Origin: Candidatus Termititenax sp.
GTDB taxonomy: Bacteria; Margulisbacteria; Riflemargulisbacteria; GWF2-35-9; DYQY01
Assembly (NCBI GenBank): GCA_020719045.1
Contig: DYQY01000010.1
Coordinates: 1 to 56,561, forward strand
DNA: 56,561 nt
Direction: 5' to 3'
Shown: one piece after another, positions 1 through 56,561 of the stretch
Position numbering within the stretch: position 1 is the stretch's first letter
Layout of the letters: every line of letters starts with the position of its first letter
Notes under the pieces: model-generated
Database searches by the model: none
What the model was told of the DNA's origin: nothing
The model's input: only the letters and a program-made list of their open reading frames with translations
Program-made: the position numbers and the translations under genes

Positions 1-477
1 ATTATAACGGGAGGTCTCTTTTTTCTCTTTCTTAAAAAACTACCAGACAGCTATGTGGTCATATACATATATTATTCATTTAATTAATATTACTCCGTTG
101 CGGGAGCGACCATTAGATGAAGTTATTGAGTGAGCGTAATTCAGAAACAGGACGTTTCTGAGCAATCAACCGAGACAGGAAGTCGAGTTTGATTGGTAGC
201 GAACGAAATTACGAAATCTGGGAGTGAAGCACTCGGAGTAGAGAGGATTATTAAGGGTCGCGGAGACCCTTAATGTTAAAGAATCAAAAAACTTGTTTTT
301 TATGACTGCGACCCTTGAGATATTTCGATAGTGAATGTTACTATATTTAAAGAAATATAATCCTTTGAGGCGGTTGCCGAGTGATTTCTGCATCTCGATA
401 CACACTTCGAGAACCTCAGTGCACTCGATGAGCAGAAATATTATCGAGGCAAAAGCTAACAAGGGTAAGGAGTAATA
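1..477. other. Gene-free, palindrome-rich spacer upstream of glf
   Basis: I see no convincing gene here. The stretch is crowded with short inverted repeats: TTAAGGGTC-5 nt-GACCCTTAA at 251-273, CAGAAAC-5 nt-GTTTCTG near 143-161, GAGTG-3 nt-CACTC near 223-233, and TCTGC...GCAGA around 389-433 enclosing TCGAG/CTCGA pairs. An open frame runs on the minus strand through this region, but it has no ribosome binding site or recognisable composition and reads straight through the palindromes. The region could hold transcript 3' ends, degenerate repeat elements or an RNA; nothing decides between these. Confidence 0.5.
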
Positions 478-1590
478 ATGAAAAAGATATTAATTGTCGG
501 GGCAGGAATTAGTGGGGCAACTGTTGCAAATAAGTTAGCAAATGCAGGTAAAGAAGTTTTAGTTATAGATGAAAAAACCCACATTGGTGGTAACTGTTAT
601 GACTTAAGACAAGACGGAATTATGGTTCACCAATACGGAGCACATATATTTCATACATCTATTAAAGAAGTGTATGAATTTTTATCAAAATTTACTACTT
701 TCACTAACTACGAACATCAAGTAAAAGCTGTTATTAATGGCAAGGAAGTTCCAGTACCATTTAACTTTAATTCTATAGACATTCTATTTGAGCCAGATAG
801 AGCAAAAGAACTTAAGGATAAATTGTTAGCACACTATAAACTTGACTCTAAAGTGCCTATTTTAGAACTACAAAACGCAGAAGATAAAGAGCTGCAGTTT
901 CTTGCTGAATTTGTATATGAAAACTTATTTTTACATTATACGCTTAAACAGTGGGGACTAAGACCAGACGAATTAGATAAAAGCGTTTCTGCCCGTGTTC
1001 CTGTTTATGTTGGAACAGACGATAGATATTTCCCTTGGGATGCTTATCAAGGAATCCCAAATGAAGGATATACAAAGATGATGGAAAATATGTTTAGTCA
1101 TAAAAATATTGAAATAAAGCTTAATACTAGTTTTTCGTCACTAGATGCTAATGATTTTGACCAAATAATTTATACTGGCACCATTGATGGCTTCTTTAAC
1201 TACAAACTAGGTGAGCTTCCTTACAGAAGTGAGAGTTTTGATAATGTTACAATAGATAAAGCATTCTTTCAAAGCAACTCAGTAATCAATTATCCAAATG
1301 AACATGAATACACAAGAATTATTGAACACAAATATTTCTTAAATGACAACACAGACAAAACTATTATTTCTTACGAATATCCAGAAGCCTATGAGCAAGG
1401 TAAAAACGATCCATATTACCCTATCGCTACACCAGAGACAACTAAGCTTTATCAGTCGTATTTAGAGCTAGCTAAGGAGTTCCCTAAGATAAAATTTATC
1501 GGTCGCTTAGGTGACTATAAATATTATGATATGGATAAAGCTGTTAATAGAGCACTTGAAGTAGCACTTCAAATTCAACAAAAGGGATAA
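478..1590 (+). CDS. glf: UDP-galactopyranose mutase
   Basis: Interconverts UDP-galactopyranose and UDP-galactofuranose, supplying galactofuranose for surface polysaccharide; a cytosolic flavoenzyme. The N-terminus carries the FAD dinucleotide-binding glycine motif GAGISG (residues 8-13) followed by the GGNCYD segment, and the HIFHTS, NYP and RIIEHK segments typical of Glf are present. At 370 residues it has the usual length. The ATG is preceded by AAGGAG at a good distance. It stands alone: the spacer upstream holds only palindromes, and a strong symmetrical terminator follows. No other galactofuranose or LPS genes lie in the window. Confidence 0.95.
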   Translation: MKKILIVGAGISGATVANKLANAGKEVLVIDEKTHIGGNCYDLRQDGIMVHQYGAHIFHTSIKEVYEFLSKFTTFTNYEHQVKAVINGKEVPVPFNFNSIDILFEPDRAKELKDKLLAHYKLDSKVPILELQNAEDKELQFLAEFVYENLFLHYTLKQWGLRPDELDKSVSARVPVYVGTDDRYFPWDAYQGIPNEGYTKMMENMFSHKNIEIKLNTSFSSLDANDFDQIIYTGTIDGFFNYKLGELPYRSESFDNVTIDKAFFQSNSVINYPNEHEYTRIIEHKYFLNDNTDKTIISYEYPEAYEQGKNDPYYPIATPETTKLYQSYLELAKEFPKIKFIGRLGDYKYYDMDKAVNRALEVALQIQQKG

Positions 1591-1634
1591 GTTTAATTAT
1601 CCGAACCTTAGACTTAACTTACTGAAATTTTAAA

Positions 1635-1675
1635 CTATAAAAAAGGCCTCTCAAATTGAGAGGCCTTTTTTATAG
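1635..1675. terminator. Bidirectional rho-independent terminator
   Basis: A perfect inverted repeat of 20 bp arms around one unpaired base, with the core AAGGCCTCTCAA/TTGAGAGGCCTT flanked by A and T runs on either side. It lies between the convergent glf and hppA genes, so it can terminate both transcripts. Confidence 0.95.
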
Positions 1676-1693
1676 CATCTAACTAGTTAGAAA

Positions 1694-3916
1694 TTAATTA
1701 ATACCAATTCCTAAAGCTACTCCAACAATAGGAGCATATTTAACTGTAAGACCTGCAAATACAATAGATACCATAGAAATAAGCTTAATTAGAATATTTA
1801 ATGATGGACCAGAAGTATCCTTGAATGGATCTCCAACAGTATCACCAGTAACAGCTGCTTTGTGATTTTCAGAACCTTTTCCACCTAAAGCACCAGTTTC
1901 AACATATTTTTTAGCATTATCCCAAGCACCACCTGCATTATTTAGCATAATAGCAAGTACAAATCCTGTTGAAAGACCACCAGCTAACATACCAATAACA
2001 CCTGCAACTCCAAGGAAAATACCCATAACTACTGGAACTATTAATGCAATTAGTGAAGGAAGCAACATTTCTCTTTGTGCGCCTTTGGTAGAAATTGCAA
2101 CGCAGACAGCATAATCTGGTTTTCCAGTACCTTCCATAATTCCAGCAATTTCTTTAAACTGTCTTCTAACTTCTTGAACCATAGCCTGAGCTGCTCTTCC
2201 TACTGCTTTCATTGTTAAAGCAGCAAATAAGAACGCTAACATTGAACCTATCATCATACCAATAAGTACTTTTGGGTTCATTAGATTAACATTGTAGTAA
2301 AGCATAAAATCAGCAAGTGTCGCTGCTGCAACATCTACAGCTTTATCACCAATCATAATTGATGTTTGACCAGCATGTACTAAACTAATTCTAATTTCTT
2401 CAATGTATGATGCAATTAAAGCAAGCGCTGTAAGTGCAGCAGATCCGATTGCAAAACCTTTACCAGTAGCAGCTGTTGTGTTGCCTAGTGAATCTAGAGC
2501 ATCAGTACGCTTTCTTACTTCATGTCCTAGTCCTGCCATTTCAGCATTTCCACCAGCGTTATCTGCGATAGGACCATAAGCATCAGTTGCTAATGTGATA
2601 CCTAATGTAGATAACATACCAACTGCTGCAATACCTATACCATATAGACCTAAAGTTGGGTCCATAAATCCACCTGCAAACCCGTAAGAAAATAAAATTG
2701 CTACAGAAATCGTAACAGCTGGAATCATAGTTGATTCCATACCAGTTGCAATACCAGCAATAATTAAAGTAGCTGGACCAGTTTGTGCTGCCTCAGCAAT
2801 CTTTCTAGTTGGCTGATAGTCATGAGAAGTAAAATACTCTGTTCCCTGACCAATAATAATACCAGCTAAAAGACCAGTAATGATTGACCAGAAAATCCCA
2901 AAATTGCCTGGTAATAACATGTTTACCAATATCGCACTGGAAATAATGATTAATACTGAACTTAGAAAAACACCACTATTAAGTGAAAGTAAAAGACTTT
3001 TTTGCGTAGCATTTTCTTTAGTTCTTACAAAATAAATCCCGATAATTGAAAAAACAATTCCTAATCCTGCAATAATCATTGGAAGAATTAGTGAATTAAG
3101 CTCAAGTGGAGTACCTCTAAAAGCAGCAACACCAAGAGCAGCTGTTGCAAGGATTGAACCACAATATGACTCATATAAGTCAGCACCCATACCAGCCACA
3201 TCACCAACATTATCACCTACATTGTCTGCAATAGTTGCAGGGTTTCTAGGATCATCTTCTGGAATTCCTGCTTCAACCTTACCAACTAAGTCAGCTCCTA
3301 CGTCAGCTGCTTTAGTGAAAATACCACCACCAACTCTAGCAAATAGCGCTTGTGTTGATGCCCCCATTCCGAATGTAAGCATAATAACTGTGATTGTAGC
3401 ATTATCCATAGTAGCACCAAAATATGGAGCTAATACTTTAAGGATAAGAAACCATAAACTTATATCTAGAAGTCCTAGACCAACAACTACCATACCCATA
3501 ACAGCACCTGCACGGAATGATACTTGTAATCCTTGGTTAAGTGACTTACTAGCTGCCCAAGCTGTTCTAGAAGAAGCATTGGTTGCTGTTTTCATACCAA
3601 GATAACCAGCTAAACCAGAAAAGAAACCTCCAGTTAAGAAAGCAAAAGGAACAATTTTATTCTGTACCCCTAAACCATAAGCCATTATTGCTAATATTAT
3701 TGTAGCTACTACAAAGAATATGAAAACAACTTTATATTGTTGTCTAAGGTAAGCCATAGCTCCATCTCTAACATATTGAGCTATTTCCTTCATCTTGTCT
3801 GTACCTTCTTCTTTGCTCATCAATGTTTTATAAAAGATGAAAGCAAAAAGAAGTGCTGTGATAGAGCCTAAAGGAGCAATCCACCAAAGCATCGGAATCT
3901 GAACTAAATTTTCCAT
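1694..3916 (-). CDS. hppA: Membrane-bound ion-pumping pyrophosphatase, K+-dependent type
   Basis: Couples hydrolysis of pyrophosphate to H+ or Na+ pumping across the inner membrane. The 740 residues contain about 16 hydrophobic spans. The substrate/metal motif [11 protein letters not shown] is at 205-215, followed by acidic [12 protein letters not shown], and a second acidic cluster ([15 protein letters not shown]) lies near the C-terminus. The [10 protein letters not shown] segment at 478-487 has Ala where K+-independent enzymes carry Lys, so I class it as K+-dependent (family knowledge). Whether it moves Na+, H+ or both cannot be read with certainty. The start has a purine-rich AGGGGG site. 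It is monocistronic between a terminator and a 97 bp spacer. Confidence 0.96.
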
Positions 3917-4013
3917 TTTTTCCCCCTTCGATTTTTTTTAGACTAAGTTTTTGTTACTTTAATCTAATTATATATTGAACCAAAGAAGATGTTTTCGGTC
4001 AACAACAAAGTGC

Positions 4014-4787
4014 TTAATAGATAAAGAATTCTTTAGTTGCTTTTGTGAGGTTAATAGAGCCAAATTTTGTAATTAAAACTGTGTCTTCAATTCTGAACCC
4101 ATACTCTCCGGGGAAATACAGTCCAGGCTCTATAGTAATCACCATTCCCTCAGATGGGCAAACATCTTTAGGACAGTCTTTGTTTACAAATGGAAATTCA
4201 TGAATATCTAGTCCGACACCATGGCCTAAACTATGCTGGAAATAATAATGAAGATTTCTTTTCTTAAAACAATCAACAACTTGCTCATGAATATCAGTAA
4301 AAGGCATACCTAATTCTAATGATTTAATTGCTTTTTTTTGGGCCTTTTTTACTAATTTGTACTTTTCATACATCTGTGAGGAATACTTACCACTTCCCTT
4401 ACTCATGTACACTACCCTAGAAAGATCTGAACAAAAACCTTTGTACTTGACCCCCATATCAAACTGTACAACATCACCTTCCCCAATAACTCTATCGGTT
4501 GGGGTACTATGAATAAATGATGAATTCGACCCAGAACCCACTATGGTTGGGAATGCTAGCTTCTTGTCAGCACCATACTGCTGAGAATAATCGTAAATCT
4601 TTTGAGCAATTTCTATCTCTGTAACACCAGGCTTAAGATCATTACCAATAACCTTTTCATAGATAAAACTAGTTAATTGACAAGCTTTATAGATATTATT
4701 GATTTCTTCTTTTGTCTTGATTTTTACGCTTTGTTTGTAGTGGTCTAAAAACCAATTTTTAAATTTGTACATATATTGCTGAGTCAT
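4014..4787 (-). CDS. M24-family metallopeptidase (Xaa-Pro aminopeptidase-like, catalytic domain only)
   Basis: Pita-bread-fold dinuclear metallopeptidase, probably removing an N-terminal residue before Pro. All five metal ligands are visible: D110 (VQFDMG), D121 (GFCSDLSR), H189 (LGHGVGLDIHE), E220 (TIEPG) and E234 (FRIEDT), plus the auxiliary H93. SDLSR and FRIED resemble aminopeptidase P/prolidase more than methionine aminopeptidase. At 257 residues it lacks the N-terminal creatinase domain of full-length PepP. It follows aroK on the same strand after a 56 bp gap that contains a direct repeat. Methionine aminopeptidase function is the main alternative. Confidence 0.85.
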   Translation of the reverse strand: MTQQYMYKFKNWFLDHYKQSVKIKTKEEINNIYKACQLTSFIYEKVIGNDLKPGVTEIEIAQKIYDYSQQYGADKKLAFPTIVGSGSNSSFIHSTPTDRVIGEGDVVQFDMGVKYKGFCSDLSRVVYMSKGSGKYSSQMYEKYKLVKKAQKKAIKSLELGMPFTDIHEQVVDCFKKRNLHYYFQHSLGHGVGLDIHEFPFVNKDCPKDVCPSEGMVITIEPGLYFPGEYGFRIEDTVLITKFGSINLTKATKEFFIY

Positions 4788-4817
4788 CTTAGTAAATAGT
4801 TTACAGTTTTGATTGTG

Positions 4818-4842
4818 TAGTGTCTAGACTATTAGTGTCTAG
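4818..4842. repeat. Tandem 10-bp direct repeat between aroK and the M24 peptidase
   Basis: TAGTGTCTAG occurs twice, at 4818-4827 and 4833-4842, separated by 5 bp; each copy can also pair with part of its neighbour (TAGAC/GTCTA). A TTTACAG motif flanks both sides. Spacing of about 15 bp between repeat starts could suit an operator upstream of the peptidase gene, but this may be chance. Confidence 0.35.
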
Positions 4843-4843
4843 T

Positions 4844-5401
4844 TTACAGGTTTAATAACTTAAACTCTTTAAGTATCTCTTCTACGCATTCTTCAGGTGT
4901 AAACTTATCTGTATTTATAATCACATCAGCTGATTCCTTATATAAATCAAATCTAGCATCCATTATAGACTCAATCCTCTTAATAACATCTTCTTTTGAT
5001 TTACCAGTATTTATTAGAGGTCTATTATTATCATCCTTTATTCGCTCATATACTACTGAAGGAGAAGCGTACAACCAAAAAACAGTGCCTGATTCTTTTA
5101 TGGTATTTCTGTTTTCTTCTTTTAAAATAATACCTCCACCAGTTGAAATAACTTGATTGCTTCTCTTCAAAAAGTCTTTCAATATTTTAGACTCTACATG
5201 TCTAAAATATTCTTCACCATCTGTTTCAAAAATATTAGAAATTTTCCTATTTTCTTTTGCTTCAATTTCTTTATCTAAATCGACTAAAGCATAAGAATAC
5301 TTCGTTGCTAGGACTTCAGCTACAGTGGTTTTTCCACTTCCCATAAATCCAATGAGTATAATATTGTTACTTTTCACCACGTTGAATCTTGAAAATATCA
5401 C
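4844..5401 (-). CDS. aroK: Shikimate kinase
   Basis: Phosphorylates shikimate with ATP in the pathway to chorismate and aromatic amino acids. The P-loop GFMGSGKTT, a VDLDKEIE segment binding Mg2+/shikimate, STGGG and the lid NRPLI are all present. The longest frame starts at a GTG (5401) and overlaps the end of rph by 35 bp. Two later in-frame GTG codons at 5380 and 5377 would give the more usual start a few residues before the P-loop, so the start is uncertain. No other shikimate-pathway genes are nearby. Confidence 0.93.
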   Translation of the reverse strand: MIFSRFNVVKSNNIILIGFMGSGKTTVAEVLATKYSYALVDLDKEIEAKENRKISNIFETDGEEYFRHVESKILKDFLKRSNQVISTGGGIILKEENRNTIKESGTVFWLYASPSVVYERIKDDNNRPLINTGKSKEDVIKRIESIMDARFDLYKESADVIINTDKFTPEECVEEILKEFKLLNL

Positions 5402-6077
5402 TTAGTCCATCAGAAGCAAGAGTATAGAGCTGATCAAGCACATCTTTAGAAAATGGAGCATTTTCCCCAGTACCTTGGATTTCAATTAATTGTCCACTTG
5501 CAGTCATTACAACATTCATGTCAACATCAGCTTTTGAATCCTCAGTGTAGCAAAGATCTAGCATTGGCTGCCCTTTTACAACTCCTACACTAATTGCTGC
5601 TACCTGCTGTTTAATTGGATTACAACTTAATGTCTTATCTTTAAGCCCATTATTAACTGCATCATACAAAGCAATCCATGCGCCAGTAATCGCTGTAGTA
5701 CGTGTGCCACCATCAGCCTGTATTACATCAGCGTCTATTGTTATCGTTCTTTCTTCTAATAACTTTAAATCTACAGCCATTCTCAAAGATCTACCTATTA
5801 ATCTTTGGATCTCCATAGTTCTACCGCCAACGCGCTCTCTTTCTCTTTTAACTCTAGAATTAGTTGCGGTTGGAATCATATTATATTCAGCTGTAAGCCA
5901 TCCTTCACCTTTTTCTTTTTGAAACGTCGGAACACTTTTGTCTATCGTAACCGATACTATTACTTTGGTATTTCCGCATTCAATTAAAACAGAACCGTTA
6001 GGGTGTTTTAAAAAATTTCTTGTAATCTTATAAGGTCTTAATTCGTTATGTTTTCTACCGTCATCTCTTTTATTCAA
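5367..6077 (-). CDS. rph: Ribonuclease PH
   Basis: Phosphorolytic 3'-5' exoribonuclease that trims tRNA 3' ends. The 236 residues match the family in length. Diagnostic segments are RDDGRKHNELRPYKI at the N-terminus, GEGWLTAEYNMIPTAT, the RGGRTMEIQRLIGRSLR-type phosphate-binding stretch (here GGRTMEIQRLIGRSLR) and DADVIQADGGTRTTAITGA. It overlaps the upstream coiled-coil gene by 8 bp and the downstream aroK gene by up to 35 bp, so the cluster is probably translated from one message. Confidence 0.95.
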   Translation of the reverse strand: MNKRDDGRKHNELRPYKITRNFLKHPNGSVLIECGNTKVIVSVTIDKSVPTFQKEKGEGWLTAEYNMIPTATNSRVKRERERVGGRTMEIQRLIGRSLRMAVDLKLLEERTITIDADVIQADGGTRTTAITGAWIALYDAVNNGLKDKTLSCNPIKQQVAAISVGVVKGQPMLDLCYTEDSKADVDMNVVMTASGQLIEIQGTGENAPFSKDVLDQLYTLASDGLSDIFKIQRGEK

Positions 6078-6546
6078 GGTTACTTTCCTCCACTTTCTCT
6101 GTGTAAAATGCTGTCTTGTCCATTCTTTCTTGTGTCATATCTATTATTGTATCTAACTTAACTAAGCGCCCCTTACATTTAGTGACAGCTAGTTTAAGGT
6201 TTTGAAGTACTTTTTGAGAAAAATCATCTATTTCTTTCTTTATCTCAAGTGCTTCTTGTCTTGCATTTTCAATAATCTGTTTTGCTTCAAGATCGTCATA
6301 CTGCTCAGCTATTTTTTTGTTTTTATATAGTTGAGGTTTCTGATTATTTAAGTCCACAATCTGATCATCGGCTAAATTAGCCTTTAATGCCTGATATTTT
6401 TCATTAATCATCTTTTTAATTACATCAATAACATCAACAAACTCTTGCTTATCAACCATTACAATGTTTGGATTATTGTTCATTAGTGGTCTTTTGCCTT
6501 GTAAAATCGCAGTTTCAAGTTCTTCAAGTAGTTCTATTATTTCCAT
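6070..6546 (-). CDS. Coiled-coil protein of the type found beside coaD
   Basis: A 158-residue, soluble, highly charged helical protein. A short N-terminal segment (residues 1-50, with IVMVDKQEFVDVIDVIKKMI) is followed by long heptad-like helices rich in Glu, Lys and Gln, including KQIIENARQEALEIKKEID, which resembles the stalk-like helices of DivIVA-like and ATP synthase b-type proteins. Comparable proteins sit next to coaD in Clostridia, where they remain functionally undefined (recalled, not searched). It follows coaD directly, with the coaD stop adjoining its ATG, and overlaps rph by 8 bp. A function in the cell is not assigned. Confidence 0.7.
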   Translation of the reverse strand: MEIIELLEELETAILQGKRPLMNNNPNIVMVDKQEFVDVIDVIKKMINEKYQALKANLADDQIVDLNNQKPQLYKNKKIAEQYDDLEAKQIIENARQEALEIKKEIDDFSQKVLQNLKLAVTKCKGRLVKLDTIIDMTQERMDKTAFYTEKVEESNLE

Positions 6547-7032
6547 TTATTTTCTCCGCTTTTTTTCTAATGCTTCTCTTACATTATCAGGCACAAGTCC
6601 TTTTATGTCACCACCATTTAGGGCGATTTCTTTAATTAAAGAGGAACTAAGATAGGAATAGTTATAACTAGTCATAAGGAAGACTGTCTCTATGTCTTTG
6701 CTTAATCTTCTGTTACCTAAGGCAAGCTGAAATTCATGCTCAAAATCTGACATAGCCCTTAGTCCTCGAATGATGATAGTTGCATTATGTTTTACACATG
6801 CATCTATTAATAAGCCCTCAAAATGATCTACTTTAATATTTGGTAAATTTAATTCCTCAATACCTTTAATAAAGTTGACTCTCTCCTCGATTGTGAAGAA
6901 TCCATTTTTAAGTGAATTATGAGCTACTACGATTACTAACTCATCCACAACCTTTAATGCTCTTTTAATAATGGATATATGTCCATTTGTTATTGGATCA
7001 AAGCTACCTGGGTATACTGCTATTTTTTTCAT
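6547..7032 (-). CDS. coaD: Phosphopantetheine adenylyltransferase
   Basis: Adenylates 4'-phosphopantetheine to dephospho-CoA, the fourth step of CoA synthesis. The nucleotidyltransferase motif is in YPGSFDPITNGH (residues 7-18), RGLRAMSDFEHEFQ binds the second substrate, and the SSSLIKEIA segment completes the ATP site. Length (161 aa) is standard. Four CoA genes occur in this window: coaD here, coaC and coaB at 9.7-10.9 kb, and coaE at 21.3-21.9 kb. It overlaps rsmD by 4 bp, the common rsmD-coaD arrangement. Confidence 0.96.
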   Translation of the reverse strand: MKKIAVYPGSFDPITNGHISIIKRALKVVDELVIVVAHNSLKNGFFTIEERVNFIKGIEELNLPNIKVDHFEGLLIDACVKHNATIIIRGLRAMSDFEHEFQLALGNRRLSKDIETVFLMTSYNYSYLSSSLIKEIALNGGDIKGLVPDNVREALEKKRRK

Positions 7033-7565
7033 TTTCTCTCAAATAAATTTAATTTTGAATAACCATATTTATACTCTTTAACAAAACTAAAATGTCCTAT
7101 TACTTCAGGGAAAAAAGTGTCTTTATCAGTTTCGAAAACAATTACTCCCTCATTTGCTAGTATATCAAAATTAGAGATAACCAGCAATAAAGCATCTTTC
7201 ATCTCATAGGAATAAGGTGGGTCGAGAAAAATAATATCAAATTGCTCTTTTTTTTCATTAAATTTTTTCAAAATACTCATGCTATCGTTTTTAAAGAAAC
7301 GTGCATTTGTTAAACCAAGGGTTTGAGCATTTTTTATAACCATACGAATGTCTGTATCCACGCTTGTTAATTCAGCTGCACCACTACTAAGCAGTTCAAA
7401 ACCTACGGCACCTGACCCACAAAAAAGGTCTAAAACCTTAGCTTTTTTAATTTTTCCGTAAAGAATGGAGCAAAGTGCCTCTTTAGTCTTAGCAGTTGTC
7501 GGTCTAGTTTTTGTCTCATCTGCTAAAAGTTTTTTACCTTTATACTTGCCAAGCAGAATATGCAT
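7029..7565 (-). CDS. rsmD: 16S rRNA (guanine-N2)-methyltransferase RsmD
   Basis: SAM-dependent methylation of G966 of 16S rRNA in the small subunit. The TRPTTAKTKEALCSIL motif near the N-terminus, the SAM-binding VLDLFCGSGAVGFELLSSGA-type segment and the catalytic DPPY tetrapeptide (FLDPPYSY) identify it; 178 residues is normal. It is the first gene of the tightly packed leftward group rsmD-coaD-coiled coil-rph-aroK. Its start lies 17 bp beyond the cyclophilin stop, so transcription from the cyclophilin promoter may continue into it. Confidence 0.95.
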   Translation of the reverse strand: MHILLGKYKGKKLLADETKTRPTTAKTKEALCSILYGKIKKAKVLDLFCGSGAVGFELLSSGAAELTSVDTDIRMVIKNAQTLGLTNARFFKNDSMSILKKFNEKKEQFDIIFLDPPYSYEMKDALLLVISNFDILANEGVIVFETDKDTFFPEVIGHFSFVKEYKYGYSKLNLFERK

Positions 7566-7582
7566 TATGCTATACCCATAAC

Positions 7583-8185
7583 TTATTTATTAATTATTTG
7601 AATTTCTTTAAGAACAACAGGAACTACAGGACTATCGAACCTGTCTCTTTTAACAGCGCCTATTTTTTTAACTATGTCCATTCCTTCAACAACCTGACCA
7701 AAAACTGTATGCTTTCCATCTAGCCATTGTGTTGGAATATGTGTTATAAAAAACTGACTTCCGTTTGTGTTTGGACCACTATTGGCCATTGAAAGCCTTC
7801 CAGGGCGATCATGCTCAAGGTCTGCGCTAAATTCATCATTGAATCTATAACCGGGACCACCTCTACCGTTTGCTAAGGGGTCTCCACCTTGAATCATAAA
7901 ACCTGGGATTACTCGATGGAAAATTGTATTTGAATAAAGAGGTATATTTAGCATCTTTGCACCAGAAGTTGGTGAAATCCACATCTGAGTACCAGTTGCT
8001 AATCCAATGAAATTCCTTACAGTTATTGGCGCCTTATCAGGGTAAAGCTCACAAGTGATATCGCCCATTGATGTTTTAAAAACTGCATAGGTTTTTATAG
8101 AAAAAATATCTGATGTTGGTGCAGAAATAGCTATAGAAAAGATGAAAGTAAAAAGTAAAAGGTAAAAGGCTCCAATGCGTTTCAT
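7583..8185 (-). CDS. Secreted cyclophilin-type peptidyl-prolyl isomerase
   Basis: Catalyses cis-trans isomerisation of prolyl bonds, probably in the periplasm. From the chosen ATG the protein opens with a signal peptide (KRIGAFYLLLFTFIFSIAISA). The cyclophilin core follows: FHRVIPGFMIQGGDP with the catalytic Arg, GRLSMANSGPNTNGSQFFIT and WLDGKHTVFGQVVEGM. I chose the ATG at 8185 rather than one six codons upstream because a TATAAT box ends exactly 6 bp before it, which puts the upstream ATG inside the promoter. The gene would then be leaderless. A short insertion (TGTQMWISPTSGAKMLNIPL) follows the first strand. Confidence 0.92.
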   Translation of the reverse strand: MKRIGAFYLLLFTFIFSIAISAPTSDIFSIKTYAVFKTSMGDITCELYPDKAPITVRNFIGLATGTQMWISPTSGAKMLNIPLYSNTIFHRVIPGFMIQGGDPLANGRGGPGYRFNDEFSADLEHDRPGRLSMANSGPNTNGSQFFITHIPTQWLDGKHTVFGQVVEGMDIVKKIGAVKRDRFDSPVVPVVLKEIQIINK

Positions 8186-8191
8186 GCCGCT

Positions 8192-8220
8192 ATTATAGAA
8201 CAATAATATTTATATGGTAA
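8192..8220 (-). promoter_or_regulatory. Sigma70-like promoter of the cyclophilin gene, leaderless arrangement
   Basis: On the minus strand TTACCA (8215-8220), 17 bp, TATAAT (8192-8197), then 6 bp to the ATG at 8185. Initiation about 7 bases after the -10 box would fall on the start codon itself. No Shine-Dalgarno sequence is available. Confidence 0.65.
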
Positions 8221-8524
8221 TAGCTAGTCTTCATTTTTTCTTGATAAAAAACGAAGCAAAAAATCAAGAGTGCTAAATTCACTGCGTGACTTTTGGGAAA
8301 TTTTTAATCCACCCGCCAAGATGCTATGCTTCTTTTTAGTTATTACTCAGCACCTGGGAGGGTAATTTATAAATGTATTCTGAATTTTTACCATGAAATG
8401 AAATAAAAATTACTTCAAAGTCATCTTGCTTAGATTACGCACTCAAATACAAATAATAATGAGTATAAATACATTTTTGTCCTGAAGCATTTAAACGAAT
8501 ATAAAATCGTAGATATTTCGACGA
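8221..8524. other. Gene-free spacer
   Basis: No gene, tRNA or strong hairpin is recognised. The last 65 bp are open in the frame that continues into the repeat element as STNLTHGS, the same peptide the element adds to a glycosidase at 26.1 kb, but stop codons lie just upstream. This may be the remnant of a coding region or coincidence. Confidence 0.4.
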
Positions 8525-8660
8525 ACCTCACCCACGGAAGCTATAATTATCTTTAAAGAAAGATAGGTGCTGCGACCCTCTCCGTTTCACTTGTGAAATG
8601 GAGAGGGTCGCAGCATGTTCAGCTGTTGAGAAATAATATTTATCTTCTGCAGGGAGAGGG
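8525..8660 (+). repeat. Dispersed hairpin element, copy A (MITE-like)
   Basis: A 136 bp element bounded by ACCTCACCC (8525-8533) and GGGAGAGGG (8652-8660), near-perfect terminal inverted repeats. Inside lie a small palindrome TATCTTTAAAGAAAGATA (8549-8566) and a long hairpin at 8569-8614 with roughly 22 bp arms that include GACCCTCTCC/GGAGAGGGTC and one G-T pair. Copy B at 26022-26157, on the other strand, has the same length and the same order of parts; copy C at 16840-16964 is more diverged. There is no coding capacity, so it would need enzymes from elsewhere to move. Confidence 0.85.
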
Positions 8661-8760
8661 AAAAGAATGTAAAGAAATTCCTTTTTAAAACAAGCAATAT
8701 TTGTGCAACTCTAACTATTACTCGACATTACTTAGTTGACTTAATTATTAAGGAGCTAAC

Positions 8761-9638
8761 ATGAAAAAACTTGCTGCTATATTACTATTAAATTCACACT
8801 ATTAAACGCCTACACTTTAGTACTGAAAGACAATTCAACAATAAAGGGTGAATTAATTAATGTTAGTGAAACATCTACAATAATTAAAGTAGATGGCAAA
8901 GAAACAAATATCCAAAACTCAAAAATTAAAAAACGTTTTTATACTCCAGCTGAATACTTAGCAATGGAAAAGAAAAATGAATCACTTGAAAAAAAAGAAA
9001 CAACACCAATAGCCTCACCAAAAGCAGAAGAAATTTCAGGTATGCAACTTGTTAAAGAAGTAAAAATAGGTGAAACACATAACTCCTTTAGTGATGCTAA
9101 AAAGGCTTATAAAACATCAAAGTATAACTTATATATAAATTTAAATACAACTGATAAAATAACTGGAACAACAACCGCACCATCTATGCCAGGAGCTAGC
9201 GTTCAGGCAACTACTAAACAAGATATGGTGTTTGGTTTAGGAGCTGAATATAATGATTTGCTATTTGGAATTACTAGATATACCTGCGGAGCAATGCTAC
9301 AGATGGAAAGATCTTTTTCTACTTCTAAATACTCAGGCACTAATCTTTACGCTAGGATAGAACACCCATTTGATTCTAATCACCCTGATAACTACTTAGG
9401 GTTAGAATTAAACTTTTTTATTGCTGGTATCTCCAATCTTCCTTCTTATGTTACAAATACATCATTTAGACCAAAACTTGGATTTGCAATATATGAACGC
9501 AAATATTTTCAACATAACTTTATAGAAATGGGCATAAGGAGACTTCTTATTAATATGAACTATCTAACTTCTGGATCAGAACAGGATACTGAATTTGAAT
9601 CAACTGGACTATATTTCCTTGCAGGTATGTCCTTCTAA
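8761..9638 (+). pseudogene. Outer-membrane beta-barrel-like protein, frameshifted in the signal peptide
   Basis: AAGGAG lies 6-7 bp before an ATG at 8761 that begins a signal peptide (MKKLAAILLL) but runs into TAA after 14 codons. The continuing frame, without any start codon until 8964, reads LLNAYTLVLKDNSTIKGELI and on to the end, so one base change in 8785-8805 would restore a protein of about 292 residues. The mature part has a small beta-rich N-terminal domain, a Lys/Glu linker and about 170 residues of alternating strands ending in Phe (AGMSF), typical of outer-membrane barrels. The cell may instead use the internal ATG at 8964 (224 aa), which would lack an export signal. Assembly error is possible. 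Confidence 0.7.
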
Positions 9639-9669
9639 GCTAAGTCTCGCTGTAAAAGTTATTTAGCTG

Positions 9670-9675
9670 TATAAT
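9670..9675 (+). promoter_or_regulatory. -10 box of the coaC-coaB-ruvC-ruvA operon, leaderless arrangement
   Basis: A perfect TATAAT ends 6 bp before the coaC ATG (9682). No convincing -35 hexamer is seen 16-18 bp upstream and there is no Shine-Dalgarno site, so transcription probably starts at or next to the start codon. Confidence 0.6.
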
Positions 9676-9681
9676 TAGCTT

Positions 9682-10230
9682 ATGAGCAAAAAAATACTAA
9701 TAGGAATAACAGGCGGTATAGCGGCTTACAAAACTATTGAGCTAATAAGAACTCTTAGAAAAGCAGGACATCTAGTTAAGACTATCGTTACTAAACGTGG
9801 ACTAGATTTTGTAACACCACTAACCCTGAAAACAATTTCTAATGAAACCGTCTATCTAGATAATGTAGACTATTCTTCACCAGAGATTGAACATATTTCT
9901 TTGTCTCTTTGGTGTGATGTTTTCGTAATAGCTCCAGCAAGCGCAAATACTTTAGCTAAAATGGCTCATGGTATTGCAGATAACCTTCTATGTTCCTCTG
10001 TTTTATCTTTACCTGACAATACACCAATAATTGTTTGCCCAGCAATGAATACAAGAATGTGGGAGAAGCAGATTACAATTACTAATATGACAACTATTCA
10101 GAATAACTATAAGAACTTAAGTGTGGTTCCTCCTAGAGAGGGAGAGCTTGCTTGTGGTGAAACAGGCACAGGGGCAATGGCACTTAACGAAGATATAATT
10201 AAGGCTATCTACAAGGTAATTAGTGAATGA
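9682..10230 (+). CDS. coaC: Phosphopantothenoylcysteine decarboxylase (CoaC half of CoaBC)
   Basis: FMN-dependent decarboxylation of phosphopantothenoylcysteine to phosphopantetheine. The flavoprotein core is clear: GITGGIAAYKTIELIR at the N-terminus, the catalytic His in EIEHISLSLWCDVFVIAPAS, and PAMNTRMW which contacts substrate and flavin. The gene ends after 182 residues, where most bacteria continue into the CoaB synthetase; here CoaB is a separate reading frame that overlaps by 4 bp (ATGA), so the two are translationally coupled. It leads an operon with coaB, ruvC and ruvA. Confidence 0.93.
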   Translation: MSKKILIGITGGIAAYKTIELIRTLRKAGHLVKTIVTKRGLDFVTPLTLKTISNETVYLDNVDYSSPEIEHISLSLWCDVFVIAPASANTLAKMAHGIADNLLCSSVLSLPDNTPIIVCPAMNTRMWEKQITITNMTTIQNNYKNLSVVPPREGELACGETGTGAMALNEDIIKAIYKVISE

Positions 10231-10868
10231 AACAAAGGATACTTGTAACAGCAGGAAATACTTGGAGTGCTGTTGATGATGTTCGCGTAATTACAAACAT
10301 CTTTTCTGGAGAAACAGGACTAAGAATTGCAAACGAAATTGCATGCAGAGGATTCAAAGTTACTCTTATACTAGCTGATTGCAGAGTTTGTATTAAAAAG
10401 TATAAACATCAAAACCTTAAAATTATTAGAGCGATTACTTATGAGAAGTTTTATTCCCAAGTTAAAAAAGAGACAAAGAAGCGAATTTACAAAGCAATTG
10501 TTCATGCAGCTGCTATCTCTGACTTCCAGCTCGTTAAAGAAAATAAAGGCAAACTTAGCTCTGCCAAGAAATTAATACTTAAATTAATTCCTACAAAAAA
10601 GATCGTTGATAGAATCAAAAAATGGTCACCAAAATCATTTCTTATTAAATTTAAGCTTGAATCCAATAAAACAAAAAAGCAACTTTTTAATAGTGCACTG
10701 AAAAGTAAAAAGCAATCAAAGGCTGACCTAATAGTTGCCAACACACTACCCTTTCTAAAAGGACATAGTTTTTTTCTGATAAAAAACAAAAAACAATACC
10801 TACCAATAAAAAGCAAAAAGCAATTAGCTATCATACTGGCTGATATTTTTGAGGGTGAACTAGGTTGA
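10227..10868 (+). CDS. coaB: Phosphopantothenate-cysteine ligase (CoaB half), divergent
   Basis: Joins phosphopantothenate and cysteine using CTP or ATP, the step before CoaC. The fold is recognisable from VTAGNTWSAVDDVRVITNIFSGETG (here quoted in part: TAGNTWSAVDDVRVITN), equivalent to the TAGGTREPIDPVRFITN of typical enzymes, from HAAAISDFQL in place of AAVADFRP, and from the substrate-binding LIKFKLES. Several usually invariant residues differ, and the C-terminal half is unusually Lys-rich. The 213-residue length matches the isolated domain. It overlaps coaC and ruvC by 4 bp each, so coupled translation is expected. Confidence 0.85.
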   Translation: MKQRILVTAGNTWSAVDDVRVITNIFSGETGLRIANEIACRGFKVTLILADCRVCIKKYKHQNLKIIRAITYEKFYSQVKKETKKRIYKAIVHAAAISDFQLVKENKGKLSSAKKLILKLIPTKKIVDRIKKWSPKSFLIKFKLESNKTKKQLFNSALKSKKQSKADLIVANTLPFLKGHSFFLIKNKKQYLPIKSKKQLAIILADIFEGELG

Positions 10869-11362
10869 GAATACTCGGAATTGACCCAGGATATGCATTA
10901 ATCGGCTATGGAATTATTGATGTTGTTGGCAACACGTTAAAACCAGTAAAGTACGGATGCATCAAAACAGAAGCGAAGACAAACTTCTATTCAAGAATGA
11001 TAACTATTAATACAGAACTTAAAGAACTTCTAAAGGAATATTCGCCAAACTCTATGGCTATCGAAAAACTATTCTTTGCAAGAAACACCACTACTGCTCT
11101 TGATGTAGCACAAGTTCGTGGAGCAATTATACAAGAAGGGCTTAATAGTGGACTGGAGATATTCGAGTACACTCCAAACGAAGTTAAACTTGCTGTAACT
11201 GGTTACGGTAAAGCTGATAAACAACAAATCCAACAAATGATAAAGAGTTTACTGAATTTAAAAGAAGTTCCAAAACCTGATGATACAGCAGATGCATTAG
11301 CGATAGCAATATGTCATAATAACTCATATAGAATAAAAGCACTGGAGCGTAAAAATGTATAG
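10865..11362 (+). CDS. ruvC: Crossover junction endodeoxyribonuclease RuvC
   Basis: Holliday-junction resolvase that nicks symmetrically opposed strands. The four acidic catalytic residues are visible: Asp in the opening GIDPG, Glu in AIEKLFFARN, and the two Asp of KPDDTADALAIAICH. Length (165 aa) is normal. Translation begins at TTG, overlapping the coaB stop as TTGA. It overlaps ruvA by 8 bp. ruvB is not in the window, so the RuvAB helicase partner lies elsewhere. Confidence 0.95.
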   Translation: MRILGIDPGYALIGYGIIDVVGNTLKPVKYGCIKTEAKTNFYSRMITINTELKELLKEYSPNSMAIEKLFFARNTTTALDVAQVRGAIIQEGLNSGLEIFEYTPNEVKLAVTGYGKADKQQIQQMIKSLLNLKEVPKPDDTADALAIAICHNNSYRIKALERKNV

Positions 11363-11966
11363 TTTTCTTAAGGGCGAGTTAATAGAAGTCAGTGACTCAA
11401 GTTGTGTTTTAAATGTGAATAATGTTGGATATCTTGTAAATATCACTAAGAGAGAAGCAACTAGAATGCTTACACTTCAAGGACAAGAATTAACCTTGTA
11501 CGTTGAGCTAATTGTTAGAGAAGACAGCCACTCACTATTTGGCTTCACCGACAGAACAAGTAAAGAGCTTTTCAGAATACTTATACAGCTAAACGGGGTT
11601 GGTCCAAAACTTGCTCTTAGCATATTATCTGAGCTATCGCCTGAAGAACTTAGCAAAGCAGTTCTAACAAGCGATATTGTTAAATTAACCTCAATTTCTG
11701 GCATTGGAAAGAAAACAGCTGAGAGAATGGTTATTGATTTAAAAGATAAAATTAAGAACTTTAGTGTTGGGAATATTTCAATTTCAGAAAACGCTAAGCA
11801 AAATATTAATCCAATCATTGAAGAAGAATTAACTTCAGCACTTACTGCTCTTGGATATAGATCAAATGAAATTAAAAAGATGATTCAAAATATTAGAGTT
11901 GATAACATTGAAGGATTGAAAGTTGAGGAGCTAATTAAATTAGCGTTGAAAGCAACTAGCTTCTAA
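11355..11966 (+). CDS. ruvA: Holliday junction branch migration protein RuvA
   Basis: Tetrameric junction-binding subunit that loads the RuvB motor. Domain I (residues 1-65) has the OB-like start MYSFLKGELIEV; two helix-hairpin-helix motifs follow (LNGVGPKLALSILSEL and ISGIGKKTAERMVIDL); the last 50 residues form the RuvB-contacting domain III with ALTALGYRSNEI. At 203 residues it is complete. Its stop overlaps by 4 bp the stop of yqeG on the other strand, with no room for a terminator. Confidence 0.96.
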   Translation: MYSFLKGELIEVSDSSCVLNVNNVGYLVNITKREATRMLTLQGQELTLYVELIVREDSHSLFGFTDRTSKELFRILIQLNGVGPKLALSILSELSPEELSKAVLTSDIVKLTSISGIGKKTAERMVIDLKDKIKNFSVGNISISENAKQNINPIIEEELTSALTALGYRSNEIKKMIQNIRVDNIEGLKVEELIKLALKATSF

Positions 11967-12520
11967 AGCACGTTCTCAAATATTTTTAGCAGATATCTCT
12001 CTAGCCAAATGTACCCTATTCTAAAGCGACTCTCCTCAGCTCCAAGTGGATCAACATAGATAGTTCTGCAGCCAACTATGTTTCCGCCAAGAATATCCAT
12101 AAATAGCTGATCTCCAATACAGATTGTCTTACTTGCTTCAGTAAAATTTTCTTTAAATATCTTTTTATACACCCATGGAAAAGGCTTTAATGCTTTATAG
12201 ATACAATTAACCTCTAAAAAATCTACTATTCTCAATACCCTAGGTAACTTTCTGTTATTAGAAAGCAGAACAACTGTCCACTTCTTAGTTTTCAGGTCAT
12301 CAATTAGTTGTTTCATCTTCCATTCTGGAAATGAATATTTTCTTTCGACTAAGGTATTATCAATATCAATAAGTAGTGTTGTGAAACCCTTGCTTTGTAA
12401 AAAATCAAAATCAACCTCTAAAATACTTGTTTTATGGTCTTCAGGCATTAGGTAGGCTGACAATATGTCTCGAACGTTTTCTAAAATATTAATTTTATTC
12501 ATATGTGGAAATGATACCAT
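11963..12520 (-). CDS. YqeG-family HAD phosphatase
   Basis: Small HAD-superfamily phosphohydrolase of the YqeG type. Motif I is IDIDNTLV (nucleophile and acid Asp), motif II is VLLSNN, and the metal-binding acidic motif is CIGDQLFMDILGGN. The C-terminal stretch TIYVDPLGAEES is characteristic of the YqeG group. The physiological substrate of the family is not established. The longest frame starts at 12520, but an ATG six codons later (12502) is 8 bp beyond TATCAT and may be the true, leaderless start. Confidence 0.85.
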   Translation of the reverse strand: MVSFPHMNKINILENVRDILSAYLMPEDHKTSILEVDFDFLQSKGFTTLLIDIDNTLVERKYSFPEWKMKQLIDDLKTKKWTVVLLSNNRKLPRVLRIVDFLEVNCIYKALKPFPWVYKKIFKENFTEASKTICIGDQLFMDILGGNIVGCRTIYVDPLGAEESRFRIGYIWLERYLLKIFENVL

Positions 12521-12636
12521 AATTTCTTCATTGTTACTTTTGCTTGATCAAAATGAACTCAAAAAACAATGTGCTTATATTCTAAGTAGTATTCCATACG
12601 GAGCTTTTCTGCAATTAAGCGGGTGGTAAATAAAAA

Positions 12637-14610
12637 CTACAAAAATGAAAGCGGATCAATATCCACATAAAATCTTGAGACTATCTGTCTATCATAATAG
12701 ATTTCAAAAAGTTTTTTCTTAAGCAATGCTGAATCAAATTCATTTGGAAACTTAATCAATATATTCCAACGATATCTATCCTTCAATTTATAAATAGCAG
12801 CAGGAAATGGATCTGTAACTTCAATCTTGTCACTAATTTCGACTAACCGCTTAAATATATGGTTAATATCTGCTTCTGCTTGATTTTCCTTAATATTTTC
12901 TACAAACAAACGAATAATCCTAAAATATGGTGGCAAATGAAAACTTTCTCGTTGCTCTAACTCTTTTCTATAGAAATCATAATAATTCTGAGAGACTGCG
13001 TTCTTTATTGCATAGTGTTCAGGGTGAAAAGTTTGTACAAAAACTTTACCTTGCTTATGTTCTCTGCCTGCCCTACCTATAACCTGCACAAGAAGGTCAA
13101 ATGTGCGTTCATTTGAATATATGTCTGGGATAAACAAGCTTGTATCTGCATCAATTACAGCAACCATTGTCACATTAGGGAAGTGATGACCCTTAGCTAT
13201 CATTTGTGTTCCAACTAAGATATCTACTTCTTGCTCCCGTACCTCTCGTAGTGTTTCTTCTAGATAGCCAATATCAGCACTGATGTCACTATCAAGCCTT
13301 TTCACCTTGGCATAACCGAAGATATTTTTTATCTCTTTCTCAAGTGTTTGGATTCCTTTACCAACCATTCTAATATGGATAGAACCACATGCTTTGCAAC
13401 TAGCAACCATTTCCTCAGTATGACCACAATAATGGCATTTCATCTTCTTGTTCTGGTGAACTGTTAAACTAATACTACAGCTCGGACAAAGGATAATGTC
13501 GCCACAATCTTCACACCGAACAAACTTTGAAACACCTCTTTGGTTGTAAAGGACTAAAACCTGCTCTTTATTTTGAAGAGTTATCTGCATCTCTGATTGT
13601 AGTTCTCTTGATAGCATTGTTGTTTTTTTACCTATGCTTTCCTTTAAATCAATAACCCTAATAACAGGCATCCTAACTTTGTTGAACCTTGAATTTAAGT
13701 TATGAACACTATAATTCTCTTTTGCTTGAAACATAGTGGTAATAGATGGTGTAGCTGAACCCAAAACTAGCTTGGCTCCATGTAGTAGTGAGCGCTTAAA
13801 GGCAATAGCTTTAGCATTATATCTGGGCGTTTGCTCTTGCTTATATGATTGGTCCTGTTCTTCATCAATAATGATACAACCAAGATTTTTGACTGGAGAG
13901 AAAACAGCTGACCTTGTTCCAATAACAATTGAAGCAGAAGAATGAAATATTTTTGTCCATGTTTCTCGCCTCTCTTTTACTGACAAGCCTGAATGAAGTA
14001 AAAACACATTAGAATCAGCAGTTTCCGCTATTTCTTTATACAGCTGATACGATAGTCCAATTTCTGGAATCAACAAGATACAACTAAAACCATTAGCTGT
14101 GTAATGATTAAGCAAATGCGCATAAATTTGTGTTTTACCACTACCCGTTACCCCGTGGATCAAATGATAAAATTTATTGGAAGTTACTATCTCATTAAAT
14201 ATTTTATTCTGAGTTGTATTTAAAACAGTATTCTTGTTAAATGTTTTCTCAGACTCCTCAGGTGTAACAAAAAATTTCTCCATTTTCTTGGTAGTGCCTA
14301 GACCAATTGGTAAAACAGAAGGAAGTATTTTATAGAGGGGCAACACATAATAAGCTGCCATCCATTCCATTAATTCTAGTGTCTTTTCATCAAAGAAAGA
14401 ACCTTCTGCTTTAATACCGCAAATTTCCTTAATTTGATAATCTACTTGTGAAGTATTCTTATCCTTTATCTTCACTACATACCCAATACGAATTGAATTC
14501 CTCAAAGGAACTTCGACAGCTTGACCAACACTAACCCTAAGATTATCTGGTACTTTGTATGTAAGAGTTTTAAGTATTTTCTGTTGAGGAAAAATTACCT
14601 CAGCGAACAT
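12637..14610 (-). CDS. priA: Primosomal protein N' (PriA, replication restart helicase)
   Basis: Superfamily 2 helicase that reloads the replisome at collapsed forks. The 657 residues contain an N-terminal DNA-binding domain (FAEVIFPQQKILKTLTY), Walker A GVTGSGKTQIYAHLL, Walker B IIIDEEQD, and a cysteine-rich zinc module with four CxxC pairs (CEDC, CPSC, CHYC, CKAC) inserted in the helicase. VGTQMIAKGHHFPNV and VIGRAGREHKQG are later helicase motifs. It lies 5 bp after rpoZ, in the widespread gmk-rpoZ-priA order. Confidence 0.96.
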   Translation of the reverse strand: MFAEVIFPQQKILKTLTYKVPDNLRVSVGQAVEVPLRNSIRIGYVVKIKDKNTSQVDYQIKEICGIKAEGSFFDEKTLELMEWMAAYYVLPLYKILPSVLPIGLGTTKKMEKFFVTPEESEKTFNKNTVLNTTQNKIFNEIVTSNKFYHLIHGVTGSGKTQIYAHLLNHYTANGFSCILLIPEIGLSYQLYKEIAETADSNVFLLHSGLSVKERRETWTKIFHSSASIVIGTRSAVFSPVKNLGCIIIDEEQDQSYKQEQTPRYNAKAIAFKRSLLHGAKLVLGSATPSITTMFQAKENYSVHNLNSRFNKVRMPVIRVIDLKESIGKKTTMLSRELQSEMQITLQNKEQVLVLYNQRGVSKFVRCEDCGDIILCPSCSISLTVHQNKKMKCHYCGHTEEMVASCKACGSIHIRMVGKGIQTLEKEIKNIFGYAKVKRLDSDISADIGYLEETLREVREQEVDILVGTQMIAKGHHFPNVTMVAVIDADTSLFIPDIYSNERTFDLLVQVIGRAGREHKQGKVFVQTFHPEHYAIKNAVSQNYYDFYRKELEQRESFHLPPYFRIIRLFVENIKENQAEADINHIFKRLVEISDKIEVTDPFPAAIYKLKDRYRWNILIKFPNEFDSALLKKKLFEIYYDRQIVSRFYVDIDPLSFL

Positions 14611-14615
14611 TTACT

Positions 14616-15086
14616 CTATAGGTCTTCTTCTATAACTACTTCTTCTAAAGGTTCTACATCAAGATCGTCTACAAGTAGCTCGTCAGCATCTATCTGTTCG
14701 TCTATTTCGTCGTCTTCTTTTGTTTCTTCTTCCCATAGAGATATAGGCTTATCATCTTCCTCAACTGGAAGGATTCCTTCATCTTCTTCAACATCAAGCA
14801 AGTCTTCAAGACCACCATTCATGTCTTCTTTTTCTGCGCTCTTTTGTTTTTTGATTGTGGAATATAGAAGTTCTAGTGTATCTTCTTCTTCTTTTACAGG
14901 CGCTACATCAGTATGATTAATTTCAACATTTAAAATACCTTCTTCAATTTCTCTAATTGCTTCTAGTATCTCATTCTTATTTTGTTCTTCCTTTGGGAAA
15001 TAATGAATTCCCTCTTCTAATATTTCCTTTGCTCTCTTAGAAACAACATAGGATGTTAAAAATTTATCATATTTAGGCTTAATCAT
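14616..15086 (-). CDS. rpoZ: RNA polymerase omega subunit with a long acidic tail
   Basis: The first 55-60 residues match omega: IKPKYDKFLTSYVVSKRAKEIL, where omega carries its SRY...AAKRAR helix, then ILEAIREIEEGIL like the ALEEIAEGKI segment. Position between gmk and priA supports this strongly. Unusually, about 95 further residues follow, of which a large share are Asp and Glu with almost no aromatic or hydrophobic core, so the tail should be disordered and strongly negative. Typical omega subunits are 60-90 residues. The start overlaps gmk by 8 bp. The core identification is inference from short motifs plus context. Confidence 0.8.
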   Translation of the reverse strand: MIKPKYDKFLTSYVVSKRAKEILEEGIHYFPKEEQNKNEILEAIREIEEGILNVEINHTDVAPVKEEEDTLELLYSTIKKQKSAEKEDMNGGLEDLLDVEEDEGILPVEEDDKPISLWEEETKEDDEIDEQIDADELLVDDLDVEPLEEVVIEEDL

Positions 15087-15654
15087 GCAAAACTCCTTTG
15101 TACTTAAGTATCTCTTCTATCTTTGAAAATGCAGAGCTTATTGTATCATTTACTACAATATAGTCAAAACGTTTCTTTTGAGAAAGCTCCTCTTCAGCAG
15201 TTCTCATTCGAATGCTAATACTTTCCTCAGTTTCTGTTCCTCTAAACTTGAGTCTATTTATAAGTTCATCTTTAGAAGGAGCATCCAGAAATACGCTTAT
15301 TACACTAGCGTTGCTGAGCTTAGCTTTATCAATTAAATTTAAGGCACCTTTGACATCTACTTCAAATAATAAGTTAGCTGATGATGCTTTTTCAATATTT
15401 AATATATGAGTTCCATAATAGTTATCGTGTACTTTTTCCCATTCAATGAATTTGTTTGAATCAACTAATGAAAAAAAATCATCCTTACTAACAAAATAAT
15501 AATCAAGTCCTTCCTTTTCCCCATGCCTTGGTTTTCTCGTAGTATGAGATACACTTATTGGTATATGGTGCTTTTCCTTAATCATTTTAATGATTGTTCC
15601 CTTACCAACACCAGAAGGTCCTGAAATGATTATCGCGTAATTATTTGACTGCAT
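15079..15654 (-). CDS. gmk: Guanylate kinase
   Basis: Phosphorylates GMP to GDP. P-loop SGPSGVGKGT, the GMP-binding VSHTTRKPRHGEKEGLDYYF, and a lid segment SIRMRTAEEEL are present; 191 residues is standard. A TATAAT box (15662-15667) ends 7 bp before the ATG and no Shine-Dalgarno site fits, so the message probably begins at the start codon. It heads the gmk-rpoZ-priA operon and diverges from mreB. Confidence 0.96.
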   Translation of the reverse strand: MQSNNYAIIISGPSGVGKGTIIKMIKEKHHIPISVSHTTRKPRHGEKEGLDYYFVSKDDFFSLVDSNKFIEWEKVHDNYYGTHILNIEKASSANLLFEVDVKGALNLIDKAKLSNASVISVFLDAPSKDELINRLKFRGTETEESISIRMRTAEEELSQKKRFDYIVVNDTISSAFSKIEEILKYKGVLHD

Positions 15655-15661
15655 TTAAATA

Positions 15662-15667
15662 ATTATA
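15662..15667 (-). promoter_or_regulatory. -10 box of gmk, leaderless arrangement
   Basis: TATAAT on the minus strand, 7 bp before the gmk ATG at 15654. The -35 position holds only a weak match (TTCATC). Confidence 0.55.
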
Positions 15668-15717
15668 CGATAAGTGGAGGAATAGATGAATAGCGTGAAC
15701 CAGCTAACTAAAATATA

Positions 15718-15746
15718 TTGACAGAGGTTTTAAAAGAAATGATAAT
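15718..15746 (+). promoter_or_regulatory. Strong sigma70-type promoter of mreB
   Basis: Consensus TTGACA (15718-15723), a 17 bp spacer, and GATAAT (15741-15746). The predicted start leaves a leader of about 40 bases that contains the AGAGGAG ribosome binding site of mreB, in contrast to the leaderless genes nearby. Confidence 0.85.
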
Positions 15747-15794
15747 TGAACTTGGCTATTTTTGTTCAAAAATCACAACATAGAGGAGTTACTA

Positions 15795-16832
15795 ATGGGT
15801 TTAATGAATTTTTTATTTAAGAGGATATCACATGACATGGGAATCGACCTTGGAACAGCTAACACCTTAGTTTATATTAAAGGTGAAGGAATTGTTGTTA
15901 GAGAGCCATCAGTTGTAGCTATTGATTCTAAAACTGGAGCTACATTAGCAGTTGGAAACGAAGCTAAACAGATGGTTGGAAGAACTTCAGGAAATATTAT
16001 TGCTGTTAGACCACTTGAAGATGGTGTTATTTCAAATTTCGAAGTAACTGAAACAATGCTTAGATATTTTATTGAAAAAGTTCATAATAGAAGAAAATTC
16101 GTTAAACCTAGAATCATTGTTGGAGTACCATCAGGTATTACTGGCGTTGAAAAAAGAGCTGTACTTGATGCAATTATGCATGCTGGTGCTAGAGAAGCTT
16201 ACCTTATTGAAGAACCAATGGCAGCAGCTATCGGTGCAGGTCTTCCAGTATCAGAACCAACAGGAAGTATGATAGTTGATATCGGTGGCGGGACTACTGA
16301 AGTTGCAGTAACGTCACTTGGAGGTATCGTTGTTGCTAAGTCAGTAAGAGTAGCTGGTGATGAAATGGACCAAGCGATTATCGACCATTGCAGAGATAAC
16401 TATAGAATCCTTATAGGTGAAAGAACGGCTGAAGAGATCAAATTAAGGATTGGTAGCGCAGCACCTGTTGATGGTTTCGAAGAAGAATCAATTGAAATAA
16501 TCGGAAGAGACCTTGTAAACGGACTTCCAAAAAGCTTTACATTAACAACTGTTGAAGTAAGAGAAGCACTAAGCGAAACTGTAAATACTATCCTTAATGC
16601 TATCCGAGGAATTTTAGAGCAAACTCCTCCAGAACTATCGTCAGACATTATGGAAAAAGGTGTAACACTTGCTGGTGGTGGTGCTTTATTAAGAGGACTT
16701 GATAAGTTTATTGAAAGAGAAATTTATATAAAAGTTAATATTGCTGATGATCCTCTTTCCTGCGTTGCATACGGAACTGGTAAGGCACTTGAAGAGATGG
16801 ACATTCTTAAGAAAGTTCTTTTCGTAGACTAA
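15795..16832 (+). CDS. mreB: Rod shape-determining actin-like protein MreB
   Basis: Bacterial actin that organises lateral cell-wall synthesis at the membrane. The phosphate-1 motif is [13 protein letters not shown], phosphate-2 is [12 protein letters not shown], and the adenosine motif is [12 protein letters not shown]. The ATG at 15795 is chosen because AGAGGAG precedes it by 7 bp; it gives the short amphipathic membrane helix [10 protein letters not shown]. The protein would be 345 residues, the family norm. A TTG 33 bp upstream extends the frame but lacks a ribosome site. mreC and mreD are not adjacent. The presence of mreB suggests a rod-shaped cell. Confidence 0.96.
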
Positions 16833-16839
16833 CCCTCGT

Positions 16840-16964
16840 ACCTCTCCCCCTAAAGGTGGAGAACTTTTTATATAAACCTAATTGTTGTCCCCCTCTCCAA
16901 AGATTTTGGAGAGGGGGATTGCTGTATAATCGTAAGTTATCTTTGCTTGTTTAGGGGGTGAGGT
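16840..16964 (-). repeat. Dispersed hairpin element, copy C (diverged)
   Basis: Read on the minus strand it begins ACCTCACCC (16956-16964) and ends GGGAGAGGT (16840-16848), a 9 bp terminal inverted repeat with one mismatch. A central hairpin CCCCTCTCC/GGAGAGGGG matches the core of copies A and B, and AAAGATAAC recalls their internal palindrome. At 125 bp it is shorter than the other two. It overlaps the last codons and stop of the porV-like gene. Confidence 0.65.
16888..16918. terminator. Hairpin between convergent mreB and porV-like genes
   Basis: TCCCCCTCTCCAA paired with TTGGAGAGGGGGA around a 5-nt loop, a very stable GC-rich 13 bp stem that forms the centre of repeat copy C. It lies between convergent genes and could stop transcripts from both sides, although it lacks a long T run. 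Confidence 0.55.
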
Positions 16965-17814
16965 CCATACTAAAACTAAACTGATGTCTAACTCCTAAGT
17001 CAGTAAATGTTGTAGCATAATTAAAGTCTGTATTATCCATTAAAGCTAAGCCTAACCCAGCTGATAACTGGTCTCTGTTGTACCCAAGAAAACCTTTCAT
17101 CTGCTTACTAATCACATATTCTAGCCCTAAAGAAACATACATTGCACTAAATCTATTATGAGAATACATATCAATTACATAGCTAGGTATTATTTGTGAA
17201 CTTAAATATGACAACCCACCAAAAGAAAGCTTATATCCAGCATTATTATATATTTGAATAGTACTATTAAGCTTCATCCTTAACTCATTAGCTAGATGAT
17301 TAACACCAAAAGTCATAAAAAAATCATTAGAAGAAGACTTGTAAGTACTTGCTATTGTTCCAAAAGAAAAACCTACTGAAGTTGAGTAAGTTATGAGCCT
17401 AGAACTTGCAATAATAACAGCAACATCGCTTGCGCTACTTGTCCCAAGGAGAGCCGACGAAGACGAACCTCGCTCTTCTATGCCATCTATAGAAAATCTA
17501 ACCACACCGACACCAATCTTACTATAAGGATCGACAATAGATGGCTCCATAGCATAAAACAAATACATATGCGAAGAATCAAAGTAAAGTGGATTTAAAC
17601 TAAACACAAAGTTCTTTTGAGGATAACTAAAAAGATTGGCTGGATTATACATAACTGCTTCTGCGTCAGTTGCATTAACAAGGCCAGTGTTTCCAAGAGC
17701 TTGAATCCTAGCATTTGCTCCTAAATTCAAAAAATCGTACATTACATCACTTCGAATACTAGTTACAGGAAAGCTTATGGTAAATAGAAATAGAATTAAT
17801 GCTATATTTTTCAT
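16951..17814 (-). CDS. PorV/PorQ-like outer-membrane beta-barrel protein
   Basis: A signal peptide of about 22 residues precedes the hallmark of the PorV/UPF0164 group: DFLNLGANARIQALGNTG then ATDAEAVMYNPANL, followed by alternating strands typical of an outer-membrane barrel. In Bacteroidota PorV is the outer-membrane shuttle that hands C-terminal-domain cargo to the type IX attachment machinery. Its start overlaps by 4 bp the end of a subtilase gene with a type IX-like C-terminal domain, so a cargo-carrier pair is plausible. The last codons (DLTP-stop) are supplied by repeat copy C. The specific role is inference. Confidence 0.75.
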   Translation of the reverse strand: MKNIALILFLFTISFPVTSIRSDVMYDFLNLGANARIQALGNTGLVNATDAEAVMYNPANLFSYPQKNFVFSLNPLYFDSSHMYLFYAMEPSIVDPYSKIGVGVVRFSIDGIEERGSSSSALLGTSSASDVAVIIASSRLITYSTSVGFSFGTIASTYKSSSNDFFMTFGVNHLANELRMKLNSTIQIYNNAGYKLSFGGLSYLSSQIIPSYVIDMYSHNRFSAMYVSLGLEYVISKQMKGFLGYNRDQLSAGLGLALMDNTDFNYATTFTDLGVRHQFSFSMDLTP

Positions 17815-19364
17815 TTTATAAGCACCTTATGATATTTTGTTACAAAACTGCCACCAACGGTAGCTTTAATAACAGCAATATATGGCCCAGGTGGTAAACT
17901 GCTACCACTAGATGATAAATCCCAAACATGATACATTAATGTGCTAGCTGATTGGGAAACATTGTTGTCATATACTTTCCGTCCAGTAATGGAATATATT
18001 GAAATATTGGCATTACTAACTGGCTTAGTAAACTCTGCAAAAAATGTTGTTGAATTAGAATTAAGAATTGCTGATTCTACAGGATTAGGATAATTGTAAT
18101 ATTGAATTATCTGCTCTGTGTTCTGAGTAGAGCTCTTAGAACCTTGAAAAAGTGACAATAGATTATCTGCCCTTACAAGACCAGCACCTAACTGACCTGT
18201 ATATGAACTATTGTAAGCATCTATGTTTTCTGCTGATGACTTTAAATATCCCATTACTTGAGATGGCGTTAAAGTTGGGTCCAGGCTTAAAAGCAAGGAA
18301 ATAATGCCACTAACTGCTGGTGCCGCCATAGATGTACCACTTAAAACAGTATAAGAATTACCTGTATATGTGCTATAAATAATTGAACCAAATGCAGAGA
18401 TATCTACATACTGCGAAGAATAGTTAGAAAAATTTGATTTTGCTTTTGTGCTAGTTAATGAGCTTACACCAATAATCTTATTAGAACCACCATCATTACA
18501 AGCTGGAGTTAGCTTATAGGTTGAGATATTCAAATCCTCATTTCCAGCTGCTACAACCATACAAACACCATTAGAATAGGCATAGTTAATTGCATCTTGC
18601 ATAGCACCTTCAAAAAAAAGTGGGTTGTTAGAGCTATCATAAAAGCCAAAAGACATATTAATAACTTTTGCACCTTTACTTACAGCATAATAAATACCAT
18701 CAATTGCCTGAACAGAAGTACCTGTTCCAGCGTCAGTAAATACTTTTATTGGAAGCAATTTGCAATTCCAATTTAGACCAGTAGCACCTATGCCATTATT
18801 ACTGTTTGCTCCTATTATTCCAGCCACATGAGTACCATGTCCGTTGTAATCCTCAGGATTATTATCATTGTTTCCGTAATCTTTCCAGTCTTGCGTTAAA
18901 CATCTACCAACTAAATCTGGATGATCAGTATCAATACCAGTATCAAGTATTGCTACAATAATCTGCGATGAACCAGTTGTTACATCCCATGCTACTTGCG
19001 CTCCATATCCATCAAATAGACCTCTATAATATGAATCACTTACATAATAGGAATCATTTGGAGCAATTAATAATTTCGCTTGATAATTTGGATGTGCATA
19101 TTCTATATCAGCATCATTATTAAGTTCTGCTAATACATTTTCAGCATTTGCTTCGTCTACCTCAATAATCTTGTATTGATTTGGAGCATATTTAAAAGAA
19201 CGCACGTTACTTACAGAAGCATTCTTTGCTTTTAGACTACTAATACTTCTAGTCTGCATAGTGCTACTATCTTTATACTTTACAATTAACTCGTAAGAAA
19301 AAGAACTTACAAGTAAATTACTTAATACAAATAAACTAACTAAAAGTTTTGCGTTCCATCTCAT
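17811..19364 (-). CDS. Secreted subtilisin-like serine protease with type IX-like sorting domain
   Basis: Extracellular S8 endopeptidase. Order of parts: signal peptide (1-23), I9-like propeptide (about 25-100), catalytic domain with Asp141 (ILDTGIDTDHPD), His176 (NGHGTHVAG), oxyanion Asn275 (AAGNED) and Ser345 (SGTSMAAPA), then a C-terminal beta-sandwich from about 424 with YPNP, ISIYSITGRKVY, PPGPY and a final KYHKVLIK. That last domain resembles type IX secretion type A or FlgD-like C-terminal domains. The 517-residue frame overlaps the end of uvrB by 29 bp; the ATG at 19364 gives a good signal peptide. Confidence 0.93.
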   Translation of the reverse strand: MRWNAKLLVSLFVLSNLLVSSFSYELIVKYKDSSTMQTRSISSLKAKNASVSNVRSFKYAPNQYKIIEVDEANAENVLAELNNDADIEYAHPNYQAKLLIAPNDSYYVSDSYYRGLFDGYGAQVAWDVTTGSSQIIVAILDTGIDTDHPDLVGRCLTQDWKDYGNNDNNPEDYNGHGTHVAGIIGANSNNGIGATGLNWNCKLLPIKVFTDAGTGTSVQAIDGIYYAVSKGAKVINMSFGFYDSSNNPLFFEGAMQDAINYAYSNGVCMVVAAGNEDLNISTYKLTPACNDGGSNKIIGVSSLTSTKAKSNFSNYSSQYVDISAFGSIIYSTYTGNSYTVLSGTSMAAPAVSGIISLLLSLDPTLTPSQVMGYLKSSAENIDAYNSSYTGQLGAGLVRADNLLSLFQGSKSSTQNTEQIIQYYNYPNPVESAILNSNSTTFFAEFTKPVSNANISIYSITGRKVYDNNVSQSASTLMYHVWDLSSSGSSLPPGPYIAVIKATVGGSFVTKYHKVLIK

Positions 19365-21348
19365 AGATTTTATCTCTCAGAATAGCTGCCTTTTCAAAGT
19401 CATAATCACTAGCAGCTTTTTTCATTTCCTTTCTTAAAACATCAATTGTTCTTAGAAACTCTTGAGGTGCTAATTTATCTACATCTATTGTAGCTAACCA
19501 CTTCATATCTTCATAGTTCTTTTTATCGCCATACTTCAAGGAATGTTTAGTAGACCTACTATCCCCTAGCTTTTCCTTAATCCTAGAAATAATTGTTGTT
19601 GGCGTAATATTATTATCTTCGTTATATTTGCTTTGAATAGCGCGCCTTCTATTCGTTTCATTAATAGCTCTTTCCATCGAGCCTGTAATCTTGTCAGCAA
19701 ACAAGAGAACTTTGCCATTAACATTTCTGGCTGCTCTACCAATTATCTGAATAAGAGACCTCTCGTCTCTTAAGAAACCTTCTTTATCTGCATCTAAGAT
19801 GGCTATAAGAGACACCTCAGGTAAGTCCAACCCTTCTCTAAGAAGATTAATCCCTACTAGCACATCAAACTCACCAGTTCTTAAATCATGAAGTATCTCA
19901 TAACGCTCTAAAGTATCAATATCTGAATGCATATATCTTGCTTTGATTTTCTTATTAAGCAAATAGTTAGTAAGTTCTTCTGACATTTTTTTGGTCAAAG
20001 TAATTAGAAGAGTTCTTTCTTTTTTATCGATTCTGGTGTTAATTTGCTTTAAAATCTCATCCATTTGACCTTTAGTTGGTTTAACTTCAATTTCTGGGTC
20101 AATAAGTCCTGTTGGTCTAATCATCTGCTGGGCAATATGCTCTGATTTACTTAGTTCATAAGGTCCAGGTGTTGCTGAGATAAATAACACTTGCTTAATC
20201 TTATCTTCAAATTCAGTAAAGTTTAATGGACGATTATCCAAAGCACTTGGAAGTCTAAAGCCATAATCAACTAACGTCTGTTTTCTTGACCTATCACCAG
20301 CGTACATCCCCCTTACTTGTGGTAAAGTTACATGCGATTCATCAATAAGAAGCAAAAAATCTTCAGGAAAGTAGTCTAATAAAGTATAAGGTGATTCACC
20401 TGGTTTTCTATCAGTTAAATATCTTGAGTAATTCTCTATTCCCGAGCAGTACCCTACTTCCTCAATCATTTCTATATCAAACATAGTTCTTTGCTCTAAC
20501 CTCTGCGCTTCAAGTAACTTATTCTCACTTTTTAACTCTATGAGTCGTATTTGGAGATCCTTCTGAATTGATTCAATTACAGAACGCTGAAACTCTGGTG
20601 CAACCAAAAAGTGACTAGCTGGATATACCATAAACTCCTCAAAAAAAGTTATTGGTAATTTGTTAAGATTATCGATTAAGTACATTTTCTCAATCTCATC
20701 ACCAAAAAGTTCTATTCTTAAAATATTTTCACCATAGCTTGGGAAAATCTCGAGTAGCTCTCCTCTGACGCTAAAATTACCTCGTTTAAGTTCAGTGTCA
20801 TTTCTTTCGTAACGTATCTCCATTAGCTTCTCGATTATTTCATCACGGTCAATAGTATCGCCTTTCTTTAGGGTAATACTACCCTGAGCGTAAGTTTCCG
20901 GCGAACCAAGTCCATAGATACATGATACAGATGAAACGATGAGTACATCCTTTCTATTAAACAGAGAAAACGTAGCACTATGGCGCATCTTTTCTATTTC
21001 TTCATTGATGGAAGAATCTTTCTCGATATATGTGTCAGTCGTTGGTAAATATGCTTCAGGTTGATAGTAATCATAATAACTTATAAAAAACTCAACAGCA
21101 TTCTTTGGAAAATACTCTTTGTATTCACTACAAAGTTGAGCAGCTAAAGTTTTATTGTGTGCCAGAATAATTGCAGGTTTGTTAATTTGCGCGATAATAT
21201 TTGCAATAGTAAATGTCTTTCCACTACCAGTTACGCCCTGAAGTGTTTGAAATCTTTTCCCTTGGTTGATACCATCTACTAATTCCTTGATTGCTTGAGG
21301 TTGGTCACCAGTTGGCTGGTATTTTGACTCTAGAATAAATCGATGCAT
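19336..21348 (-). CDS. uvrB: UvrABC excision nuclease subunit B
   Basis: Damage-verifying helicase-like subunit of nucleotide excision repair. Q motif YQPTGDQPQAIKELVDGI, Walker A GVTGSGKTFT, the beta-hairpin region YYDYYQPEAYLP, LIDESHVTLPQVRGMY, HSDIDTLER and the GINLLREGLDLPEVSL motif are present. The C-terminal UVR domain (ATIDVDKL...DYDFEKAAILRDKI) that binds UvrC is complete. At 670 residues it is full length. It overlaps coaE by 19 bp; uvrA and uvrC are not in the window. Confidence 0.97.
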   Translation of the reverse strand: MHRFILESKYQPTGDQPQAIKELVDGINQGKRFQTLQGVTGSGKTFTIANIIAQINKPAIILAHNKTLAAQLCSEYKEYFPKNAVEFFISYYDYYQPEAYLPTTDTYIEKDSSINEEIEKMRHSATFSLFNRKDVLIVSSVSCIYGLGSPETYAQGSITLKKGDTIDRDEIIEKLMEIRYERNDTELKRGNFSVRGELLEIFPSYGENILRIELFGDEIEKMYLIDNLNKLPITFFEEFMVYPASHFLVAPEFQRSVIESIQKDLQIRLIELKSENKLLEAQRLEQRTMFDIEMIEEVGYCSGIENYSRYLTDRKPGESPYTLLDYFPEDFLLLIDESHVTLPQVRGMYAGDRSRKQTLVDYGFRLPSALDNRPLNFTEFEDKIKQVLFISATPGPYELSKSEHIAQQMIRPTGLIDPEIEVKPTKGQMDEILKQINTRIDKKERTLLITLTKKMSEELTNYLLNKKIKARYMHSDIDTLERYEILHDLRTGEFDVLVGINLLREGLDLPEVSLIAILDADKEGFLRDERSLIQIIGRAARNVNGKVLLFADKITGSMERAINETNRRRAIQSKYNEDNNITPTTIISRIKEKLGDSRSTKHSLKYGDKKNYEDMKWLATIDVDKLAPQEFLRTIDVLRKEMKKAASDYDFEKAAILRDKIYEMERKTFS

Positions 21349-21878
21349 TTCTTTTCTATTTCTTTTTCCAAATCCTCTAGTGAGCTATTATTGTTAAGCA
21401 CAATATCAGCAATATCTAAATACCACTCCCTTGAATGTTGCGACTTAAGTCGTTTATCTATATCATCACTTGAAAACTTATCCTGAAGCCTCTTTTTAAT
21501 TGTACTATCAGAAGAATCAACAAAAATTATAATGTCACTTAATTCTATTAATTTTAATTCTCTTGGAAGAGCTGAATTAATTAGCATCTTAGGATGCAAA
21601 TGTGAGTGAATCTCTTCAATTAGATATGGATGAACAATTTGGTTTAACATGCTTACTTTATTTGGGAAAACTAGTTCAGCTAACTTCTTTCGATTAATCT
21701 GACCTTCTTCTATAGCTTCAGGGAAAGAAAACGAAATCTGCTCTCTTACATAGTCTCTTGTAAGTAATTCATGACCTATCACATCTGCATCAATGATTTT
21801 ATAATCGCTTGGCAATTTTAATAAACCAAGTACAGTATTCTTTCCTGAACCCATTCTACCTGTAAGAGTGATTATCAT
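21330..21878 (-). CDS. coaE: Dephospho-CoA kinase
   Basis: Last step of CoA synthesis, ATP-dependent phosphorylation of the ribose 3'-OH. P-loop GRMGSGKNT, the DADVIGHEL motif that binds the substrate, and a lid segment with KRLKSQHSREW are present, though the N-terminal part has LTGRMG in place of the usual LTGGIG. At 182 residues it is slightly short. It sits between the LOG gene (1 bp overlap) and uvrB (19 bp overlap), so it should be co-transcribed with both. Confidence 0.88.
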   Translation of the reverse strand: MIITLTGRMGSGKNTVLGLLKLPSDYKIIDADVIGHELLTRDYVREQISFSFPEAIEEGQINRKKLAELVFPNKVSMLNQIVHPYLIEEIHSHLHPKMLINSALPRELKLIELSDIIIFVDSSDSTIKKRLQDKFSSDDIDKRLKSQHSREWYLDIADIVLNNNSSLEDLEKEIEKKCIDLF

Positions 21879-22894
21879 TACAATCTCTGATTAATTTGTT
21901 CAATAAACAATTTAATCTTAACGAAATCTCTTAACTTATTTAAAGAAAACCTATATACAAACAAAGCAGTTTCCGGATAGTATCTCTCTCTAACGTAAAG
22001 CATTTCTGTCAAATCGTTCTCTATAGCAATTTGTTCAAGTAATTCTTCTTCTTGTTTTGATAGCTTTTTCTTTAATTGAAAAAATATTTCATTATCATTT
22101 AGCGTTAAATAAGAATGAAAAATTCTATAAAAATCATCAATTCTCTTTAAAGCCTCATCCGCACTAGTACAAATGTTATACATCGACCTATCAAGTCCAG
22201 AGATGTATAGATGTTGCATGTTTTTATTTATCCAAGCATCAAACTCTTTCCAAAATGTCCCATTAGGCTCATCTACCAGAATAAAAGGAGTAATTCTTTT
22301 CTTACCTGTCTGAAGAGTTGTTAAGCCTTGGAATATCTCATCCATTGTCCCAAAACCTCCAGGGAAAACAACTACAGCATCTGCTTCTCTATAAAAAGTA
22401 TGTTTTCTAGAGTAAAAGTTATTAAATAAAGTCAAATGGTCAGGACGCTGCCTAAAAATCTCATTCTCGTTCTCGTAAGGTAATTTTAAGCCTAGTCCAA
22501 AACTATTATCAGCTCCAGCACCTAAGTTTCCTGCTTCCATTATTCCTGGTCCAGCTCCTGTTATAATCTTATATTTTTTTAAAGAAGCTTTTTGGGCAAA
22601 TTCCATAGTTAATTGATATAAGGGATGATTCTTAGGTGTTCTTGCAGAACCAAAAACAGAGATCTTAAAATCATATCTATACTTCTTAAACATTTTCATA
22701 GCATTTCTTATTTCTTCCATTCCCTCTTTAAGTGGAATAAGATCAGATATAAGTGGATCTTCCCAATGATAGAGGACTGTAGAAAGCAAAAATTCCTTTA
22801 AAATTAAATAGTGGTCTGAACTATCAATATTATGTTTTTTTAAAATAACATCGATATCATCACTGAGTGACTTATTATCAGGAAGTAATTCCAT
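21878..22894 (-). CDS. LOG-family protein (TIGR00730 type) with N-terminal extension
   Basis: The Rossmann-like LOG fold is marked by VFGSARTPKNHPLY, ITGAGPGIMEAGNLGA and PGGFGTMDEI. Members include cytokinin riboside 5'-monophosphate phosphoribohydrolases and the nucleotide nucleosidase PpnN, so cleavage of a nucleoside monophosphate is the likely reaction. An N-terminal helical segment of about 85 residues and a C-terminal tail of about 85 residues flank the core, making it 338 residues, larger than plant-type LOG. It overlaps hisA by 17 bp and coaE by 1 bp. Substrate is unassigned. Confidence 0.85.
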   Translation of the reverse strand: MELLPDNKSLSDDIDVILKKHNIDSSDHYLILKEFLLSTVLYHWEDPLISDLIPLKEGMEEIRNAMKMFKKYRYDFKISVFGSARTPKNHPLYQLTMEFAQKASLKKYKIITGAGPGIMEAGNLGAGADNSFGLGLKLPYENENEIFRQRPDHLTLFNNFYSRKHTFYREADAVVVFPGGFGTMDEIFQGLTTLQTGKKRITPFILVDEPNGTFWKEFDAWINKNMQHLYISGLDRSMYNICTSADEALKRIDDFYRIFHSYLTLNDNEIFFQLKKKLSKQEEELLEQIAIENDLTEMLYVRERYYPETALFVYRFSLNKLRDFVKIKLFIEQINQRL

Positions 22895-23621
22895 TCAAAA
22901 GAACCTCCTTTGCATCTTTAACATTAAATTTATTCTCATATATTGCCTTCCCCGTAATTATTCCAAATAGCTTTTCATCTTTATCTATTCTAATCAAATC
23001 TCTAATGTCGGCAAGAGAGGATACTCCGCCTGATGCTACTAGTTTAACATTGGTTTCATTAATAATACGAGAAAACATTTCTAAGTTAGTTCCTTGAAGC
23101 AAGCCATCTTTGTTAATATCCGTGTAAATAACATGCTTTAACCCATAGGTCTCATATTCTTTTATCAGACCTATAACGGAAATTCTGGTATCTTCAAGCC
23201 AACCACTTACAGCAACGTTATCTCCACGTCCATCTATACCAAAAACAATATTGTCTGGATACTTATTAAGGATAGAAATAGCAAGTTGCTTATCCTTAAC
23301 TAGAATTGTACCTAAAATAATTCTTTCTATACCAATTGATAAATATTTTTCTACTGTTTCAATATCTCTGATGCCACCACCGACTTCAACAGGTATAGCT
23401 AAATTCTCTTTTATCTTCTTTATTAAATCAAAATGTCTAGGACTGCCCTGCTTAGCACCTTGCAAATCAACAATATGAATAATATCTGCCCCTTGTACCT
23501 CAAACATTTTCGCTGTTTGTAGTGGATCAAGGCCATAATCTGTCATTCGGGAGTAATCGCCCTGTAAAAGTCTAACGCATTGATCATTAATTAAATCGAT
23601 AGCCGGTAGTAACTTAATCAT
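22878..23621 (-). CDS. hisA: Phosphoribosylformimino-5-aminoimidazole carboxamide ribotide isomerase
   Basis: Fourth step of histidine synthesis, an Amadori rearrangement on a beta/alpha barrel. The N-terminal LLPAIDLINDQCVRLLQGDY with the catalytic Asp, the first phosphate site VEVGGGIRD, the second catalytic Asp in FGIDGRGD, and the second phosphate site ASGGVSSL are present. The isomerase is close to HisF and TrpC-like PriA, but the AIDL opening identifies HisA. It overlaps hisH by 4 bp. No hisF or other his gene is here, so the pathway is split around the chromosome. Confidence 0.95.
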   Translation of the reverse strand: MIKLLPAIDLINDQCVRLLQGDYSRMTDYGLDPLQTAKMFEVQGADIIHIVDLQGAKQGSPRHFDLIKKIKENLAIPVEVGGGIRDIETVEKYLSIGIERIILGTILVKDKQLAISILNKYPDNIVFGIDGRGDNVAVSGWLEDTRISVIGLIKEYETYGLKHVIYTDINKDGLLQGTNLEMFSRIINETNVKLVASGGVSSLADIRDLIRIDKDEKLFGIITGKAIYENKFNVKDAKEVLLNGITS

Positions 23622-24232
23622 TGTTTATCTATTGTAAAGTATTCAAGGACTTTTTGTAAGAAACTAAGTCCAACTTTGCCACTTTTCTCTGGATGGAACT
23701 GAACAGCAATTAAATTTTCCTTAATTATTGCAGAATTAAACCTTATTCCATATTCAGTACTAGCTAAACAAATTTCCTTATTATAAGGAACAAAAAACGA
23801 ATGAACGAAATAAAAAAACTTATTATCAAATTCTTTAAAAAAATCGGATTCTACATTAATCGTATTCCAACCTATTTGAGGAACCTTGGAGCAAGTCTCT
23901 AAAGGGAACTTGCTTACACTTCCTTTAAAAACACCTAAGCCTTTTACGCCTTCACTCTCTTTACTTTCATCAAACAGGAGTTGTTCACCCAAACAGATAC
24001 CTAAAAACCTGCCACCAGAGCTAATATGCTTCTTGATTTTGTCTGTTAAATCAAGCTCATTAAGACTATTCATCGTTGCTCCAAAAGAACCAACTCCTGG
24101 TAAAACTAGAATATCTTTTTCAATGTCTAACTCTGACAAATCACTAGTAATAACTGACTCAACGCCAATTTGCTTAAATGCTCTATAAACATTAAGGATG
24201 TTTCCAGCGTCATAGTTAATTATTCTTATCAT
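23618..24232 (-). CDS. hisH: Imidazole glycerol phosphate synthase glutaminase subunit
   Basis: Class I glutamine amidotransferase supplying ammonia to HisF. The oxyanion strand LPGVGSFGATM, nucleophile Cys in FLGICLGEQLLFD, and the His-Glu pair in QFHPEKSGKVGL complete the triad. Its usual partner hisF is missing from the window, while hisA follows directly with a 4 bp overlap. It also overlaps the upstream ROK kinase gene by 4 bp, so a sugar kinase and two histidine genes share an operon, an odd mixture. Confidence 0.95.
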   Translation of the reverse strand: MIRIINYDAGNILNVYRAFKQIGVESVITSDLSELDIEKDILVLPGVGSFGATMNSLNELDLTDKIKKHISSGGRFLGICLGEQLLFDESKESEGVKGLGVFKGSVSKFPLETCSKVPQIGWNTINVESDFFKEFDNKFFYFVHSFFVPYNKEICLASTEYGIRFNSAIIKENLIAVQFHPEKSGKVGLSFLQKVLEYFTIDKQ

Positions 24233-25215
24233 TCAGACAAACCAATTGCGATAGTCCCAAGTAGACCAGCGTCGCTCCCAAGTGTTGCAGGAATAATTTC
24301 AGTTTTTACTTCACTTACCATTGAGGTATGCTCTTTAACTGTCTTTCTAATTTCATCAAAAAGAAGATCACCAATATTACTAACCCCACCACCGATAATA
24401 ATTGCCTCAGGATCTAAAACATTAATTATGTTCACACATCCAATCCCAATGTAATAAGCATTTTCCTTAATAATATCTATAGCAAACTTATCGTTTTGCT
24501 TAGCTGCTTGGCTTAATACAATTGATGAAATCTTGCTTTTATTACTTTCAGCAAGCTCAAGAGTTATCTTGCCGTACTCATCCTTTGCTGCACCTAACTC
24601 TGTAATCCTCTTAGTCGCTCTTTTTGCCATATTTACTCCTGAAGCATATGCCTCAAAACAACCAAAGCGTCCACAACCACATTTATAATCATTATCATTT
24701 GTAAGATTTAGTGGCATATGTCCTATTTCACCAGCCATTGTATTGGCCCCACTGTATAGTTTCTTGTCTACAACAATTCCTCCACCAACTCCAGTACTGA
24801 TAGTTAAGAAAACTATATTTTTAAACTCTTTCTCAGAACCAAAATATAATTCGCCCATTGCAGCACAGTTTGCATCGTTTTCAATAATTATCGGAACATT
24901 TGGATAATGCTTCTGAATCTTTGCTTGTAGTGGATAGTTTTCCCAACCCTTAATATTAGGAGCAATAATGATTAAGCCCTTACTCTTTGCTATCTGACCA
25001 GGCACACCAAGTACAATATTCTTTAAATCCTTTTGATTAACTCTTGTACTTTTAAGTAACTCTCCGATGATTGATACTATCTGTGCTGATACTTCGTCTC
25101 CACCTTTTTTTGCTTGAGTTGGAGTGTTGATGGTAGTTAGAGTTTTACCGCTTTCATCTGCAATTGCAGCAGCTATTTTAGTTCCACCTATATCTAATCC
25201 TATAATATATTTCAT
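24229..25215 (-). CDS. ROK-family sugar kinase (glucokinase-like)
   Basis: Phosphorylates a hexose with ATP in the cytosol. The ATP-binding GLDIGGTKIAAAI, the sugar-binding ENDANCAAMGE, GVGGGIVVDKKLYSGA with GEIGHMPL, and the zinc motif CGCGRFGCFEAYAS define a ROK kinase without the DNA-binding domain of ROK repressors. Glucokinase is the most likely activity; ManNAc or other hexose kinases are alternatives. AAGGAG precedes the ATG, and a TATAAT lies about 25 bp further upstream. It leads the long leftward run towards uvrB. Confidence 0.88.
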   Translation of the reverse strand: MKYIIGLDIGGTKIAAAIADESGKTLTTINTPTQAKKGGDEVSAQIVSIIGELLKSTRVNQKDLKNIVLGVPGQIAKSKGLIIIAPNIKGWENYPLQAKIQKHYPNVPIIIENDANCAAMGELYFGSEKEFKNIVFLTISTGVGGGIVVDKKLYSGANTMAGEIGHMPLNLTNDNDYKCGCGRFGCFEAYASGVNMAKRATKRITELGAAKDEYGKITLELAESNKSKISSIVLSQAAKQNDKFAIDIIKENAYYIGIGCVNIINVLDPEAIIIGGGVSNIGDLLFDEIRKTVKEHTSMVSEVKTEIIPATLGSDAGLLGTIAIGLSE

Positions 25216-25298
25216 GAATAATTCTCCTTATGTATATAAGTGAATTATACCTTTTAATCATTAATTCGTTCAATCATTCATTCTATGTAACCATATTA

Positions 25299-25327
25299 TT
25301 GAGAGTCAGGCCCCTAAGTGCTATCAT
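25299..25327 (+). promoter_or_regulatory. Promoter of mtnN, leaderless arrangement
   Basis: TTGAGA (25299-25304), 17 bp, TATCAT (25322-25327), then 7 bp to the ATG at 25335. No ribosome binding site lies between, so the transcript most likely begins at the start codon. Confidence 0.65.
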
Positions 25328-25334
25328 AACAAAT

Positions 25335-26042
25335 ATGAAAAACATAACAGCAATACTTGGAGCAATGCCAGAAGAAGTTAGCAAGATAGTCGAACATATG
25401 AATGTTCTTAAGGAACATAAATGGAATAACTTTACTATTTATGAAGGTACATTTGAACAAGTAAATGTTATTGTGGCTAAGTCTGGTGTTGGCAAAGTAA
25501 TGGCTTCACTCTTTACTCAATACATCATTGATAAATTCCCAATTAATAGAATAATCTTTACTGGTCTTGCTGGTGCTTTAGCAGAAAATCTAAATATTGG
25601 TGACATAATAGTTGCGAAAGATTTAGTACAACATGATATGGATGTAACAAATCTTGGATTTCAAATAGGACAAATACCATACACTGACATTCGCTTTGTT
25701 AAAACTGATAATGACTTATTTGAAACAGCAATAAAATATAAGGGTAATAGTCATCAAGTTGTATGTGGAAGAATACTAACTGGAGATACTTTTGTTACTC
25801 ATGAACAACAGTTGCTACTTAAAAGCAGATTCCAAGAACTTAAAGGTGATGCAGTTGAAATGGAAGGAGCAGCAGTAGCCCTTGTTGCACAGATAAACAA
25901 TGTTCCTTGTATTGTTATTAGGACAATATCAGATAAGGCTGATGGTAGCGCACTAATGAATTTTAATGAGTTTCTACCAATAGCTTCTGAGAATTCCTAT
26001 AAAATAGTTTCTCATATACTGACCTCTCCCTGCAAAAATTAA
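25335..26042 (+). CDS. mtnN: 5'-methylthioadenosine/S-adenosylhomocysteine nucleosidase
   Basis: Hydrolyses the glycosidic bond of MTA and SAH, recycling adenine and relieving SAM-product inhibition. ILGAMPEEV at the N-terminus, the KSGVGKVMASL segment, TGLAGAL, the substrate-binding EMEGAAVA and the catalytic Asp in TISDKADG are present. The frame extends 35 codons further upstream, but that extension crosses the promoter and the protein family begins at MKNITAILGAMPEE, so I choose 25335. The last eight codons (LTSPCKN-stop) are contributed by repeat copy B. Confidence 0.94.
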   Translation: MKNITAILGAMPEEVSKIVEHMNVLKEHKWNNFTIYEGTFEQVNVIVAKSGVGKVMASLFTQYIIDKFPINRIIFTGLAGALAENLNIGDIIVAKDLVQHDMDVTNLGFQIGQIPYTDIRFVKTDNDLFETAIKYKGNSHQVVCGRILTGDTFVTHEQQLLLKSRFQELKGDAVEMEGAAVALVAQINNVPCIVIRTISDKADGSALMNFNEFLPIASENSYKIVSHILTSPCKN

Positions 26043-26157
26043 AAACAACTTCTTATTTATTGAACTTGTTGCTACCCTCTCCATTTCATTATTGAAACGG
26101 AGAGGGTGACGGCATCTATCTATATTTAAAGATACATTTAACTTCCGTGGGTGAGGT
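26022..26157 (-). repeat. Dispersed hairpin element, copy B
   Basis: Read on the minus strand it runs from ACCTCACCC (26149-26157) to GGGAGAGGT (26022-26030), 136 bp, the same length as copy A. It shares the CACCCACGGAAG start, the TATCTTTAAA palindrome, and the hairpin ACCCTCTCC...GGAGAGGGT (26074-26107) whose loop bases differ from copy A in a paired way. Both flanking convergent genes end inside it: mtnN takes eight codons including its stop, and the GH5-like gene takes its last seven. Confidence 0.85.
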
Positions 26158-27916
26158 TCCTTAAAACCCTAATTATTTGCTTATCCTCTTTGTCATTATA
26201 CAAGCCGAACAAATCAGACCTTGGTGAATATGATTTGTAAGCATGGTAAGACCAATGCCCTACTTCTTTGTTTAAAATATCCTTAATATCTCTAACGTAC
26301 TCAGCCTGCATTGGACTTGAAAAAGATGGATGAAGTAATCCAGGATTACAAGTTCCAAACTCACCACAATAAATAGGAACGTTATTCTTTCTTGCCCACT
26401 TGGAATAATACTCATGAATTAAGTTCTGCATGGTGAATCTATTTAACAAAAATTCTTTAACATTATAAATCCCAAAACCAACAGATACATTATAGTCTAA
26501 GTTGTTTTCTGTCTTAACCCAAAACTTTGCCTGATATTTTGCACCCTTTTCTATACTATAATAAGTAGACAAAGAACCTCCACTTTGACCCCAAACTGCC
26601 CATGGATTATTTTTGCCCCATTTAGCTTTAGAGCCATCAGCAAATAACGAACCTGAACCATTATCAGTATGGTCCTCATTCCAATCTATTCTATACTTAA
26701 TGCCTCTTGTGTAAGGATCATTCATAGCATTCCATTTTGTTGGCATAATTGAAGGCTTAGGGTTCTTAGTCCAGCCTACGAAAAACCTTGAATTACTAAT
26801 ATCATTATTAGGGACATGTAACCTAACCACATTATCGTTTGCATCTTTTTTATAAAGACTAATATCATCAAACCAAACTTTGCCTTTTAACCCAGAAAAG
26901 GACAAAGACAAATTAAATCTATCTTCAGGACCTAAGCTACAATTAGCCTCACTCAAATCAATCCATGGAGTTTTATATTCTACCCAATTTCCACCAGTAT
27001 CAGCTACATATGGTGCTTTGTAATAACCCCCTCTATATGAATCAATTTTTTTCTCAGTTGGATATTCAGCACCTAATTCAAAATAATCTGATTCAAAAAA
27101 ACCTTGATGCGTAAATTCAATTGGTTGATACCAATGAAATTGATAGATAACATTATTATCATCTAATTTAATAAAAGGATTAGAATCCTTAATATCGTTT
27201 CTTAATTCATTATCAAACTTATTTACTGGGTCAGAAACAATAACAATATGTTTATCGCCATTTGCTCTTATAGTAGAAATTATTTCAGAATACTTTTCAT
27301 AAAGCCTCTTTTCTGTGAGCTTTGATGAAGTTGTTGGTTCATTTAATAAGTCATAAGCTGCTATAGTTTCTTCATCCTTGTACCTATCAGAAATTTTCTT
27401 CCAAAAACCAACCAAATCATACTTAGAACTACCTTTATAAAAACCATCATCAATTCCTCTTTTTACATTCTCAGCCTCACCAAAATAATGTAGATTCAGA
27501 ATAATATAAATTCCATGCTTCTTAGCTAATTTAATCTGATTATCTAAAAAATTATAAAAATCAAACTGATCCTCATCTGTAAGCCAGGTATACTGAACAT
27601 AGAACCTTACGCAGTTCATTCCAAGACCTGCAATACGTTCATAGTCCAAATCTGTACTTTCATAATCTGAGCTTGCAAGCTTATATGGGTAAACAACGTT
27701 ATAAACTCCATTTGGTAAAGCAACCCCCTTAAAGACTACTGACTTATTTGAAGAATCTATAACCTTACGATTAACAACTTTAAGAAGAACTGTTTCTTTT
27801 TTTACAATAACTGGTTCTTTTTTTACTTCTTTTTTGGGAAGCATAAGAAAATAAAAAATAATAGATAATATGAGTAAATATAAAAAAAATACTCCAATAA
27901 AAGACTTTTTACCCAT
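26138..27916 (-). CDS. Membrane-anchored GH5-like glycosidase with an inserted beta-sandwich
   Basis: A signal anchor (residues 6-26) and Lys/Val-rich spacer precede a (beta/alpha)8 hydrolase of the GH5 kind: NCVRFYVQYTW, IILNLHYFG, acid/base Glu193 (YDLLNEPT) and nucleophile Glu519 (YCGEFGT). The 326 residues between the two Glu are far longer than usual and include a segment at about 295-480 with VWFDDISLYKK and repeated Trp/Tyr strands that looks like a carbohydrate-binding jelly roll inserted in the barrel. Target glycan unknown; cellulase or mannanase are candidates. The last seven codons come from repeat copy B. GGGGGAG precedes the ATG. Confidence 0.82.
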   Translation of the reverse strand: MGKKSFIGVFFLYLLILSIIFYFLMLPKKEVKKEPVIVKKETVLLKVVNRKVIDSSNKSVVFKGVALPNGVYNVVYPYKLASSDYESTDLDYERIAGLGMNCVRFYVQYTWLTDEDQFDFYNFLDNQIKLAKKHGIYIILNLHYFGEAENVKRGIDDGFYKGSSKYDLVGFWKKISDRYKDEETIAAYDLLNEPTTSSKLTEKRLYEKYSEIISTIRANGDKHIVIVSDPVNKFDNELRNDIKDSNPFIKLDDNNVIYQFHWYQPIEFTHQGFFESDYFELGAEYPTEKKIDSYRGGYYKAPYVADTGGNWVEYKTPWIDLSEANCSLGPEDRFNLSLSFSGLKGKVWFDDISLYKKDANDNVVRLHVPNNDISNSRFFVGWTKNPKPSIMPTKWNAMNDPYTRGIKYRIDWNEDHTDNGSGSLFADGSKAKWGKNNPWAVWGQSGGSLSTYYSIEKGAKYQAKFWVKTENNLDYNVSVGFGIYNVKEFLLNRFTMQNLIHEYYSKWARKNNVPIYCGEFGTCNPGLLHPSFSSPMQAEYVRDIKDILNKEVGHWSYHAYKSYSPRSDLFGLYNDKEDKQIIRVLRNLTHGS

Positions 27917-27939
27917 TATCTTCTCCCCCAGAAAAGAAA

Positions 27940-28818
27940 CTAAAACTTATGATCAGTCAGCATTTCGTATGCTTCAACATACTTCTCTCTAGTCTTATTT
28001 ATTATATCTACTGGTAAATCGGGAACTGGTGGATTCTTGTCCCAATTCAAACTTAACAAATAGTCTCTTACAAACTGCTTATCAAAGCTTGGTTGGTCTT
28101 TTCCAACAACATATTTGTCTGCTGGCCAAAACCGAGAAGAATCTGGTGTAAGCGCTTCATCTATCAAAATTATCTTATTATCAATTATTCCAAACTCGAA
28201 TTTAGTATCAGCAATAATTATTCCTTTAGTTTCAGCATAATCTCTAGCTGCACAATAAAGTGCTAAGCTTTTCTCCATAACTATATCAAACACTTCTTTA
28301 CCAACAATATCTTTAGCAACAGCTAAGGACACATTTTCGTCATGTTCTCCAGCTTCTGCTTTAGTTGAAGGTGTAAACAAAGGCTCACTTAGCTTCTGAG
28401 AGTGCAATAAACCAGCTGGCATTTGAAGTCCGCAAACAGTACCTGTCTGCTTGTAGTCACTCCAGCCAGAGCCAGTGATGTATCCTCTTACAATACACTC
28501 TAGCTTAACTACTTCTGTTTTCTTAACTAAAGTAGATCTGCCCTCTAGTAGTGAAGAATACTGCCTTAGTTCCTCTGGATACTTACTAACATCATCTGTA
28601 ATCTTATGATTCTCAATAATATTAGTTAATTTATCAAACCAAAAAGAAGAAATCCTATTTAGAATCTTGCCTTTGTCTGGTATAGGTTGATTTAGAATAA
28701 AATCAAAAGCAGAAATTCTATCAGTAGCAACTAAGAGTAGCTTATCTGCTATTTCAAATACTTCTCTTACTTTTCCTGACCTAAACTTTTTGATATTTTT
28801 TAATTCTAACTCCTGCAA
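27940..28818 (-). CDS. purC: Phosphoribosylaminoimidazole-succinocarboxamide synthase
   Basis: Purine synthesis: condenses CAIR with aspartate using ATP. GKVREVFEIADKLLLVATDR opens the ATP-grasp-like fold, SAFDFILNQPIPDKG follows, and EVVKLECIVRGYITGSGWSDY and IDEALTPDSSRFWPADKY are strongly conserved motifs. At 292 residues it is of the longer, yeast-like type with the C-terminal extension. It lies 10 bp after metF and 23 bp before the glycosidase. No other pur genes are in the window. Confidence 0.96.
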   Translation of the reverse strand: MQELELKNIKKFRSGKVREVFEIADKLLLVATDRISAFDFILNQPIPDKGKILNRISSFWFDKLTNIIENHKITDDVSKYPEELRQYSSLLEGRSTLVKKTEVVKLECIVRGYITGSGWSDYKQTGTVCGLQMPAGLLHSQKLSEPLFTPSTKAEAGEHDENVSLAVAKDIVGKEVFDIVMEKSLALYCAARDYAETKGIIIADTKFEFGIIDNKIILIDEALTPDSSRFWPADKYVVGKDQPSFDKQFVRDYLLSLNWDKNPPVPDLPVDIINKTREKYVEAYEMLTDHKF

Positions 28819-28828
28819 TTTGGTCCTC

Positions 28829-29770
28829 CTAGATTATCTTTAATTCCTGAATAATTTTAGCAACTATTTCTTGCTCATCCATAACAAAGAAGTGTGCACC
28901 TTTTGATCCTGCTTTTTTAAATCTTATTGATAAATCAATTATGTAATCTTTAACTAGTTTCTCGTTATTATCTTTTGCTAGAATTTCTAAATACTCTTTT
29001 GGAATAACAATACCAAAATTCTTCATTAAAAACTCAGCTTGGCTCATTTTCTGAATAACTCTAACACCAGGTAAGATAGGAATGCTATATCCTTTTTGCT
29101 TAAGTAAGCTCAAAAATGCCCCAAAATCATCTGGAGAATATATCATCTGAGTAATACCAAAAGTAGCTCCTGCCTTAATCTTCTCAATCAGATAATCAAC
29201 GTTTCTCTCTACATTCCCATCAGCTGGCTGAGGATAAACAGCTACACCGATAGTAAAGTCCATTTTCTGTCCCATATGAAAATTACTTGCGTCTTTATCA
29301 TATCCCTTACGAAGAATATACTTCCCTTCATTAAGCTCACTTATTTTATTTATTAACTGATAAGCATATTGGTACTGGTCTTCACCAGCTTTATACTCAG
29401 ACAATACGCCAGTTGGCGGATCACCTCTTAATGCTAATACGTTATTAATACCTAGGTAGGAATGATCAATTAGATAATTCTCAATTTCCTTAAAATTCAT
29501 CTCCATACAAGTTATGTGAGCTACAATTGGTACTCCAATCTTTTCTTTAATAATAAAGGAAATAGGAATTGTTCCACTTCGAAGCGAACCACCTGCACCT
29601 TTAGTAATAGAAATAAAATCAACTCCTGCCTTGGCAAGAACCGAAGCTTTTGCAAAAACTGGCTCAATAGAATCACCGTTTCTGGGTGGAATTAGCTCAG
29701 CTGAAAAAGTATAATTTTTCTTGTTAAAAATTTCTAAAATAGACGTATCTTTTATTATTAAGTTCTCCAT
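28829..29770 (-). CDS. metF: 5,10-methylenetetrahydrofolate reductase
   Basis: FAD enzyme reducing methylene-THF to methyl-THF, for methionine synthesis or, in acetogens, the methyl branch of the Wood-Ljungdahl pathway. FSAELIPPRNGDS, the ITKGAGGSLRS segment (in place of VTYGAGGS), HITCMEM and ALRGDPP are family hallmarks. The 313-residue length is normal. A -10 box TATATT ends 6 bp before the ATG and no ribosome site is seen, so it is probably leaderless. purC follows in the same operon. Confidence 0.94.
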   Translation of the reverse strand: MENLIIKDTSILEIFNKKNYTFSAELIPPRNGDSIEPVFAKASVLAKAGVDFISITKGAGGSLRSGTIPISFIIKEKIGVPIVAHITCMEMNFKEIENYLIDHSYLGINNVLALRGDPPTGVLSEYKAGEDQYQYAYQLINKISELNEGKYILRKGYDKDASNFHMGQKMDFTIGVAVYPQPADGNVERNVDYLIEKIKAGATFGITQMIYSPDDFGAFLSLLKQKGYSIPILPGVRVIQKMSQAEFLMKNFGIVIPKEYLEILAKDNNEKLVKDYIIDLSIRFKKAGSKGAHFFVMDEQEIVAKIIQELKII

Positions 29771-29776
29771 GCAGAT

Positions 29777-29804
29777 AATATAACATGTGATATATAATTG
29801 TTAA
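29777..29804 (-). promoter_or_regulatory. Promoter of metF-purC, leaderless arrangement
   Basis: On the minus strand TTAACA (29799-29804), 16 bp, TATATT (29777-29782), then 6 bp to the ATG at 29770. No Shine-Dalgarno sequence. Confidence 0.6.
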
Positions 29805-29886
29805 ACTTTAAATTATTGTAGAAATGATTATTGTTTTATAAGATATAAACAAGAATGATTGCAATTGACATAGAGGTTTCATCTAA

Positions 29887-30240
29887 ATGAAAAAAATTGT
29901 TATAGTTGATGATTGCGACTTCTTTGCGCAAAATCTTAAAGAAGTACTTACTTCCAAACTTCTTGGTGAATATTCAATTATCACAATGGACACTAATTCT
30001 TTATCTATTAATTTGAATAACACATTTTTTGATTACATTATTTTTGGTATAAATAACAATGCTGAAAGTGAATATATTTTAATCTCAGCCATTAAAAAAA
30101 ATTATTATCATGCTAATATATTAGTAGTTGCTCAAGAGCTAACTATTGAGGGAATTAAAACACTAAAAAACTTAGGTATAAATTCTGTGTTATTAAAACC
30201 TATTAATATTGATCAAATTATAGAAAGGCTTAAAAAATGA
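29887..30240 (+). CDS. Stand-alone pseudo-receiver domain lacking the phospho-acceptor Asp
   Basis: 117 residues, the length of a single CheY-like receiver. Acidic pair D8-D9 in IVIVDDCDFF and the conserved Lys104 in LLKPINIDQI are in place, but the position expected for the phosphorylated Asp at the end of strand 3 is Gly54 (FDYIIFGINN), and the Thr/Ser switch after strand 4 is replaced (ILVVAQE). Phosphorelay signalling is therefore unlikely; a constitutive protein-binding role is more plausible. It overlaps by 4 bp (ATGA) the FliG-like membrane protein gene that follows, suggesting the two products act together. GAGG lies about 6 bp before the ATG. Confidence 0.8.
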   Translation: MKKIVIVDDCDFFAQNLKEVLTSKLLGEYSIITMDTNSLSINLNNTFFDYIIFGINNNAESEYILISAIKKNYYHANILVVAQELTIEGIKTLKNLGINSVLLKPINIDQIIERLKK

Positions 30241-31229
30241 AATCAAGAATACTTTTATTAATATTTACAATCCTGTTTATCCAACTATCGCTAGCTGTTG
30301 ATATGAGAGGAGCAAGTCAAGAATCACTAATTAAGTATGTTGACACAGAACTTGCAAACTCAGAATTACTCCTTAATAAAACAGTTAACGATAGAATAAG
30401 TTCAGTTGAAGAAAATATGGCCTCTCAATATAAAAGTTTTTTAAGTAGCTACCAGCTATTGTTTATTACAATTTATTCTCTTATTATAGCTATTCTTGTT
30501 ATAGTCCTTATCTTAGTTATTAGCACTTTTTCTTTGGCTAAAAAAACACAGAGATTATATCAAACACCTCAAATATTTAGACCAAACATTGCAATTACAA
30601 GACAAAATCCATTTTACTTTATTACTGAAGGAGACATCTTTAAAGTATTGGGGCTACTTGATTCTTGGCTAGATGAAGATGACTATATTAAAAGAGTTGC
30701 TGTGCTTATGTACTATTTACCTGAAAATCATGCTCAAGTAATATGGGAGAACCTTGAGGATAAAAACGAACTTGTTAATACGCTTTTGCATCTTGATGGT
30801 GTAGATCAAGAATATGTAACTGAACTTGCAGAAAAGATTAAAGGAAGTATTACAAATTTCTTAGACAAAACAGACGCTCTTGGAACTGTATTCGACAAAC
30901 TACCAGAACATCATAGAACCAAAATCCTAAAAACTATTGCAGAAGAAAATATTTTACCTAAGGGCTATGTTTTAAGGTATACCGATATTTTTAAACAACC
31001 AAAAGAAGTTTTAAAACAAAAATTAAATGAAGTTCCAACGCAGACTCTTGCTCTATCTATGCAAACAATTAATAAAACTCAAGTGAAAACTATTTTGGGT
31101 GCGTTACAAACAAAGAAAGAAAACGAATTGAATCTGTGTTTAAAGCAATTAGAGGATCAAAGAATTTGCCAAGATAGCATTGATAAAGCCAAAGAATTTA
31201 TTGTTAAGTCCTTTAACTACGGTGGCTAA
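30237..31229 (+). CDS. Membrane-anchored FliG-like protein (type 2)
   Basis: 330 residues with a signal-peptide-like start (1-20), a short external segment with coiled-coil character (25-70), one transmembrane helix (about 75-100), and a cytoplasmic helical region (125-330). The cytoplasmic part has the same plan as the FliG portion of the fusion at 42.3-43.9 kb: an IFKVLGLLDSW / IFKLAFILQQE start, a block with YLPENHAQVIWENL, and a last block with ALSMQTINKTQVKTILGAL ending in a helix like the FliG C-terminal one. Flagellar FliG is a soluble rotor protein, so the export signal and helix are unusual. It is coupled to the pseudo-receiver before it and the glycosidase after it. FliG kinship is inference. 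Confidence 0.65.
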   Translation: MKSRILLLIFTILFIQLSLAVDMRGASQESLIKYVDTELANSELLLNKTVNDRISSVEENMASQYKSFLSSYQLLFITIYSLIIAILVIVLILVISTFSLAKKTQRLYQTPQIFRPNIAITRQNPFYFITEGDIFKVLGLLDSWLDEDDYIKRVAVLMYYLPENHAQVIWENLEDKNELVNTLLHLDGVDQEYVTELAEKIKGSITNFLDKTDALGTVFDKLPEHHRTKILKTIAEENILPKGYVLRYTDIFKQPKEVLKQKLNEVPTQTLALSMQTINKTQVKTILGALQTKKENELNLCLKQLEDQRICQDSIDKAKEFIVKSFNYGG

Positions 31230-31231
31230 TT

Positions 31232-33574
31232 ATGAAAAAAGCAATTATTAACTTTATTGCTGACAAATTCGGAATACCTGAAAGGGCTATAAACTACATT
31301 AAACCTATGGCTATTGTTGGAAAACAAGGTAAAGGTGGTCTACCAAAAGATTTAGTTTCAATGAATATTCTTAACATGATACGTGGACTTTTTAACCAAA
31401 TAGTCTTTGCTTCTCATTCGCAGTGGGTTTGGCCTTATTGGGTTGTTCAACAATACGACAGCCGAGGACAAGGATTTATCCCAAGAGGATTCCAACTTCC
31501 AGCTATGAATGTAGCGAACAGAAACTGGACAGCAGTTGGCAAACTTGGAAACATTAAAGAAGCCATTGTAGACGTAAGAGGACTTGTAACTCCTAGAATA
31601 TATAGTTGGTCTGTAGATGTTTGGGCATACCATAAAGGAAAACTTTACGCTCCTTCAAGAATGAAAACAGTAAAACAAAGAGTACTTGGAAGTGTACCAA
31701 TGATTGAAACCAGATTTGAAGCCGATGATTTTTTTGTTACAACAACTGTTTTTGTACAAACAATCCAAGGAAGAGATACTATTTTCCACTCTTCTAAAAT
31801 TACTAATTTTGGTGATAAGGGTGATGATATTTCTTTAATAGTATCTATAAGACCTTATAACCCTGAAGGTGTAAGCTTAATATCTAAATGTACCTACAAA
31901 AATAATATGTTTTTTGTGAATGGACATCTAGGAGTAATTTTAAAAGACTCACCTACCAGAATTCTATTATCAAATTTCGAAAAAGGTGACATAAACGAAC
32001 TATTATCTGATAAACAAACAATAACTCCTAATGAGATTAAATGTGATGCTGGCCTTGTTACTGCTGGTGCTGAGTACTCGATGTTCCTAAATCCTAATGA
32101 AGAAAAAACCATTGAATGCAGGATTACGATGGATAAAAACAATGTTATATCTAAAGAAGCATATATGGAAGGTGACTATGAAAACTATAAACAACAAACG
32201 ATGATTGAATGGGGAACAAAGGTTGCTGAAGGAATTGAAATAAGTATTCCAGACAAAAGACTAGAAAAAGCATTCAAAACCAATGTTAGCTTCTTGCTAC
32301 TATTCCATGATGGCAAGAGCATTACTCCTGGACCATTTAACTATCATAACTTTTGGTTTAGAGATGCATCTTACTTACTTCAATCTTTATTTAAATGTGG
32401 ATTCTATGAAGAAGCAAAGGAAGTATTAGAAACCTACCCTTCTAGACAGAGACTTAATGGGTTTTTCTTCTCTCAAATGACAGAATGGGACAGCAACGGT
32501 GAAGCTATCTGGATAATAGCAGAATACTACCGAACAACAAAAGATATAGTCCTACTTAGAAAATTAATTCCTTCTGTTTATAATGGCGCAAAATGGATTG
32601 TTCGTAAACTAAAAGAGACTTACAAAGAAAAAGCCCCATATACTGGAATACTCCCACTAGGATTAAGTGCTGAACACTTTGGTGCGAATGGTGTTTATTA
32701 TTGGGATGACTACTGGTCCTTAAAAGGACTGCTTGATGCAAAATTCTTAATAGAGCAAGTTCCTGAAGAAAGACTGGAGACTGACTTTATTGAGAAAGCT
32801 ATAAACAAACTCAAAAAAGACATTGATAACTCATTAGAGTTTGCAGCAAAAAAAGAAGGTAAGCCATGTTTACCAATTGGACCTGATAGATACATTGATA
32901 GTGGTGCTATTGGCAGTTTAGCTGTTTTGTATCCTCTATATTTATTTAGTGCTTATGATGAACGTCTAGAAAACACAGTAGAAATGCTAAAAGAACGTTG
33001 TTTTACAAATGGAGCGTTCTTTCATGACATTAATCATTCTGGTCATGGAACCTATCTAAATGCGCATATAGCTCAATACTATATATCTAGACGAGACCCT
33101 AAAGCATTAGACTTAATCTATTGGCTTCTTGATAAAGCAACTAATACTTTCACTTGGCCAGAATCTATCCACCCATTTACCTTTGGAGGTGTTGTCGGGG
33201 ATGGTCATCATGGTTGGGCTGCTGCTGACTTTTTAATGGCAGTTAGAAACATGCTTATTTTAGAAGAAGATGACAAGCTGATATTTACACCTGTTATTCC
33301 AAAAGACTGGATAAACTTATTTGAGGAGATTAAACTTAAGAAGGCCCCTACCCATTTTGGAAAAGTCAGCTTCAAGTATATAGTAACAAAAGAAGATGAA
33401 ATTGAAATTACTATCGATTGTGAGTTTAACACTGCTCCCAAATCAATAGAGATTAATCTTCCTGTTCATATAATAAAAACTGAGATTAATGGAGTTGAAC
33501 AAGAAATTAACTCAGATCGTTTTCTTGTATCTCCTGACACAAATAAAGTAAAGGTATTTTTTGTTAAGACTTAA
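31232..33574 (+). CDS. Cytoplasmic (alpha/alpha)6-barrel glycoside hydrolase or phosphorylase-like protein
   Basis: 780 residues without signal peptide or membrane helix. An N-terminal beta-rich domain (to about 340) with VWAYHKGKLYAPSRM leads to a helical (alpha/alpha)6 domain with HNFWFRDASYLLQSL, TEWDSNGEAIWIIAEYY, GVYYWDDYWSLKGLL and GVVGDGHHGWAAADF, then a C-terminal beta-sandwich. This is the layout of GH15/63/65-type enzymes (six-hairpin glycosidases). The acid and base are probably among Glu/Asp of those motifs. It follows the FliG-like gene by 2 bp, so it is in the same operon. Its substrate is unknown; it overlaps the convergent 212 aa gene by 11 bp. Confidence 0.75.
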   Translation: MKKAIINFIADKFGIPERAINYIKPMAIVGKQGKGGLPKDLVSMNILNMIRGLFNQIVFASHSQWVWPYWVVQQYDSRGQGFIPRGFQLPAMNVANRNWTAVGKLGNIKEAIVDVRGLVTPRIYSWSVDVWAYHKGKLYAPSRMKTVKQRVLGSVPMIETRFEADDFFVTTTVFVQTIQGRDTIFHSSKITNFGDKGDDISLIVSIRPYNPEGVSLISKCTYKNNMFFVNGHLGVILKDSPTRILLSNFEKGDINELLSDKQTITPNEIKCDAGLVTAGAEYSMFLNPNEEKTIECRITMDKNNVISKEAYMEGDYENYKQQTMIEWGTKVAEGIEISIPDKRLEKAFKTNVSFLLLFHDGKSITPGPFNYHNFWFRDASYLLQSLFKCGFYEEAKEVLETYPSRQRLNGFFFSQMTEWDSNGEAIWIIAEYYRTTKDIVLLRKLIPSVYNGAKWIVRKLKETYKEKAPYTGILPLGLSAEHFGANGVYYWDDYWSLKGLLDAKFLIEQVPEERLETDFIEKAINKLKKDIDNSLEFAAKKEGKPCLPIGPDRYIDSGAIGSLAVLYPLYLFSAYDERLENTVEMLKERCFTNGAFFHDINHSGHGTYLNAHIAQYYISRRDPKALDLIYWLLDKATNTFTWPESIHPFTFGGVVGDGHHGWAAADFLMAVRNMLILEEDDKLIFTPVIPKDWINLFEEIKLKKAPTHFGKVSFKYIVTKEDEIEITIDCEFNTAPKSIEINLPVHIIKTEINGVEQEINSDRFLVSPDTNKVKVFFVKT

Positions 33575-34202
33575 AAATTTTAAGTAACAATAAACTACCA
33601 GTTGGGTTTGTAAATACTTTGTTTAACAAAAGTTTAACAACTGCTTGTTTAGGGTCTACACCATAATCTTTTGTAAGATTTAGTAAAAAAGTTTTATTTG
33701 ATTTGGTGATTTTATTAAGAAGCTCTGATTGAACTATCTTATAATCATTGATTACTTTTTGAGTATCCTCTTCCTCGTTAAAATATAGGTAGTCTATTTT
33801 TCTAAATATACGATTAGCTTTTATCTGTTGCTCTCTCTGTTCAATTGACTCAATCTGCTCTAAATGTTTTTCAAACTGTTCTTCAAGAACACCATTATCC
33901 TTAACAAATAAGGTAATACCACTTAATAACGTTGGGTATTGATTAAGCTTCCTAAGCACCATATTCTTAACTTTACTCTCATTCACATTATTACTTATCT
34001 CAAGTGACTTATTTATAAACCGTAAATCTGCTATAAGCATTTTAGTACTATATGGTTTTTGTTTAATATCTACATTTATTATTTCAGATAGACCATTAAA
34101 CTGAACTTTAATAAACACACCATCTATAGTTATTATTTCTTGTTGATACTTTGAATATAAAGTTTTAATTAATTGCATTTCTAAGGCTTGATTATCCGAC
34201 AT
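33564..34202 (-). CDS. Uncharacterised 212-residue protein
   Basis: I do not recognise a family. It is soluble, with a beta-containing first third (IDGVFIKVQFNGLSEIINVDI), a helical centre with a charged coiled-coil-like run (EEQFEKHLEQIESIEQREQ), and a helical end (AVVKLLLNKVFTNPTGSLLLLKIF). No signal peptide. It lies 48 bp after the 588 aa transglutaminase-like gene on the same strand and probably belongs to its operon with the 1195 aa gene. A chaperone or adaptor for the neighbours is a possibility only by position. Confidence 0.6.
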   Translation of the reverse strand: MSDNQALEMQLIKTLYSKYQQEIITIDGVFIKVQFNGLSEIINVDIKQKPYSTKMLIADLRFINKSLEISNNVNESKVKNMVLRKLNQYPTLLSGITLFVKDNGVLEEQFEKHLEQIESIEQREQQIKANRIFRKIDYLYFNEEEDTQKVINDYKIVQSELLNKITKSNKTFLLNLTKDYGVDPKQAVVKLLLNKVFTNPTGSLLLLKIFKS

Positions 34203-34250
34203 GTTTTAGATTTTATATGAAAAAAAGATTAAAGGCTATACGCTAAGAAA

Positions 34251-36017
34251 TTAGCTATTCATATCCTTAGTAAACTGAGCTAAGTGATTAGTAATAACAT
34301 CAGTACTCATTGAACCAACAGCATTTAAGGTACTTATTGTATCTTTAACCTGTGTTATCTCTTGCTGTAAAGCATATAAATCACCAGGGTTCTCTGTAAA
34401 TGTCTGATTATTTGCCATATAGTCTGACATTAATAATAATGTATCAAAAAGCGCCTCAATGGTATTTGCCATACTGTATAGCATTTGTTGATACTTAGTT
34501 GAACCAGCAGGTGCAACGGCAATAGATGTATCCACTGCTATTTCAAAGGCTTTTTGCATTAATGCCCTTGCTCCGCCATTTTCAGGATCAGAATATGCTT
34601 CATGCAGTTCATCATAATAATCATGTGGATTAGTTATTCCCGTAGTTCCAGTTGAGGTTCCAGCTCCACCAGTTATATTATTTACTGCTACATCTGTAAT
34701 ATTTACTATATCGTTTGAAGTTTCATTGTTTAAATTTAAATTGATTTTAAACTCATCACCAAATGCTTCTGTTAAATTATACCTAGTACCATTATATTCC
34801 AAAATAATTTTGCCATTTTCATTTTTAGTTAAATTAATAGTATCAGCACGAGTTGTTCCATGTATTGTAACAACTCCGTCTACTATAGTTGCAACTGAAT
34901 TTGGTATTTGTGTTTGAGCATTATTATTATTGTTTTTCGTACGAATAGTTGAATCAACTGATATTGTATTGTTACCTTGACCACCTCTTATGTCAAAAAT
35001 GGCATTTGTTGGTACCTGTCCATAAGTCTTTAAATTGTAAATATCTCCATTATAATCTAATTCAATATTTTGATTATTGCCTGTTCCCTCAATAGTTAAC
35101 TTTATAACATCATCACCGTCTGTTCCATTTAAAACATAACTTCCATCTGCTGCAATTGACATAAAATTAGGTAATTCACCAGCTGTGAAATAAGAATCCA
35201 CATTATTAACATCTTCCATTACAATATCACCAGAAATACTTGTACTTAACTGGGTAACTCCGTTTACGGAATAACTAAACTCATACTGAGCTTTATTTAA
35301 TTGATTATTCGCGTAAAAAGACTCATTTAGCTGAATATAGTTTCCATCAGCATCATTAATCATTTGTGCAAAATCTAGTTTTACTTCTTGATCATTTATC
35401 ATAAGTCCAACTACTACGTGACCTTGTTCTCCCTGAGTTTCAGAAATATTTACATAAACATTAACTTTTTCTGGAGGGAAACCAGCTGCTAGAAGTAAAC
35501 TTGCAGCTAAGTTACTTAAATCCTCACAGTCGCCAGATTTAGTTGCTAAGGTTTCTTCAACCGTATTCCATCCTTCTCCAGCAGAATCAGCTTCATATGA
35601 AAAGTTGTTTGCTAACAAATTCATAATAAGCTCTAGTCTCATTTCCTCAGCCATATCATCATTAATGCCTAAATCAGCAATAATACTAAGGATATAAGCA
35701 TTTTCTGGTTCAATGTAGCTAGTTACTTCTTTGTTAACTGTTCCAACACCTAAGGAAGCTTTTACGTCTAAGGAAGATTGATAGATTTGCTCTGTAGCTA
35801 CTGCTGACTCAACTTGCTCAGTAGTAGTCGAATAGGAAGGTGATACACCAGTGCTACTTACACCGATATCAGAAATACTACTTTGATAGCTAGCCTCTAT
35901 TGAGCTATCAATGTCTGCACCGACATTAACATAGGAACTCTCAACTTGTTGAGATAATTGGACCTGACTAAGTCCTTCTATGTCTAGTGATGAATCAAAT
36001 CCTGCTTGTCCTGACAT
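34251..36017 (-). CDS. Transglutaminase-like protein with calcium-roll-like repeats and no signal peptide
   Basis: 588 residues. N-terminal 1-95 is Ser/Gln/Val-rich and low in complexity. Residues 100-220 form a transglutaminase/papain-like domain with Cys164 (SGDCEDLSNLAASLLLAAGF), His200 (GEQGHVVVGL) and Asp215 (KLDFA). From about 295 come RTX-like beta-roll segments (NGTDGDDVIKL, IRGGQGNNTISV, HGTTRADTINL), then a helical C-terminal domain (about 465-588). A disordered Ser-rich start, no Sec signal and a helical end recall type III or type I secreted substrates. It might cross-link, cleave or bind proteins outside the cell. AGGGGG precedes the ATG. Function is not established. Confidence 0.7.
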   Translation of the reverse strand: MSGQAGFDSSLDIEGLSQVQLSQQVESSYVNVGADIDSSIEASYQSSISDIGVSSTGVSPSYSTTTEQVESAVATEQIYQSSLDVKASLGVGTVNKEVTSYIEPENAYILSIIADLGINDDMAEEMRLELIMNLLANNFSYEADSAGEGWNTVEETLATKSGDCEDLSNLAASLLLAAGFPPEKVNVYVNISETQGEQGHVVVGLMINDQEVKLDFAQMINDADGNYIQLNESFYANNQLNKAQYEFSYSVNGVTQLSTSISGDIVMEDVNNVDSYFTAGELPNFMSIAADGSYVLNGTDGDDVIKLTIEGTGNNQNIELDYNGDIYNLKTYGQVPTNAIFDIRGGQGNNTISVDSTIRTKNNNNNAQTQIPNSVATIVDGVVTIHGTTRADTINLTKNENGKIILEYNGTRYNLTEAFGDEFKINLNLNNETSNDIVNITDVAVNNITGGAGTSTGTTGITNPHDYYDELHEAYSDPENGGARALMQKAFEIAVDTSIAVAPAGSTKYQQMLYSMANTIEALFDTLLLMSDYMANNQTFTENPGDLYALQQEITQVKDTISTLNAVGSMSTDVITNHLAQFTKDMNS

Positions 36018-36121
36018 TTATACCCCCTAATATTCTTACGGATATAATATCGACAATTTTGAGGATTTAAATGTATGAATATTTTCTGGTTCAATTAATC
36101 CAGAGAATAATGAAGACAAGT

Positions 36122-39100
36122 CTAATTAGCTAAAGATAATACACTAACACTGTCTCTTACAAATGTATAAGCTACTCTGTTATGGCCTTTTTCGTTAAAA
36201 ACCTCAGTATGTCCAAAACTAATACCTAGAGGGTGCTCGTCATCTTTTAATAAATAGGGATCATTTTTTTCACCCATCACAATATCACTAATGTATTTTT
36301 GCTGTAAGCGTACATCCTTTAACCCTTGATAGTTTTCTAAATATCTACCAATTGTTGCATCGCTAACTATAGAATTATTTTTTTGTAGAACAACTTCTGT
36401 TTCTTCTACATTAATGGTTGATGGGATTTCTACTTTTGTAGTCAATCTTCTTCTGTGGTTTCTTCTCATTGAAATATGCACAACATTTTCCAATCCATAA
36501 AGCTCTACTGCACTTTGTAACTCAGCCTTCAATGCTTCTCTATCCTTAGCGATTATTGGCGTTAAAATAGTAACATTATCCCTATTCTCTCTAACAAAAT
36601 AATCAGCGGACAAAATAATTTCTCTTTGTTTCTCTTTATCATCTACAATTGAGCTACCATCAGAGCTTATTGCATACTGTCCTTCATGGTACTTAAGTAG
36701 CATACCAAAACTATTCAATCTGTGAGCTTTGGACTTCTCAGTTATTATTATCTCTTTACTTGAATTGACCTGTTTCATAGAGAATTCGCTAGTCTTATCC
36801 TTACCAATGATTAAGGTTAAGGCTATTTTATTTAGAATAGACTGTAACAACATATGATTACCAGCAAGTTGAACTGGTATTGATTGTAAGGTTAATGCAC
36901 CATTTGCATCTAAATATCCAGTAAGCGAATAATTATTAAAGGAAAAATTAATATATGTTGTACTATTTGCTCGTTTCATTTGAATATGTTTAAGAACCCC
37001 TTTGAGTGGGCCATCATATTCATCAGGAGTAATTGTAACATTTTCTACTAAGTCGAAATTAAAATCATTTTTTAGAGTTGCTAGCTCTTTATCTAAGTCA
37101 GTAATAACGTCACCATCAGGCCTTTGACTCCTTCTTTGCTCAACAAAACGGAATACTATTTGTGATGTTTCTTCAATTTCTTCTTGCTTCATTTTCTCTT
37201 GAAGTTGTTCTGCTTCTCTCTTCTTGGCTTCCTCTAATTCTACTTGTGCTCTTCTTTTTTCTCTTGCTTCGTTGATAAGTTCATCATTTAGTTGTTTATT
37301 TATCTGTTGAATCTTACTTTCTAACCCTCTAATAATTACTTCACCATATGTAATAACGTCATTAATCTTAGAAACAATCGCGTCTCCCTCTTCACCTTTT
37401 TTTACTAACGCTGGTTTTAACTCATTTGGCTTCATTGATAGTTCCTGCTTTAAGACATCAGCATATAATTCAGCTGGTTCTTCTAATCCATCATCCAAAA
37501 GCATAGCATTTAAAGCAATATCTTCAGCATCTTCTTTCAATTTATTTAAGCTTATTAATAAGTCTTTAATTTTTGAAATTATTATTTGATACTTTTCTAT
37601 TTGCTCTTTTAACGGCAAAGTAACTTCAAGAGAAATATTTTCATTATCAATAGATTGTTTATAGCCATGAACCTTAATAATCTCTGGTAGTGACAAAGAC
37701 AGAACTAATTTAACATCTTCCAACTTTTCTCTAAAAGCTTGTATTAATCTAGCTTCTTCAGCAATTCTAGCTTCTTCTGCATCTTGAATCCTTCGTGCCT
37801 CTTCTGCATCTTTAATTGCTTTTTCTGCTGCTTGTTTCCTTGATTTAAGCTCAGAATCAATTAGTCTTATACGATTATCAACAGTTGACCAAATACTCGA
37901 AATATAAGTTGATTGATTAGAATCATTCATCTGTCTTGTTAAGTTTTTTAAACATGAATTTGGCTTATTCTTCCTCAAACTATTAAGCTGAGAAAGATAG
38001 TTGCTTAATTGTCCATCTGTTGATTGCTTTAAAAAATCAGGGAAGTCATTTGATAAATACATGATCTCAAATGCAAAATACAAATTATCTGACTTATCTT
38101 TGCTAGAAATCTTTACTAATATATCGACAATAGCTTTTTTATTATCATTATCTATGGCTTGATGTTTTAATAAATCTAATAAAAACAGAACTTTGTTAGT
38201 ATCAAATTCAGAAATTTCCAAAATATTACGCAAATATTCATTATAAATAATAATATATGAGCTATCCATCAAAGATATTTTGTCTAAAAACTCAGTCAAA
38301 TTTTCTAATTGATAAAAATTACTAATAGTCACCATCCTTAATATATACATATAAAGCTGAAAATTATCTTCTGCGTACTTTTGAATATTTGAATCAGATA
38401 AAAAGGATAAAGGATTAAGGATCGCTAGCGGACTAGATGGCATATATTTAACAGCAGAATGAAAATTGCTTTGATAAGTCTCACCAGTAGCTGCATCAAA
38501 ATCTATAACACCATCACTATTAACACTCATTAACTGAGAACTATTTTTAAGCATATTAAAAACTAGCATTTGCTGATAATAAATAATAAACTGCAAGGCA
38601 TTCTTTAAGGAAGTAATAATCTGAACAACTTGAATATCATAATCTGTTTTTGCTGTTTTATTTAATGATGCTAATCTATTTACAATTAATGGGTAGAGCC
38701 AACCTGCATTTACACTACTTTTATTAACATCCTTATTCATTTCATTTATCAATGGATCACCTATAGCAAGTAACTCTTGAATAATAGATCTATAATTATC
38801 AGTTAAATTATCTGAATGATTTTTTAAATATCCATTTGCTTTAACCAAAACATTTCTGGTACTATCTAGGCCAATATTTCTTGGTGTCAGAATAGTACAA
38901 AAATAGCACAGCAACAAAACAGCGTCCTCGTTTACATCTGATTCGTTTTCTAAATTTGCAGCACTAAGTAACTCAATAGAAATTTTTAAAACCAAATCTG
39001 ATATTTGATTAAATTTTTCTTTTCCAAAACCTTTTTCTGCTTTTATTAGTAAATCTGATAACAAACAAACGTATTCAGTATTATCATCAGAGGAAAAAGC

Positions 39101-39709
39101 ATTTTTACTAATATAGTCTAAGATATGCTCCCAATGATTAATAAATATTAACGGCATATACTCTTCGTCTCTAAAAAAACTTATAAATGAGGGTAATGTT
39201 TTCATCATATCATCGTCCATTGGTCTAGAAGACATTTCCTTGTCTAACTGAACATACATATCTCTTGCAAAAGATAATAATCGTAAATCTTTATCAGCAT
39301 CACACCTAAAAATATTAAAAAACAATATTAGAGCAGATTGATAAATTCCATTATTAGATGGATTCTGAATTGCACTTACTACTTCATAAGCAAGACTTGA
39401 ATTATAGTTTTTTCTAAAATAGTTTATAATATTCTCACTTCTTAGTTCACTACTTAGTAATCTAATAGCCTCTAATCCACCTCCATGAGAACGAACAAAA
39501 CTCATTAATTTATATATATCAAATACATCAAAATATATTCTGCTCCCTGTTAAGGCTTCTTCAGATTCATGAAAACTAAAAAATAACTTTTGAAAACTCT
39601 TAATAAGTGAAGGCGCATAGGCATTATAACCAAAAACACCAATACTCTTTAGTTCTGATATTAACCAATTTAAATCTTTTGTAGGTATACTTATAACTTT
39701 ATTATTCAT
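36122..39709 (-). CDS. Uncharacterised giant helical protein (1195 aa) with central coiled coils
   Basis: No family recognised. Residues 1 to about 600 are alpha-helical with a HEAT/ARM-like rhythm of leucine-rich helices and many Asn/Asp; about 620-680 and 810-850 are Ala/Glu/Arg/Lys coiled coils (AEKAIKDAEEARRIQDAEEA and AREKRRAQVELEEAKKREAE); a C-terminal third of mixed strands and helices follows. No signal peptide or membrane helix. It is separated by 104 bp from the 588 aa gene downstream. The size and coiled coils suggest a scaffold. Codon use and base composition look like the neighbours. Confidence 0.6.
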   Translation of the reverse strand: MNNKVISIPTKDLNWLISELKSIGVFGYNAYAPSLIKSFQKLFFSFHESEEALTGSRIYFDVFDIYKLMSFVRSHGGGLEAIRLLSSELRSENIINYFRKNYNSSLAYEVVSAIQNPSNNGIYQSALILFFNIFRCDADKDLRLLSFARDMYVQLDKEMSSRPMDDDMMKTLPSFISFFRDEEYMPLIFINHWEHILDYISKNAFSSDDNTEYVCLLSDLLIKAEKGFGKEKFNQISDLVLKISIELLSAANLENESDVNEDAVLLLCYFCTILTPRNIGLDSTRNVLVKANGYLKNHSDNLTDNYRSIIQELLAIGDPLINEMNKDVNKSSVNAGWLYPLIVNRLASLNKTAKTDYDIQVVQIITSLKNALQFIIYYQQMLVFNMLKNSSQLMSVNSDGVIDFDAATGETYQSNFHSAVKYMPSSPLAILNPLSFLSDSNIQKYAEDNFQLYMYILRMVTISNFYQLENLTEFLDKISLMDSSYIIIYNEYLRNILEISEFDTNKVLFLLDLLKHQAIDNDNKKAIVDILVKISSKDKSDNLYFAFEIMYLSNDFPDFLKQSTDGQLSNYLSQLNSLRKNKPNSCLKNLTRQMNDSNQSTYISSIWSTVDNRIRLIDSELKSRKQAAEKAIKDAEEARRIQDAEEARIAEEARLIQAFREKLEDVKLVLSLSLPEIIKVHGYKQSIDNENISLEVTLPLKEQIEKYQIIISKIKDLLISLNKLKEDAEDIALNAMLLDDGLEEPAELYADVLKQELSMKPNELKPALVKKGEEGDAIVSKINDVITYGEVIIRGLESKIQQINKQLNDELINEAREKRRAQVELEEAKKREAEQLQEKMKQEEIEETSQIVFRFVEQRRSQRPDGDVITDLDKELATLKNDFNFDLVENVTITPDEYDGPLKGVLKHIQMKRANSTTYINFSFNNYSLTGYLDANGALTLQSIPVQLAGNHMLLQSILNKIALTLIIGKDKTSEFSMKQVNSSKEIIITEKSKAHRLNSFGMLLKYHEGQYAISSDGSSIVDDKEKQREIILSADYFVRENRDNVTILTPIIAKDREALKAELQSAVELYGLENVVHISMRRNHRRRLTTKVEIPSTINVEETEVVLQKNNSIVSDATIGRYLENYQGLKDVRLQQKYISDIVMGEKNDPYLLKDDEHPLGISFGHTEVFNEKGHNRVAYTFVRDSVSVLSLAN

Positions 39710-39754
39710 AATTAATAAATATATCGGCTGCCTAACATAATTGTTGCAATGAAA

Positions 39755-40399
39755 TTAAAAAATTAAGCGTAGTTTCTCTTTTACTTCTTCTTTTGTCTTA
39801 CATTGATCAATTAGACGAACTGCACAGATATTTTTCGCTCCAGTTGCTAAAACACCCTTTACGTTCGAGAGGTCTATGCCTCCGATAGCTACAAAAGGCA
39901 ACTTGTTGTAACTCATCATCTCAGATAAACCAGAAAGCCCTATTGCTGGGTCAGCAATAATCTTTGTAGGTGTTTTATAAACAGGACCCATTCCGATGTA
40001 GTCTGGATTCAGGATATTAGCTTGCTTAACTTGCTCAACATTATGAGTGGATAATCCGATAATCATTTTTTCACCAACTAATTGTCTTACTTCACTATAC
40101 GACATATCGTCTTGTCCTATATGCACACCATCAGCATTAACATCCATTGCTAAATATGGGTCATCGTTTATGATAAAGCGACTATTTGAACCTTTAGTGA
40201 TAGAACGGAGATTCTTGGCTATATTAATAATGTTGGTGGGTTGAAGTGTTGAAGAGTTTATGGGTTTAATCCTTAATTGAATAAAAGCTACTTTTTCTTC
40301 TACGAGAACTTCTGTTAATTTTTCAAAACCTAGAACTGGATTCGTGAGAACAGCATAAAACCCAAAATCTAATTGAACTCTATTGTTTGATAAGCTCAT
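39755..40399 (-). CDS. thiE: Thiamine-phosphate synthase (ThiE/TenI fold)
   Basis: Joins the thiazole and pyrimidine phosphates to make thiamine phosphate. QLRIKPINSS, the pyrimidine-site INDDPYLAMDVNADGVHIGQDD, GLSTHNVEQV and GMGPVYKTPTK are the family motifs, and the phosphate-binding AIGGI is present. At 214 residues it is normal. TenI, a related aminopyrimidine aminohydrolase-associated fold, is the alternative, but the DDMSYSEVR segment and GPVYKTPTK favour ThiE. It overlaps cysS by 20 bp. No TPP riboswitch is visible and no other thi gene is near. Confidence 0.9.
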   Translation of the reverse strand: MSLSNNRVQLDFGFYAVLTNPVLGFEKLTEVLVEEKVAFIQLRIKPINSSTLQPTNIINIAKNLRSITKGSNSRFIINDDPYLAMDVNADGVHIGQDDMSYSEVRQLVGEKMIIGLSTHNVEQVKQANILNPDYIGMGPVYKTPTKIIADPAIGLSGLSEMMSYNKLPFVAIGGIDLSNVKGVLATGAKNICAVRLIDQCKTKEEVKEKLRLIF

Positions 40400-41723
40400 A
40401 AGAATCTTTGGAGTCTTTAACTATATAACCTAAATCACTTAACTGAAGCCTTAATCTATCCGATTCAGCCCAGTCTTTATTTTGCTTAGCCTGCCATCTT
40501 TTATCTGCTAATTCTTTAATTTGGACAGGAACAGTTGCTTCTTGTTTAACTTCTGAATATTTATCTAGACCTAAAACTGTCAGAAATTCTAACAATAACT
40601 CTAAGGTTTCTTTTGAGTGAGTCTTATTTAATTCTTTTAGTAAGTTGAAGATTACAGCTAAAGCTCTTGCAGTATTAAAATCATCTTCTAGTGAAGAAAT
40701 AAACTCGTCTTTATACTCAGTTAGGTTAACGTTTGTAATCTGTAAATCCTTTAAAGCCAAAACGCTCCTTATTCTGTCACCAGCTGTTTTTGCTTGTTCA
40801 AGCTCTTTATCTGAGTAATTTATAGGCATACGATACTGTGTCATCAGAAAAAACAACCTAAGATCCATAGGAGAATATTTCTTTAGAACTTCTCTTACTG
40901 TGAAAAAATTATTTAGTGACTTACTCATTTTTTCATTATCAATACGAACAAAACCATTGTGCATCCAATAATTAGCCATCTTCTTGCCAGTTAGGGCCTC
41001 TGTTTGAGCTATTTCATTTTGATGATGTGGGAAAATAAGATCTTGTCCGCCACCGTGAATATCAAAAGTATCACCGAGGTATTCTCTGCTCATTACGCTA
41101 CATTCAATATGCCAACCTGGTCTACCTTCAGACCATGGACTATTCCAGGTAAGATTGCTCTTATCGTCACCCTTCCAAAGCACAAAATCAAGCGGATTCT
41201 TCTTGCTAGTGTTTATCTCTACTCTAGCCCCAGCCTGCATTTCTTCTGGGTTTCTACAGGAGAATTCGCCATATTCGCTGAATTTGCTGATATCAAAATA
41301 AACGTCACCTTCTGACTCGTATGCAATTCCCTTACTTTCTAACTCTTGTACAAATTTAATAATCTGAGGAATATGTTCAGTTACTTTTGGATAATTATCT
41401 GCTCTTTTTATATTTAACATATCCATATCCGTAAAATACTCCGCAATCATCTTCTTAGATAATTCCAATGGCTCAATGCCTTGCTCTTTAGCCCTATTTA
41501 AGATTTTATCATCAACATCAGTAAAGTTCTGGATGTAAGTTACTTTATACCCAAGATACTCAAAAGCTCTTCTAACAATATCAAAAACCACATAGGCTCT
41601 AGCATGTCCTATATGACAAAGGTCATAAACAGTTACGCCACAAACATACATTTTTACTTCTTTTTCATTAATTGGTATGAAGTCTGCTTTTTTCCTAGTT
41701 AAAGTATTGTATATTTTAATCAT
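40380..41723 (-). CDS. cysS: Cysteinyl-tRNA synthetase
   Basis: Class I synthetase charging tRNA-Cys. HIGH-type motif HIGHA in CGVTVYDLCHIGHARAY, zinc ligands including Cys28 and Cys/His of GWHIECSVMS and PHHQNEIAQTEA, and the KMSKSLNN loop are all in order. The 447-residue length is typical for bacteria. It overlaps ispF by 8 bp and thiE by 20 bp, making an ispF-cysS-thiE message; ispF-cysS adjacency is common. Confidence 0.97.
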   Translation of the reverse strand: MIKIYNTLTRKKADFIPINEKEVKMYVCGVTVYDLCHIGHARAYVVFDIVRRAFEYLGYKVTYIQNFTDVDDKILNRAKEQGIEPLELSKKMIAEYFTDMDMLNIKRADNYPKVTEHIPQIIKFVQELESKGIAYESEGDVYFDISKFSEYGEFSCRNPEEMQAGARVEINTSKKNPLDFVLWKGDDKSNLTWNSPWSEGRPGWHIECSVMSREYLGDTFDIHGGGQDLIFPHHQNEIAQTEALTGKKMANYWMHNGFVRIDNEKMSKSLNNFFTVREVLKKYSPMDLRLFFLMTQYRMPINYSDKELEQAKTAGDRIRSVLALKDLQITNVNLTEYKDEFISSLEDDFNTARALAVIFNLLKELNKTHSKETLELLLEFLTVLGLDKYSEVKQEATVPVQIKELADKRWQAKQNKDWAESDRLRLQLSDLGYIVKDSKDSYELIKQ

Positions 41724-42189
41724 TAGTTACTATAGCGCTCGCTAATGCTGCTATTCCTTCTTTACGACCAGTAAATCCAAGCTTTTCTGTTGTAGTAGCT
41801 TTAATGTTAATCTGGTCAACAGAGATACCCATTACATCCGCTAGATTCTTTTCCATTTGTGAAATACATGGTGCTAATTTAGGCTCCTGTGCGATTACTG
41901 TCACGTCTATATTGTTAACAACATAAGGGGAAATAATACAAACTACTTTCTGAAGCAAAATTAGACTGGATATCCCTTTATACTCAGCGTCGGTATCTGG
42001 GAAATGTCTCCCAATATCACCTTTACCAGCTGCACCTAGCAGTGCGTCCATTACAGCATGAGTTAAAACATCTGCATCACTATGACCATTAAGCCCTAAT
42101 GAATACTCAACCTTAACTCCTCCAAGAATTAAGTCTCTACCTTCTTTAAACTCATGAACATCAAAACCGTTTCCTACTCTTAACAACAA
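41716..42189 (-). CDS. ispF: 2-C-methyl-D-erythritol 2,4-cyclodiphosphate synthase
   Basis: Fifth step of the MEP isoprenoid pathway. The zinc ligands are in GFDVHEF (Asp, His) and NGHSDADVL (His), and GDIGRHFPDTD and the SLGLNGHSDAD cavity motif are present. At 157 residues it is standard. The start is one of two adjacent TTG codons (42189 or 42186); the second lies 6 bp after GGAG and is the better placed. Other MEP genes are not in the window. Confidence 0.96.
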   Translation of the reverse strand: MLLRVGNGFDVHEFKEGRDLILGGVKVEYSLGLNGHSDADVLTHAVMDALLGAAGKGDIGRHFPDTDAEYKGISSLILLQKVVCIISPYVVNNIDVTVIAQEPKLAPCISQMEKNLADVMGISVDQINIKATTTEKLGFTGRKEGIAALASAIVTND

Positions 42190-42259
42190 TTACTCCTACT
42201 TACTCTTCTATTAGAGTAAGTATAATTGATGAGTTTTGTATTTACAATTACTAAGCTTA

Positions 42260-43918
42260 CTAATTATCGTCAAACAACTTATCTATCTCTTGCTGGTCAA
42301 TTGCACCATCTTGTTCACCAAAGCCAGTCAAGTTCAACTTTATAATGCCTTTTCTATTTAAGGCTTTTGCTTGAGAAATGAGAGTATCAGTAGCATCCTG
42401 AACCTCGACATCTGTGTAGTTATCTTTACGCAGGTCAATAACTTCGTTAATCATAGCCCTTAAACCTTCTGAAAGTTCGGAAAAAATATCGTTTCTCTCA
42501 TCTTCTGGCATGTTTATAAAACACAATGCTAGGATATTTGGATCTACTTCCATTAGTAACTTTGTTAATGAGTCTTTTGGCAATAAGGTTAAGTCTTCGA
42601 ACAGAATAATCATATCCCTAATTTCTGTTAGAACATCAGGGTGCTTTTCACTAAGTTGTTTTGCAAGTTCACTCTTCTTCTGATTGGAAAACTTATCAAG
42701 GATTGGCATAACTGAACGTTTGCCACCTACTAATACTAAATTAGCTAATTTCTCATTAAACTGCTTTTCAAGCTCTTGTATTTGCTCTATTGGGTAATCT
42801 ATCTCATATGCAAGATATGGAATAATCTCTGACTGTTCCTCAATTGTATATTTCATAAAAATTATTCTAGATAAATGGCTTGGTAAGAAAGAAACAATTA
42901 TTGCTACATTCTGCCAATACTCATCTATGTTAGCTGCTTTTCCTTTTGGCTTTTCTTGTTGCAAAATAAAAGCAAGTTTAAAAATATTTGATTCATCAAC
43001 AAAAGTGAATAACTCACTTTTAATAACATGCCCCATCTCATCATCATCGCCAGCTTGCTTATGTGATACATCTAAAGAAATCTCATTTCCGAGGCCTGCT
43101 AACCCACCCTGAGCACCTGCCGCAGCTGCTCCTCCTAACGTCGCTGCAGTCCCTTTTGCATCATCACCATCACCTTTAGCACCACCAGCACCGGCAACCT
43201 CTTTCTTAGCTCTTCCAAAAACCACTATTAATAAAACTACTACAATTATTATTACCAAAAAGCCAATAATAATAACAATTAAGTTATTTATATCCATTTG
43301 TGTTTTCATTCCAGCATTAAGTGAAGAATTTGAAGACACAGCAGCATTAATAGCAGCATTTACCTCAGGAATCTTAATATTAATATTAATGGTATTCATT
43401 ATTTCTTTAATACCTTCAATTGTGGCCTGGTTAAAAAAATCAAAAGGTTTATCCCTCTTGTCTAAGGCTCTATTTACTACAATAGTTGAAAGTGGATACT
43501 TATTAAATTCCATGACATCTTTTACCATATCTTCTACGGTTTTCTGGTCTCTAACGTCTGGAGCAATCCATATACCAATATCATAACCATTCAAATAATA
43601 AACCGTTCCTACTCTTGGCGGTTCGATAACCTGATTCGGAACACCTGGTAATAGCAAGTTAGTTGGCTGAGATAATACTTCTTCTTTTTTAGTAACATTT
43701 ACCTTGATGTCTATCATTACTCGTTCAACACCATACACTCTATCTAATAAATGTTGAATTTCTCTATTCTTATTTTGTTGATAAGAAATAACAGCAGCTG
43801 AATCATTAAATGAAAGATATGCTGTTTCTTCAACTGAAAAAGAAACAGAAAGCATTAAAGAGCAAATTATTAATATTTTAATGATTTTTTTAATCACAGT
43901 ATCTCGCATCCTATCCAT
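42260..43918 (-). CDS. FliF-FliG-like single-chain membrane protein with a C-terminal FliM-like motif
   Basis: 552 residues. Signal peptide to about 30; external region (30-210) with VYGVERVMIDIKVNVTKKEE, resembling the FliF/YscJ ring-building fold; transmembrane helix 211-234; Gly/Ala-rich linker (240-280); then cytoplasmic FliG-like region (305-525) in which HPDVLTEIRDMIILFEDL, LTKLLMEVDPNILALCFINM and the end helix copy the FliG middle and C-terminal pattern closely. FliG charged torque residues (R281, D288, D289, R297 in E. coli numbering) appear not to be kept. The tail AIDQQEIDKLFDDN resembles the LSQDEIDALL motif by which FliM binds CheY. GGGG lies before the ATG. Third gene of a TPR-lipoprotein operon. 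Confidence 0.8.
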   Translation of the reverse strand: MDRMRDTVIKKIIKILIICSLMLSVSFSVEETAYLSFNDSAAVISYQQNKNREIQHLLDRVYGVERVMIDIKVNVTKKEEVLSQPTNLLLPGVPNQVIEPPRVGTVYYLNGYDIGIWIAPDVRDQKTVEDMVKDVMEFNKYPLSTIVVNRALDKRDKPFDFFNQATIEGIKEIMNTININIKIPEVNAAINAAVSSNSSLNAGMKTQMDINNLIVIIIGFLVIIIVVVLLIVVFGRAKKEVAGAGGAKGDGDDAKGTAATLGGAAAAGAQGGLAGLGNEISLDVSHKQAGDDDEMGHVIKSELFTFVDESNIFKLAFILQQEKPKGKAANIDEYWQNVAIIVSFLPSHLSRIIFMKYTIEEQSEIIPYLAYEIDYPIEQIQELEKQFNEKLANLVLVGGKRSVMPILDKFSNQKKSELAKQLSEKHPDVLTEIRDMIILFEDLTLLPKDSLTKLLMEVDPNILALCFINMPEDERNDIFSELSEGLRAMINEVIDLRKDNYTDVEVQDATDTLISQAKALNRKGIIKLNLTGFGEQDGAIDQQEIDKLFDDN

Positions 43919-43948
43919 AACGATACCCCTATTATATCTGTGATAAGG

Positions 43949-45127
43949 CTAATCTAACAGCCATTTTATAGTTATAGACTTATCTCCATTACTTAGAATA
44001 TCGCTATTCCTGTTACTCTCTACTGAATATCCTAACTGAATTAGGTCAAATAATCGATAGTATATATCAAATCCATAGGTAAAGGAGGTAGTGTTGCTAT
44101 AAGTAAATCCAATATATGGAATAAATGCTGAAGTCGCACCAGAATGCAATGGCAGTCCGTATTTAACTCCTAAATATGTCATATTATTTAAAAAATCTTG
44201 ATCGTAATAAACAGAAAGCCAGACATTAGAAACTACATCATAATTAAGATGAACTAAATGATTCATCATTCCTTGAAACTTATACCCAACAGATAACACA
44301 TTTTGACCTTTATCCGCCATACTTTTTTTCTTCTTTGGAGATATAAAATAATAGGAGAGGTCTTGATAGGAAAACCTATCGTCACCCTTAAATACATCAC
44401 TATAGAAACTATCTATGTTCTTGGCATAGATTATCTCGCCTGTTTTAGTGTTTGTAATATTTAGTTGTAGTTTTATAGAGCCTTTTCTATCAATATTAAT
44501 ATTATGATCAGTCTCTCTAACAGCACTATTAACAAAGTTACCAAATGCTCCTAATGTATTATTATAAAAACCAATTAACCATGGCGACTCATGATATGAG
44601 TAATGCAACTGAGCTTCTAATACTCTGTAAGAAATAACATACTCAGCTGGCTTTAAGTGAGTAGGAACCAAATATACATTATTTCTATCTTTTTCAAAAA
44701 ACTCCATTATTTCTTTGTTAAGTAAATCTTTAACATTTATATCTGATACACTTATTTTATTAATAAGCTGAGCTAATTTTGTTTCCTCATAATAAACTGA
44801 GTAGCTTTTATTGGATCTCTCTTGCAGCATCTTATCTACAAATTTAGGCTTTCTTTCTAATAATACATAATTAGAGCTGACTAACTGGTCTGCTATTTTG
44901 CTATCTAGAAATGTTGCCCAAGTATCGTTTTCAGTTTCATCCATATTATATAAATATATGGTACTGCCTGCTGGTATAGCATTATCTAAATACTTTTTAA
45001 TATGTAAATTTGTCATTACCCCATCAACAAAGGACTGATCGAGCTGTGCATTAAGCGTTTCTAACTCCTGACATCCTGTAAACAAGATAAGGAAAGATAA
45101 TAGAATTAAAACATATATTTTTTTCAT
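43949..45127 (-). CDS. Lipoprotein with FlgO/CsgG-like domain and barrel-like C-terminus
   Basis: Lipobox LFTGC places the lipidated Cys at residue 19. The next part (STIYLYNMDETENDTWATFL then KIADQLVSSNYVLLERKPKF and VDKMLQERS) resembles the domain shared by FlgO, CsgG and TolB N-termini, which builds outer-membrane-associated rings. About 110 C-terminal residues alternate like beta strands (YLGVKYGLPL, YIGFTYSN, FTYGFDIYYRLF). FlgO stabilises flagella in Vibrio. It sits 30 bp before the FliF-FliG-like gene and 61 bp after the TPR gene on the same strand, so a shared envelope complex is likely. Domain assignment is inference from short motifs. Confidence 0.65.
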   Translation of the reverse strand: MKKIYVLILLSFLILFTGCQELETLNAQLDQSFVDGVMTNLHIKKYLDNAIPAGSTIYLYNMDETENDTWATFLDSKIADQLVSSNYVLLERKPKFVDKMLQERSNKSYSVYYEETKLAQLINKISVSDINVKDLLNKEIMEFFEKDRNNVYLVPTHLKPAEYVISYRVLEAQLHYSYHESPWLIGFYNNTLGAFGNFVNSAVRETDHNINIDRKGSIKLQLNITNTKTGEIIYAKNIDSFYSDVFKGDDRFSYQDLSYYFISPKKKKSMADKGQNVLSVGYKFQGMMNHLVHLNYDVVSNVWLSVYYDQDFLNNMTYLGVKYGLPLHSGATSAFIPYIGFTYSNTTSFTYGFDIYYRLFDLIQLGYSVESNRNSDILSNGDKSITIKWLLD

Positions 45128-45188
45128 ACAACCCCCACGACCCTTAATCTAATTGTGATTAAATATAAGCCCATCGTCAATATCTAAT

Positions 45189-46154
45189 TCAAAATGGCAG
45201 TCTAACTTTAGTAGTCTTACCCTGAAAAGAAGCAGATTCTCTTCTTAACAAATCTGCATTTAGTGTAGGTATCTCACTTTCAAAATCACTATTCAACTCT
45301 ATAATCTTGGATGTTGATAATTTATTACTTACCAAACTATCCTTAACTTTAGATTCCTTATACGTTATTGATTCTGCCTTTATAACTTGCTGTTGCTCAA
45401 TTATCGGTTCTATCTTAGGCTCTATTTTAGGCTCAACTTTCACTACTTCTTGTGGCTGAACTACTTCTACCTCTGGCAACTTTTCTTCAATGGCTATTTC
45501 TTCTTTAGGAATCTCTTTGGAAAATATTTCTTTATTCATTCTTGGTTGAGGCTCTATTGTTTTCTTACTAAGACTAACTAATAGATTATAATAATCACTA
45601 TCAGGCTTAATGTCTCGTAAGTCTTCTTTCTTTAAAATTGATAAAGTTTTGTCATGTGGATTTAGTGTTTCAGCGTATTCTAGCTGAGCTCTAGCTTTTC
45701 TTAGCTCACCAAGACCTATCAATGAACGTAGATGCCATAAATGGTATTTCGCAACATTTGGGTCTAGCAGAATGGCTTGCCAGTAGTTTTCTCTAGCAAT
45801 ATCATACTCGGCCTTCATAAAAGCATAATAACCTTTGTGATAATATACCTCTGCATTTTTATTGTGACCACGAATATACTCAACTTGGTCTAACAGTTCT
45901 TTTGCTTCAACCTCGGATGGCTTAAGCTTTACCGCACGAATAAGAGTATCAATTGCATTCTTTTGATTCCCAGAATAAAAGTAAGACTTACCAAGCCATA
46001 AAGTGTTCTTATAGTCCTTTGGATTAGAAGCAACTAGTGACTTAAATATCTCTGCAGCTTCTTCATAGTCACCAATAAAAAACTTATTATATCCATCCTG
46101 AAAAGCAGCATATACTAAGCATATTAATAAAATTATAAGTATTTTTTTTATCAT
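45189..46154 (-). CDS. Exported TPR protein
   Basis: A signal peptide (1-17) precedes four to five tetratricopeptide repeats between about 20 and 180 (YEEAAEIFKSLVASNPKD, KNAIDTLIRAVKLKPSEVE, YDIARENYWQAILLDPN). A Pro/Glu/Val/Lys-rich linker (about 200-275, with KVEPKIEPKIEPIIE) and a short C-terminal end follow. The linker resembles TonB-like stretches that span the periplasm. TPR proteins act as docking scaffolds. It is the first gene of the operon with the FlgO/CsgG-like lipoprotein and the FliF-FliG-like protein, which suggests an accessory role in the same assembly. Confidence 0.75.
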   Translation of the reverse strand: MIKKILIILLICLVYAAFQDGYNKFFIGDYEEAAEIFKSLVASNPKDYKNTLWLGKSYFYSGNQKNAIDTLIRAVKLKPSEVEAKELLDQVEYIRGHNKNAEVYYHKGYYAFMKAEYDIARENYWQAILLDPNVAKYHLWHLRSLIGLGELRKARAQLEYAETLNPHDKTLSILKKEDLRDIKPDSDYYNLLVSLSKKTIEPQPRMNKEIFSKEIPKEEIAIEEKLPEVEVVQPQEVVKVEPKIEPKIEPIIEQQQVIKAESITYKESKVKDSLVSNKLSTSKIIELNSDFESEIPTLNADLLRRESASFQGKTTKVRLPF

Positions 46155-46317
46155 AACTCTTCCCTTAATTGAATTTTAGCATTCAAATTTTGTTTTTGTC
46201 AGTGTTTCCAAAAACTTTGACAAATATTCGCTTGAGCATATCACCTAAAGCAAGTATAATAATTGAGCCTAAAATCAAGGTAACAATTCTGTAATACAGA
46301 TAATATAAGGAGTTTTT

Positions 46318-46389
46318 ATGGGTAGCGTACTTAAAAAAAGACGCAAAAAAATGAGAAAACATAAAAGGAAAAAATACGGTACATCCTAG
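46318..46389 (+). CDS. AURKAIP1/COX24-type mini-protein (small ribosomal protein-like), 23 aa
   Basis: AAGGAG, a 5 bp gap, then a 24-codon frame for MGSVLKKRRKKMRKHKRKKY followed by three residues and a stop. The GSVxKKRRKxM start is that of the AURKAIP1/COX24 domain proteins of Bacteroidota and relatives, related to the mitochondrial mS38 and the bacterial bS22 small-subunit protein (family knowledge). Its Lys/Arg content is extreme. It is shorter than most relatives. It is followed by a hairpin terminator and two tRNA genes, another translation-related context. Confidence 0.8.
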   Translation: MGSVLKKRRKKMRKHKRKKYGTS

Positions 46390-46440
46390 TTTTTGCTTTT
46401 TAACTCTCCTGTCTTTACAGGTTTCTTAAGATTTAGATAG

Positions 46441-46465
46441 TAAGGCTTTAAGCCTTAGGTTTTTG
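46441..46465 (+). terminator. Rho-independent terminator after the mini-protein
   Basis: TAAGGCTT-T-AAGCCTTA, an 8 bp perfect stem with a minimal loop, followed by GGTTTTTG. It separates the mini-protein gene from tRNA-Lys. Confidence 0.6.
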
Positions 46466-46489
46466 TATAGTATTTTTTGTTTTTTAAAT

Positions 46490-46565
46490 GATCCGCTAGC
46501 TCAGATGGTAGAGCACTTGACTTTTAATCAAGGTGTCCCGGGTTCGATTCCCGGGCGGGTCACCA
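46490..46565 (+). tRNA. tRNA-Lys (anticodon TTT)
   Basis: 76 nt including an encoded CCA. Acceptor stem GATCCGC/GCGGGTC, D arm GCTCAGATGGTAGAGC, anticodon stem-loop TTGACTTTTAATCAA with anticodon TTT, and T arm CCCGGGTTCGATTCCCGGG. This tRNA is a natural substrate for mnm5s2U34 modification, relevant to the radical SAM-methyltransferase fusion at 52.8 kb. Confidence 0.97.
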
Positions 46566-46627
46566 ATTTACAAATCATATATTTTAATTTGTTTTTTAAT
46601 CATTTTAAAATATAATATACCTTAGTC

Positions 46628-46704
46628 GGGGGCGTAGCTCAGCTGGTTAGAGCGCCTGCCTGTCACGCAGGAGGTCGACGGTTCGAGCCCGTTCGTCCCC
46701 GCCA
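46628..46704 (+). tRNA. tRNA-Asp (anticodon GTC)
   Basis: 77 nt with encoded CCA. Acceptor GGGGGCG/CGTCCCC, D arm GCTCAGCTGGTTAGAGC, anticodon stem-loop CCTGCCTGTCACGCAGG with GTC, T arm ACGGTTCGAGCCCGT. It lies 62 bp after tRNA-Lys and could be co-transcribed. Confidence 0.97.
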
Positions 46705-46748
46705 TTTTCAATAAACACAAGGGTTACAACCGTTTCCAGTATTTCAAT

Positions 46749-46857
46749 CAACCTCTAAAATAACAAGCCAGTCTGGCAGGAGGTTGAAAAAATGGAACAA
46801 AATCAGAAAAATCTATTCAAATTACACGAGGAATTTTGCGACTATGCAGAGTTTTGA
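46749..46857 (+). other. Hairpin and 21-codon open frame after tRNA-Asp
   Basis: CAACCTC (46749-46755) pairs with GAGGTTG (46780-46786) around an inner palindrome GCCAGTCTGGC. GGAGG within the right arm then precedes an ATG at 46792 and a 21-residue frame ending at 46857 (MEQNQKNLFKLHEEFCDYAE plus Phe). It may be the start of a gene lost by deletion, such as an integrase next to a tRNA, or a chance frame. The ATPase gene that follows on the other strand ends 2 bp later. Confidence 0.35.
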
Positions 46858-46858
46858 G

Positions 46859-48022
46859 TTAGGTTAACGCTAAATAATCATCTATCCCAGAGATTATTAT
46901 TTTTTCTCCAGCATCATAACTATCAAATACTTCTTTTTGTTTAGAATTCATCTCACTCATATATTTCACTTCAACTAATGCTCTATTATTCAATATAAAA
47001 TCTATCTCTATAGCTTTATCAACAAAATATTCAGGCTCTAATGATTTGATTTTCAGATAAACCAAGTTCTCAAAAACTGCACCCTTATCTCTAAATCCTG
47101 TTACCATACTTCTAATACCTACATCTCCTGTATAGATTTTTTTAGGAGACCTAATCCTTTCATTGGTTGTGCCATATCTGCTCACAAGATGAATAAGATG
47201 GGTATCTTCAAAATAAGATAAATATCTTTTAACAGTATCCACACTAATGTTTAATATATTTGCTACTTTATTCAAACTAATCTGCTTACCAACTCTTTCC
47301 ATTAATAAAAAAAAGAAATCTTTTATTAATGAAGAATCCTTAATATTATGAAAAGCGATAATATCTTTATAAATAATATTGTCTACTAGTTCTTTTAAAT
47401 AGTCATATTCCCCTGTTAAAACATACTGAGGTATACCGCCAGTTTTCATGTATTCTTCAAAATAACTTTTCATAAGATATGTTTCTGACTTTAAAATTTT
47501 TATTTGACGGAACTGAAGATATTCCTCAAAACTTAAAGGAAAAACTTCTATAACTTTCTCTCTACCAGTTAGAAAAGCTTTTTTGTCTTTTAATAGTGAA
47601 GCAGATGAAGATGATGCATAAATTTTTACATTTTGTAAATCATATAAATTTTTCAATTCTTGCTGATAATCATTTTTATATGTTACTTCATCAAAAAACA
47701 AATAAACTTTTTCTTCTAAATGAATCTTATGTGCTTGCCTAAACTGATTAACAATATCATGTATTGTATATGATTTAAGTGCAATATGATCTAAACTAAC
47801 ATAAAATATATTTGTAGGCTTAATATTTTGTTTTGTAATTAATTCATGAATAAAAAATTTTAATAACGTTGTTTTTCCTACACGTCTTAATCCAGTTAAG
47901 AAAATTACTTCCTTAGACCTTAAGGTTTTATATAACAAATCCAAATAGGATGCTCTTTCCACAGCATTTAATACTATTTCTTCTTCCCACCATGGATTAT
48001 ATTGATAAAGAATGTCATTCAT
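46859..48022 (-). CDS. AAA ATPase with DUF4143 domain
   Basis: N-terminal AAA core with Walker A TGLRRVGKTTLLK and Walker B YLFFDEVTY, sensor region IYASSSSASLL and an Arg-rich LTGREKVIEVFPLSF segment; then the DUF4143 part with a helix-turn-helix-like LNKVANILNISVDTVKRYL and a PD-(D/E)XK-like end (AIEIDFILNNRALVEVKYM). Members are widespread, often patchy in distribution, and of unknown function; some are linked with mobile or toxin-like loci. The gene stands alone beside a tRNA cluster and its promoter carries a large palindrome, hinting at autoregulation through the HTH. Confidence 0.88.
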   Translation of the reverse strand: MNDILYQYNPWWEEEIVLNAVERASYLDLLYKTLRSKEVIFLTGLRRVGKTTLLKFFIHELITKQNIKPTNIFYVSLDHIALKSYTIHDIVNQFRQAHKIHLEEKVYLFFDEVTYKNDYQQELKNLYDLQNVKIYASSSSASLLKDKKAFLTGREKVIEVFPLSFEEYLQFRQIKILKSETYLMKSYFEEYMKTGGIPQYVLTGEYDYLKELVDNIIYKDIIAFHNIKDSSLIKDFFFLLMERVGKQISLNKVANILNISVDTVKRYLSYFEDTHLIHLVSRYGTTNERIRSPKKIYTGDVGIRSMVTGFRDKGAVFENLVYLKIKSLEPEYFVDKAIEIDFILNNRALVEVKYMSEMNSKQKEVFDSYDAGEKIIISGIDDYLALT

Positions 48023-48033
48023 TTCTGCTCTCC

Positions 48034-48063
48034 ATCGTATAATATATATTAATTATATACGAT
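48034..48063 (-). promoter_or_regulatory. Palindromic operator-like site in the ATPase promoter
   Basis: ATCGTATA...TATACGAT, 8 bp arms across 30 bp of pure A/T interior that includes TATAAT on the coding strand, about 12 bp upstream of the ATG. CCATCG occurs as a direct repeat on either side. The arrangement looks like a repressor site overlapping a -10 box. Confidence 0.5.
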
Positions 48064-48070
48064 ACCATCG

Positions 48071-48500
48071 AATAGTCAATAACAATTATCAGCTCTTGTG
48101 ATGAGTGATCCGTCTTCGCTAAAGCTACGCCGGACAGGTAAGTGATGGGATGCTTTAGCCTTTACCCTTTCACTACTCACTATTATCTTCTTTTTCCCAT
48201 AAACTTCTTTCTTTATCCTAAACTACCAAGATGAATAAGTGGATTCCTATAATCCCCCTGTCCTAACGGACAGTACGACCGAGGGTTATCTTCATCCAAT
48301 TTGTAGTAAAATGTATTTGAATTTCCAACTAAAATATGTGATAAAATTACGTTCTAACGTTGTATAGAATGCCCCTTTTATAGATTATTATCTAGTCTTT
48401 TCTTTATTTCTTTTATCTTCTTGAAATATTCTCTCCCCATACTAAGTAACCTTTTTACCTTAATTTCAGGGTAACCATGTTTAGATATACACACATAAGT
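48071..48500. other. Gene-free spacer with degenerate palindromes
   Basis: No gene is recognised. It holds an imperfect palindrome TCCGTCTTCGCTAAAGCTACG with CCGGA (48109-48134), a hairpin CTGTCC-TAAC-GGACAG near 48260-48275, and pyrimidine-rich tracts. The former resembles short palindromic repeats found between genes of many uncultivated lineages. The last bases hold the hemolysin III promoter. Confidence 0.45.
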
Positions 48501-48506
48501 TATACT
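48501..48506 (+). promoter_or_regulatory. -10 box of hemolysin III gene, leaderless arrangement
   Basis: TATACT ends exactly 6 bp before the chosen ATG (48513); the -35 position shows only a weak match. No ribosome binding site precedes the ATG. Confidence 0.5.
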
Positions 48507-48512
48507 TATATT

Positions 48513-49151
48513 ATGTTACTTAAAGACCCTCTCAGTGGCTTACTACATTTAATCGGTGCTGTTCTAGCAATACCTGCTACAGTGCTACTAATACTCTTTG
48601 GAATTGACTCTGTCTGGAAAATAGTTTCGTTCTCTATTTACGGTCTTTGCCTTTTCCTGCTTTTTTTCTTCAGTACTCTTTACCACTGGCTCCCACAAAG
48701 AGCTGGAGGAAAATATCAAATATTCCGAAAGTTCGACCATCTTGCCATCTATGCTCTTATAGCTGGCACCTACACTCCTTTTTGTCTTGTTACACTAAGA
48801 GGACCATGGGGATGGACTATTTTTGGTGTAACCTGGGGACTGGCAATTCTTGGCATAACCATTCAATCTATATTCATTAATGCTCCAAGATGGTTAACTA
48901 CCTCCATCTATGTACTTATGGGATGGATAATTGTTATTCCAATAAAGCCAATTACTCTCCTACTCCCAATAAGCGGAATATATTTACTTCTTGCTGGAGG
49001 TCTAACCTACTCCATTGGTGGAATTATTTATACAATAAAAAAACCCAACTTACACAAACACTTTAACTACCATGACTTATGGCATATATTTGTGTTACTT
49101 GGAGCTTTTTTTCACTTTTTAGCCCTACTACTAGTCGTGTCGCAACAATAA
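48513..49151 (+). CDS. Hemolysin III/PAQR-family membrane protein
   Basis: About 212 residues with seven transmembrane segments. The family signature is spread over PLSGLLHLIGAVLAI (first His), STLYHWLPQ, FDHLAIYALIAGTYTPF, and the C-terminal HDLWHIFVLLGAFFHF, with the conserved His, Asp and Ser that bind zinc in PAQR proteins. The physiological role in bacteria is unclear; the haemolysin name is historical. A start 12 codons upstream is possible, but a -10 box lies 6 bp before the ATG at 48513 and the family begins around LLKDPLSG. Confidence 0.9.
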   Translation: MLLKDPLSGLLHLIGAVLAIPATVLLILFGIDSVWKIVSFSIYGLCLFLLFFFSTLYHWLPQRAGGKYQIFRKFDHLAIYALIAGTYTPFCLVTLRGPWGWTIFGVTWGLAILGITIQSIFINAPRWLTTSIYVLMGWIIVIPIKPITLLLPISGIYLLLAGGLTYSIGGIIYTIKKPNLHKHFNYHDLWHIFVLLGAFFHFLALLLVVSQQ

Positions 49152-49216
49152 GTTTGCCACTATCACCCTTTCCGAATATAATTCACTCTGGCCATAGCAA
49201 TTAAAGGAAGTGTAAA

Positions 49217-51025
49217 GTGAAACAAAGCAATATTAGAAACGTAGCAATAATCGCCCACGTAGACCATGGAAAAACAACATTAGTAGATGAACTATTTAAA
49301 CAAAGTGGCATATTCAATGAGCGTCATCAAATGACAGAACGTCTTATGGATTCAATGGACCTCGAAAAAGAAAGAGGCATTACCATAAAGTCCAAAAACG
49401 GTTCTTGTTTATATAAAAACCACTTAATAAATATCATAGACACGCCTGGTCACGCTGACTTTGGTGGAGAAGTTGAACGTGTTTTATACATGGCTGATGG
49501 AGCTGTTTTCTTAGTAGATGCTGCTGAAGGACCAATGCCACAATCATACTTTGTATTAAAGAAAGCCTTAGCGCTTGATATACCAGTTATTGTAGTGGTT
49601 AATAAAATAGATAAAGCTGCTGCTAGATGTGAATGGGTTGTTGATCATGTTTTTGACCTAATGGTTCAGTTGGAAGCACCTGATGATATCTTAGATTTTC
49701 CAATTATTTACGCATCTGCAAAAGCTGGATTAGCAACAAAAAAGCTATCTGAACCTGGCAAAAACATACTACCACTCTTAGACACGATTATTGACTATAT
49801 TCCTGCCCCAAAAGGAGACGGGAAAGCACCTTTTCAGTTCCAGATTTGTTCAATAGACTACAATGCTTTCCATGGCAGAATGGCTATTGGAAAAATAACT
49901 TCTGGCAGTATTAGTATTAACCAAGAAGTAGCTATTACAAAGAATAACACAATCCTAAGAACAGGAAGAATTTCAAAAATCTACAGATTTAACGCTGACC
50001 AAAAAGTGGAAACAGATGAAGCAATCTGTGGTGAGATTGTATCAATTGCTGGCTTTGATGAAATGAAGGTTGGAGAAACAATAACCGACAAAAACACTCC
50101 TTTATTTCTGCCATCTCGTGAGGTTGACCCACCAACAATATCAATGAACTTTTTACCAAACGCCTCACCATTTGCAGGCAGAGATGGAACATTCGTAACA
50201 TCAAGACATATCAAAGACAGACTTGAAAGAGAACTTCTAAGCGATGTTGCCTTACACGTAGAAGAACTTACAGAAGCAACAGGGTACAAAGTTTCTGGCA
50301 GAGGTGAGCTACACATTGCAATCCTTATTGAAAAGATGAGACGAGAAGGATATGAATTTGAAGTGTCTAGACCAACTGTTATTTTCCATGAAGAAAATAG
50401 TCAAAGAACAGAACCTTATGAGTATATATTTATCGAAGTACCAGAGGAATACCAAGGAAAAGTTATTGAAAAACTTGGACAAAAAAAAGGTCAAATGCTT
50501 GATATGGAACTTGATAAAGGAATTATAAAAATGAAATTCGAAATTCCTACCAGAGGACTACTAGGTTATCATGCTGAATTTATGATGGACACCAGAGGTA
50601 TGGGTACGATTAATAACATTTTCCACCGTTATGGGCCATATTCTGGAGAGATTGCTGGCAGAAAGAACGGCGTTATCGTGGTAAAAGAAACAGCACCAAC
50701 AGTTGCATATGCGTTATTTAACCTTCAGGAACGAGGAGACTTATTCTTTGGTGCTGGAGTAGATGTATATGAAGGGCAAATTATTGGTAGTTATTCAAAA
50801 GAAGGTGAGCTAGTTGTTAATGCAAATAAGGGCAAAAAACTCACTAACGTCAGAGCATCAGGGACTGACGAAGCTGTAGTGCTTACTCCTTACACAAGAA
50901 TGACACTTGAAGATTGCTTGTCTTTCATTGATAACGATGAACTTGTGGAAGTAACACCACTAAACTATAGAATGAGGAAAATCAATATTCACGAAGCAGA
51001 CAGACGAAAAAACAATAAAAAATAG
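49217..51025 (+). CDS. typA: Translational GTPase TypA/BipA
   Basis: Ribosome-associated GTPase for ribosome assembly and stress adaptation. G1 AHVDHGKTT, switch I ERGITIKSK, G3 DTPGHADFGGEVER, G4 NKIDKA and the TypA-specific C-terminal GRGELHIAILIEKMRREGYE and TVAYALFNLQERG are present. Length (602 aa) is normal. GTG start with AAAGGAAG 6 bp before it. The ABC exporter genes follow 10 bp later. Confidence 0.96.
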   Translation: MKQSNIRNVAIIAHVDHGKTTLVDELFKQSGIFNERHQMTERLMDSMDLEKERGITIKSKNGSCLYKNHLINIIDTPGHADFGGEVERVLYMADGAVFLVDAAEGPMPQSYFVLKKALALDIPVIVVVNKIDKAAARCEWVVDHVFDLMVQLEAPDDILDFPIIYASAKAGLATKKLSEPGKNILPLLDTIIDYIPAPKGDGKAPFQFQICSIDYNAFHGRMAIGKITSGSISINQEVAITKNNTILRTGRISKIYRFNADQKVETDEAICGEIVSIAGFDEMKVGETITDKNTPLFLPSREVDPPTISMNFLPNASPFAGRDGTFVTSRHIKDRLERELLSDVALHVEELTEATGYKVSGRGELHIAILIEKMRREGYEFEVSRPTVIFHEENSQRTEPYEYIFIEVPEEYQGKVIEKLGQKKGQMLDMELDKGIIKMKFEIPTRGLLGYHAEFMMDTRGMGTINNIFHRYGPYSGEIAGRKNGVIVVKETAPTVAYALFNLQERGDLFFGAGVDVYEGQIIGSYSKEGELVVNANKGKKLTNVRASGTDEAVVLTPYTRMTLEDCLSFIDNDELVEVTPLNYRMRKINIHEADRRKNNKK

Positions 51026-51035
51026 TTTATAAACT

Positions 51036-51776
51036 ATGACAGTAGCAATCTCTATTAATAATGTTATTAAAACCTACAAAGAAAAAAAAGCACCAACTGT
51101 TGAGGCACTAAAAGGTATTGATTTAGAAATAAAGCAAGGTTCTTTTTTTGGACTACTTGGTCCAAACGGAGCTGGAAAATCAACATTAATTAACCTTATC
51201 ACTGGCCTATGTACAGCAAATTCTGGTGAAATACTTGTATTTGGTAAAAGTGTTATAAAGGACTCCCTGTTTACTAGAAGAATGATTGGGTTGTCTCCAC
51301 AAGAGTTCAAGCTTGATTCTTTTCTCTTCGTTAAAGAAGAACTTAGACTAACAGGTGGTTTCTTTGGTAAAGACTCTAAATACCTAAAAGCTAAAATACC
51401 TTTACTACTTAAACAACTAGGATTATCTGAAAAGGCAAATGCTTATACTGACAGAATTTCTGGAGGCATGAAAAGAAGAGTCGCTGTTGCTAAGGCATTA
51501 GTTCATGAACCGAAAATTCTAATACTTGATGAACCAACAGCTGGCTTAGATGTTGAGCTTAGACAAGAACTATGGGATATATTAATAGACTTAAACAAAA
51601 AAGGCACAACAATACTACTAACTACACACTATCTCGAGGAAGCTGAACATCTATGTGACACCATCGCAATTATTAACGACGGCAAAATAAAGCATATTGG
51701 AGAGAACATTAAAACTGACACAAGAGAATCAAGTAATTTAGTTAAGTTGTATAAGGAGCATACAAGTGCTAGTTAA
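51036..51776 (+). CDS. ABC transporter ATP-binding protein (ABC-2 exporter type)
   Basis: Walker A LLGPNGAGKSTL, Q loop SPQEFKLD, signature SGGMKRRVAVAKALVHEPKI, Walker B LILDEPTAGLD and the H-loop His in LLTTHYLEEAEHL. The resemblance to DrrA/YadG-type exporters and the following permease gene (11 bp overlap) indicate a two-component exporter of a drug, lipid or polysaccharide. Substrate not readable. A purine-poor leader after typA suggests read-through from it. Confidence 0.93.
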   Translation: MTVAISINNVIKTYKEKKAPTVEALKGIDLEIKQGSFFGLLGPNGAGKSTLINLITGLCTANSGEILVFGKSVIKDSLFTRRMIGLSPQEFKLDSFLFVKEELRLTGGFFGKDSKYLKAKIPLLLKQLGLSEKANAYTDRISGGMKRRVAVAKALVHEPKILILDEPTAGLDVELRQELWDILIDLNKKGTTILLTTHYLEEAEHLCDTIAIINDGKIKHIGENIKTDTRESSNLVKLYKEHTSAS

Positions 51777-52533
51777 TCCTATAAGCTTCAGCGCATTGCT
51801 TAGAAGAGAGCTTATTAGGTTCTCTAGAATAATTAATCAAGCTATTCTGTCTCCAGTTTTCTCAAGCTTCCTATACTTACTGATATTTGGTGCAACTCTT
51901 GGCAGGCACATTAATTTACTTGAAAACATCTCTTATATTCAATTTATGGTTCCAGGCATAGTTGTAATGAATGTGATTACTGTTGCTTACTCTCATACCT
52001 CTTTTTCTCTATTTTACTCAAGATACACGAAGATGATTGAAAATGATTTAATAACACCAATAAGTAACTTTGAAAAAATACTAGCAAGCACTGTTGGCGC
52101 TCTTGTGGTAAGCGCAATTGTAGGATTTCTTATTTGCCTGCTTAGCTTATTTTTTTCACCTGTTGCTATTCATAACATTCCAATGTTTATATTCTTCTTT
52201 ATAGCAATTAGTGTTACTTTTTCTAGCTTTGGAATAATTGTTGCCTTAATGTCTGAACAATTTGAACATCTTTCTTTCTTTACTACCTACTTAATCACAC
52301 CACTAACCTTCCTAGGCGGTGTTTTCTATTCAATCAAGATGCTTCCAGAACAATTAGTTCTTTTTACCAAACTAAACCCATTTTTCTACATGGTTGATGG
52401 ATTTAGATGGGCTATGATAGGCTATTCTGAAGGAAGTTTAGCTCTTAGTATTTCGTTATCGTTAATATCCGCACTGTTTTTCTTCTTTTTAACCATCTGG
52501 TTATTTCATATCGGATATAAACTAAAACACTAA
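51766..52533 (+). CDS. ABC-2 type exporter permease
   Basis: 255 residues, six transmembrane helices, with FLYLLIFGATLGRHI near helix 1 and TPLTFLGGVFYSIKMLPEQL typical of ABC-2 permeases (YadH/DrrB-like). GTG start 7 bp after AAGGAG and inside the ATPase gene. Its stop overlaps by 4 bp the stop of the S4 gene on the other strand. It forms a dimeric channel energised by the preceding ATPase. Confidence 0.9.
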   Translation: MLVNPISFSALLRRELIRFSRIINQAILSPVFSSFLYLLIFGATLGRHINLLENISYIQFMVPGIVVMNVITVAYSHTSFSLFYSRYTKMIENDLITPISNFEKILASTVGALVVSAIVGFLICLLSLFFSPVAIHNIPMFIFFFIAISVTFSSFGIIVALMSEQFEHLSFFTTYLITPLTFLGGVFYSIKMLPEQLVLFTKLNPFFYMVDGFRWAMIGYSEGSLALSISLSLISALFFFFLTIWLFHIGYKLKH

Positions 52534-52733
52534 ATAACTAATATTTTTTTGCCATTAACTTCGACTGTATCAGTTGGTCTTATCTTATTCTTCTTCCTAG
52601 TTTCGATAGCACCATTTACTTTTACTAAGCCTTGCCCAATTGCAAACTTTGCCTCGCCACCAGACATAAACATTCCTGTAACTTTTAGAAGTTGATGTAA
52701 TTCTATATACTCTGTTTCTAACTCATAGTTCAT
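52530..52733 (-). CDS. S4-domain RNA-binding protein (YbcJ/YaaA/RqcP-like)
   Basis: 67 residues forming one S4 fold: YIELHQLLKVTGMFMSGGEA, AIGQGLVKVNGAIETRKKNK and IRPTDTVEVNGK. Such single-domain proteins bind rRNA or tRNA-containing ribosomal complexes; YbcJ and YaaA homologues are the nearest, RqcP the alternative. A TATATT box ends 6 bp before the ATG. It diverges from the radical SAM fusion gene; the two promoters share about 40 bp. Confidence 0.85.
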   Translation of the reverse strand: MNYELETEYIELHQLLKVTGMFMSGGEAKFAIGQGLVKVNGAIETRKKNKIRPTDTVEVNGKKILVI

Positions 52734-52739
52734 GCATAA

Positions 52740-52745
52740 AATATA
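52740..52745 (-). promoter_or_regulatory. -10 box of the S4 gene, leaderless arrangement
   Basis: TATATT on the minus strand, 6 bp before the ATG at 52733. The opposing TATAAT at 52768-52773 serves the divergent radical SAM gene. Confidence 0.5.
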
Positions 52746-52811
52746 TCACATGTTTGCACTATTTGCTTATAATACTTGAAAAACATTTATCTTCTGTTAG
52801 TCTATTCTAAA

Positions 52812-54539
52812 ATGGACAAAAGAATTAACTTTTTCAAAGACTACTTAATAGAAAAATATGGTGAAGCACTGTATCGCATTCCAATCGACTTAAATGCAAG
52901 TTGCCCTAACCGTGACGAGTCTGGCAAGGGTGGGTGCAGTTTTTGCAGTGAGCATGGCGCGCGTGCTATGCAAACAATGAACTCAACAACTACTCAAGAA
53001 CAGATCACAGATGCTATTAAATTCGCAAAGAAAAGATATGGCGCAAAAAACTTTATGCTTTACGTTCAAGCCTTCACTGCTAGTTTCCAGCCTGAGAGTA
53101 TTTTAATATATAACAAACTGCTTTTAGACAATTTTAAAGCCGTTAGCTTTGGAACTAGACCAGACTGTTTAGGCAAAGAAGCATACTCGTATCTCAAGCA
53201 ACTTAGTGAAAAGATTGATGTGTGGGTTGAACTAGGAGTTCAGACTGTCCATGATAAAACGCTTAAACTTATTAACCGAGGACATAACTATAGATGTAGC
53301 AAAACTGCCATAAAGAAACTTAATAACATTGGCGTTAATGTAGCAGCTCATGTAATCTTAGGATTACCTGGTGAGTCAAATTCTGACATGATTAAAACAG
53401 CAAAGAAACTATCTAAGCTTCCTATAAAAGCTATAAAGATTCATAATTTACACGTATTAAAGAACACCAAAATGGGTGATGAGTTTCTTATAAAACCATT
53501 CCCTACCCTCAATGAATATGAATATACTGATATCTTAGTAGAATTCATTAGACATATTCGACCTGACATTAAAATAATCAGAATGACTACAGAATCACTA
53601 GCTGAAACAGTTATCGCTCCAACCTGGAAAATGAATAAAAGTCATTTTCGTGAATACATTATCAGAAAAATGGCTTTTGAAGATGCCTATCAAGGCGACA
53701 AACATACTAAAAGAACTCACAATGAATTACTGCCAGAAAAAAGCACCCTCGATGGTTCACTCACTATTTGGAGTGATGACTTCAAGGAACACTACCATGA
53801 TAAAGCTGGCGCGCTATTAGAAGCAAAGAAGAAATTTCTTGAGCAGGCCAATATCGACAAACTTCCTAAAGTAAAACTACTAGATATCTGTTTTGGTATG
53901 GGATATAACAGTCTCGTAACAATTGACTATGCGCTTGAAAACAATATTAACATCGATATCACTGCACTTGAGATAGATAAAAGAGTTGTTAAAACTGCCT
54001 CAGAATTACTAACTTATAATACTCATTTAAACTGGCAAAATTGCCTAAAAAGTATAGCTAAAAATGGCAATTACTTAAAAAGAAATGTAAAATTATCAGT
54101 GTTATGGGGAGATGCTAGACATCAGATATCAAAATTACCTGATAACTTCTTTGATGTTATCTACTTAGATGCATTTTCCTCCCAAAGAAACAGTGAGCTA
54201 TGGACCTTGGATTTCTTCCAAAAAATAAAAAAAGTCATAAAAAGTGACGGAGTACTACTTACTTATTCTTCTGCCATCCCAGTAAGACATGCCCTAGTTA
54301 CAGCAGGATTTTATGTTGGAGAAACTCCAGCTGTACAGAGGGAAAGAGGAAATACGATTGCATCATTAGATAAATCCAAAATATTATCCCCCTTACCAGA
54401 ATCAGATTTAGAACAATTTAAAACCACCAGAGGCATTGTTTATCGTGATCCTTTCAATGTTTGGCCAAACAAAGAAATCCTAAGACAAAGAGAATTTGCT
54501 ATTAAGGAGCAAAAAATAAAAAAGTTTGATATACTTTAA
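52812..54539 (+). CDS. Radical SAM (MnmL/YhcC type) fused to MnmD-type tRNA methyltransferase
   Basis: 575 residues. N-terminal half (1-290) is a TIGR01212 radical SAM protein with Cys31, Cys42, Cys45 (CPNRDESGKGGCSFC), FGTRPDCL and LGLPGES. After a linker comes a class I methyltransferase of the MnmC N-terminal (DUF752/MnmD) type: LLDICFGMGYNS (357-368), ALEID, and YLDAFSSQRNSELWT with TYSSAIPVRHALVTAGF. B. subtilis MnmL (YtqA) is the radical SAM enzyme of mnm5s2U34 synthesis, working with a separate methyltransferase (known). This chain would convert the wobble uridine to its methylaminomethyl form alone (inference). The ATG at 52812 is preferred over a TTG at 52776 that falls near the -10 box. 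Confidence 0.88.
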   Translation: MDKRINFFKDYLIEKYGEALYRIPIDLNASCPNRDESGKGGCSFCSEHGARAMQTMNSTTTQEQITDAIKFAKKRYGAKNFMLYVQAFTASFQPESILIYNKLLLDNFKAVSFGTRPDCLGKEAYSYLKQLSEKIDVWVELGVQTVHDKTLKLINRGHNYRCSKTAIKKLNNIGVNVAAHVILGLPGESNSDMIKTAKKLSKLPIKAIKIHNLHVLKNTKMGDEFLIKPFPTLNEYEYTDILVEFIRHIRPDIKIIRMTTESLAETVIAPTWKMNKSHFREYIIRKMAFEDAYQGDKHTKRTHNELLPEKSTLDGSLTIWSDDFKEHYHDKAGALLEAKKKFLEQANIDKLPKVKLLDICFGMGYNSLVTIDYALENNINIDITALEIDKRVVKTASELLTYNTHLNWQNCLKSIAKNGNYLKRNVKLSVLWGDARHQISKLPDNFFDVIYLDAFSSQRNSELWTLDFFQKIKKVIKSDGVLLTYSSAIPVRHALVTAGFYVGETPAVQRERGNTIASLDKSKILSPLPESDLEQFKTTRGIVYRDPFNVWPNKEILRQREFAIKEQKIKKFDIL

Positions 54540-54564
54540 ATTACAACAATTTAGGGAGGCTTAT

Positions 54565-54744
54565 ATGTTAGGAATAAAAGACCCGGTAATTTATCTTGCT
54601 TATATTTTGACAATGCTCAGTGCTGTTGCTTGTGTTATCTATGGAATAATTAACTGGAACAAAGGTACTGAAACAGAAACAAATGATATTGCCGAAGAAC
54701 AAGCTTGGGAAAAAAAAGATAAAAAAATAACTAAATCATTGTAG
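54565..54744 (+). CDS. Symporter small accessory protein
   Basis: 59 residues, one transmembrane helix (DPVIYLAYILTMLSAVACVI then YGIINW) and a charged cytosolic tail ending in KKDKKITKSL. This is the layout of the small partners found just before sodium:solute symporters. GGGAGG lies 6 bp before the ATG at 54565; the frame extends further upstream into the preceding gene but without a ribosome site. The symporter follows after 13 bp. It probably stabilises or regulates the transporter. Confidence 0.85.
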   Translation: MLGIKDPVIYLAYILTMLSAVACVIYGIINWNKGTETETNDIAEEQAWEKKDKKITKSL

Positions 54745-54757
54745 GGAGAAATAAAAC

Positions 54758-56335
54758 ATGAATATACCTTTATTAAGTACTGTAATAATAATTTATCTAC
54801 TTCTCATAGGATATCTAGGGTTCCTAGGATATACGAAAACTAAAAATGAAAAAGATTATCTTGTTGCTGGCAGATCAATCCACCCATTTATTATGGCGTT
54901 ATCTTATGGTGCAACCTTCATTAGCACCTCAGCCATTGTTGGTTTCGGTGGTGTGGCAGGTCTATTTGGAATGGGATTACTCTGGCTTACCTTTTTAAAC
55001 ATCATAATTGGTATTTTTATAGCATTCATTTTCTTTGGCAAAAAAACCAGAAAAATGGGACACAATCTAGATGCGCACACCTTTCCAGAGTTTCTCGGAA
55101 AGAGATTTGCTTCTGATTTTATTCAAAAATTAGGTGGACTTATTATCTTCCTAAGTATGCCTTTATACGCTGCGGTAGTACTTGTAGGAGGAGCTAGATT
55201 TATTGAACAAACACTATCAGTTAACTTTGAAGTTTCACTTCTTGTTTTTTCTCTTATCATAGCTTTCTATGTAGTTGCAGGAGGGCTAAAAGGTGTAATG
55301 TACACTGATGCACTACAAGGTGTAATTATGTTCTTTGGAATGATTATTCTTCTTGTTATGACATATGCACAATTAGGTGGTGTTACTGTAGCCAATGAAG
55401 CACTTACAAATATGGCACATTTAGTACCTGAGAAGCTCCAAGCAATGGGTCACGTAGGTTGGACTGCTATGCCGACCTTTAACTCACCTTGGTGGTGGAC
55501 ACTAATATCTTCGATTGTTATGGGTGTTGGTATTGGAGTTTTAGCCCAACCACAACTTGTTATCAGATTCATGACAGTAAAAAGTAATAGAGAACTTAAT
55601 CGAGCTGTCTTAATTGGCGGTGTTTTTATACTTGCCATGACTGGTATTGCCTTTATTGTTGGGGCTCTTTCCAATGTATACTTCTTTCAACGAGATGGAG
55701 TTATAGCCATTGCTGCTGCAAAAGGAAATGCAGATTTAATAATACCAAATTTTATCAATGCTGCCTTGCCATCATGGTTTGTTTACTTATTCATGCTTAC
55801 TTTATTATCAGCAGCTATGTCAACATTAAGCTCGCAATTCCATGCCATGGGAACGTCTGTTGGTAGAGACTTTTTTAGTAAAATTTTCCCTAAAACAAAT
55901 TCTGTTCTTGTAACAAAACTAGGCATTATTTTTGCAATAGTAATTAGCGTAATTATTGGATACAGTCTACCAGAAGGAGTTGTTGCAAGAGGAACGGCTA
56001 TCTTCTTCGGCATATGTGCTGCTACGTTTCTTCCTACATATTTTGCATCTCTATACTGGAAAAGAGCTACTAAAACAGCTGCTATTTCAAGTATTTGGGT
56101 TGGATTTATAAGTAGTGTTTTTTGTCTGCTATTTTTACATAAAGCAGAGGCTTCTGTTATAGGATTATCTAAGCTTTTATTTGGTAAAGATTTTCTTGTT
56201 GAAACTATGCCGTGGCCTGTTGTAGACCCTATGTTTATTGCATTACCTGCTTCTGTTATTGTTTTAGTTGTTGTAAGTTTACTAACAAAGCATCCAGACA
56301 AAAAACATATTGATAAATGTTTTAAAGGAATGTAA
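54758..56335 (+). CDS. Sodium:solute symporter (SSS family)
   Basis: 525 residues with about 13 transmembrane helices, the LeuT-like fold of PutP/PanF-type carriers. Signature pieces are DYLVAGRSIHPF, ISTSAIVGFGGVAGLFG, GGLKGVMYTDALQGVIMF and LLSAAMSTLSSQFHAMGTSV, with the Na2-site Ser/Thr in the last. Substrate cannot be read; amino acids, acetate/propionate or pantothenate are candidates. GGGAG precedes the ATG. A perfect 17 bp terminator hairpin follows. Sodium coupling matches a possible Na+ role for the membrane pyrophosphatase. Confidence 0.92.
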   Translation: MNIPLLSTVIIIYLLLIGYLGFLGYTKTKNEKDYLVAGRSIHPFIMALSYGATFISTSAIVGFGGVAGLFGMGLLWLTFLNIIIGIFIAFIFFGKKTRKMGHNLDAHTFPEFLGKRFASDFIQKLGGLIIFLSMPLYAAVVLVGGARFIEQTLSVNFEVSLLVFSLIIAFYVVAGGLKGVMYTDALQGVIMFFGMIILLVMTYAQLGGVTVANEALTNMAHLVPEKLQAMGHVGWTAMPTFNSPWWWTLISSIVMGVGIGVLAQPQLVIRFMTVKSNRELNRAVLIGGVFILAMTGIAFIVGALSNVYFFQRDGVIAIAAAKGNADLIIPNFINAALPSWFVYLFMLTLLSAAMSTLSSQFHAMGTSVGRDFFSKIFPKTNSVLVTKLGIIFAIVISVIIGYSLPEGVVARGTAIFFGICAATFLPTYFASLYWKRATKTAAISSIWVGFISSVFCLLFLHKAEASVIGLSKLLFGKDFLVETMPWPVVDPMFIALPASVIVLVVVSLLTKHPDKKHIDKCFKGM

Positions 56336-56340
56336 TAACT

Positions 56341-56379
56341 AATATTTAAGAGGTGACCAGTAGTCACCTCTTAAATATT
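56341..56379. terminator. Strong terminator after the symporter
   Basis: AATATTTAAGAGGTGAC paired with GTCACCTCTTAAATATT across a 5-nt loop, 17 bp perfect. A/T-rich flanks on both sides let it serve the symporter and the convergent ferredoxin gene. Confidence 0.85.
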
Positions 56380-56383
56380 AAAC

Positions 56384-56491
56384 CTATTCTTCGTTTATAA
56401 TAGCTTCTGTTGGACAATAATTCACACATTTATCACACTTAATACATTTATCCTTGTCAACAACTGGAACTCTAAATCCAGTCTGCTCGTC
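56384..56491 (-). pseudogene. C-terminal fragment of a 4Fe-4S ferredoxin-type protein
   Basis: On the minus strand the frame reads FRVPVVDKDKCIKCDKCVNY then CPTEAIINEE-stop, with a complete CxxCxxCxxxCP cluster motif as in ferredoxins and 2-oxoacid:ferredoxin oxidoreductase delta subunits. Upstream it meets a stop (56492-56494) and has no start codon, so the N-terminal part is in another frame or lost. A palindromic stretch (56485-56536) lies at the break, and a different frame is open to the window edge. Either a frameshift, an inserted palindromic element or an assembly error has split the gene. Confidence 0.65.
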
Positions 56492-56536
56492 TTAGCCCTT
56501 TTTCGGAAGCTGAAAGTTGAGTAAGAACTTCCGAGC
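56485..56536. repeat. Palindromic stretch at the ferredoxin break
   Basis: GCTCG (56485-56489) and CGAGC (56532-56536), and CGGAAG (56504-56509) and CTTCCG (56528-56533), form two alternative hairpins. It lies where the ferredoxin frame is interrupted and could be an inserted short palindromic repeat. Confidence 0.4.
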
Positions 56537-56561
56537 AATTATCCTCCTCTTTCTCAATCAT

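Follow-up and report, generated by a model that had tools for sequence, protein, structure and literature searches.

A FliF-FliG fusion protein with a C-terminal FliM-type tail in Margulisbacteria: candidate rotor subunit of a second envelope motor

The fusion gene and its domains

The stretch of DNA analysed here (the window, 56,561 nucleotides) carries on its minus strand, at 42260..43918, an open reading frame for a 552-aa protein, P0001, in which an S-ring domain of the FliF type, one membrane helix, a flexible linker and the middle (M) and C domains of FliG are joined in a single chain, as its sequence and predicted structure together establish. A plus-strand reading of the same interval was rejected, as it is full of stops. 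The features of this gene and of its two upstream neighbours are as follows.

42260..43918, minus strand: FliF(RBM3)-FliG(M,C) fusion with a C-terminal FliM-type tail, P0001 (Pfam, AlphaFold, Foldseek)
43832..43918, minus strand: predicted signal peptide or N-terminal membrane segment, about residues 1-29 (model and sequence)
43424..43831, minus strand: periplasmic RBM3-like (FliF S-ring) domain, about residues 30-165 (Foldseek, hhalign)
43217..43291, minus strand: membrane helix, residues 210-234, corresponding to FliF TM2 (model and sequence)
43019..43216, minus strand: Gly/Ala-rich disordered linker, residues 235-300 (pLDDT <50)
42332..43018, minus strand: FliG middle and C domains, residues 301-529 (Pfam, phmmer, Foldseek)
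42335-42658, minus strand: FliG_C proper
42263..42304, minus strand: FliM-type EIDxLF tail AIDQQEIDKLFDDN, residues 539-552 (conservation, rarity, FliM motif)
43949..45127, minus strand: putative lipoprotein, 392 aa, perhaps co-transcribed with the fusion, ending 30 bp upstream of it
45189..46154, minus strand: exported protein of 321 aa with TPR matches, the next gene upstream and perhaps in the same transcript

The AlphaFold model of P0001, built with 20 homologues, has a helical N-terminus (hydrophobic helix at residues 2-26), an alpha/beta domain at about residues 40-150, a TM helix at 210-234 (the single strong membrane helix of the protein, residues 214-232), a disordered linker at 235-300 that is poorly conserved among orthologues, helical FliG repeats at 312-523 and a short tail helix at 542-550. 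Pfam FliG_C matches residues 421-528 with 54.1 bits (cut-off 23.3) and FliG_M matches residues 332-394 with 22.3 bits, slightly below its cut-off of 25; over the fusions as a group FliG_C is found in 20/20, FliG_M in 18/20 and FliF_C in 3/20. The region matches FliG structure 1lkv by phmmer (E 9e-11), and in Foldseek searches of the PDB the model matches 1lkv (E 2e-8) and 1qc7 (TM 0.86, 2.0 Å). FliG_N has no match in P0001, and the fused FliF part takes its place.

The FliF part was identified by fold and by profile. In the Foldseek search the same model also matches the FliF RBM3 rings 8ftf, 6sd1, 7cg7 and others with probability 1.0, along with SpoIIIAG, and when the N-terminal domain was modelled separately (from 27 homologues) the first 19 Foldseek matches were FliF RBM3 structures, one integrative FliF model and SpoIIIAG. 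The models are of moderate confidence (pLDDT 72) and the TM score to FliF RBM3 is only ~0.4, partly because the FliF collar insertion is absent here. A profile of all the fusions aligns with canonical FliF of the same phylum over RBM3 with 96% probability (hhalign, E 2.4e-9), whereas control families unrelated to either gave at most 1%. The window-type N-domain alone has no significant profile match to canonical FliF (2-9% probability) but matches its own paralogues with 95% probability, so its link to FliF rests on the paralogues and the fold and not on a direct profile match. In the AlphaFold model one domain of ~150 residues precedes the TM helix, and the N-terminal TM helix, RBM1 and RBM2 of FliF are absent; profile comparison and structure therefore indicate that the FliF part consists of RBM3 and the second membrane helix only. 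This single-chain layout links FliF to FliG covalently and does without FliG_N, RBM1 and RBM2.

The C-terminus of P0001 contains QQEIDKLF, which resembles the EIDALL motif that is the CheY-binding site of FliM and FliY (PMC9126983). Some version of this tail is kept by 10/10 window-type orthologues: seven have the C-termini QQEIDKLF, QLEIDKLF, QDEIDALF, QDDIDSLF, QNEIDQLF, QDDVDALF and QDDIDSLF, and three long orthologues have the looser forms IDELF, DIDNLI and DIDAFI. The FliM N-termini of the window's order read ILSQEEINALL, ILSQDEINALL or LTQEELDALL. A strict pattern, Q[DEQNL][DE][IVL][DN]xL[LF], written after the sequences had been seen, occurs in 8/968 proteins of the fetched loci (327,718 residues), and these eight are seven window-type fusions, at the C-terminus, and the genome's own FliM, at the N-terminus. 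A chance match was considered and rejected, since the motif is conserved in orthologues and rare elsewhere. The tail-less paralogues terminate at FliG_C. Docking of CheY on the P0001 tail is an inference from the motif, for which there are no binding data.

Alignment with canonical FliG shows that four of the five torque positions (E. coli numbering) have changed in P0001: R281 is Gly, D289 is Val, K264 is hydrophobic and R297 is lost, and only D288 is retained, as Glu. The equivalent of MotA E98, which faces R281 (MotA/FliG residue pairing as given in PMC12505986), is also changed in the module described below, so coupling of the flagellar type may not operate. The losses on the FliG and MotA sides would fit an interface that changed on both together.

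A preliminary description of this locus, made without database searches, had proposed a signal peptide, about 180 external residues, one helix, a Gly/Ala linker and FliG M/C, in a FliF-like, FliG-like and FliM-type three-part architecture of flagellar origin. The layout held, with the signal peptide still putative and the strand, which had not been given, now fixed as minus; Pfam, AlphaFold/Foldseek and profiles support the three parts, and the RBM3 and FliG homology supports the origin. Either of two outcomes, no structural similarity to FliF or FliG or a tail not conserved in orthologues, would have refuted it, and neither occurred: structure searches matched both FliF RBM3 and FliG, and the tail, kept in all ten orthologues, has the same motif as the FliM N-termini of the order. 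The claimed match to the CheY-binding motif of FliM thus held at motif level, without binding data, and the claimed loss of charged torque residues largely held, D288 being the exception.

Partner genes and type IX-style surface proteins

Gene linkage shows that the window type goes with MotA/MotB, an SLH/TPR protein, CheY-like receivers, a giant coiled-coil protein, a PorV-family barrel and giant exported proteins. In one genome of the order (G033) genes for the coiled coil, fusion, SLH/TPR, CheY, CheY, MotA, MotB, PorV and giant protein are contiguous. The window's own genome (G000) has a partner block without the fusion on contig C11, comprising MotA, MotB, two CheY genes, SLH/TPR, the coiled coil, PorV and a giant-protein gene that runs off the contig end, so that its tail cannot be read; the two receivers are at L184 7948-8307 and 8304-8678. 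In the congeneric genome G028 the fusion is likewise separated from its partners, among which one CheY was recognised. Outside the window's order MotA directly follows the fusion in 14/20 loci. The module's MotA and MotB have Pfam MotA_ExbB, MotB_plug and OmpA matches and are matched by the NCBIfam flagellar MotA/MotB models, in every case below the equivalog cut-offs; in MotB the Asp that binds the ion (GDLM) and the wall-binding GHTDN motif of OmpA are intact. By hhalign the SLH/TPR protein is a homologue of an N-terminal extension carried by the long fusions (100%, E 6e-49). The two genes have therefore become one in these cases: in G034 and in the second copy of G033 the SLH/TPR part stands at the front of the fusion protein. 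Neither in the window nor in the orthologous loci examined were export apparatus, rod or hook genes found around the fusion.

Receiver genes adjoin the fusion or sit in the conserved partner operon in 5/7 genomes of the order, and the receivers retain the phosphorylation Asp; in the other two, G029 and G032, the surroundings of the fusion showed no CheY gene. The tail-less paralogues have no CheY neighbour, with one exception (G034).

Of the window's own genes near the fusion, the putative lipoprotein has no family match and is the same neighbour of the fusion in G028; nothing identifies the exported TPR protein with the SLH/TPR partner, whose gene lies on contig C11. We note that a 1195-aa protein without a family match (36122-39709, minus strand) and a 588-aa protein with a transglutaminase-like domain (34251-36017, minus strand) also lie nearby.

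The barrel of the module, about 400 aa long, belongs to the PorV family: two orthologues score 91.8 and 97.3 bits against an NCBIfam cut-off of 90, and the barrel matches PorV in the PDB (6h3i, E 8e-10). The giants adjoining the modules share a C-terminal domain, NYPNPF...IYN..G...WNGTD..G..LP.GGY...GVIH, which resembles the type A sorting domain. TIGR04183 (cut-off 23) matches two giants of sister (motor-type) modules with 29.6 and 24.0 bits and the window-type giant of G031 with 22.6 bits, slightly under the cut-off; two orthologues of the window class have a full-length giant partner with a C-terminal sorting domain of type IX type. Proteins with sorting tails are many in each genome. The type B sorting domain, TIGR04131, was rejected as the type of tail, having only one weak match in seven genomes.

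A true SprA, or core T9SS translocon, has not been demonstrated. SprA gave only weak matches of ~50 residues (at most 26 bits against a cut-off of 200), in outer-membrane-like proteins of 1.7 kaa that have no PDB match, and for GldM nothing in 7 genomes passed the cut-off, two matches reaching at most 20 bits. One such exported 1.7 kaa protein (L200 7741-12819, with equivalents in L201-L205) has an outer-membrane-like C-terminus, is conserved in the order, lies ~17 kb from the second fusion module and gives faint repeated SprA matches; it is possibly a divergent translocon.

Several further observations concern this class of protein. The window itself encodes, at 16951-17814 on the minus strand, a PorV/PorQ-family barrel (69 bits, cut-off 90) overlapped by the gene for a subtilisin-like protease (17811-19364, minus strand) whose C-terminus is like a type A sorting tail (NYPNPVES...KVLIK; 19.3 bits, cut-off 23). 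Sorting-tail matches at C3:61385-61663 (minus strand) of G000 and C5:36154 of G033 fall within open frames of 16,989 and 12,153 aa, which we read as extremely large exported proteins.

Distribution and relationships of the fused proteins

Relatives of the fusion were found in 29/74 genomes of the phylum at E 1e-5, a count that takes in a few genomes matched only via other FliG proteins. A scan of 84,980 species with window-type patterns found only four loci, in Marinamargulisbacteria/Margulisbacteria, and is too narrow to exclude other phyla. The window's genome, which falls on the Marinamargulisbacteria side of the Margulisbacteria, has four FliG_C genes, namely a canonical FliG, the window fusion, a second fusion and a separate FliG-like protein, the last two on contig C17 and followed there by MotA and MotB; canonical FliF and FliM and two FlhA genes are also encoded. 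That the fusion is an ordinary FliG/FliF duplicate in a flagellar operon was rejected, as canonical FliF, FliG and FliM are located elsewhere. In a tree of the FliG M/C region neither canonical FliG nor the FliG of a third system groups with the fused lineages, whether those of the order or those of the rest of the phylum, so the fusion arose early in the phylum and was not copied recently from flagellar FliG. Some deep forks of this tree are unresolved and a few of its rows are long, and one long outlier (S_L068), probably a FliF picked in error, was ignored. All the genomes are MAGs, in which binning errors are possible, though the pattern recurs in many assemblies, and the gene calls are mechanical.

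In the third system (L122, L123 and L124, in G033, G031 and G005) the FliF-like and FliG proteins are separate chains, accompanied by a FliM-like protein of ~180-190 aa; MotA and MotB are adjacent to it in G033, and no export genes are nearby. In two other genomes of the phylum (G063, L114 7420-7899; G067, L115 9008-9505) a 159-165 aa ORF after FliF resembles the FliG N-domain alone; export and rod genes of flagellar type are present there, but no FliG_C gene. They may represent a flagellar-type system without a rotor.

A possible second motor and its relation to known systems

On balance, and by a modest margin, we favour the view that P0001 is the rotor subunit of a second, flagellum-derived motor that is driven by MotAB, controlled by receivers and acts on surface proteins. 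P0001 would form a ring in the inner membrane, driven through its FliG part by ion flow at MotA/MotB; phosphorylated receivers would dock on the EIDxLF tail and so change direction or activity, and the ring would act through the periplasm on the giant surface proteins associated with PorV, the output being gliding-type movement or the powering of surface-protein secretion. Rotation, CheY binding and the output of the motor are all inferred, without experiment, and gliding and secretion cannot be distinguished with these data. Several points count against this reading: fusion and partners are split between contigs in the genome that holds the window, torque residues are altered in both FliG and MotA, the core T9SS translocon is not demonstrated, and G029 and G032 lack a CheY gene near the fusion. 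A receiver that acts on a surface-protein motor is not without precedent, since in Flavobacterium the type IX motor protein GldL is bound by PorX through its activated CheY-like domain (PMC10951265); this precedent, the kept MotB and receiver residues and the changed torque interface together are why a receiver-controlled, MotAB-driven ring is favoured.

The closest rival is a motor for secretion only, in which a MotAB-driven FliF-FliG ring replaces GldL/GldM in a type IX-like export process without cell movement. The PorV-family barrel and sorting-tail giants of the module speak for it, as do the many sorting-tail proteins per genome with no GldM over cut-off beside them. Against it, no SprA-type translocon has been demonstrated, and there are two paralogous modules per genome of which only one has the EIDxLF tail, which suggests regulated direction or activity, more than secretion alone would need; we regard this alternative as less likely, though a serious one. 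A static envelope scaffold or signalling hub, built from old flagellar folds and not rotating, has in its favour the altered torque positions of FliG and MotA alike, but it is unlikely given that in most genomes the same module has a MotAB with intact ion-binding and wall-binding motifs. That P0001 serves the ordinary flagellum in some accessory role, for example as a variant MS/C-ring subunit, is supported by the genuine FliF and FliG homology and the flagellar FliF, FliG, FliM and FlhA genes of the genome, but is most improbable in view of the fusion's own MotAB, its location away from the flagellar operons, the separation of the fused FliG lineages from canonical and third-system FliG in the tree, and the lack in P0001 of RBM1, RBM2 and the first TM, which surround the export gate.

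The preferred reading, a receiver-controlled and MotAB-driven rotor, bears on the remaining claims of the preliminary description. That the protein is not a classic rotor held for the torque residues only; the MotAB link makes it likely that the protein is a driven rotor all the same, and more than an envelope scaffold. The proposed receiver-like partner is supported by the receiver genes linked in five of the seven genomes, with binding inferred. The MotA/MotB stator and the PorV/type IX-style link had been missed because both lie outside the window.

A bolder reading, which we would neither press nor discount, is that these modules are a separate class of envelope machine, with a flagellar-type rotor and a MotAB stator but no export gate or filament, that drives type IX-style surface proteins under chemotaxis-type control, is widespread in Margulisbacteria and evolved beside the flagellum; its rotor would be a fused FliF-FliG, with a built-in receiver dock in one lineage. 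If true, flagellar rotor and stator parts have built a second machine without filament or export gate, and the flagellar and type IX/gliding motor worlds, thought separate, are joined. It would also bear on which part of the flagellar motor is of use by itself. That question is posed directly by a 2025 survey in which 11% of non-motile species had rotor proteins but no filament proteins (PMC12199754). In the literature searched there was no paper with both type IX secretion and Margulisbacteria, and a survey of MotAB (PMC12505986) mentions neither FliF nor Margulisbacteria.

With the flagellar rotor P0001 shares the FliF RBM3 and FliG M/C folds, the CheY-binding motif of FliM and the company of MotAB stator genes. 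It differs in being one chain and not three, in lacking RBM1, RBM2, FliG_N and the FliM core, in its changed torque residues and in a module without export genes, and its CheY-binding-type tail is C-terminal whereas that of FliM is N-terminal. The only natural precedent found is the FliF-FliG fusion of Chlamydiaceae, a protein of ~330 aa that retains two RBMs and to which only the FliG middle domain is fused, in organisms with no flagellum and with no tail reported (PMC4768692); priority cannot be claimed, as most subscription papers and all preprints lay outside the search. Both are natural membrane proteins that unite a shortened FliF with FliG material, but P0001 has RBM3 only, both FliG M and C and a FliM-type tail, and it goes with a MotAB/CheY/PorV module in a genome with a full flagellar set elsewhere.

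The motor proposed here differs from GldLM/PorLM of Bacteroidota in being of the FliF/FliG/MotAB type, with GldM not over cut-off and SprA not demonstrated; it resembles the type IX/gliding machinery (PMC10202324) in its PorV-family barrel, its exported proteins with type A sorting domains, its putative ion-driven inner-membrane motor and a CheY-like regulator that would bind the motor, as PorX binds GldL (PMC10951265). The covalent FliF-FliG joint has engineered counterparts in Salmonella (PMC4768692) and in Vibrio, where such a fusion served for structures (PMC11481574). Unlike P0001 these are artificial, full-length proteins within a normal flagellum; the Salmonella fusions assemble and rotate, with their direction biased, so the fused architecture is a workable one.

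Follow-up and report, generated by a model that had tools for sequence, protein, structure and literature searches.

What does a single gene that joins a radical SAM domain to a methyltransferase do for the wobble uridine of tRNA? The question is raised by a reading frame in the stretch of Candidatus Termititenax DNA analysed here (the window, 56,561 nucleotides). According to two published accounts (PMC9976899; PMC9626948), MnmEG installs cmnm5U34; in E. coli the carboxymethyl group is then taken off by MnmC(o), and a methyl group is added by MnmC(m). The gene in the window (Table 1) probably encodes a bifunctional tRNA wobble-uridine enzyme, a counterpart of MnmC in which a radical SAM domain stands where MnmC has its FAD domain, converting cmnm5(s2)U34 to nm5(s2)U34 with the radical SAM half and then to mnm5(s2)U34 with the methyltransferase half. 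Its parts belong to known families, and the proposed combined function is that of MnmC.

Table 1. Position, strand and basis of the features of the fusion gene, and of the tRNA gene found in the same window (aa, residues of the fusion protein).
Feature	Position in window	Strand	Basis
Fusion gene, 575 aa: radical SAM TIGR01212 + MnmD/MnmC2-type methyltransferase	52812..54539	+	stop-free translation from ATG
Radical SAM domain, MnmL-like, aa 5-298	52824..53705	+	TIGR01212 257.9 bits; PF04055, PF16199
[4Fe-4S] cluster motif C31-X10-C42-X2-C45 (CX10CX2C)	52902..52946	+	sequence
Linker, about aa 299-310	53706..53741	+	gap between domain matches
Methyltransferase domain, MnmD/MnmC2 fold, aa 311-535	53742..54416	+	phmmer, NF033855 (sub-cut-off), Foldseek
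SAM-binding motif of the methyltransferase, aa 356-368, LLDICFGMGYNSL	53877..53915	+	sequence; strongly conserved
DAFSSQRN, aa 453-460, candidate active-site segment of the methyltransferase	54168..54191	+	sequence
tRNA-Lys(UUU) gene	46490..46565	+	

The initial annotation had described a complete TIGR01212 domain fused to a DUF752/MnmD-like methyltransferase, and both the domains and the details that it gave (coordinates, strand, C31/C42/C45, LLDICFGMG and DAFSSQRN) were confirmed. TIGR01212, which NCBIfam currently describes as 'tRNA modification radical SAM protein MnmL/YtqA', matched well above its cut-off of 180 bits and over model positions 2-300 of 302; within this half, a Pfam profile search placed Radical_SAM_C (PF16199) at aa 206-287. 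PF05430 matched aa 409-518 with 97.7 bits (cut-off 22). The MnmC2 equivalog domain NF033855 covered aa 321-516 with 114.6 bits, below its cut-off of 136, and five other MnmD proteins that we scanned (fused or stand-alone, including a stand-alone one from Arcobacter) were also below it, at 89.5-111.9 bits. MnmM (PF06962) was not among the Pfam matches of the fusion protein, and the FAD oxidase domain TIGR03197 was absent among the 25 NCBIfam matches listed for it. An alternative in-frame TTG start at position 52776 is possible and would add 12 aa; the ATG of a homologue from the same genus (L003) lies at the place matching the ATG of the fusion gene.

The methyltransferase half resembles MnmC2 from Aquifex (3vyw) by phmmer (E 8.3e-30), and the same structure was the best Foldseek match (E 2e-16) of a predicted model of the fusion (mean pLDDT 76.9, pTM 0.74; input alignment of five rows). 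Chains of Elp3, a radical SAM enzyme that acts on wobble uridine, were among the next matches, giving one match per half. Since the radical SAM half resembles Elp3 in both fold and sequence, the target of the fusion might be another C5 side chain or another position (by Elp3-like or other wobble chemistry, for example) and then carry out an N- or C-methylation. We regard this as quite improbable: TIGR01212 outscored ELP3 by more than 200 bits, no GNAT domain was found among the Pfam matches of the fusion protein, the methyltransferase half is MnmC2-like, and MnmE and MnmG are both present in the genome.

The motifs of both halves recur in other fusions. Of 40 fused ORFs, 35 matched a pattern for the cluster cysteines, the others being L004, which is cut before the motif, and L149-L152. 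Residues D453, F455, S456 and N460 of the DAFSSQRN segment are invariant in a 10-row alignment (A3); the spelling of the segment is variable, and the pattern was not matched in fusions L143-L145 and L149-L152. The L149-L152 subgroup, from the Kiritimatiellae class, is thus without the usual DAFSxQRN spelling, and two of its members (L149 and L151) have a shortened cluster motif, CX4CX2C.

The genome that contains the window is 99.06% complete and encodes the enzymes expected upstream of such a protein, as the initial annotation had proposed to check: profile searches detected MnmG with 853.1 bits and MnmE with 391.3 bits. The fusion gene accounts for its single PF05430 match and for its single TIGR01212 match over cut-off. 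Neither a separate MnmC with an oxidase domain over cut-off nor a separate MnmM, either of which the initial annotation had held to speak against its reading, was found. Searches for the two covered 74 Margulisbacteria genomes, the phylum of the window. The MnmC oxidase model TIGR03197 was over its cut-off in none of the 74, and the window's genome gave five sub-cut-off matches, of which the two listed span only model positions 1-35, the FAD-binding start. PF06962 had no match in the window's genome; it matched in 12 of the 74, in 7 of them over cut-off. Among the controls, PF06962 was detected in B. subtilis and L. lactis, and TIGR03197 was over cut-off in 2 of 14. The window also carries a gene for tRNA-Lys(UUU), a canonical substrate of the mnm5s2U34 pathway (PMC9976899).

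As a separate observation, several Margulisbacteria with a stand-alone MnmD and no TIGR01212 over cut-off encode a DAO-kind FAD protein of 330-360 aa with a sub-cut-off match to the MnmC oxidase (the observation concerns L194 (G024:C98) 303-989 and 3161-4162, L195 113-1189 and L196 151-1185). In G024 some 2 kb separate its gene from that of MnmD. This protein might be an MnmC(o)-like partner that stands alone.

The initial annotation had suggested looking for the same two-domain architecture elsewhere, and single-frame fusions were found in 49 of 676 genomes, belonging to three groups. Three are Margulisbacteria (3/74: the window's genome, G000, together with G028 and G032, the fusion of the last being cut by a contig start). 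A genome of the same genus has the same architecture in a protein 76% identical to that of the window, as does another family of the same order, with 51% identity and a cut by the contig end. Full-length fusions also came up in a contig scan, two of them from Kiritimatiellae MAGs and one from a MAG labelled Desulfobulbus propionicus (L058, L059 and L061). The order to which the Desulfobulbus MAG belongs has the fusion in 7 of 257 genomes. In the Kiritimatiellae class, to which the genome of L058 belongs, 69 of 345 genomes had a match at E 1e-24, which we sorted as follows: 39 are fusions (36 as a single match and 3 as two matches in one frame), 9 have both halves separate, 2 have the methyltransferase only, 13 have the radical SAM half only, and 6, left out of the 39, are partial, at contig ends or frameshifted. 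An assembly artefact or a broken frame joining two genes could be imagined for the window, which is one contig of a 31-contig assembly. The recurrence of the architecture in 49 genomes of three groups, with conserved motifs on both sides, excludes chance or misassembly, and leaves this explanation with a negligible probability.

The distribution of the unfused halves bears on the functional link between them. In the 300 Kiritimatiellae-class genomes without a fusion or a fragment, the counts for both halves, radical SAM only, methyltransferase only and neither were 9, 13, 2 and 276 (Fisher p 5e-10, uncorrected for relatedness). The Rosetta-stone link between MnmL and MnmD drawn in the initial annotation is strengthened by the nine genomes in which both halves are separate, and is weakened on another side, discussed below: belonging to TIGR01212 does not by itself make a protein MnmL. 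The partnership between MnmL-like proteins and MnmD is not universal, given these 13 genomes and 11 Margulisbacteria with MnmD and without TIGR01212 over cut-off. The genomes with a radical SAM half and no MnmD detected at E 1e-24 are G757-G759, G793, G800, G801, G803-G807, G818 and G823. Co-occurrence in Arcobacter, Helicobacteraceae and Bacteroidales was considered as further support and discounted, since their TIGR01212 copies have a YhcC-type motif.

Mobile elements were also surveyed. No relative was found in two scans of viral contigs. Matches were obtained in 33 plasmid and 20 phage records, but in none of them did a single place span 80% of the query; the listed ones concern the radical SAM half only. 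Four phage records (H16, H17, H19 and H20, labelled as Enterococcus, Staphylococcus and Listeria phages) carry stand-alone TIGR01212-like genes; these may not belong to the phages and may instead come from host DNA included in the records.

We then asked how the fusions are related to each other. A careful tree, built from 76 radical SAM domains, united the 40 fused domains and two unfused Kiritimatiellae copies in one clade (100/100), in which the seven fusions of the Desulfobulbus order were one branch (100/97) and the domain of the window nested among Kiritimatiellae fusions (93/84, not starred). In a larger and quicker tree (103 rows, SH-aLRT only), fused and unfused Kiritimatiellae copies stayed together in a clade of 59 rows (100). 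The methyltransferase trees were poorly resolved. Counts and trees were made after the removal of 22 duplicate loci, and L016 and L078 were skipped; L148, at a contig end, was left out of the methyltransferase trees, and the later trees, including the 103-row tree, were made without L170 and L171 (duplicates) and L192 (a 60-aa piece). The radical SAM trees include 30 of the 39 full Kiritimatiellae-class fusions.

The single clade of fused radical SAM domains suggests that the fusion arose once and spread laterally. The simplest reading is one fusion event, such lateral spread, and a separation of the halves again in some lineages later on; alternatively, the seven split-pair copies of G788-G796 may be older than the fusion. 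On balance we lean towards a broader picture in which a fused enzyme of single origin, present in three distant and probably anaerobic groups (Margulisbacteria, Kiritimatiellae and relatives of Desulfobulbus), replaces the flavin enzyme MnmC and employs SAM for two kinds of chemistry at a single nucleotide, a radical cleavage and then a methyl transfer. The fusion hosts are presumably anaerobes, and in an anaerobe a radical SAM enzyme would have the advantage over a flavin oxidase.

The ancestry of the radical SAM half is the point at which the main alternative has to be weighed. E. coli, which is known to have MnmC, also encodes YhcC (L153 3122-4051), and YhcC reaches 472.9 bits on TIGR01212. 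Membership in this family alone is consequently no proof of MnmL, and automatic MnmL names are doubtful in genomes with MnmC. It could follow that only the methyltransferase half of the fusion acts on nm5U34, while a YhcC-like radical SAM half does another reaction, perhaps on the same tRNA. The trees are compatible with this: the grouping of the fused clade with Bacilli MnmL had a support of 72 (not starred), and its grouping with YhcC and Campylobacterota was not rejected (p-AU 0.643). Moreover, a TIGR01212 paralogue encoded apart from the fusion is present in six of the seven fusion genomes of the Desulfobulbus order, which indicates that the family has more than one role. These paralogues fall in a different clade from the fusions in the 103-row tree, which counts against the YhcC-like reading. 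They are stand-alone proteins (L185-L190) with a CX7CX2C-type motif followed by [SAG]F.

Local sequence features point the other way. The residues G[SAG] follow CxxC in all 35 fused ORFs whose cluster was recognised by the script, a K stands four residues after a conserved AP-W in 39 of 40, and a C-terminal QG is found in 39 of 40. All three features, a signature noticed post hoc, are present in 15 of 15 Bacilli proteins, and YhcC has none of them, with SF instead of G[SAG], R instead of K and no QG; the QG is also present in the Desulfobulbus-order paralogues. By inspection, 11 of the 15 Bacilli loci adjoin an MnmM-like gene, one of which was confirmed by PF06962 (162.2 bits). The local features of the fused domain thus appear to side with YtqA, while the trees would accommodate either ancestry. 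Since, in addition, no other candidate for the conversion of cmnm5U to nm5U was found in the window's genome, we consider it unlikely that the radical SAM half is YhcC-like and does another reaction.

The architecture of the fusion, its motifs and folds, its pathway context, its recurrence and its single clade are all observed; the two reactions, the sequence in which one polypeptide would carry them out and the radical chemistry are what we infer, as follows. MnmE and MnmG would produce cmnm5(s2)U34, from which the N-terminal radical SAM domain would strip the carboxymethyl group to give nm5(s2)U34. The most plausible route would have the 5'-deoxyadenosyl radical abstract a hydrogen from the glycine-derived methylene, after which an imine would be formed by oxidation and then hydrolysed. 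With a second SAM, the MnmD-type domain at the C-terminus would go on to methylate nm5(s2)U34 to mnm5(s2)U34. If the broader picture given above is true, it would reveal a separate MnmL-MnmD route, fused or split, in which MnmL is paired with a methyltransferase other than MnmM. A methyltransferase covalently joined to the radical SAM domain names a candidate enzyme and gives an independent argument tying MnmL to position 34; it also offers one protein for assays of the two reactions and of any passing of the tRNA between them.

Compared with known systems, the fusion is closest in overall plan to E. coli MnmC: both are bifunctional single chains, for what would be the same two steps, and their methyltransferase halves are homologous (matches 3awi, 3ps9 and 2qy6). 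The fusion differs in having a radical SAM domain for the FAD oxidase and in the reversed domain order, with the methyltransferase at the C-terminus. With B. subtilis MnmL (YtqA) and MnmM (YtqB) it shares the replacement of the FAD oxidase by a TIGR01212 radical SAM protein, and it has local features in common with the Bacilli TIGR01212 proteins encoded beside MnmM-like genes. Unlike that pair, its methyltransferase is of the MnmD type (PF05430) and not MnmM (PF06962), and the two activities are fused rather than encoded by neighbouring genes; BLAST of the fusion protein against one Bacilli MnmM-like protein gave no similarity. The closest solved structure of its C-terminal half, Aquifex aeolicus MnmC2 (DUF752), is likewise a methyltransferase without a FAD domain, yet it stands alone. 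YhcC, a member of the same TIGR01212 family, is also a stand-alone protein.

The initial annotation had called the fusion a third way to build a bifunctional enzyme for this pathway. The two-domain architecture stands; its novelty is less certain. A 2024 report by Jaroch et al. (J Bacteriol), which other papers cite for ytqA/MnmL and which is said to have named MnmL, reportedly mentions fusion proteins in its abstract, so that the architecture may not be unreported. A literature search on titles and abstracts returned none on a radical SAM/MnmD fusion.

Around the gene itself, a promoter and terminator scan gave hits no more numerous than in shuffled sequences. The gene neighbourhoods of the window, L003 and L058 showed no common neighbours when compared, and hence provide no operon evidence. 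Directly upstream of the fusion gene, on the opposite strand (window 52530-52733, minus), lies an ORF of 67 aa, whose product we take to resemble a small S4-type RNA-binding protein.
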